DNA from: a virus
Virus record (IMG/VR): IMGVR_UViG_3300030328_002788
Coordinates: 1 to 26,162 of that record
Length of the DNA stretch: 26,162 nucleotides
Strand: one strand, 5' to 3'
Notes under the pieces: generated by a model
Database searches by the model: none
What the model saw: only the letters and a program-made list of their open reading frames with translations
What the model was told of the DNA's origin: nothing
Position numbers and translations under genes: made by a program
Shown: in pieces, positions 1 to 26,162 of the stretch
Numbering within the stretch: the first letter of the stretch is position 1
How the letters are laid out: every line of letters begins with the position of its first letter

Positions 1-198
1 TATCATTTAGACACAGACAACGAATATTCTTACCACAAATATAACAATAACAAGCAATGGATGGATTATTCTATTGGATTAATCTACGGTTATAGATTTA
101 ACAAAAGTTTAGGTATATTTGTAGAAGGTAAGTACAACAAATACTGGAACAGAAAATGGCACAACTTTAGCGTTGGCCTTAATTATGTAATATTTTAA
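1..198 (+). CDS. C-terminal fragment of a probable beta-barrel-like protein
   Basis: Open frame from the window edge to TAA at 196-198; only the last 65 residues are present. The visible part alternates aromatic/hydrophobic and polar residues (SIGLIYGYRF, LGIFVEGKYNKYW, HNFSVGLNYVIF) and ends in Phe, as is usual for the last strand of outer-membrane beta-barrels. The next gene starts one base after the stop, so it belongs to the lysis/late operon. A small outer-membrane-type barrel in a phage could be a spanin substitute, a surface-modifying protein or a virion protein; the missing N-terminus prevents a decision. A non-barrel beta protein is the main alternative. Confidence 0.55.
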   Translation, partial: YHLDTDNEYSYHKYNNNKQWMDYSIGLIYGYRFNKSLGIFVEGKYNKYWNRKWHNFSVGLNYVIF

Positions 199-199
199 G

Positions 200-484
200 A
201 TGGCAAAAGAATTAAACGAAGACACAGCGGTACAAATAAGTTTAAAAACCTTAGCAGGTATTGCTGTTCTTATGGCTGCTGTTATTAGTGGTTGGTTTGT
301 ACTGCAAGGAGATATAGCGGAAGCTAAAAAACTACCTTTACCTCCAGATCCAGAGATTACGCGTATGGAGTATGATATGAAAGATCAACTTATACGTCAG
401 ACTATAATGTCTACACAAGATGACGTTAAAGATATTAAAAGTCAAATGATTAGAATGGAGGATAAGATTGATAAACTAAAATAA
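200..484 (+). CDS. Small membrane protein with C-terminal coiled coil
   Basis: 94 residues. One membrane segment at about 15-36 (LKTLAGIAVLMAAVISGWFV), a Pro-rich linker (KLPLPPDPE), then a charged helical tail with heptad-like spacing (about 55-94). It starts one base after the upstream stop and ends five bases before the next gene, in front of the endolysin and holin. One TM plus a coiled coil fits an accessory lysis role (spanin-like or holin partner) or a membrane-anchored virion factor; function is inferred from position only. Confidence 0.75.
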   Translation: MAKELNEDTAVQISLKTLAGIAVLMAAVISGWFVLQGDIAEAKKLPLPPDPEITRMEYDMKDQLIRQTIMSTQDDVKDIKSQMIRMEDKIDKLK

Positions 485-488
485 TCTT

Positions 489-824
489 ATGAAAAAATTA
501 CTACTTTTATTATTAATTCCATTTATCTCTACAGCTCAAGATTTCCCTAATGGAATGGTTGCTGTTGAGTTTAATGCTAGTTTTAATAAAACTAACGAAG
601 TAGGGTGGTTAACAAAACTATCAGACTGTGAAACACAGAGAGTTGATATAACTGTAGACTCAAGATGGTCTAAAGAATATAAGATAGTAGTTGTTCCTAC
701 TATTGTTATATTCAACAATAATGAAGAGGTAAAAAGATTTCAAGCTAATATTATGATGACTATGGAAGCTACTAAAAATGAGGTGCAAAACTCTATAGAT
801 GAAATTGTAATGGAAGCGTTTTAA
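489..824 (+). CDS. Secreted thioredoxin-fold protein lacking CxxC
   Basis: 111 residues. Signal peptide at 1-17 (Lys-Lys start, poly-Leu core, STAQ end), so the product should be periplasmic. The mature part follows the thioredoxin order: a VEFNASF strand, a loop where CxxC would be, a strand (RVDITVDS), the cis-Pro segment VVVPTIVIFNN and a final strand (EEVKRFQA). The catalytic CxxC is absent and only one Cys remains (SDCET). A redox role is therefore unlikely; a binding or scaffold role is more plausible. It sits between a membrane protein and the endolysin, and may act at the envelope during lysis. Confidence 0.75.
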   Translation: MKKLLLLLLIPFISTAQDFPNGMVAVEFNASFNKTNEVGWLTKLSDCETQRVDITVDSRWSKEYKIVVVPTIVIFNNNEEVKRFQANIMMTMEATKNEVQNSIDEIVMEAF

Positions 825-832
825 ATTAAATT

Positions 833-1300
833 ATGAGACTAAGTAAAAATTTTACTGTTGCAGAAATAGAGCACAGTAACACAGCAAAACGATTGGGTAT
901 AAAAAATGAAATGCCAGAGAAACACTTGGAAAATATGCAAAGGCTTATTACAAATCTTATACAGCCTATGCGTGACTCTCTTGGTCCTATCAGGGTTACT
1001 AGTGGTTATCGCTCCAAAGAACTTAATCGTGCTATTGGTGGCAGCAATCGTTCACAGCATAGCAAAGCTGAGGCATTGGATTTGCAATTTTGGTCAGAAG
1101 GAGAAATGAATAACAAAGTTATTTATGATTGGGTTATAAACTCAAATATAGAGTTTGACCAAATGATTAACGAATTTGATTTAGCTTGGATTCATATATC
1201 TTTAAAAGCAGATAAAAACAGAAAAGAAGTATTAGAGGCATATAAAGATAAAGACGGTGACACCGCTTATAGATATGCTGATGACATAATTATATTATAA
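833..1300 (+). CDS. Peptidase M15-family endolysin
   Basis: 155 residues, the usual size of a single-domain M15 (VanY/Hedgehog-like) peptidase that cuts peptidoglycan cross-link peptides. The zinc site is visible: SGYRS at 57-61, SQHSKAEALD with His76 and Asp83, and WIHIS with His121. There is no signal peptide, so release needs the holin encoded immediately downstream (its ATG shares a base with this stop region). An N-terminal sequence like LSKNFTVAEIEHS is typical of this family in phages. Confidence 0.92.
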   Translation: MRLSKNFTVAEIEHSNTAKRLGIKNEMPEKHLENMQRLITNLIQPMRDSLGPIRVTSGYRSKELNRAIGGSNRSQHSKAEALDLQFWSEGEMNNKVIYDWVINSNIEFDQMINEFDLAWIHISLKADKNRKEVLEAYKDKDGDTAYRYADDIIIL

Positions 1301-1686
1301 TGAGTAAAATATTAAGTTTTTTAAGTGGAGGTGTAATAGAAAAGGTAGGTAATGTAATAGACAATCTATCTACGTCTGAGGAGGAAAGATTAGCTGCTAA
1401 GCAAGCTATGGAGGAAGTTCTTGTACAGGCAGAGTCTAATGCACAAGAGCAAGTATCTAGAAGGTGGGAAGCAGACATGAAGTCTGATAACTGGCTTTCT
1501 AAAAATATAAGACCTTTAATTTGTATATTCTTAACAGCAATGTTTGTTGTTATATCTATATTCGATGGTAATGCTGGAGGCTTTCAAATAGCCCCAGCTT
1601 ATGTACCAATCTATCAAACTTTACTTATTACTGTTTACGGAGCTTATTTTGCAGGAAGATCTATAGAAAAGATAAAGAAGAAGTAA
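1300..1686 (+). CDS. Holin, 3TM-type (gene-transfer-release holin family)
   Basis: 128 residues. A helical, charged N-terminal half (30-60) is followed by the conserved-looking DMKSDNWLSKNIRPL segment at 59-73, then membrane segments at about 72-88 and 103-119 and a basic tail (EKIKKK). The motif and layout match the Holin_3TM family. It forms the inner-membrane lesion that lets the upstream endolysin reach the cell wall. It is the last gene of the + strand operon and its stop codon abuts that of the opposing early operon. Confidence 0.85.
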   Translation: MSKILSFLSGGVIEKVGNVIDNLSTSEEERLAAKQAMEEVLVQAESNAQEQVSRRWEADMKSDNWLSKNIRPLICIFLTAMFVVISIFDGNAGGFQIAPAYVPIYQTLLITVYGAYFAGRSIEKIKKK

Positions 1687-1692
1687 TTACTT
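1681..1692. other. 12-bp palindrome containing both convergent stop codons
   Basis: AAGTAATTACTT is a perfect palindrome. Its left half holds the holin TAA (1684-1686) and its right half the TAA of the - strand gene (1687-1689). The two convergent transcription units therefore have no spacer. A weak stem (ACGC/GCGT) lies just right of it; no strong bidirectional terminator is visible. Confidence 0.7.
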
Positions 1693-2007
1693 AGACGCTT
1701 TTGTTATAGCGTTTATAAACTCTATTTCTTTTTCTATACACTTTTGTTTTTCTTGACTCCACATTTGCTTATACTTAGCCATGTTAAAATAAGAGTCGTA
1801 AAAACTATGAACTGCTTTTTCTAATATTTTAGTTCTTTTCTTTTTTAATTTATATGATTTAGTCATCTGACCTTTAAATTCAGATAATTCTTTTTTCATA
1901 GCCTGTATTTCAGTTAATGCCTCGCAATAATCTTGCATACATTTATTTTCAGCTAAAGTAGTATTTTGTTCTTTTATTAACTCTAAGGCTTTTTCAGCTA
2001 TCTCCAT
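1687..2007 (-). CDS. Coiled-coil protein of unknown function
   Basis: 106 residues, Lys/Glu-rich and almost entirely helical by composition, with heptad-like hydrophobics at about 5-60. No domain recognised. It is the most distal gene of the - strand early region. The start is supported by the leader motif AAAACCAA directly before ATG. It overlaps the upstream gene by 14 bases. Confidence 0.75.
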   Translation of the reverse strand: MEIAEKALELIKEQNTTLAENKCMQDYCEALTEIQAMKKELSEFKGQMTKSYKLKKKRTKILEKAVHSFYDSYFNMAKYKQMWSQEKQKCIEKEIEFINAITKASK

Positions 2008-2200
2008 TTGGTTTTAATTTTTTGATTAATGATAATTCTTCTGGCATTAAAATTAATTCTCCAGCATTTTGTGTTTGCTGTATTTTTATTTCAACCCATT
2101 CACCTAATGTCGGCTCTGTATCTCTATCTTTATTTAACAAACAAGCGTGATACCATAAGGCGTATTCATCCATTAATATTTGCAGTCTAGTTTTGGTCAT
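1994..2200 (-). CDS. Small protein of unknown function
   Basis: 68 residues, soluble, with a Trp/Tyr-rich N-terminal half (EYALWYHACLL) and mixed charge. Not recognised. It overlaps its neighbours by 14 bases on each side, consistent with a translationally coupled string. Confidence 0.65.
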   Translation of the reverse strand: MTKTRLQILMDEYALWYHACLLNKDRDTEPTLGEWVEIKIQQTQNAGELILMPEELSLIKKLKPNGDS

Positions 2201-2333
2201 AATAAAACCTTTTTTTTAATGCGTCAACAGATATGTTTATGTTATATTTCATTTTAAGAAATCGCTTAACAACAGATAATGATTTTCTGTTTTTTATTGC
2301 TTTTCCTATTACTAAAGCTATTAGTCCTTTCAT
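2187..2333 (-). CDS. Small basic protein of unknown function
   Basis: 48 residues, MKGLIALVIG followed by a Lys/Arg-rich helix (KAIKNRKSLSVVKRFLKMKY). ATG at 2333 is two bases after the upstream stop, and the TAG lies 14 bases inside the next gene, so it fills an otherwise empty 135-base gap in the operon. A TAACTTTG sequence at 2350-2343 could be a weak internal promoter. Function unknown. Confidence 0.6.
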   Translation of the reverse strand: MKGLIALVIGKAIKNRKSLSVVKRFLKMKYNINISVDALKKRFYYDQN

Positions 2334-2335
2334 TT

Positions 2336-3451
2336 TTAATCTTCAAAGTTATGAACTAGACTTGCAACCCTACCGTGATCTCTATGGAATAAAAATCCTT
2401 CCACAGCCTTAGGTGCTCCTTTGTATCCTTTACGAGCATGCCAGGAGTCGGCACCAGATGGACTACGCATATACTCTACAGTAACACCTATGTAATCTTT
2501 TGCGGATTGAAATTTAGTTTTTATTTTATGGTGTACATGATGTAAGAACATAGTTCGATACTTGCAGCTTGCCCACATTTTAGGCTCTTCTTGAGCCATA
2601 AGTAATGGTATATCTTGCATTTTAGCACCATCCCCATGTTCTAGCCCTATCATATTGTTATAATACTTATAGTATTTACGATAAGCAGGACCTTCATCTA
2701 CAGTTACTTTTTTATTTCCTTTATACCAAGATTTCAAACAATGAGCTAAATGATAACCAGACTGATAGTCGTGATTACTCATTGAGTGAATACAATCTAC
2801 AGGCCCAACCTGCATAAGCATATCTACACAAGCCACATAAACCTCTAACGCTATACCAAATGATTTCCACCACTTATCATCTTGATCTTGTGGTGTTCCT
2901 TTAGTTGTAGTATTAAATACATTGTCAACATGTAAAACATCATTACCTATACAGAATAAAACTTTTTCTATATCGTATCCCTGAGCTCTATCTATTATAC
3001 CCTGAACTCCTTGGAGGACCCTTAATCTTGCAATCTCCGTGTTATATTCTTCACCAGTTTCTTTGGCTAAAGCCAATTTACCAATATGAATATCAGCAGG
3101 ATTAACAACTAATAAGTGGTTTCCAAGTAGTTCTTTTGAGGTACGGGGGTAAGATATTTTATGGTTTGCAACAACATCAGCTATATCATTTAAAAGAACC
3201 TCTCTATCATATGTAGTCATAATAGAGTTATCATTCTTTGTTACAATAGAAAATCTAGGTTCACCATTAGCAGATTGCCAATGCTTACAGGAAACAACCT
3301 CTTCTGGCTGAATACCTCTTTCTTTAAGATAATCTAAATATACTGATGATAATTGATCGTTGTCGTTTGTGTTTAGGGCTACCTCTTGGGCTCTCCTCTC
3401 TAGAATGATGTCCATTTCTTGAGGAGTAAGGCGCATAGATTTTTTGGTCAT
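2336..3451 (-). CDS. Metallophosphoesterase-fold phosphatase/nuclease
   Basis: 371 residues. The calcineurin-type metal site is readable in order: Asp120-x-His122 (NPADIHIGK), Gly169-Asn-Asp171 (CIGNDVLH), Asn226-His-Asp228 (MSNHDYQ), His272 (EHGDG) and the His cluster 304-308 (LHHVHHK). About 110 residues precede the catalytic core. Such proteins are phosphodiesterases or nucleases (Mre11/SbcD are relatives). Lying beside a RecE-like exonuclease, a nucleic-acid role is likely, but substrate is not shown. Alternatives are a DNA 3'-phosphatase or a nucleotide phosphatase. Confidence 0.85.
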   Translation of the reverse strand: MTKKSMRLTPQEMDIILERRAQEVALNTNDNDQLSSVYLDYLKERGIQPEEVVSCKHWQSANGEPRFSIVTKNDNSIMTTYDREVLLNDIADVVANHKISYPRTSKELLGNHLLVVNPADIHIGKLALAKETGEEYNTEIARLRVLQGVQGIIDRAQGYDIEKVLFCIGNDVLHVDNVFNTTTKGTPQDQDDKWWKSFGIALEVYVACVDMLMQVGPVDCIHSMSNHDYQSGYHLAHCLKSWYKGNKKVTVDEGPAYRKYYKYYNNMIGLEHGDGAKMQDIPLLMAQEEPKMWASCKYRTMFLHHVHHKIKTKFQSAKDYIGVTVEYMRSPSGADSWHARKGYKGAPKAVEGFLFHRDHGRVASLVHNFED

Positions 3452-3461
3452 TTTCTCTTGC

Positions 3462-4265
3462 TTATAGTATACCTTCCTCTATATAGGAATCTATATTTTC
3501 CTCGCAAGATAGGAAATATTTTTCATATAAGTCTAAGGCGTAGTGGTACTTACGTCTTCCAGACTCCAGAAACTCAGGTGAAACATCATAAATTCCAACG
3601 CTGTGAGGATCTTCTTTTCCGATTACAATAAACTTAAATTGATCTAACCCAAGGGCATCACAATAAAATGCTGCTTGCATATCATAATGATATTTTTTAC
3701 AATCATATTTAAACTTATCTATACCACCAAATTCAACTGTGGTTTTAATGTCAGCTATAAAGTCAAAAGATTGTAAATCTACTTTACCTTTAGCGTTTAC
3801 AATATCCTTGCAGTGCATTCTGTTTATATGCCATATAAAAGGTTGCTCTCTTTTTGATGTATTAAGTAAGTCTCTAACCTTTTTATGATTAAATAAAGAA
3901 TTACACATTCTATCTATTTTATCTAACTCATCTCCAGTAATAAGATCTTTACCCTCTAATTCTGCAAGTTTTAACTCCTCCTGCTTCCAAGCTTTATTTA
4001 TTTTAGATGTCATGCCTTTCTCCTTTTCAGGTCTAAAGCTAGCATCAAATATGTAAAACTTTTCGTTAAACTTTTCTGGTTCTAAAGCCATACAGTGAAA
4101 TGCACTACCAAATACCATTGCAGGTGTAGATTTTTCCCTGTTTTCTAAATAAGACCTAAGATGTGCTGGTGACTTTAATAAATACTTAAGCATTGAGCAT
4201 GTAACATGCGAAGAGTCTGCATAATATATTTTATCGTCACGGAATGATTCTAGTAATTTTGTCAT
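3462..4265 (-). CDS. RecE-like PD-(D/E)XK exonuclease
   Basis: 267 residues. The N-terminal part has the RecE/phage exonuclease pattern: SSHVTCSMLKYLLKSPAH, then VFGSAFHCMALEPEKF at 51-66. The catalytic core shows Glu140 (KREQPF), KGKVD with Asp163, ADIKTT with Asp172-x-Lys174, and DMQAAFY with Gln197. It should resect double-stranded ends to make single strands for annealing. The SSB, RusA and annealing-candidate genes in the same operon support this. It has its own leader of about 100 bases with a hairpin. Confidence 0.88.
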   Translation of the reverse strand: MTKLLESFRDDKIYYADSSHVTCSMLKYLLKSPAHLRSYLENREKSTPAMVFGSAFHCMALEPEKFNEKFYIFDASFRPEKEKGMTSKINKAWKQEELKLAELEGKDLITGDELDKIDRMCNSLFNHKKVRDLLNTSKREQPFIWHINRMHCKDIVNAKGKVDLQSFDFIADIKTTVEFGGIDKFKYDCKKYHYDMQAAFYCDALGLDQFKFIVIGKEDPHSVGIYDVSPEFLESGRRKYHYALDLYEKYFLSCEENIDSYIEEGIL

Positions 4266-4277
4266 AAGAATTGTTTT

Positions 4278-4304
4278 TAAAATAAGAAAGAGGCCTAAGC
4301 CTCT
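4278..4304 (-). terminator. Hairpin terminator or leader attenuator
   Basis: On the - strand AGAGGC-(4-base loop)-GCCTCT, a 6-bp stem at 4289-4304, is followed by TTCTTATTTT. It could end transcription from the gene at 4386-4757. Because a promoter-like box lies upstream of it, it could also attenuate the exonuclease gene, whose ATG is 24 bases past the hairpin. Confidence 0.6.
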
Positions 4305-4361
4305 ATCTTGTTAACCAACTAATAACTAAACCATCGTATGAACAATGTAACCAAATCGTTG

Positions 4362-4369
4362 CAAATATA
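4362..4369 (-). promoter_or_regulatory. Candidate Bacteroidota -7 box TATATTTG
   Basis: TATATTTG on the - strand matches the Bacteroidota -7 consensus TAnnTTTG. No clear TTG is seen at -33. It sits 97 bases upstream of the exonuclease start in a 120-base gene-free stretch (4266-4385). Transcription from it would pass through the hairpin at 4289-4304. Confidence 0.45.
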
Positions 4370-4385
4370 ATGGTTTTATTTTAAT

Positions 4386-4757
4386 CTACGCTTTTTTCAT
4401 AGAAGTTTTTCCACGAGAACGATTTTTCTTAGTGGTTTCTTTTTTCGCTGCCTTCTTTACAGCTTTCTCAGCCTTAGTGGTTTCCATTGCTTCACGTTGT
4501 TTTGCTTCGTAATCCATTTGTTGCCAAATTAATCTTTGAATTGTGCCAGCAGAATGAGATGCAGCAATAAAATTAGTCATCATATCAGTTCGTTGCTCAT
4601 CAGTAACACCGATGCCAACAGCACTTAACATATCAACTAAATGATTTTCCACATGCTCTTCAAGTTGAGTAATGTTTTTCCCTAAAGGCGTTGCTCTAAA
4701 AGCTTTATCAGCTTCCATTTGTTTCTCTTCTGTAGAGATTTCTTTTACTTTTTCCAT
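4386..4757 (-). CDS. Unknown helical protein with Lys-rich tail
   Basis: 123 residues. An N-terminal charged helix is followed by a less charged core (about 25-80, HLVDMLSAVGIGVTDEQRTDMM) and a strongly basic, low-complexity tail (AEKAVKKAAKKETTKK, ending RGKTSMKKA). The tail suggests nucleic-acid contact. It lies three bases after the helicase stop. No family recognised. Confidence 0.7.
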   Translation of the reverse strand: MEKVKEISTEEKQMEADKAFRATPLGKNITQLEEHVENHLVDMLSAVGIGVTDEQRTDMMTNFIAASHSAGTIQRLIWQQMDYEAKQREAMETTKAEKAVKKAAKKETTKKNRSRGKTSMKKA

Positions 4758-4760
4758 AGT

Positions 4761-5735
4761 TTAAAAAGGTAAATTGTTAGAATTAAAGATTTCAGGTTTT
4801 ATATTAACTTTATGAGCGTCAATAAAATCTATGGTATTCTTTTGTAGAACATCTTCCCACACCATTTTTTGTTTATTTAAAGATTTAAACCTACATAATC
4901 TAGGTTCGAACCTAAGAATTACAGGCTCATGATCCTGAGTTGGGATACCTACAAGCTTCTGGAATTTAATTTTCCTTATATGCAGTTGAGTATCACTCCA
5001 ATCTTCAGAGTTAGGATTCCTGTGTACAACTATAAAGTTGTCCGTTCTATTAGCAAACATACCTCCCATTTCAACGTCATAATGTGAGGGAGCTGGGGTT
5101 TTACCGTCATCGCTTTTTTCTCTAGCAGCTTTAGTTACAGCATGTGTTACTAAAATAAACTTTACAAAGTTTTTCTGCTTAAACCTACGAATATCAGATA
5201 AGACCTGATAGTAGTAGTCATATTTACTCATAGACCTATTAATAGCAAGGTCATTCATAGGGTCAACATAACATCCATCAAATTCTCCATTATTTAATTC
5301 GTCCTGGAATACATCCATTACATCATAAATAGTTGGAGTGTTAGGGAATGATACTACCTTAAAGTGTTTCATTACCCATTCACAGGCAGCATCAAATATT
5401 GACCTATCCATCCTTTCGGATTTTGTTTTGTCGGCAGTCATTCCTATAAACATTTCTGCAAGGTCTATAACCATTTCACCTACGGGTTCATTCTCTGGAC
5501 AATAACATAACCACTTCCATTTATACTTAACAGATGCAAGCATCATTAAATAAAATATAGCAGTAGTTTTACCAATGTTGGCAAAACCTGTTATTACATC
5601 TAATTCACCTTTTCTATATGTATAATGTTTATCAAGCCAAGGTATACCAGTAGATAAACCTTTGTTGTACCCATTATTATAGACGTGATTTACATATTTA
5701 GAAATCTCCTCTTTAGAATTTATCTTATAATCCAT
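4761..5735 (-). CDS. DnaB/RecA-fold replicative helicase-like ATPase
   Basis: 324 residues, a single RecF/RecA-type ATPase core without a DnaB N-terminal or primase domain. Motifs in order: GLSTGIPWLDKH (26-37), Walker A GFANIGKTT (50-58), CPENEP with the catalytic Glu (about 79-84), Walker B FDGCYVDPMND (152-162), and the sensor strand FILVTHAVTK (193-202). It should translocate on DNA at the phage fork. The C-terminus ends NNLPF, similar to the tail of the phage SSB. The adjacent 5738-6142 gene may load it. Confidence 0.88.
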   Translation of the reverse strand: MDYKINSKEEISKYVNHVYNNGYNKGLSTGIPWLDKHYTYRKGELDVITGFANIGKTTAIFYLMMLASVKYKWKWLCYCPENEPVGEMVIDLAEMFIGMTADKTKSERMDRSIFDAACEWVMKHFKVVSFPNTPTIYDVMDVFQDELNNGEFDGCYVDPMNDLAINRSMSKYDYYYQVLSDIRRFKQKNFVKFILVTHAVTKAAREKSDDGKTPAPSHYDVEMGGMFANRTDNFIVVHRNPNSEDWSDTQLHIRKIKFQKLVGIPTQDHEPVILRFEPRLCRFKSLNKQKMVWEDVLQKNTIDFIDAHKVNIKPEIFNSNNLPF

Positions 5736-5737
5736 AG

Positions 5738-6142
5738 TTAAAAGTTATAAGAATCTAATCGATCTTTCTGTGCTTGAGCTACTTTCTTAGCCCTATCTTC
5801 AGCCTGAGCATTACTTTGTAATAAATAAATATAATCTTCCCAGCAATTATTAGCCAGAAAGTTATTTGGGTACTTTCTATATCTAGGCTCGAAGGCTTTT
5901 TGGTATAATGGAACTAATTTCATAATCGTATCTTTTTGTTGATTATTTAATTTCTTCCATTTAGTAAAAGCTGTATGCTTAGTTTTATTAATGCCATATA
6001 ATTTATAGAAAGCCATAAAGTCAGGAGTATATTCAGTAGATTTCTTTTCTTTTGGCTTATAGTCATTAACTACAGCGTCCATAAGAAACTCTACATCCTT
6101 AAGTATCTTCCCCAAGGTTTTCATTATCATTTCTCGATCCAT
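5738..6142 (-). CDS. Possible replication initiator/helicase-loader-like protein
   Basis: 134 residues, basic. The segment 40-105 (DFMAFYKLYG, TAFTKWKKLN, YRKYPNNFLANNCWEDY) resembles the C-terminal repeat common in phage replication proteins and helicase loaders, where a core of aromatic residues ends in a WxD motif. It lies directly upstream of the helicase gene. A second in-frame Met at residue 7 (6124) would shorten the 44-base overlap with the RusA gene. The function is inferred. Confidence 0.65.
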   Translation of the reverse strand: MDREMIMKTLGKILKDVEFLMDAVVNDYKPKEKKSTEYTPDFMAFYKLYGINKTKHTAFTKWKKLNNQQKDTIMKLVPLYQKAFEPRYRKYPNNFLANNCWEDYIYLLQSNAQAEDRAKKVAQAQKDRLDSYNF

Positions 6143-6533
6143 CGTTAATTGGTTTGTTATTTTTGTTAATGGTTATAAAGCATCCTGCTTTTTCTTTATC
6201 GTATTCATACTTTTTAAAGTGAGGAATGATTTGGTCGCAGTTGTCATCTTCAATCCAACCATATATTACCATTTGGTCTTGTACGGTTTGTAATGGATTA
6301 ACGTAATCAAACTTATGTCTTGTTCCTCGTATAAATTTAAACGATATACTTACAGGTTTTTGTAATCCATCTATAATAGACCTAAATTCCTCAGCATACT
6401 CTTGCCAATGTGGTTTAGTATTCTTAATGTAATTCATAACTGTCTTAGAGTGGATCATGTGTTTTCCAGTCCAGCGTTTACCATTTTTAGATGATGGCGT
6501 GCTGAATGGAATAAAAAATGTTCTCTTTTCCAT
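6099..6533 (-). CDS. RusA-family Holliday junction resolvase
   Basis: 144 residues. The RusA pattern is clear: an N-terminal strand (FFIPFSTPSSKNGKR), KFDYVNPLQTVQDQMV with Asp76 and Asp86, and GWIEDDNCDQI with Asp96/Asp97, the acidic metal-binding residues of this family. It cuts four-way junctions made during recombination or replication, before packaging. It is preceded by a strong-looking -7 box and the SSB terminator, so it may head a separate transcript. Confidence 0.9.
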   Translation of the reverse strand: MEKRTFFIPFSTPSSKNGKRWTGKHMIHSKTVMNYIKNTKPHWQEYAEEFRSIIDGLQKPVSISFKFIRGTRHKFDYVNPLQTVQDQMVIYGWIEDDNCDQIIPHFKKYEYDKEKAGCFITINKNNKPINDGSRNDNENLGEDT

Positions 6534-6548
6534 CTATTTGCGTTTGCA

Positions 6549-6556
6549 CAAATATA
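6549..6556 (-). promoter_or_regulatory. Candidate promoter for the RusA-helicase transcript
   Basis: TATATTTG on the - strand, matching TAnnTTTG. It sits 15 bases before the RusA ATG (6533) and immediately after the SSB terminator, the expected place for a new promoter. No TTG is found at -33. Confidence 0.55.
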
Positions 6557-6557
6557 G

Positions 6558-6600
6558 GAAAAATAAAGCATCCCCTACTTAGCGAGCCTTTCAGGGATGC
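6558..6600 (-). terminator. Rho-independent terminator after the SSB gene
   Basis: GCATCCC (6600-6594) pairs perfectly with GGGATGC (6574-6568) over a 19-base loop, followed on the - strand by TTTATTTTT. It begins eight bases after the SSB stop. Confidence 0.75.
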
Positions 6601-6608
6601 ATTATTAT

Positions 6609-6965
6609 CTAGAATGGTAAGTTACCAGCATCTTCAGTAGCACTCTGTGCAGGCTCCGTAGAGGCTGTGGCACCACTTTTATTGGTAAATACTTTCCATG
6701 CATTCAAATCAGTATAGTAACGACCTTTATATTCACGAGATTCTACATCAAAACTTACGTCAACCATTTGACCTGTTTTGTTGTACTTCGTGAAATTGTC
6801 TACTTTTTCTACTCCGAAAACATTAAAGGCTACACTTTTAGCGTATTCTCCTGATGTTTCGATAACAAAAGTTACTTTCTTCCACTCTTTGTTAGTGGTT
6901 TTAGAGGTTCCAGTTTGTACTTCTCCGATTGATTTGATTGTTCCTGTAATTTGTAAATTACTCAT
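6609..6965 (-). CDS. Single-stranded DNA-binding protein, DUF3127-like
   Basis: 118 residues. An OB-fold pattern matching the DUF3127 proteins of Bacteroidota is visible: TGTSKTTNKEWKKVTFVIET (18-37), AFNVFG, then VDVSFDVESREYKGRYYTDLNAWKV (about 68-92). A Ser/Ala/Glu-rich linker leads to the C-terminal tip EDAGNLPF, which parallels the acidic DDxPF tip bacterial SSBs use to recruit partners. It coats ssDNA for replication and recombination. The leader carries AAAAACCAA before ATG. Confidence 0.85.
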   Translation of the reverse strand: MSNLQITGTIKSIGEVQTGTSKTTNKEWKKVTFVIETSGEYAKSVAFNVFGVEKVDNFTKYNKTGQMVDVSFDVESREYKGRYYTDLNAWKVFTNKSGATASTEPAQSATEDAGNLPF

Positions 6966-7003
6966 AATAATTGGTTTTTGAGTCTGTTATATTTGACTCG
7001 GTT

Positions 7004-7063
7004 AAAAAAATAACAGGAGAGGACTGCATAAACGACCAAGGATATAAAGGCCCTCTCCTATTA
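7004..7063 (-). terminator. Strong rho-independent terminator
   Basis: A 12-bp stem pairs 7063-7052 with 7022-7011 (core AGGAGAGG/CCTCTCCT), followed by seven T on the - strand. One pair (7060:7014) is G-U on the - strand but would be a C-A mismatch on +, so the element works in the - direction. It ends the transcript of the annealing-candidate gene or attenuates entry into SSB. Confidence 0.8.
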
Positions 7064-7109
7064 CAGTAAAAGAAATTGCCCAACTCACGCATGGTGCTCT
7101 CGAAATCTA

Positions 7110-7646
7110 CTATATCGCAGCGTTAGCCGCACTTACTAAATCCTCTTCTTGTTGAGGTGTTAGTTGGTATTTAGGCAATGCATCTAAAACTCTTTCAGGA
7201 TCTGACTTAACAATATCCATCATAGACTTATAAGTTGCAGGATCTAGTTTTTTCTTAGGATTCTGTGACGCAGAAAAGGACGGAGCCTCATCTTCACCAA
7301 ATACTCCTTGAGAATATAATCCAGCAAGTTTTAGAACAATACGAGACAATGCACGCTTTTCTGCCATAGCAACAGGATAAGCATTACTATTGTTAGCAGG
7401 AGCACATTCTCCAAATGTTTCTGTACGAGATTCTCCCATAATACCTACTGCTTTAATTAAGCAATGCTTGTGGTCTTCTGAAAGGTTTACTATCTCATAA
7501 TTTACATCTATATTATAAGCCGCCTGAACTTTTTCAATTCCAGAGCGAGTTATAATAGTATAGAACTTGTGTTTGTGTACATCCTCTGTAGTAAGGTTAC
7601 ACTTTTTGAATAGGTCGTTTAAGACCTCGGCTTTGGTTTTTCCCAT
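7110..7646 (-). CDS. Candidate ssDNA-annealing / recombination mediator protein
   Basis: 178 residues. The conserved-looking core is SGIEKVQAAYNIDVNYEIV (35-53) and ECAPANNSNAYPVAMAEKRALSRIVLKLAGLYSQGVFGEDE (about 80-120). The AYPVAMAEKRALSR block resembles the helix that typifies Rad52/ERF/Sak-like phage annealing proteins, but I cannot assign a family. Lying upstream of SSB, RusA and a RecE-like exonuclease, it would complete a phage annealing system. Leader AAAAACCAA precedes ATG. Both the family and the role are inferences. Confidence 0.6.
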   Translation of the reverse strand: MGKTKAEVLNDLFKKCNLTTEDVHKHKFYTIITRSGIEKVQAAYNIDVNYEIVNLSEDHKHCLIKAVGIMGESRTETFGECAPANNSNAYPVAMAEKRALSRIVLKLAGLYSQGVFGEDEAPSFSASQNPKKKLDPATYKSMMDIVKSDPERVLDALPKYQLTPQQEEDLVSAANAAI

Positions 7647-7704
7647 AATTTGGTTTTTAGGAAGGTTAATAAATGGTTAAATAAATAGTTGTGCGGAGCA
7701 CGAA

Positions 7705-7905
7705 TTAATCCCAATGATTATTTTCTTGCTGTGATGAAATAAAAGCATCGGCCTGATCTTGAAGATGATCTTCAATTCCTTGTTGGATTGAATCATCAGT
7801 TTCTTCTTCTAAATCAACAATCCAAGAATCATATAAATATTTTTTTGATTCTTCATCTCTTCTTGACATCATTTCACGCCAAGCAGCATCTTTTTCTTTA
7901 CTCAT
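7705..7905 (-). CDS. Small acidic protein of unknown function
   Basis: 66 residues starting MSKEKDAAWREMMSRR. This start is preferred over a Met 11 codons upstream because it overlaps the HU-like gene by only 8 bases. The C-terminal half is acidic (DLEEETDDSIQQGIEDHLQDQADAF is its general character). Not recognised. It is followed by a 58-base gap with a small GTGC/GCAC hairpin. Confidence 0.65.
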   Translation of the reverse strand: MSKEKDAAWREMMSRRDEESKKYLYDSWIVDLEEETDDSIQQGIEDHLQDQADAFISSQQENNHWD

Positions 7906-8167
7906 CTGTTTTAGGTTTTCTCCATTCCTCTTCAGCACGGGTTTCGTACTGCATTGGATTGAAAGGTTTATGTTTACTTTTAGCTATCCCGCTAATTACT
8001 ATTTTAGCGAAACCCCTTAACAGCACATGCTGTTTTTTAAATACAAGTGATGACGCTACCTCTACAAATAGTTCTTGCACCACTTGTCTTACAAGCTTTT
8101 TATCAAGCTGTAAATCGTGTGCAACTTCTTCGCAGATTTGGTCAATTTTAGATTTTTTCATGGGCAT
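7898..8167 (-). CDS. HU/IHF-like DNA-binding protein
   Basis: 89 residues. The N-terminal helices (MKKSKIDQICEEVAHDLQL, DKKLVRQVVQELFVEVASSL) and the VLLRGFAKIVISG strand pair follow the HU/IHF layout, where RGFGxF is the usual core. The DNA-binding arm is shortened to KHKPFNPMQYE, in which NP may match the Pro at the HU arm tip. A small nucleoid-type protein in a replication module would bend or compact phage DNA. Confidence 0.7.
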   Translation of the reverse strand: MPMKKSKIDQICEEVAHDLQLDKKLVRQVVQELFVEVASSLVFKKQHVLLRGFAKIVISGIAKSKHKPFNPMQYETRAEEEWRKPKTDE

Positions 8168-8187
8168 GTGAAGATACTAATTTATAG

Positions 8188-8388
8188 TTAGTTAGACAAG
8201 TCTTTTAGCTTTACATTCAGTATGGAAATTATGATAAGTAAAGCACCTATAACATAGGGTGCATACATAGCTGTAATTACCATAATCATTTGACTCATAA
8301 AAGCTAAACCTGCGTAAATTACACCTGCTTGAAACAATATTTTCGATACAGGATTTTCCATCATTTTCTTAAACATACTATATATCAT
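8188..8388 (-). CDS. Small two-TM membrane protein
   Basis: 66 residues with two hydrophobic segments (about 16-40 and 42-58; ILFQAGVIYAGLAFM and YVIGALLIIISILNV) and a short charged C-terminus. A Met at residue 5 (8376) is an alternative start just past the upstream stop. Function unknown. Confidence 0.65.
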   Translation of the reverse strand: MIYSMFKKMMENPVSKILFQAGVIYAGLAFMSQMIMVITAMYAPYVIGALLIIISILNVKLKDLSN

Positions 8389-8731
8389 TAAAGGTTATAA
8401 ATCTGAAGACTTTATTTCTAGTCCATTTCATTTTATTGGACTCTCTGTGCCGCTTCAGTTCGGCACCTGACAACTCTATAACTAATATTCCACTTCTAGC
8501 ACAATTTAAATCTTTTAACAAGGCTTTTCCATGGCGTTTTTTTATTTCACCATGTATACCTTTTAAACGATTAGTCATGCCTTTATTCTGATACATTCGT
8601 TCTAGACGCTTTATCCATATATCAGAGTTAGCCTTAACAGGAATCTTTGAGTCGTATAATAATACTCCATCTGGGATTTCTGCTTGGCGTAACGCTGCCT
8701 CATATGTTAAAGCAATAGCTTCTATTATCAA
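8378..8731 (-). CDS. Basic protein of unknown function
   Basis: 117 residues, strongly basic in its middle and C-terminal parts (KRLERMYQNKG, HGEIKKRHGKALLKD, ELKRHRESNKMKWTRNKVF). Composition suggests nucleic-acid binding. No family recognised. ATGA overlap with the upstream gene. Confidence 0.7.
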   Translation of the reverse strand: MIIEAIALTYEAALRQAEIPDGVLLYDSKIPVKANSDIWIKRLERMYQNKGMTNRLKGIHGEIKKRHGKALLKDLNCARSGILVIELSGAELKRHRESNKMKWTRNKVFRFITFNDI

Positions 8732-8949
8732 AACGAAAAATGTTGAATTTTACCATCTACTTTTTGATAGCCAAAGAAAACTCCAGGTTGATTTCCCTCA
8801 TAATCCATTGAAGAATACAATATAGTACCATCTTCAAAGACAAGAACTTTTATATCGTCTTGTTCTGAGTAGTAATCATCCCATCCTTCGTTTTTTAACT
8901 CTTCGTTTGTCATGTTTCTAATGTCTATTATTTTTGTTCCTGCTTTCAT
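8728..8949 (-). CDS. Conserved-type small phage protein of unknown function
   Basis: 73 residues from MKAGTKIIDIRNMTNEEL. This start forms an ATGA overlap with the upstream gene, so the 17-codon-longer frame is rejected. The pattern NMTNEELKNEGWDD, then VLVFEDGTILYSS and GNQPGVFFG, recalls a small beta-rich family I remember from many phages, with no known role. Confidence 0.75.
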   Translation of the reverse strand: MKAGTKIIDIRNMTNEELKNEGWDDYYSEQDDIKVLVFEDGTILYSSMDYEGNQPGVFFGYQKVDGKIQHFSF

Positions 8950-9149
8950 ATTTGAAATATTGATGATTTTACAAAATACACTAATAATACAAGACCCCAA
9001 CTAAGCAAATAATGCCTGTTGTCTATAAAGCCTTCACCTTCATTTATGCCATCTATCATAGCGTTAACTGCGTCTACCAGAAATATCATAGTCTGGTAGA
9101 TCGCATTAGCTAACACTAAACAGAAAACAGCGTTTATCGTGATTTCCAT
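8946..9149 (-). CDS. Small membrane protein
   Basis: 67 residues with hydrophobic segments at about 5-30 (INAVFCLVLANAIYQTMIFL) and 48-64 (LLSWGLVLLVYFVKS), separated by an acidic loop with Gly (DGINEGEGF). Overlaps its neighbours by 16 bases and by ATGA. Function unknown. Confidence 0.65.
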   Translation of the reverse strand: MEITINAVFCLVLANAIYQTMIFLVDAVNAMIDGINEGEGFIDNRHYLLSWGLVLLVYFVKSSIFQI

Positions 9150-9517
9150 TCTTCGTTTACTTTATTTATTATTTCCGAAATGTGTACGGCTTCTTTTTTA
9201 CCTTGTTTATACTCCTCCATATGCAGAGCTTCAGATACAGCATCTAAATCTTGATGCGGTACTTCTTCTACTGCAATACGAGCAAGGTCATATACATCAT
9301 CTACTAAGTCAGTTGCAAGTGGTGCAATCCTATGGTTTGATCTATATGCAAAGTATTTACCTTTCTCGTCTATTCTTATAGATACAGGCACATAACCTTT
9401 CGGTGTAGAAAAGTTTTTTATGTCTTCGGGTGTCAACAATATGTCAATACCAGCGTTATTGTTTTTATCCATTACAGGATTAACAATTCCTTTTGAAAAT
9501 TTGATTTGTTTGTTCAT
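9134..9517 (-). CDS. Protein of unknown function
   Basis: 127 residues, soluble. The N-terminal 60 residues look beta-rich (AGIDILLTPEDI, GYVPVSIRIDEKGKYFAYRS) and the C-terminal half helical and acidic. No family recognised. AAAACCAA lies seven bases before ATG. Confidence 0.7.
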   Translation of the reverse strand: MNKQIKFSKGIVNPVMDKNNNAGIDILLTPEDIKNFSTPKGYVPVSIRIDEKGKYFAYRSNHRIAPLATDLVDDVYDLARIAVEEVPHQDLDAVSEALHMEEYKQGKKEAVHISEIINKVNEEWKSR

Positions 9518-9540
9518 TTGATTTTGGTTTTAATTAATAA

Positions 9541-9768
9541 TTAGATGCACCAGCATCCGTCTTTGGTTTCTTTTAATATGTATAGCTCAAGATCTTCGGC
9601 ATGTTCTTTGTCGAGAAATTGAATACCATTAACCACAAGGTCGTCTATGTTTAATGTGTTTAAGTCTGCATTTGTTTCAAGTAGATAATCCATAAGTTCT
9701 TCATAATACTCATCGTCTATATCTACACAACAAGACATCATAAGTCTGTTTAAATTAAACTCTTTCAT
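9541..9768 (-). CDS. Highly acidic small protein
   Basis: 75 residues with 19 Asp/Glu against 5 Lys/Arg, and four Cys near the two ends (MMSCC, DGCWC). Not recognised. It overlaps the upstream Api92-like gene by ATGA. The charge density recalls DNA-mimic anti-host proteins, but nothing in the sequence proves this. Confidence 0.7.
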   Translation of the reverse strand: MKEFNLNRLMMSCCVDIDDEYYEELMDYLLETNADLNTLNIDDLVVNGIQFLDKEHAEDLELYILKETKDGCWCI

Positions 9769-10583
9769 TGTTTATATCTAATTTCCTCGTTAAACTCACA
9801 TTCTTTTTTACACTTAGGGCATATCTCCCAAGCGTCAAGCTCTTTTTCGTCACAGTCTTCATACCATTCGTCAGTCATTTCTTCACGACAACAGTGAGAA
9901 AGATTTATTATTTCACCCTCATTGTCAAAATAAATACCATCTTGTACGCCAAGAGTTCCTGCGAATCCCATACCTGATTCAGAGTATTCTAACTCTACAT
10001 TAAGGTTAGGATGCTGTTTTATAAGAGCATCTATTACAGGAACAGGAGGTGACCAAGCTGTAGAAAATCCTACATGAAAATAGTCCTCTTGCTTTTCATG
10101 TATATAAACATCACAAGCATTCCATTTTGTACCCCAGTTGTCAAAAGACCAATTGTACCAAGTACCATGTCCATACTTTTCTAAATTGTCCATGTATTTT
10201 CTACCTTCTTCAAGATGCTCTTTAGTTACATCTTTAACCATAGACTTATACATTTTGTCTCTTTTAACATCTAAAGAGTCTGTTTCTTTTATGTCCGTTT
10301 CTTTAACCCAAGCAGGCCAACCAAGCTTTTCATCAAGAACATCTTTTTGTCCTTCTGCGTATTTAATACACTCAACTGCTCGGTCTGTGTTAGAGCCAGA
10401 CGTAATGTCTAGCGATTTAGGTCTTGGGATAAAGTCGTTAAAATCAAATAATCTTTGATCTTCACCGTCTAAGTCATCTTCTGACCATTCAGTATCTGGT
10501 ACCACAGTCAAGGCTTTGTAAAATTTAGCCATGTCTTTTTTGCTACCATTAATTTGTAAGTTGTTAAAGCACCAATTTGGCAT
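9765..10583 (-). CDS. Api92-like / DUF1281-type protein
   Basis: 272 residues. The start MPNWCFNNLQINGSKKDM and the later TKWNACDV and GFSTAWSPPVPVIDAL segments are characteristic of the Api92-like ferredoxin-fold family found on phages and plasmids. A C-terminal extension carries Cys residues (HCCREE, CPKCKKEC) that may bind a metal. Biological role is unknown; the family is often seen with anti-restriction or conjugation genes. Confidence 0.82.
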   Translation of the reverse strand: MPNWCFNNLQINGSKKDMAKFYKALTVVPDTEWSEDDLDGEDQRLFDFNDFIPRPKSLDITSGSNTDRAVECIKYAEGQKDVLDEKLGWPAWVKETDIKETDSLDVKRDKMYKSMVKDVTKEHLEEGRKYMDNLEKYGHGTWYNWSFDNWGTKWNACDVYIHEKQEDYFHVGFSTAWSPPVPVIDALIKQHPNLNVELEYSESGMGFAGTLGVQDGIYFDNEGEIINLSHCCREEMTDEWYEDCDEKELDAWEICPKCKKECEFNEEIRYKQ

Positions 10584-10603
10584 AATAGTTTAGTTTAAGT
10601 TAA

Positions 10604-10882
10604 TTATTGATTGAATAAGTCAGGGTAAATTCTAAACTCCCAGTTAAGTTTACCAGTTGCTTTATTTTTTATCCTATCGTAAGCGTAAATTGCATTCTTT
10701 TTTACTAAAGAATTTGTTCTACCTGTGATTTGGTTTATAGGTAGTTTTAAGTGTTCTGATACTTGATAATTAGTAGCCTTGCCTCCTAAGTCTGCAAAAG
10801 CTTGCAACACTATCTTTTCCATTTTCTGTAGCTTTCCGCTTTCCATTAGCTCAACAAAAGCCATAATACTAGTGTCCTTCAT
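10604..10882 (-). CDS. Winged-helix DNA-binding protein
   Basis: 92 residues. The core from about 18 reads as a winged helix: KMEKIVLQAFADLGGKAT, then the recognition-helix-like NYQVSEHLKLPINQITGR, a third helix (TNSLVKKNAIYAYD) and a wing strand pair (GKLNWEFRIYP). Likely a phage transcription regulator or replication accessory factor. It overlaps the DnaA-like gene by 14 bases. Confidence 0.72.
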   Translation of the reverse strand: MKDTSIMAFVELMESGKLQKMEKIVLQAFADLGGKATNYQVSEHLKLPINQITGRTNSLVKKNAIYAYDRIKNKATGKLNWEFRIYPDLFNQ

Positions 10883-11378
10883 AATGTGATTTTTCTAATT
10901 GATTTGGTTTAACATATTGATTAATTATTCTAATTATCGCCTCTGCTCTTGTGTTATCTGTAGTGTACACTTTTAAGCATCGCAATATTTCTTGCTTTAA
11001 AGTTCTATTTTGAGCTATAATTAAATGATCTATAGACTCTTTAATAGTCCTTATATAAGAATTATAAGGCGCAGATTCTTCTATCAACTTACAACTATGT
11101 AGTATAGTAGCGTGATGCCTACCTCCCATCAAATCTCCTATACGTTTAAAGCCTAAATCTGTATGCTTTCTCATATAGTAAGCTAATGCATGGCGGGCTG
11201 TAGCTAAATCTTTACGCCTATTTTGTTCCATCATTTCTTTAGGGTCAACTCCAATAAGGCTAGCAACAAAGTCTACAGCATCGCCATAAACCTTGTTTAA
11301 CTTTTCTTTATTTACCTTTGCTATTGTCGTCTCCCCACTGATCGAATAAACATTTAAGTACTCTTCCTGTGTTTTCAT
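10869..11378 (-). CDS. Standalone DnaA domain IV-like protein
   Basis: 169 residues. Residues 33-110 match the DnaA C-terminal DNA-binding domain: a first helix near VDFVASLIGVDPKEM, then RRKDLATARHALAYYMRKHTDLG (54-76 region) and the signature GDLMGGRHHATILHS (81-95). No AAA+ ATPase domain is present. It could mark a phage origin, interfere with host DnaA, or regulate from DnaA-box-like sites. No TTATCCACA-type box was seen in the window. The start lies 71 bases inside the upstream gene. Confidence 0.82.
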   Translation of the reverse strand: MKTQEEYLNVYSISGETTIAKVNKEKLNKVYGDAVDFVASLIGVDPKEMMEQNRRKDLATARHALAYYMRKHTDLGFKRIGDLMGGRHHATILHSCKLIEESAPYNSYIRTIKESIDHLIIAQNRTLKQEILRCLKVYTTDNTRAEAIIRIINQYVKPNQLEKSHYEGH

Positions 11379-11523
11379 TCTGCAATTTATTTAGTTCATT
11401 TTCCATTTCTTCCCATATCCACTCTTTATCGTACTGTTCATCACTGTTAAGGTGATCCCAGATTTTATCTAAAGCAATTGTGTAAATAACATTTTGCTTT
11501 TCTAACATTTCTTCTCTAGTCAT
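11308..11523 (-). CDS. Small acidic protein of unknown function
   Basis: 71 residues, Glu/Asp/Trp-rich (KEWIWEEMENELNKL). It starts by ATGA overlap with the 30-residue gene upstream and overlaps the DnaA-like gene by 71 bases in another frame. Not recognised. Confidence 0.65.
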   Translation of the reverse strand: MTREEMLEKQNVIYTIALDKIWDHLNSDEQYDKEWIWEEMENELNKLQNENTGRVLKCLFDQWGDDNSKGK

Positions 11524-11612
11524 AGTAAAGATTTTATTTGATTAATACACTCAAAAGCAGTAATGCTTCCAATTTCAAACTCTTCAATAATAAATAATAT
11601 TTCTTTATCCAT
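11520..11612 (-). CDS. 30-residue coupled peptide
   Basis: MDKEILFIIEEFEIGSITAF and ten further residues. The start shares bases with the upstream stop (TAATG) and its stop shares bases with the next start (ATGA), which is strong support for so short a gene. It is amphipathic and acidic; function unknown. Confidence 0.65.
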   Translation of the reverse strand: MDKEILFIIEEFEIGSITAFECINQIKSLL

Positions 11613-12007
11613 TATAAGTGCCCTCCATAGTTTTCACCGTTAATATCATACCTTGATTCTGTTGATTGGTCGCCTTCACACATATATCTGTGTTCGTCAA
11701 GACCAAAACCAAATTCATAATCAGCTTTTGCTAAAGCCTTATCAAGTGCTACTGCCCATTCTTGTTCATTTTCTAATAGCCAATCATGGACATCTTCTTG
11801 AGTTATATTTTCAGGTATACTAATTGTAATTTCGCCATACTTGTGAAATACTCGTCTTTCACTAAGCGTAACGTTTCTACCTACATATTTAATTTCAGTA
11901 GTAAGCAAAGCTCTATTAAGCCCCGCCATGTCTGTAACCTGTTTTTCAGCAGGTCTGTTTTTATTGTATTGCTCAATTAGAAACTTTTGGTGTTCTTCTG
12001 TTCTCAT
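11612..12007 (-). CDS. Acidic protein of unknown function
   Basis: 131 residues from MRTEEHQKFLIEQYN. The start at 12007 is chosen because AAAACCAA lies five bases before it, as in other genes here; an upstream ATG at 12031 is possible. Strong Glu/Asp content at the C-terminal half (ENEQEWAVALDKAL, EDVHDWLLE). Not recognised. Confidence 0.7.
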   Translation of the reverse strand: MRTEEHQKFLIEQYNKNRPAEKQVTDMAGLNRALLTTEIKYVGRNVTLSERRVFHKYGEITISIPENITQEDVHDWLLENEQEWAVALDKALAKADYEFGFGLDEHRYMCEGDQSTESRYDINGENYGGHL

Positions 12008-12024
12008 TTTTCTTGGTTTTAAAT

Positions 12025-12366
12025 TTAACATGCAGCCCAGCCATAAAAGTAGAAAGCTTTAATTCCTTTCTTACCTTTATATCCGTACCTTTCTTTTGCT
12101 TTTTTTAATGCAGCTCCTTCGAGCTCTATAAATCGACAATCTCGTTTGTCCATCTCGTCTATTTCTTTTCCAATCCAACCATCAAATTTTCTGGTTCCGT
12201 ATCTTGGAAAACCTGTTCTTCTATAACATCCGTCTGTCGTACTAATTGTACCGTTATATGGATCGTGTCCACATTCATACTCTGCTTCTGCGCATTCATG
12301 CGAATAAGCTTCGCCTGCTGTTTTAAATCTACCTACTGATAGAATTTCAAAGGTTTGTGCTCCCAT
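12025..12366 (-). CDS. Protein of unknown function with Cys/Gly-rich core
   Basis: 113 residues. An N-terminal acidic segment with Cys (ECAEAEYECGHDPYNGTISTT) is followed by a basic C-terminal half (ALKKAKERYGYKGKKGIKAF) ending AFYFYGWAAC. Three or four Cys may bind a metal. Not recognised. Confidence 0.7.
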   Translation of the reverse strand: MGAQTFEILSVGRFKTAGEAYSHECAEAEYECGHDPYNGTISTTDGCYRRTGFPRYGTRKFDGWIGKEIDEMDKRDCRFIELEGAALKKAKERYGYKGKKGIKAFYFYGWAAC

Positions 12367-12376
12367 AGTTTATAGT

Positions 12377-12541
12377 TTAATTATTGTCTTCAAATATATT
12401 AACCATTTGTCCATATCTTTCAGCTTCTTCTATAGCTTCATCTATGCACTGTGCTTGTATATCTATCCATTGTTGATAATCAGATGGATCGTCTGCATTT
12501 TCATGTCCGTGTGGAATGTAAATTAATTTGTAGTTTTTCAT
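12377..12541 (-). CDS. Small acidic protein of unknown function
   Basis: 54 residues from MKNYKLIYIPHGHENADDPS. The upstream in-frame ATG would overlap the preceding gene by 31 bases, so 12541 is preferred. The helix CIDEAIEEAERYGQM resembles the end of a small alpha-beta domain. Not recognised. Confidence 0.65.
   Translation of the reverse strand: MKNYKLIYIPHGHENADDPSDYQQWIDIQAQCIDEAIEEAERYGQMVNIFEDNN
12391..12398 (-). promoter_or_regulatory. Weak candidate -7 box TATATTTG
   Basis: TATATTTG on the - strand, 25 bases before the ATG at 12366, but inside the coding end of the preceding gene and without a -33 TTG. It may be chance. Confidence 0.25.
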
Positions 12542-12543
12542 AG

Positions 12544-12795
12544 TTATTTGTTTAATATAATTTCTTGAACCCACTCGATAAACTCATTTTCATTATAATT
12601 AAAATCTTTATCAGAATTAATTAAATCATGAAATTCATCTATTAAATTTGGGTGGTGTTGTATGTAATTTATTATTTCATCCATTTTGTCTATATGTTTT
12701 AAAACTATATTAAAATAAAATTGGTCGTCTTGCTTTAGTTCTTCCATTCTAAATGAAAGATAGCCTATAGCATCGTCTACAGTGTCTTTATACAT
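12544..12795 (-). CDS. Highly acidic helical protein
   Basis: 83 residues with 19 Asp/Glu against 7 Lys/Arg; helical composition throughout. Not recognised. It lies two bases after the stop of an even larger acidic protein, so two acidic genes are adjacent. Confidence 0.7.
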   Translation of the reverse strand: MYKDTVDDAIGYLSFRMEELKQDDQFYFNIVLKHIDKMDEIINYIQHHPNLIDEFHDLINSDKDFNYNENEFIEWVQEIILNK

Positions 12796-12797
12796 AG

Positions 12798-13301
12798 TTA
12801 TTGTTTTAATGTAAATTCATAAGTTTCTCCCATAGGTGAGTCGTGATGTGACAAGCTTGCCCAGTAAACACCAGGAGCATCATCTGACTCTTTCCAAAAT
12901 CTTACAGAAAAATCAGTGTTAACTTCTATGGCTTTAAATAAATCCATGCCGTCTACAACGTCTATTACTTTTTCTCCACTTCTATTTTGCCAACCCACGT
13001 TAGATCCTTCAATATGAAATGTTTTTCCTGAGTATTTATCAAAGTAAGTCATGTGATCCTCAAATTGCTCCCAAGCATCGCCAGGTAAATGTTCGTCACG
13101 ACAGACTACATCATTTACTATGTCTTCTGTAACTTCTGATTCTTTTAAGTCGCCAACCCTGTTGACTTCTTCTCCTCTAATTTTATAAAACTCATATCTA
13201 TCTAAAAAATCATCAGGATTTTCTAAATAATGTTTAGCTTCAAGACGTATAAACTCGCTATAGTCATATTCTGCTATTCTTTCTGTTATTACGTTACTCA
13301 T
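12798..13301 (-). CDS. Large acidic protein of unknown function
   Basis: 167 residues, about 38 Asp/Glu against about 17 Lys/Arg. It ends with a distinctive aromatic/His block (GVYWASLSHHDSPMGETYEF). The charge suggests a DNA- or RNA-mimic or a host-protein inhibitor, but no known anti-restriction family is recognised. It overlaps the preceding small gene by 8 bases. Confidence 0.72.
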   Translation of the reverse strand: MSNVITERIAEYDYSEFIRLEAKHYLENPDDFLDRYEFYKIRGEEVNRVGDLKESEVTEDIVNDVVCRDEHLPGDAWEQFEDHMTYFDKYSGKTFHIEGSNVGWQNRSGEKVIDVVDGMDLFKAIEVNTDFSVRFWKESDDAPGVYWASLSHHDSPMGETYEFTLKQ

Positions 13302-13437
13302 TTAAGTATAGTTTAAGTTGGTTAATTACAAATTTTAATTCAGCTATTTCATCGCTACCAATTCTATCAGACCATATAAACATGCCTTCTAAAGCTTCGA
13401 TTGCTATTTGTACTCTAATCTTTTTTGTACGCTCCAT
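13294..13437 (-). CDS. Small protein of unknown function
   Basis: 47 residues starting MERTKKIRVQIAIEALEGMF, fully helical in composition. It overlaps the upstream gene by 23 bases and the downstream gene by 8, filling the gap between them. No family recognised. Confidence 0.6.
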   Translation of the reverse strand: MERTKKIRVQIAIEALEGMFIWSDRIGSDEIAELKFVINQLKLYLNE

Positions 13438-13600
13438 CAAAGTCTCTTTTAATTTCTATTGGTACTATCCATATTTGTTTTGTTAACGGATCTATCCATT
13501 CTTCATATTCAATGCCGTCTCCGCCATCGTGCCAATCTAATCGCTCAATAGTTTCTTGAGCAAAAGGCTGTACATTTAAATAAGTTATTTTATTCTTCAT
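13415..13600 (-). CDS. Small protein of unknown function
   Basis: 61 residues from MKNKITYLNVQPFAQETIER. This start overlaps the upstream gene by 11 bases; an in-frame ATG 14 codons earlier would overlap by 53. Contains a DGGDGIEYEEW acidic patch. Not recognised. Confidence 0.65.
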   Translation of the reverse strand: MKNKITYLNVQPFAQETIERLDWHDGGDGIEYEEWIDPLTKQIWIVPIEIKRDFDGAYKKD

Positions 13601-13814
13601 TATCTTCAACTTTTGTGTTATTAATAATTTCACGAATTTCATCTTCAGTCCATTCTTCTGCTATTGATTTACATAAAGCAACAAGTTCTATTGATGCATT
13701 CTTTTCGTATTTAGACATTTCATTTACTTCATCGTAAATACGATATAATGCACTGTGGCAATCTTGCAGGTCAGCTAATGTATTTTCAAACCTGCAGTAA
13801 CTCATGTTTCCCAT
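13590..13814 (-). CDS. Conserved-type phage protein, MGNMSYCRF start
   Basis: 74 residues. The start MGNMSYCRFENTLADLQDCH is a recurring signature of a small phage protein family of unknown role. Two Cys in the first 20 residues and an acidic C-terminus (EEWTEDEIREIINNT). It lies downstream of the DUF932 gene and its terminator, so it may begin a new transcript. Confidence 0.75.
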   Translation of the reverse strand: MGNMSYCRFENTLADLQDCHSALYRIYDEVNEMSKYEKNASIELVALCKSIAEEWTEDEIREIINNTKVEDNEE

Positions 13815-13837
13815 AGTATTAGTTTTAGTTAAAGGTT

Positions 13838-13860
13838 AAAAAGGGAGGCCGAAGCCCCCC
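13838..13860 (-). terminator. Rho-independent terminator with TTCG loop after DUF932 gene
   Basis: GGGGGGC-TTCG-GCCTCCC on the - strand forms a 7-bp stem (13860-13854 with 13849-13843), followed by TTTTT. The one non-canonical pair (13857:13846) is G-U on the - strand only. It starts six bases after the DUF932 stop. Confidence 0.88.
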
Positions 13861-13866
13861 TGTTAA

Positions 13867-14793
13867 TTAAAGTGTTTCTGCTAATTCACCAATCATCTTA
13901 TAGGCTTTGTTAGCGAGTTTTGCACCTCCACCTACAATGAGTGATTCATCTCTACCAAAAGGTCTGTTAGGTACAGATTTCTTGTGGTTAACATAGTGTG
14001 TTACACCATTGAATAATCCCCAAAGGGTTTGACCGTGAACTTGCATCTCTGTATTTAGAGATTGTTGTAAGTCCATGGCGGCATTCCATTTTCGAGTAGA
14101 GTATTTCTCTTTAAGCTCTTCAATGGACAATGCTCTTTCCATTCCCATAAGGTCTTTCCAGAAATTGTTTCTAAACTCCATTAGCTTACGATCTTGCCAT
14201 ATCTCTACGTTAGACCATTCTTTGAACTTACTATACATAAGGTCTTCCTGCTCTTTGTATTGATTCATTATTAACGGAATAGCTTCTAGCTGTTCTGTAA
14301 TAGATGAGTTATGTCGTAGCTTGTGCTGTGCACTGTTATGGAATTGATAGAATTGATTAGAGCAACTAACTACTTTATTACCATATCCTATTCTTACACC
14401 ATGTTTGCCATCATGTCCCCATGTTGCAACAATATACTTAACAAGCTTATCCTCTGCTACTTCTACCATTTCGTTTAATCGAAACTGGACAAAGCATTGA
14501 CGACCACCATTAAGTGGACCCGAGTGACTAATAGTATAGCCATTGTCTTCAGATATTTTCTCTAACACTTTGATAATCTCTTCGTTTTGAGTGACAGTAT
14601 AATTACTACCTACAACACCAAGCGACTCATCAGTTGAGTCGTTAGTCGTTGCATACCAATTTGTTTCCACGAGTTTATCATGTGTTGCTATTTGACCTAG
14701 TTCATTAACAGACACTTTCTGGTCTATTCTACATAAAGGTCTTTTAGATACTGTGAAATCTAATCCGATTTCAATTAATTCTTTGTTTTTCAT
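13867..14793 (-). CDS. DUF932-family phage protein (LGT-type)
   Basis: 308 residues. The N-terminal half carries the DUF932 pattern: LGVVGSNYTVTQNEEIIKVLE (about 57-77), GGRQCFVQFRL, then GKHGVRIGYGNKVVSCSNQF, and the helical half ends GLFNGVTHYVNHKKSVPNRP. The family is common in phages and plasmids and has no proven function. It is the best-isolated gene of the early region, with its own AT-rich leader and a strong terminator, suggesting separate, perhaps high, expression. Confidence 0.85.
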   Translation of the reverse strand: MKNKELIEIGLDFTVSKRPLCRIDQKVSVNELGQIATHDKLVETNWYATTNDSTDESLGVVGSNYTVTQNEEIIKVLEKISEDNGYTISHSGPLNGGRQCFVQFRLNEMVEVAEDKLVKYIVATWGHDGKHGVRIGYGNKVVSCSNQFYQFHNSAQHKLRHNSSITEQLEAIPLIMNQYKEQEDLMYSKFKEWSNVEIWQDRKLMEFRNNFWKDLMGMERALSIEELKEKYSTRKWNAAMDLQQSLNTEMQVHGQTLWGLFNGVTHYVNHKKSVPNRPFGRDESLIVGGGAKLANKAYKMIGELAETL

Positions 14794-14829
14794 AAGCGTA
14801 AATTTAATTGATTTGGTTAATTGTTAATA

Positions 14830-15282
14830 CTACCAAGAAGCTTGATAGAAATAGTCAGGATATTCTTCTTGATTGTTTCTAATTTCTTCTCTTAAAACTT
14901 TAGCTGTTTGTTCTATACGTTCCCAATACCAATCATCATAGTCTGTTGAGCCAAAAAAGAATCCAGCTTGTAATGGTAGTAGTTCGGGGTTTTTATCCCT
15001 AATTACCTTTTCACATATTGTTGCAAGTGTATCTAACTGCTCAATGGTTACCCTTGATTCTTGGCATTCATCTATACCGTCTTGAACATTTTCAACAAAC
15101 CATGCGTGTACTGCATTCATTTTTCGCCAATACATAACTTCTTCTTCTACAAAAGTTACCCTTTCTGGTTTAATGTCTAACCTTGTTTGATCGTTTGTAG
15201 TTACTACAACTCTGTGTTTGTCTTTTTTGTGTGCCCAGTTTTTAACGTAAGTTTTCTTACTTAAATACATGTCTAGTCCCAT
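14830..15282 (-). CDS. Conserved-type phage protein, MGLDMYL start
   Basis: 150 residues. MGLDMYLSKKTYVKNW, a Trp-rich middle (VMYWRKMNAVHAWFVENVQ) and GFFFGSTDYDDWYWERIEQT match a widespread phage/bacterial protein family of unknown function. Leader AAAAACCAA precedes ATG by six bases. It lies directly before the DUF932 gene. Confidence 0.75.
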   Translation of the reverse strand: MGLDMYLSKKTYVKNWAHKKDKHRVVVTTNDQTRLDIKPERVTFVEEEVMYWRKMNAVHAWFVENVQDGIDECQESRVTIEQLDTLATICEKVIRDKNPELLPLQAGFFFGSTDYDDWYWERIEQTAKVLREEIRNNQEEYPDYFYQASW

Positions 15283-15283
15283 A

Positions 15284-15586
15284 CTAAATTGGTTTTTTTG
15301 GATATTTATTGTTAGTTAATCCGTGTTGTGAAACACGCTCTATATCTCCTATAACTTCTAATTTACAAGAGTATTTTCCTTGATATTTATTTTTAAGTTG
15401 ATTGTAAGCGTAAGAATTTAGGTCTTGATCTATAAGATCGTTTGGACAGTTTCCTTTTAAAAGACGATCTACAGTATAATCATTACATAAATGAGATAGT
15501 TTTGTAGATTTAGTCTTATTAGAGTAAACTTCTTTCCAAACTCTTATTTTAAATTTGCAACGCCAAATTGTTTTGCGTTCCATCAT
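15284..15586 (-). CDS. Basic protein of unknown function
   Basis: 100 residues, Lys/Arg-rich (KFKIRVWKEVYSNKTKSTK, QLKNKYQGKYSCKLE). Starts by ATGA overlap. Not recognised. Confidence 0.68.
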   Translation of the reverse strand: MMERKTIWRCKFKIRVWKEVYSNKTKSTKLSHLCNDYTVDRLLKGNCPNDLIDQDLNSYAYNQLKNKYQGKYSCKLEVIGDIERVSQHGLTNNKYPKKPI

Positions 15587-15870
15587 CTATCAAGTAATCT
15601 TGATGCGTCAGCTGATGCAGAATTAATGTATACTTTATTTGGACTAGGCTTTGGTGATTGTGTTCCAAATTGCAAAACAAAATTATCAACATTAATATTA
15701 CCTTTTCCATCCGTTATTTGTATTATTTGCCCCATATGTGTAAGATAACCTATAGGTTTCTTTGGTATTGTATCAAGAATTGTTAGCGAGCTTGATCCAT
15801 TTTTGTATTTCTTAGGAGGCTTCTTTTCAACTTTTACTTCTGGAACATAATCGTGGTACCCTTTTTTCAT
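15583..15870 (-). CDS. Protein of unknown function with basic N-terminus
   Basis: 95 residues. A Lys/Pro-rich N-terminus (VEKKPPKKYKNGSSS) looks unstructured and is followed by a beta-rich segment (GYLTHMGQIIQITDGKGNIN). Coupled by ATGA overlaps at both ends. Not recognised. Confidence 0.68.
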   Translation of the reverse strand: MKKGYHDYVPEVKVEKKPPKKYKNGSSSLTILDTIPKKPIGYLTHMGQIIQITDGKGNINVDNFVLQFGTQSPKPSPNKVYINSASADASRLLDR

Positions 15871-16040
15871 AATAAGTGTGATTTAATTCGTTTATACTCT
15901 TCTATTGTTATGTTTACTTGTATAAAATCAAGATCGCCTGGCTCCCTTGTTGTCATGTAATAACCAACGGTTGTTAAATCGTTTTTATAATTTTCCCAAT
16001 TTAGAGCAATTAACTCTTTTAACCAAATTGTTACTGTCAT
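15867..16040 (-). CDS. Small protein of unknown function
   Basis: 57 residues from MTVTIWLKELIALNWENYKN. This start is chosen because the 43-codon-longer frame is low-complexity and would bury the 31-residue gene at 16052-16147. Not recognised. Confidence 0.62.
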   Translation of the reverse strand: MTVTIWLKELIALNWENYKNDLTTVGYYMTTREPGDLDFIQVNITIEEYKRIKSHLL

Positions 16041-16051
16041 TTGTGATAGTT

Positions 16052-16147
16052 TTAATAGTTGTCTTCTGGTTTGTCTCTGTATAAAAAGTATACAGTTAGA
16101 AATGCTACTACATTTCCTGCTAATACATAATAAAATACTGGGTCCAT
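16052..16147 (-). CDS. 31-residue single-TM peptide
   Basis: MDPVFYYVLAGNVVAFLTVY then a charged tail (FLYRDKPEDNY). One membrane span with an N-out-like start and Arg/Lys after it. ATG is two bases past the upstream stop and the next ATG follows 11 bases after its TAA. A small membrane peptide of unknown role. Confidence 0.62.
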   Translation of the reverse strand: MDPVFYYVLAGNVVAFLTVYFLYRDKPEDNY

Positions 16148-16149
16148 AA

Positions 16150-16383
16150 TTATTCGAATATAGTTCCAAATAAGCCGCCTATAATCATACCAACGCCTGT
16201 TGCTAGAACGGTTGCTGTTTTTACACATTTTCTACCTATTGACATAGTATTTTCAATGCCATCTTTTTTAGATTGACTATACTTGTCTATGTATTTATCA
16301 TAATCTTTTGCAAACATAAAGTTTCGTAAATCTTTTACGTCTTGTGTTTGGCTTTGGTACAATTTCTTTACTGTCTTTTTCAT
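16150..16383 (-). CDS. Basic protein with C-terminal glycine-zipper membrane tail
   Basis: 77 residues. A Lys-rich soluble part (1-50) is followed by RKCVKTATVLATGVGMIIGG and a short FGTIFE end, giving a Thr/Ala/Gly-rich C-terminal membrane anchor with GxxxG spacing. Layout resembles the products of 20130-20336 and 21670-22032. Confidence 0.7.
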   Translation of the reverse strand: MKKTVKKLYQSQTQDVKDLRNFMFAKDYDKYIDKYSQSKKDGIENTMSIGRKCVKTATVLATGVGMIIGGLFGTIFE

Positions 16384-16757
16384 AATGTTTCATGGTTTTT
16401 AATAAATTCTACAACTGCTTTATATGTACTCTCTAATTTATTTAATCCCATCATTTCAATTATACATCTATAGTTTTCCTTTTCGTCTATCTTATAGACA
16501 ATACAATCTCCATGGTGATGTTTAACAAAGCACCCCATTGATTCCATTTTGTCTATTACAGGCATAATCCAATCCCAAGATAAATCAAATTTCATATCGT
16601 TAACATGAAAATTACTGCTATCATAACATTGATCATATTGATCATGAACATAATAATAGTCTTTGTAATCTTCTCCTTGAAACCCTTCATCTTTCTTCCA
16701 ATAATCAGAACATGTAGGGTAATCCATAAATTCTGCTATAAGTTTATTGTCTTTCAT
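16380..16757 (-). CDS. Phage ABA-sandwich-like protein
   Basis: 125 residues. The start KLIAEFMDYP and the block FDLSWDWIMPVIDKMESMG (about 57-75) are the hallmarks I know from the phage ABA-sandwich family, a small domain widespread in phages of many hosts with unknown role. The rest is acidic and Tyr-rich (DYKDYYYVHDQYDQCYDSS). Coupled by ATGA at both ends. Confidence 0.75.
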   Translation of the reverse strand: MKDNKLIAEFMDYPTCSDYWKKDEGFQGEDYKDYYYVHDQYDQCYDSSNFHVNDMKFDLSWDWIMPVIDKMESMGCFVKHHHGDCIVYKIDEKENYRCIIEMMGLNKLESTYKAVVEFIKNHETL

Positions 16758-16927
16758 GCTATCTTTTTAAATTTAGTTTTTAATTCATCTATCATATCTA
16801 ATAAACATACGTCATCAGGGTTGACATATTCTCCTGTGATTTGTTGATACATATCTACAATAGATACTATTTCTCTACGCAGATCGTTCATCTGCTTGAT
16901 AAAGTTATCGTATTCTTTAATTGTCAT
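16754..16927 (-). CDS. Small helical protein of unknown function
   Basis: 57 residues, MTIKEYDNFIKQMNDLRREI onward. ATGA overlaps at both start (with the gene at 16924) and stop (with the gene at 16757) fix the frame. Mixed charge, no Trp. Not recognised. Confidence 0.7.
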   Translation of the reverse strand: MTIKEYDNFIKQMNDLRREIVSIVDMYQQITGEYVNPDDVCLLDMIDELKTKFKKIA

Positions 16928-17163
16928 AATATTGTATATTCTTGTAAGTATTCTATTTCTTCTTTTAAATCTTCGACAGTGTCGTTTATCCTGTAATTAT
17001 ATTCATCTTCGATAAGTTCTTTCATCATAGTATCTTTGTCTAAGCCTTCTTTTCCAGCTTCTGCAAACCAATCAAAGTATATAAGCTCTAATTCGTGCCT
17101 ATTAAATTGATTGTAGTATTCTGTAACAGCAACGTCCCAGTCTATTAATAAGTCTTTAATCAT
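16924..17163 (-). CDS. Acidic protein of unknown function
   Basis: 79 residues from MIKDLLIDWDVAVTEYYNQF. The start at 17163 is fixed by an ATGA overlap with the zinc-ribbon gene; an upstream ATG eight codons earlier is less likely. Glu/Asp-rich C-terminal helix (DLKEEIEYLQEYTIL). Confidence 0.7.
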   Translation of the reverse strand: MIKDLLIDWDVAVTEYYNQFNRHELELIYFDWFAEAGKEGLDKDTMMKELIEDEYNYRINDTVEDLKEEIEYLQEYTIL

Positions 17164-17294
17164 AATTTTTCTAGTTCTATTCCACATTCATAACACACAC
17201 CCCAATCATGGTCTGTTTCATATAATTCGTCTTCTGGTATAAATGCACCACAGCAACTGCAGGCCACGTCTTTAATTTCTGTTGGATCTGTCAT
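17160..17294 (-). CDS. 44-residue zinc-ribbon protein
   Basis: Two CxxC pairs are seen: VACSCCG near residue 11-14 and VCYECG near 35-38, spaced as in a zinc ribbon, with an acidic linker (IPEDELYETDHDWG). ATGA overlaps at both ends. Such small ribbons in phages often bind nucleic acid or a host protein; the target is not shown. Confidence 0.72.
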   Translation of the reverse strand: MTDPTEIKDVACSCCGAFIPEDELYETDHDWGVCYECGIELEKL

Positions 17295-17641
17295 AGTTCT
17301 AAATCTCGCATTTTTATATATTCGTCTACATAAGCAATTAAATCTTTTCTAGTTACAGTCTTATCTTTTATATCTTTTAAAAGCATATAAAATTCATCTC
17401 CTATAATTTCAAGTTTTATAATGTCTGTTTCTAAGTTTTTAATAGTTTTTTCTTTATTTTCTTGACTTATAGAAATAGCATTTATAGTAGATTTTAAAAT
17501 TGAGATTTCAGAAAATCGTTCAATTGTCTCTTCAAGAGTTTCTTCTAATCGTTTAAATCTATTATCTATGCATGTATTATTAACAATTGTTGTTGTTTGT
17601 AAATCATCAATTTTTTGTAATATAATTTCTTCTTTTTTCAT
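17291..17641 (-). CDS. Coiled-coil protein
   Basis: 116 residues, helical with Ile/Leu at heptad positions (RFKRLEETLEETIERFSEIS, KTIKNLETDIIKLEIIGD). No other domain. It is one of two consecutive coiled-coil genes, which could form a hetero-oligomer. ATGA overlaps at both ends. Confidence 0.7.
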   Translation of the reverse strand: MKKEEIILQKIDDLQTTTIVNNTCIDNRFKRLEETLEETIERFSEISILKSTINAISISQENKEKTIKNLETDIIKLEIIGDEFYMLLKDIKDKTVTRKDLIAYVDEYIKMRDLEL

Positions 17642-17856
17642 AATGTAAGGGTTTGTAAGATTGGATTTGTAGGGTCAAGCCCTTTGATTACTTCTACTAA
17701 CTTGTTGTTGTCTTCTTGTAAGTCTTCAATCTGTAATTGTAAGCCTACAACGTGACTTCGTTTGTTTTCGTTTTCTAGTTTAAGCTCTGCTTGTAACTCT
17801 TTAACTTTATTCTGAAGAGACTCAACTCTTGCTAGTAAAAATTCTTGTGTACTCAT
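17638..17856 (-). CDS. Short coiled-coil protein
   Basis: 72 residues: FLLARVESLQNKVKELQAEL and LQLQIEDLQEDNNKLVEVI show leucine heptads along most of the length. Coupled to both neighbours by ATGA. Function unknown. Confidence 0.7.
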   Translation of the reverse strand: MSTQEFLLARVESLQNKVKELQAELKLENENKRSHVVGLQLQIEDLQEDNNKLVEVIKGLDPTNPILQTLTL

Positions 17857-18296
17857 ACTTCTTCTTTTTGTTGTTCTTTTAATTGTTTTTTTAGTTGTTC
17901 TACGGTTTCACGAGGATAATGTCTAGGGCATGCTATTTCTTTTTCAGGATCTATTCTATTAACATAATCATGATATTGATTTCCATCAGCATATAAAGGT
18001 CCTTCAACTCCTCTTTCATCGTTTATTGGTGTTATAACAAAGTCTTGTGTTCCTTTCCATTCATGATAAAACTCTACTGCTTCATCATAAGTCATAGGTC
18101 CTGGATTAGTGTAATTAAAATGACCATTTCTATTAGATGCTTTATATCTAATTAATCCAAGATTTTTCTTTACAATATAATTAGATTGATCTATGATATT
18201 TTCTAATTGTGTATCTAATAGTTTACCTATTTTTTCTTTTATTTCTAAAAGATCTCTTGCAACATAGTGTTGTTTTACGTTAGTTGATTTTTTCAT
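17853..18296 (-). CDS. Protein of unknown function
   Basis: 147 residues. Basic N-terminus, then an aromatic/Asn-rich central part (NRNGHFNYTNPGPMTYDEAV) and a Lys/Gln-rich tail (EQLKKQLKEQQKEEV). The central block with HPxY-like spacing (CPRHYPRET) is distinctive but not recognised. Confidence 0.68.
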   Translation of the reverse strand: MKKSTNVKQHYVARDLLEIKEKIGKLLDTQLENIIDQSNYIVKKNLGLIRYKASNRNGHFNYTNPGPMTYDEAVEFYHEWKGTQDFVITPINDERGVEGPLYADGNQYHDYVNRIDPEKEIACPRHYPRETVEQLKKQLKEQQKEEV

Positions 18297-18298
18297 AA

Positions 18299-18868
18299 TT
18301 AGTTTCTGTCTATAGTTGGATAATTTTCTTTTAAAAAGTTTGTTCTGTATTCTTTAAATTGAGCCCAAAAGTCTTCAATTGGATACATAAACTCTATTTG
18401 TTCAATATATTCTTGTGGTTGATCACTAATGTCTACCCAAAAAAATAACCTATTTGTTTGAGTGCTTTGTATTTTTATCTTTTTATTTTCTGCGTCATAC
18501 TCACGAAAATTGTAATATCTTGGTGTTTCAAATTGACTACCTATTGTTATAAAAACAGAGCAATGCGTGTGCATGTTTTCGTCTAGTTTGTCTTTAATAG
18601 GTGTAATATAATCTACTTTATTTTCCATGTTTTTGTTTTTAATATTCTGAATTAATTGTTCTATTTGTTCAGGCGTTTGATAACCTAAAGGGTCACCAAA
18701 TCCTTTATAATCTATTTCATCTTTATACATTACTGCTACTTCAAAAGTGTTTTTATCACATTTTGCAATACCACCGTATATAATACTTAATGCATAGTTG
18801 TTTCCAACATCTACATAAGCTGCGTGTCCGCCCCAGTCTGTAGGTTTAAAATCTAAATCTTTAATCAT
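18299..18868 (-). CDS. Protein of unknown function, possibly two-domain
   Basis: 189 residues. The N-terminal 85 residues (WGGHAAYVDVGNNYALSIIY, EVAVMYKDEIDYKGFGDP, ending in a helix) look like a compact domain. A second beta-rich half follows from an internal MENKVDYITPIKD. An internal start at that Met is conceivable, since phages of this kind sometimes encode the halves separately. Not recognised. Confidence 0.68.
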   Translation of the reverse strand: MIKDLDFKPTDWGGHAAYVDVGNNYALSIIYGGIAKCDKNTFEVAVMYKDEIDYKGFGDPLGYQTPEQIEQLIQNIKNKNMENKVDYITPIKDKLDENMHTHCSVFITIGSQFETPRYYNFREYDAENKKIKIQSTQTNRLFFWVDISDQPQEYIEQIEFMYPIEDFWAQFKEYRTNFLKENYPTIDRN

Positions 18869-19047
18869 TCTTTAAATCTATAATATATTAGTCCTATTAC
18901 TATCGCACCAGCTACTAAAGGTACAAGTCCGATTAAGAACGTTGCTACAACGCCTGCAAATGAGGCGAAGAGCAATGTGCCTAATGCAATAGCGAAACCC
19001 GTGATACACAGGTTAAACGCCTTGTCTAATAAGTTTTGTTTATCCAT
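18865..19047 (-). CDS. Small two-TM membrane protein
   Basis: 60 residues, two hydrophobic segments (FNLCITGFAIALGTLLFASF and TFLIGLVPLVAGAIVIGLIY) joined by a short turn, with Asp/Lys at the N-terminus and RFKE at the end. A hairpin-type membrane protein; it might modify the host membrane or block superinfection, but this is only a possibility. Confidence 0.68.
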   Translation of the reverse strand: MDKQNLLDKAFNLCITGFAIALGTLLFASFAGVVATFLIGLVPLVAGAIVIGLIYYRFKE

Positions 19048-19330
19048 TGTTATTGTTATTTAAATGTATACTACTTTCAAGTCCCATTAAGAAATTGCTT
19101 TCTTTAACTTTATGGTCTAAAAAGAAATACATAAGAGTATTAGCTATCCTTGTAGCATTATTCTCTCTTCTTTTATTATCTCTTTTTTGCTTACCAAGAA
19201 ACTTTATCTTGACAACTTTTTCTTTGTTTTCTTTTGCAACTCTCTTTTTAAGAGAAACAACAGCTTGATCTACTTCTGTTTCTTTAAGTTTTTTAAGTTG
19301 CTCTTTCCAATTCTGTTTAACTTTTCCCAT
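19040..19330 (-). CDS. Basic Lys-rich protein of unknown function
   Basis: 96 residues, extremely Lys/Arg-rich through residue 55 (VSLKKRVAKENKEKVVKIKF, KQKRDNKRRENNATR), then a more hydrophobic C-terminus. Composition suggests nucleic-acid binding. It overlaps the next gene by 8 bases. Confidence 0.66.
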   Translation of the reverse strand: MGKVKQNWKEQLKKLKETEVDQAVVSLKKRVAKENKEKVVKIKFLGKQKRDNKRRENNATRIANTLMYFFLDHKVKESNFLMGLESSIHLNNNNNG

Positions 19331-19335
19331 AATTT

Positions 19336-19653
19336 CTATTGTTTATTATTCCACGTTTTACCATTTCTAATGTATTTATCTAACCATGTTGCAGTAACAA
19401 GGTTATAGACTTGATATTCTTGTCCATCTATTTCACCTTCATAATTTAACCATTTAACAATGCCAGTTTGTTTTTCAATCCAAGACTGAAAAGATTTTGC
19501 AGCATTTGGTAGATTAAATATACTATTAGGAACTTTAACATATTTGTTTAACACAACACGTTGTCTTTTCATACTTCCATTGTTAAACTCAACACAATCT
19601 CTATTGTATCTGTCTTTAACTTTTGTAATTTTTCCTAGTTTAATCATAAGCAT
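19336..19653 (-). CDS. Protein of unknown function
   Basis: 105 residues (or 103 if the Met at 19647 is used). A beta-rich start (KLGKITKVKDRYNRDCVEFN) is followed by basic segments and an aromatic end (ATWLDKYIRNGKTWNNKQ). Not recognised. Confidence 0.66.
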   Translation of the reverse strand: MLMIKLGKITKVKDRYNRDCVEFNNGSMKRQRVVLNKYVKVPNSIFNLPNAAKSFQSWIEKQTGIVKWLNYEGEIDGQEYQVYNLVTATWLDKYIRNGKTWNNKQ

Positions 19654-19703
19654 TCTCAGGATTAGTTAACGTCTTTTATTTTAACCTGTAAGACATTAGT
19701 TGT

Positions 19704-19844
19704 TTAGTTTAAATATATATTTGATTCTTTTATAGCTTTTGCTAATTCTTTTTTGTCTTTTTCAATTTCTTGAATCAATTGTCTTGCTTGTTTTGCAAGA
19801 TCTTTTTTCTCTTCCAAGAGTTGCTTTAATTTTTCTTCTAACAT
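19704..19844 (-). CDS. 46-residue coiled-coil peptide
   Basis: MLEEKLKQLLEEKKDLAKQA and a further Lys/Glu/Gln-rich helix. The whole protein reads as one charged amphipathic helix with Leu/Ile heptads. ATG lies 7 bases inside the upstream gene. A 50-base gap with no clear features follows. Confidence 0.66.
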   Translation of the reverse strand: MLEEKLKQLLEEKKDLAKQARQLIQEIEKDKKELAKAIKESNIYLN

Positions 19845-20035
19845 AATGTCATTAGTTTATCATATTGTTTAGCACCAATACGAGTATGTAACCCACATTC
19901 ACTAAGTCGTGAATCAATGTATTGTTCAATACCTTTCACGGTACTAATTTGTGTTTTGTAAGTAGCATTACGTTGTGTTGCTTCTTCTCTACGAATTTCC
20001 TTGCGCTCTTTGCGCGTTAATTTAAATCCAGCCAT
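19838..20035 (-). CDS. Basic small protein of unknown function
   Basis: 65 residues. Very basic N-terminus (KLTRKERKEIRREEATQRN) and a C-terminal half that may fold (GIEQYIDSRLSECGLHTR). Its leader contains GTTAATAAATGG-like repeats after the structured element at 20076-20122. Confidence 0.66.
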   Translation of the reverse strand: MAGFKLTRKERKEIRREEATQRNATYKTQISTVKGIEQYIDSRLSECGLHTRIGAKQYDKLMTLC

Positions 20036-20075
20036 AGCTTTATAATTTAATTGTTAATAAATGGTTAATAATAGT

Positions 20076-20122
20076 ACCTGTAGGTGACAACGAGTCACCT
20101 CACAGCCTCAAGGCCTACAGGT
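20076..20122. repeat. Nested inverted repeats able to form a three-way junction
   Basis: Outer arms ACCTGTAGG (20076-20084) and CCTACAGGT (20114-20122) pair perfectly. Inside are AGGTGAC/GTCACCT (20082-20088 and 20094-20100, loop AACGA) and a small GCC/GGC hairpin (20105-20107 and 20112-20114). The AGG at 20082-20084 and the C114 region are shared, so folds compete. No T-run follows on the - strand, so it is not a plain terminator. Confidence 0.7.
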
Positions 20123-20129
20123 TATTTGT

Positions 20130-20336
20130 TTACTCAGATGTTCCGCAAAACAATAGTAAAGTAAACAGTGCAGTAGTTGTTACAGTCATAGTCTTTGCAA
20201 CATCACGAACCATATGATTCATTGTATACTTAGTCTTTGATTCTGCTTTGTCTTTAGCTAGTTGTTCAGCATACTGCTGTAACATTTCTACATCTTCAGT
20301 TGAGATGTTGTCGAAAACATTCTTTTTGTTTGCCAT
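20130..20336 (-). CDS. Small protein with C-terminal membrane tail
   Basis: 68 residues. A charged N-terminal helix (TEDVEMLQQYAEQLAKDKAE) leads to a Thr-rich hydrophobic end (VAKTMTVTTTALFTLLLFCG). Probably a tail-anchored inner-membrane protein; similar in layout to 16150-16383 and 21670-22032. The structured 47-base element lies just past its stop. Confidence 0.68.
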   Translation of the reverse strand: MANKKNVFDNISTEDVEMLQQYAEQLAKDKAESKTKYTMNHMVRDVAKTMTVTTTALFTLLLFCGTSE

Positions 20337-20352
20337 AATAATTGATTTAGGG

Positions 20353-20556
20353 TTATTGATTGTTGTTTGAGATTAAAGTATATTTTTTATTATCTTCTAT
20401 AATTCTCTCAGCAATTATTTGAGTGTGTGTCTTCACTCTTTGCTTTGATCTTTTAAGTTCTAACGTTTCAGGAGTATGTTCTCCCATACGTCTTCTACGG
20501 CCTTTAACTCTAGATTTATCTTTAGAGCCTACAAGTATGTATTGTCCTATTTTCAT
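20353..20556 (-). CDS. Basic small protein of unknown function
   Basis: 67 residues from MKIGQYILVGSKDKSRVKGR. The start at 20556 makes an ATGA overlap with the membrane-peptide gene; an earlier ATG 11 codons upstream is less likely. Very Arg/Lys-rich (KGRRRRMGEHTPETLELKRS). Could bind nucleic acid. Confidence 0.66.
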   Translation of the reverse strand: MKIGQYILVGSKDKSRVKGRRRRMGEHTPETLELKRSKQRVKTHTQIIAERIIEDNKKYTLISNNNQ

Positions 20557-20711
20557 AATGATGAATTGTTTAAGATTAATGCCATACAAAATACACTAAA
20601 GGGTAATAGTATAAGCATACTCAGTGAACCTGTTAATGCGAACATAAACAGTAATAGTAAGTTGATTGATAGTATACCAATGAACTTAAATAAATCGATT
20701 ATCTTTTTCAT
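20553..20711 (-). CDS. 52-residue membrane peptide
   Basis: MKKIIDLFKFIGILSINLLL followed by further hydrophobic sequence to about residue 47, so two short or one long membrane region. A CGCAAA-ATTC-TTTGCG hairpin (20728-20743) stands 17 bases upstream of the ATG. The stop overlaps the next start by ATGA. Confidence 0.65.
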   Translation of the reverse strand: MKKIIDLFKFIGILSINLLLLFMFALTGSLSMLILLPFSVFCMALILNNSSL

Positions 20712-20737
20712 AATAGTTTAGTCGAGCCGCAAAATTC

Positions 20738-20769
20738 TTTGCGAGTTAATAAATAGTTTTATATATTTG
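20738..20769 (+). promoter_or_regulatory. Bacteroidota-type promoter reading against the early operon
   Basis: TTTG (20738-20741), a 20-base spacer and TATATTTG (20762-20769) together fit the Bacteroidota -33/-7 consensus. This is the only place where I found both elements at proper spacing. Transcription would start near 20774 and run rightward through the structured region 20772-20943. The TTTG also lies in a hairpin arm, so coincidence is possible. Confidence 0.5.
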
Positions 20770-20771
20770 TC

Positions 20772-20943
20772 TTCCCAACGGAAATGGTTGACGACTTTTA
20801 TAGGAATATAATTGGATCAGATACCTTGCTCCATACGAGATAGCGCAGTTGTTCTTTACAACTTTCTGGCTGCCCAGCTGTATACTAATCGTAGTGACTA
20901 GTTCACAGTGAGCAAGCAGAATTTAAAGTTGTGGATGGCAGCC
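20772..20943. ncRNA. Candidate structured non-coding RNA with crossing helices
   Basis: A gene-free interval (20712-20942) rich in complementary segments: CTTGCTC (20825-20831) with GAGCAAG (20910-20916); TACGA (20834-20838) with TCGTA (20889-20893); AGTTGT/ACAACT hairpin (20847-20863); GTGA/TCAC hairpin (20894-20906). ACAACTTT (20858-20865) also matches AAAGTTGT (20925-20932), and GGCTGCC (20868-20874) matches GGCAGCC (20937-20943), in crossing order as in a pseudoknot. Strand is undecided: a + promoter precedes it, but neighbouring genes are -. No known RNA family recognised. Confidence 0.5.
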
Positions 20944-21104
20944 TATTTAGTTGCCAAATTACTCAACATAAGAATAGTAATTCTACATTGATGTATGCGA
21001 CCATTAATATACTCTTGTGTATATCCGTCTTCAGGTTTAGTAACCTTCCAATCTTGCAATTGATCTTTTGCATCTTGTAATGATTTTTTAATATCATTAT
21101 CCAT
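20943..21104 (-). CDS. Small protein with canonical ribosome site
   Basis: 53 residues from MDNDIKKSLQDAKDQLQDWK. The start at 21104 is fixed by AAAGGAGGAT eight bases before ATG; the longer frame is rejected because it would start inside the leader fold. Helical, mixed charge, with HQCRITILMLSNLATK at the end. Its stop overlaps the structured interval. Function unknown. Confidence 0.72.
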   Translation of the reverse strand: MDNDIKKSLQDAKDQLQDWKVTKPEDGYTQEYINGRIHQCRITILMLSNLATK

Positions 21105-21170
21105 AGTAGTATCCTCCTTTTTGCCTATTAGTTTAACATTCAATAGTTCGGCAAGCCATGAATGTTATTA
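21105..21170 (-). promoter_or_regulatory. Leader pseudoknot next to a Shine-Dalgarno site
   Basis: On the - strand TAACATTCA pairs with TGAATGTTA (9 bp, about 21166-21158 and 21141-21133) around a 16-base loop. TTGCC in that loop can pair with GGCAA (about 21124-21120), which ends three bases before AGGAGGA. Crossing pairs next to the ribosome site suggest translational control by a protein, ligand or RNA. Confidence 0.55.
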
Positions 21171-21174
21171 TTAA

Positions 21175-21480
21175 TTATTGTTCCATAAAGTTTATAGCTA
21201 GTTTGTGAGCATCTTCTGGTCCTTCGTATACCATAGACATTCTACTAGTATATTTATCTTTATTTATGTGATAGACTAAAGTTGTTCGTCCATCAACAAC
21301 AGATATTTCTTTAATCTTTATTTGTTCTTCATTAACACCATCCAATATTCTAATACCTATTTCATCCATTTTACTTCTAAGGTTATCAGAGTTTATGAAT
21401 AATACTTCTAAAAAGTCTTGACTGTCTTTTTCTTTCTTTGAAATGTCTTCTTGATAGTTTACTTCTAAATTGCTAGTCAT
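21175..21480 (-). CDS. Acidic protein of unknown function
   Basis: 101 residues from MTSNLEVNYQEDISKKEKDS. The ATG at 21480 is supported by TTGGAGGAC seven bases upstream; the longer frame begins with TTG inside that site. A beta-rich middle (IKIKEISVVDGRTTLVYHIN) is framed by helices. Not recognised. The upstream interval is structured. Confidence 0.72.
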   Translation of the reverse strand: MTSNLEVNYQEDISKKEKDSQDFLEVLFINSDNLRSKMDEIGIRILDGVNEEQIKIKEISVVDGRTTLVYHINKDKYTSRMSMVYEGPEDAHKLAINFMEQ

Positions 21481-21504
21481 TGTTTTGTCCTCCAATTATT
21501 TAAT

Positions 21505-21599
21505 GAACTACTAAATACATAGCACTGTTTACAACGGGTAGAATGAGATAGATCTCTTTTCCGCACCGTACTCTAGTCAGCGTCTATAAATAGTAGTTC
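21505..21599 (-). ncRNA. Long irregular hairpin RNA in the early leader
   Basis: On the - strand GAACTACTA (21599-21591) pairs with TAGTAGTTC (21513-21505). The stem then extends TATAG with CTATG and CGCTG with CAGTG, about 19 bp in total with a small internal loop and one bulge. Inside, ACGG/CCGT and a GAGA/TCTC hairpin are possible. Two of the pairs (21588:21518 and 21581:21524) are G-U on - but A-C on +, so - strand RNA is indicated. It precedes the Shine-Dalgarno of 21175-21480. Confidence 0.62.
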
Positions 21600-21600
21600 T

Positions 21601-21667
21601 GTGATTATTTTACTTGTTTTTGAGTGATTATTTAAAGGGTGAGAGTGCATCACTCGTCTACACTCGT
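21601..21667. repeat. Two pairs of direct repeats, possible operator
   Basis: GTGATTATTT occurs at 21601-21610 and 21624-21633 (23 bases apart, about two helical turns). CACTCGT occurs at 21651-21657 and 21661-21667 (10 bases apart, one turn). GAGTG at 21643-21647 can pair with either CACTC. The spacing suits cooperative protein binding. Confidence 0.55.
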
Positions 21668-21669
21668 GT

Positions 21670-22032
21670 TTAGTCTGCAATAATAGCTGCGAATAGTCCA
21701 CCAACTAACGCAACCGCACACGTTGCAGTCACTTTAGCAGTTGTTCTGGCTACTTTACTTGCAGTTTGCCATTGAGTATCACGAACATTAGTTTTAATAT
21801 CTATTGTGTTCTTCAATACGTTCTTTTCTTTCTTAGTGTAAGGTTTAGATTCTATCTTGTTACTATAAAGTTTAGCACCTTTAGCAACATCGCTGGCTTT
21901 ATTCTTTTTCCACTTATAGTTCTTTCCATACTTTAGATCTACTTTGTCCTTGCAGATTTCTGCTGTTAACTTTGTTACATCTTTTAATAATGTTACACCG
22001 TCTTTGATTTGTGAGTAAGTTGTTACTTTCAT
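21670..22032 (-). CDS. First early gene: basic protein with C-terminal membrane tail
   Basis: 120 residues. Lys-rich soluble part (KDKVDLKYGKNYKWKKNKAS) followed by VARTTAKVTATCAVALVGGL and FAAIIAD, a Thr/Ala/Gly-rich C-terminal membrane anchor. It is the first gene of the leftward arm, so likely expressed earliest. The layout matches 16150-16383 and 20130-20336. No Shine-Dalgarno; the leader is AT-rich (AAATCAAATCAATC). Role unknown. Confidence 0.72.
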   Translation of the reverse strand: MKVTTYSQIKDGVTLLKDVTKLTAEICKDKVDLKYGKNYKWKKNKASDVAKGAKLYSNKIESKPYTKKEKNVLKNTIDIKTNVRDTQWQTASKVARTTAKVTATCAVALVGGLFAAIIAD

Positions 22033-22150
22033 GATTGATTTGATTTTAATTAATTAGTTTTGATTGTTAGATGGCGGAGCCTAAAAGATTGGGAAGCACA
22101 CGGGGTGTGCAGCATAGGGTATCACTCCCTCACAACTAAAAAAAATTTTT
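22033..22150. promoter_or_regulatory. Divergent intergenic region between early and late arms
   Basis: Gene-free apart from a doubtful 22-codon frame. Contains a perfect GCACAC-GGG-GTGTGC hairpin (about 22097-22111), an AGGG/CCCT pair just after it and an A7T6 tract (22139-22151). No TAnnTTTG box was found for the leftward early transcript, so that promoter may be non-canonical or phage-specific. Confidence 0.6.
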
Positions 22151-22158
22151 TATATTTG
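22139..22158 (+). promoter_or_regulatory. Candidate late promoter: A/T tract plus TATATTTG
   Basis: AAAAAAATTTTTT runs into TATATTTG (22151-22158), a match to the Bacteroidota -7 box. No TTG stands at -33; the A/T tract may act as an upstream or bent-DNA element. The first ATG of the late operon is at 22163, so the transcript would be leaderless or nearly so. Confidence 0.55.
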
Positions 22159-22162
22159 CCTT

Positions 22163-22258
22163 ATGAATAAGTCGAGTAAAAAATGCAAATCAGGTTGTAA
22201 GTGCAAAACCTGTATGAGAAAAAGAGCACGCAATAATAACCCTAAATTCACATACTGA
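22163..22258 (+). CDS. 31-residue Cys/Lys-rich peptide
   Basis: MNKSSKKCKSGCKCKTCMRK and an Arg/Asn tail. Four Cys in the pattern CxxxCxCxxC with Lys between them look like a metal knuckle able to contact nucleic acid. The stop overlaps the next start (TGATG). It begins four bases after a -7 box, implying leaderless translation. Function unknown. Confidence 0.62.
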   Translation: MNKSSKKCKSGCKCKTCMRKRARNNNPKFTY

Positions 22259-22314
22259 TGGCGTATAAACCTAAAACAAAGCCCAAGACTAAGCCAAGAA
22301 AACCAAAGTACTAA
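22258..22314 (+). CDS. 18-residue Lys/Pro repeat peptide
   Basis: MAYKPKTKPKTKPRKPKY: a run of KPKT/KPRK units. The start shares a base with the previous stop (TGATG) and the stop shares a base with the next start (TAATG), so it is probably translated. Polycationic; perhaps a nucleic-acid or capsid contact peptide, or a ribosome relay to the next gene. Confidence 0.55.
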   Translation: MAYKPKTKPKTKPRKPKY

Positions 22315-22658
22315 TGCCTAAACTAAAAGACATCGTGAAAAGTTTTATAGAGACTCCGTTTGGGGATATAGAGAGAAATGAGCAGGGAGACTTAGAACTG
22401 GTATATGTAACAGATGATTTTTCGGATTTCGCACCAAGTATAGCTATCGATAATGAGATAGATGTGTGGCTGATAGATCATGACTGGAAGATATTAGAAA
22501 GAGGTATATATTTTAATGATCCTATAGTGGAGACTTTAAATTATATATACTATAACGAACAGACGAATGACTATGAAGAGGTAGAGGTGCCTGTTGGTTA
22601 TTCTAGTGGCATGGACGTAGGAAGTTTTATGCTAAAGTATAAATTAGAGAAAGCATAA
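22314..22658 (+). CDS. Acidic late-operon protein of unknown function
   Basis: 114 residues, acidic, beta-rich (GDIERNEQGDLELVYVTDD, IDVWLIDHDWKILERGIYF). Coupled to the peptide before it by TAATG and abuts the next gene with no gap. In the usual position of a packaging accessory gene. Not recognised. Confidence 0.7.
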   Translation: MPKLKDIVKSFIETPFGDIERNEQGDLELVYVTDDFSDFAPSIAIDNEIDVWLIDHDWKILERGIYFNDPIVETLNYIYYNEQTNDYEEVEVPVGYSSGMDVGSFMLKYKLEKA

Positions 22659-23195
22659 ATGTATCTATTAAAGATAAGCAAGAAAGGAGAGGACATAGTG
22701 GATGAGGATAACGGTGTATTAGCCGTTCCAGAGTTCCAAAAGATATTAAAGGAAAAGAAACTAGGGCAGAAGGCTATGAAGTTTATAGCTTTGAGTCAGG
22801 ATTACGATTCACCTTATAGGTATTTAAATGAAAAAGATCGTTATCGGCAGATCATGTCGGACATCTTTGGGAAGCCCAAATGGGCTGACATTAAACATCC
22901 ATTGGTGCAGGCAGGTATAGATAAGTATAGAGCATTACAGAGAGATCCTCTTGACGATCAGTTGGAAGCGTTCAATAAGAAAATAGACCAGTATACTACA
23001 CTAATTAATAACTGGCACTTAGATCAGGAGACTGCAGAGGAGTTGCAGAAGGTTATGATTGGTATAGAGAAGCTGTTGGGAACAAGAACTGTTCTCTTAG
23101 AGGCTATTGAGCGTAGAGGTGAAAGAAAAACAATTAGTGGTGAACAGACCCTGAGCTTTTTAGAGGATAGAGCTGTAAGACTTAAGGATGCCTAA
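22659..23195 (+). CDS. Possible small terminase-like protein
   Basis: 178 residues, helical and basic. The N-terminal part (LLKISKKGEDIVDEDNGVLA, VPEFQKILKEKKLGQKAMKF) and the YDSPYRYLNEKDRYRQI block precede a helical C-terminus (EEAIERRGERKTISGEQTL region). It lies immediately before large terminase with an 8-base overlap, the usual place of TerS. No DNA-binding HTH is obvious, so this is a positional inference; another packaging or assembly protein is possible. Confidence 0.6.
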   Translation: MYLLKISKKGEDIVDEDNGVLAVPEFQKILKEKKLGQKAMKFIALSQDYDSPYRYLNEKDRYRQIMSDIFGKPKWADIKHPLVQAGIDKYRALQRDPLDDQLEAFNKKIDQYTTLINNWHLDQETAEELQKVMIGIEKLLGTRTVLLEAIERRGERKTISGEQTLSFLEDRAVRLKDA

Positions 23196-25017
23196 GAAAT
23201 TTAACGTACAGCATTATAGACCCATACCTAATAATGGGCACCCCAATCTAGATGTAAGTAGTCTTGCTTATCAAGATTATTGGGAAGAGGAGATGCATAG
23301 GTGCATTCACGGTTATAAACCCCCTGGCGGAGATTGGATACCTGGTAATTATTACTGGTATCTGAATTATTACATGATTCTTGGGAATGATGGTACTGAT
23401 TCAAACCGTAAATCCCTTATATATCCATGGTATCGGGATATGGATAAGGAGTACTTTATGCTATTTGATACTTGCCGTAAGGAAGGTAAAGGAATGATCG
23501 TTATTAAAGCTAGGGATAAAGGGTTCTCTTATATGAACTCTGGACTGGTAGGTCATGAATTTACTTTCTTTCCGCATTCCGAAGTAGGAATTGCGGCTGG
23601 ACTTGGTGTAACAGCTAACTCGTTTTTTGAAAAAACAAAAAAAGGGTTGATGAATCAACATCCCAATTTTCGGCACGGATGGTTAAAGGATACTAAGGAT
23701 GTGTTACGGGCAGGGTATAGGCAGAAGAACGCTGAGGGGCGCTGGGAAATAGGCGGCTATCAGTCTGTAATACATTGTAGAACGATGGATGACCCAGAGG
23801 TATATAAAGGTGAGCGTCTATCTATAATGATATTTGAAGAAGCAGGAGAGTTTAAAAGGTTAAAGAATGCGTACATGTCGTCAAAAGCTTGTTTCATGGA
23901 TGGAGCAATGCAGTACGGAGTACCTGTTGTCGGTGGAACTGGGGGTGACATTGACGCGGCTTCTGCTGATTTTATGGATATGTATTATAATGCTGATGCA
24001 TTTAATCTTATTCCGATGTTTATTCCTGCATCAAGGGCGTTACACGGATTCTTTAGCCCTAAAACTGGAGTTGATGATGAGCAGAAAGCTTATGAATATA
24101 TAGAAGGAGAGCGTCAAAAGATATTAGACGGTGGTGGAGATAGTAAGGCATACAATTTGCACTTACAAAACTACCCTTTAACTGTGCAGGAAGCTTTCCT
24201 GAAAACAAAAGGTTCTAGGTTTGATATAGCATTACTTAATCAGCAGAGAGCTAGAGTTCAAACACTAGCAGATCCAGAACAGCATATTACAACTGGATGT
24301 CTTGATTGGGTAATAGATGATGATGGATTAACTAATGAAGTTAAGTTTACGCCACATCCTCATGGTCCTTATAAAATATTGCACGAACCACAACCTCACC
24401 TTCAAGGATTAGATGTTGGTGGTATTGACTCGTATGATCAAGATGAAGCTGGAGCATCAGAATCAATGGGTTCTGCAATCATCTTTAGAAGGATAGCAGA
24501 TACTAATCAACCGTATAGATTACCAATAGCTGAATACACTGATAGACCTGAAACAGCAGATCAATTTTACGAAGGTTGTTTGAAGCTTGCAGTATATTAT
24601 AATTCAAAAATGCTAGTTGAATATACAAAAATTGGTATATTGGACTACTTTTTGAGAAACAGAGCTCAAAAGTATCTTAAGACTAAACCTAGGTCAGCAC
24701 ACTCACCTGGCACTAAAACCAGAAATAACTATGGTGTGCACATGAACAAACAAGTTAAAGCGTATATGGAGTCATTAATGTATGACTACATAAAAGAAAG
24801 GGGTGACGAAATCTGGTTTATAGACCTACTAGATGAGTTATGCGATTGGGGTTCACGCAATACGGATAGAGCAATTGCATTTGGTTTGTGTTTAATCCAC
24901 GAAAATGATAACTTTGCAATTGAAGTCAAAGATAGAGAAAAAGAATCTATAAAAGAAAGCGGATTTGTATATTATAAATACGATAATAATGGAATACCTG
25001 TTAAACACATAAGATAA
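23188..25017 (+). CDS. terL: Terminase large subunit
   Basis: 609 residues. ATPase part: IPGNYYWYLNYYMI (51-64), a Walker A-like IKARDKGFSYMNSG (106-119) without the classic GKT, Walker B LSIMIFEEAGEF (211-222) and a coupling motif VVGGTGGD (about 247-254). Nuclease part: QGLDVGGIDSYDQDEA with Asp near 409, MLVEYTK with Glu near 477, and CDWGSRNTDRAIAFG with Asp near 550-560. It cuts and pumps DNA into proheads. The portal follows by TAATG coupling. The deviant Walker A occurs in several TerL groups, including crAss-like ones. Confidence 0.93.
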   Translation: MPKKFNVQHYRPIPNNGHPNLDVSSLAYQDYWEEEMHRCIHGYKPPGGDWIPGNYYWYLNYYMILGNDGTDSNRKSLIYPWYRDMDKEYFMLFDTCRKEGKGMIVIKARDKGFSYMNSGLVGHEFTFFPHSEVGIAAGLGVTANSFFEKTKKGLMNQHPNFRHGWLKDTKDVLRAGYRQKNAEGRWEIGGYQSVIHCRTMDDPEVYKGERLSIMIFEEAGEFKRLKNAYMSSKACFMDGAMQYGVPVVGGTGGDIDAASADFMDMYYNADAFNLIPMFIPASRALHGFFSPKTGVDDEQKAYEYIEGERQKILDGGGDSKAYNLHLQNYPLTVQEAFLKTKGSRFDIALLNQQRARVQTLADPEQHITTGCLDWVIDDDGLTNEVKFTPHPHGPYKILHEPQPHLQGLDVGGIDSYDQDEAGASESMGSAIIFRRIADTNQPYRLPIAEYTDRPETADQFYEGCLKLAVYYNSKMLVEYTKIGILDYFLRNRAQKYLKTKPRSAHSPGTKTRNNYGVHMNKQVKAYMESLMYDYIKERGDEIWFIDLLDELCDWGSRNTDRAIAFGLCLIHENDNFAIEVKDREKESIKESGFVYYKYDNNGIPVKHIR

Positions 25018-26162
25018 TGAAGAACTTTCCTAGTCAACTACTACCTGACTCTAAAAAAGATAAGAAGTGGTGTGAGCACATGCTTGATGCAATTGTTAAT
25101 CACACTAGTCATGTAGATAGTCCTGAGAACAGGTATCAATTAAAAGATGTAAGAAATTACGACATATATAATGGTGACTTTAATCGAGATGATTATAAAT
25201 ACCTTACAGAGCAATATGGGTATAACTATCCAGCTCGACTAGTTAATTACCCAATAGTACAACCTAAAATAGATTTATTATTAGGTGAAGATTTACATAG
25301 ACCTTTAGATACTAAAGTCGTAACCATAAACCAAGAAGCTATTAATAGAAAAGAAGACCAGAAAGTAACTATGGTCATGAATAAGCTTTTAGGTGAGGTT
25401 AAAGAGGAGATGAAGAAGTTAGGTATGGATGTTAAAAATGAAGGGCAGGAAATTCCTATCCCAGATGACATCGATACTTTTATGAGGTACAATTACAGAG
25501 AGTCTATAGAGGAAGCTGTTCAGGATGGATTAGAGTTTTTAACTAATAAGTATAAGATTAAAAACAAATTCAAGGAGGGCTTTAGGGATCTACTAATAAC
25601 TGGTAAGGAGTGCTATCGCGTGGAAATTAAGGATGGCGACCCACAGGTTAGGCGCGTAGACCCAAGGTCACTCTGTTATGATTTGACTAGTGAGACTGAT
25701 GATTTAGGTGAGGCTAACTGGGTAACAGAAGAAAGATGGTTGTCACCTAGTGATATTATAGATGAGTTTGGTGAGCAATTAGATGACAAGCAAATACGTC
25801 TTATAGAATCTATGTCCCAGCAAAACAAAATAGATCAGCATTCTGAATATAGAAACTGGTACGCCAGAGGAGAATCAGGTGAGCTTAGAGTAAAAGTAGT
25901 TCACGCTGAATGGAGATCTTTAAGAAAAATACAATATAAGTTAAGTCCTAATAAGCATGATAATGAGAAGCCGTTTAGAAAGATGGTTTCAGATAAATAT
26001 AGAAAACGTAAAGGTGAAAAAGTTCGTAAGGTTGTTGTTGATGACATTTGGCAGGCTACAAAAATTGGTGGTTCGATTATGGTTAATTGTCAGCGAGTTC
26101 CTAATCAAGTACGTTCTTTAGATGATCCTAGCGCAGCTAACTTAAGTTATATTGGTGTAATA
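25017..26162 (+). CDS. Portal protein, C-terminally cut by the window
   Basis: 382 residues to the window edge with no stop. Starts MKNFPSQLLPDSKKDKKWCE, overlapping the TerL stop (TAATG). The block NYDIYNGDFN, then YPARLVNYPIVQPKIDLLLG and EDLHRP, resembles portals of crAss-like phages; later RRVDPRSLCYD and a WxxxxSPSDII segment are portal-like too. It forms the ring for DNA entry and head-tail connection. About half the protein is probably missing. Confidence 0.85.
   Translation, partial: MKNFPSQLLPDSKKDKKWCEHMLDAIVNHTSHVDSPENRYQLKDVRNYDIYNGDFNRDDYKYLTEQYGYNYPARLVNYPIVQPKIDLLLGEDLHRPLDTKVVTINQEAINRKEDQKVTMVMNKLLGEVKEEMKKLGMDVKNEGQEIPIPDDIDTFMRYNYRESIEEAVQDGLEFLTNKYKIKNKFKEGFRDLLITGKECYRVEIKDGDPQVRRVDPRSLCYDLTSETDDLGEANWVTEERWLSPSDIIDEFGEQLDDKQIRLIESMSQQNKIDQHSEYRNWYARGESGELRVKVVHAEWRSLRKIQYKLSPNKHDNEKPFRKMVSDKYRKRKGEKVRKVVVDDIWQATKIGGSIMVNCQRVPNQVRSLDDPSAANLSYIGVI

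Follow-up and report, generated by a model that had tools for sequence, protein, structure and literature searches.

A stretch of viral DNA of 26,162 nucleotides (positions 1 to 26,162 of IMG/VR record IMGVR_UViG_3300030328_002788; hereafter, the window) carries a conserved element that is probably a stand-alone structured RNA gene of Bacteroidetes phages, whose product of ~170 nt would be transcribed rightward and act in trans. The parts of this proposal differ in strength. That the element is an RNA gene is very likely from its pattern of conservation, and protein binding in trans is put forward as its tentative function. Of the readings considered, a stand-alone RNA has the best support, given that the element is followed by no gene on its own strand and that the promoter and the 5′ hairpin are held in a fixed register. 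Like structured non-coding RNAs of phages in general, the element has a conserved promoter and a compensated structure and lacks an ORF. It would represent a structured RNA family that is absent from Rfam 15 and is found in every covering contig of a marine Bacteroidetes phage group. Its expression, its folding, and searches for its partners are open to direct test with the alignment, promoter, and covariance model. The features discussed below are as follows.

20727 to 20743, strand not assigned: inverted repeat CCGCAAAATTCTTTGCG, a possible operator that forms the conserved upstream boundary of the unit
20738 to 20769, + strand: promoter TTTG-N20-TATATTTG of the Bacteroidetes sigma-ABfr type, from motif conservation
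20774 to 20943, + strand: predicted RNA (~170 nt), its start set by the promoter rule and its 3′ end by the limit of conservation
20776 to 20790, + strand: hairpin H1, CAAC/GTTG, at the RNA 5′ end
20798 to 20811, + strand: hairpin H2, TTATA-GGAA-TATAA, with a GNRA loop; 100% paired on this strand
20814 to 20832, + strand: hairpin H3a, GGA-U-CAG / YUG-C-UCC; 98.9% paired on this strand and 86.7% on the − strand
20848 to 20852 with 20858 to 20862, + strand: alternative local hairpin H4, GTTGT/ACAAC, competing with helix A
20858 to 20865, + strand: helix A, 5′ strand, ACAACTTT
20868 to 20874, + strand: helix B, 5′ strand, GGCTGCC
20877 to 20909, + strand: inner domain inside the pseudoknot, with a CTG/CAG stem and invariant ATACTAATCGTAGTG; fold uncertain
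20925 to 20932, + strand: helix A, 3′ strand, AAAGTTGT, partner of ACAACTTT
20937 to 20943, + strand: helix B, 3′ strand, GGCAGCC, partner of GGCTGCC and sharp 3′ edge of conservation

Relatives, promoter motif, and predicted extent of the RNA

DNA patterns were used to gather 20 further IMG/VR contigs, which together with the window represent 15 distinct sequences (14 besides the window). The aligned sequences are close relatives, and some of the changes among them are probably single events or were spread by recombination. An independent search with the TerL protein yielded 34 contigs, and the RNA is present in all 16 of those searched whose sequence extends 2.7 kb or further upstream of TerL. 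The element occurs as one copy per record in the 14 full records. The TerL protein of the window (609 aa) aligns with phrog_6681 along almost its entire length. Its closest matches come from crAss-like phages and from phages that infect Bacteroidetes; all of these fall below 60% identity, and the best one listed is near 30%. From such matches, these uncultured marine viruses appear to infect Bacteroidetes. In more distant relatives such as L001 and L012, but not in L009, sequence change is slower in the RNA than in the gene for the terminase; L001 is 93% identical over RNA columns 35 to 155 and 77% identical in TerL DNA.

A first-pass annotation of the window sequence had placed an element at 20821 to 20943. 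This interval lies within the conserved unit but is too short, covering only the 3′ part of a unit that spans approximately 20727 to 20943 and thus begins ~90 bases earlier. Conservation ends within a few bases of 20943, and no conserved terminator follows the element. At the upstream edge, the CCGCAAAATTCTTTGCG inverted repeat adjoins the promoter and is retained in all 15 distinct sequences, even where the promoter has moved away (L080); it is a possible operator.

The motif TAnnTTTG lies upstream of the RNA in 15 of 15 sequences, and TTTG or TTG stands 19 to 20 nt before it in 13, the −33 box being absent at that distance from L001 and L011. These boxes are those of the Bacteroidetes −33/−7 promoter consensus (PMC7366714; PMC6847099). 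In L080 the spacer has grown, and a different TTTG stands at the right distance, which keeps the spacing. When the start rule from F. johnsoniae is applied, by which the promoter G is at −5 (PMC6847099), +1 is predicted at the first C of the CC that lies at the base of H1, in 14 of the 15 sequences. Additional copies of TATATTTG are found at window positions 4362, 6549, 19716, and 22151, several of them between genes, and this motif may be the general promoter element of the phage.

Crossing helices and hairpins

Two perfect, adjacent pairings that cross one another had been described from the window sequence, and helices A (8 bp) and B (7 bp) proved to be exactly as described, pairing in all 15 distinct sequences. 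Each has undergone one two-sided compensatory change: helix A from ACAACTTT/AAAGTTGT to ACGACTTT/AAAGTCGT, an A-U to G-C double change found in four sequences, and helix B from GGCTGCC/GGCAGCC to GCCTGCC/GGCAGGC, a G-C to C-G double change found in L080, L082, and L083. The relatives serve as an independent test because both helices had been proposed beforehand from one sequence. A lack of compensatory changes among related phages had been named as grounds for abandoning the proposal; both crossing helices are compensated, and there is no conserved reading frame in the element across the 15 sequences, which upholds its description as structured and non-coding.

The same annotation considered this arrangement unlikely by chance. 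This holds for the 123 bases that it covered, for which 5 of 20,000 dinucleotide shuffles produced an adjacent crossing pair of 8 and 7 bp, but not on the scale of the window, where ~0.5 such pairs are found per shuffled 26-kb sequence (counted in 100-base bins, with separate cases somewhat fewer). In the real window, A and B form the single site with such a pair. Judged from the window alone, the crossing pair is no more than suggestive. With a search of this size, its proof lies in conservation. At the level of comparative sequence analysis, the crossing pairings are confirmed as real.

Considered as a whole, the proposed structure is 99.2% paired on the + strand across the 15 sequences and 94.3% paired on the − strand. 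On the + strand, 24 cells are changed on both sides compared to 6.6 in column shuffles, and two-sided changes fall to 0 when the partners are slid. No single pair reached significance by tree-aware covariation over all column pairs among these 15 close relatives (best E values of 0.13 for an H2 pair, 0.9 for helix A, and 5 for helix B).

The hairpins that precede the pseudoknot are likewise preserved. H1 exists in four compensated versions, each of which pairs: CAAC/GTTG, CTAC/GTAG (L011), CAAT/ATTG (L001), and GAAC/GTTC (L082 to L084). In H2, two-sided changes affect three pairs, and the loop is GGAA, GGGA, or GTGA, a GNRA loop throughout the 15 sequences. The nested helices of the first-pass annotation fared less evenly. 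Five pairs of the outer 7-bp helix (20825 to 20831 with 20910 to 20916) are invariant, but its outer pairs break in several relatives, including L001, L002, and L011.

Two mutually exclusive folds had also been proposed, with one segment shared between H4 and helix A. H4 is 98.6% paired and persists in nearly all sequences, but it has one wobble position and no two-sided changes, so this claim stands as to retention and lacks covariation. The same annotation suggested a switch-like or decoy RNA. We see scarcely any likelihood that the element is a riboswitch or other cis switch of a downstream gene that alternates between H4 and helix A. Both alternative pairings are indeed kept in nearly all sequences, but the downstream genes vary and run the other way, and the element does not hold the fixed position 5′ of a same-strand gene that marks riboswitches and cis leaders. 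The switch reading is weak because H4 is kept without covarying and because there is no same-strand downstream gene to control.

Strand and genomic setting

The promoter and the pairing patterns make it quite likely that the rightward (+) strand is functional. In H2 and H3a, the G-U pairs are compatible with the + strand only, and both hairpins lose pairs on the − strand. It is unlikely that the functional RNA instead comes from the − strand, as a structured 3′ UTR or spacer of a leftward small-gene transcript that acts in processing or stability. In each of the 15 sequences, the − strand folds with the greater thermodynamic stability, and its inner hairpin of 11 bp is paired in 161 of 161 cells with wobble-only changes, compared to 84.5% paired on the + strand. 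In many cases, an adjoining leftward ORF also terminates precisely at the 3′ edge of the element. However, pairing over the whole structure is lower on that strand, both the promoter motif and the GNRA loops are sensible on the + strand only, and the neighboring leftward genes vary. The centre of the inner loop (20897 to 20902) is a palindrome in all sequences (ACTAGT, ATTAAT, or TTAA) despite its varying letters, a pattern that weakly fits loop-loop pairing between two copies.

In the relatives that reach the terminase gene, the element lies 1.9 to 2.7 kb upstream of it in a constant place and orientation. It points rightward, toward the terminase operon, among small leftward genes, and the small flanking proteins have no PHROG matches. 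The flanking genes differ between contigs up to both edges of the element, and those downstream are oppositely oriented and vary, with none on the same strand directly following. Because the RNA gene is retained in so variable a region, while surrounding genes swap freely, an important role is suggested. A DNA-level site (an origin, packaging site, or recombination site) with palindromes that merely resemble RNA structure would also fit the inverted repeats and gene cassettes that vary right up to both edges. We nevertheless assign this explanation a very slight probability. The G-U pairs on one strand only, the GNRA loops, and the register between promoter and hairpin all speak against it, and DNA sites do not need crossing compensation.

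The same arrangement bears on a cis-acting nascent RNA that would modify polymerase for rightward read-through to the late genes, by analogy with HK022 put RNA. Like put RNA (PMC9378689), the product of the element would be a structured phage RNA at the start of a transcript from a host-type promoter. In addition, the element always points toward the terminase operon, and its sharp 3′ boundary is followed by no terminator. However, we consider this role rather unlikely: 1.0 to 1.8 kb of oppositely oriented genes intervene before the late operon, and this operon carries a separate TATATTTG promoter that most aligned relatives retain. Furthermore, the element is pseudoknotted and longer, its fold being unlike the two-hairpin put RNA.

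Several other observations concern this region. Between window positions 19000 and 22032, and in the same region of relatives, small leftward genes are replaced while the RNA stays, as in a gene-exchange hot spot. The TATATTTG copy at 22151 precedes the late genes with an ATG within 5 bases, and the late gene there is possibly leaderless. L080, L082, L083, and L084 have a tRNA-Leu-like gene (recognized by eye) between the late promoter and the first late gene, whereas the window lacks one at this location. Just upstream of the late promoter and the terminase operon, at 22066 to 22141, lies a second conserved non-coding element, which has no Rfam match and is present in all related contigs that extend across the site. 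Compensatory versions of its hairpin, GCACAC-GGGG-GTGTGC, are GTGCAC/GTGCAC and GCACGC/GCGTGC, and 3 pairs are changed on both sides in the alignment fold.

Candidate roles and likeness to known RNAs

For a stand-alone RNA acting in trans, the following sequence of events can be proposed. Host RNA polymerase probably transcribes the RNA rightward from its own sigma-ABfr promoter. The RNA would open with two short hairpins and end in an H-type pseudoknot formed by A and B, which would enclose the invariant inner domain. In the nascent RNA, H4 would form first, sharing ACAAC with helix A, and would then swap to helix A as AAAGTTGT emerges, such that the RNA folds stepwise into the knot. The closed knot may protect the 3′ end, and the invariant inner segment ATACTAATCGTAGTG is a likely contact surface for protein. 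During takeover, the RNA could then act in trans by presenting its invariant loops to a host protein or to one from the packaging or late machinery.

An alternative role would be as a component of the DNA-packaging motor, like phi29 pRNA. The predicted length is similar to that of the 174-nt phi29 pRNA (PMC11476376), the element is near terminase genes in all relatives, and its palindromic loop could pair two copies, much as pRNA might make loop-loop contacts. However, we find a packaging RNA of this kind quite improbable. pRNA is said to be confined to phi29-like phages (PMC11476376), whereas this element matches no Rfam family, has the crossing A and B helices, and accompanies a large TerL with its nearly full-length phrog_6681 match. 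The locations also differ, phi29 pRNA being at the genome end and this element well upstream of TerL. A self-associating RNA that pairs through its palindromic loop and works in packaging or late machinery is highly improbable as well; if true, this would place a packaging-type RNA beyond the phi29-like phages.

The annotation recognized no known family, and database searches agree. The element matched none of the 4227 families in Rfam 15, either at gathering scores or up to an E value of 5, and the covariance models among them for GOLLD, ROOL, 6S-Flavo, Flavo-1, and phi29 pRNA gave no match. ARAGORN identified no tRNA or tmRNA in the window. A blastn search of known phages returned no match for the window element, and L083 gave nothing beyond 27-base chance matches to coliphages. 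A pattern scan of a genome collection gave 64 chance matches, none of which extend, and the covariance model, run without a positive control, had no matches in 397 genomes from the family of a Cellulophaga genome. Pairing of the RNA to other parts of the window had energies near those of shuffled sequence, self-matches aside.

We also considered an HDV-like ribozyme on the − strand, which has a similar order of helices. HDV ribozymes need room between the 3′ strands of the helices for P4 or the catalytic joining region. This candidate was ruled out because the gap of 2 to 3 bases there leaves no such room.

Other RNAs share general features with the element. ToxI-type antitoxin mimics (PhiTE; PMC3475682) are phage-borne RNA pseudoknots and potential binders of host protein, but they consist of a short pseudoknot in tandem repeats, whereas this element is a single unit of a predicted 170 nt with no Rfam match and no known toxin partner. 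6S-Flavo RNA (RF01685) and Flavo-1 (RF01705) are Bacteroidetes non-coding RNAs with a simple stem in place of a pseudoknot. GOLLD and ROOL are far larger, with GOLLD often exceeding 800 nt, but resemble the element as conserved phage RNAs of unassigned function that contain pseudoknots and kissing loops (PMC12286853).
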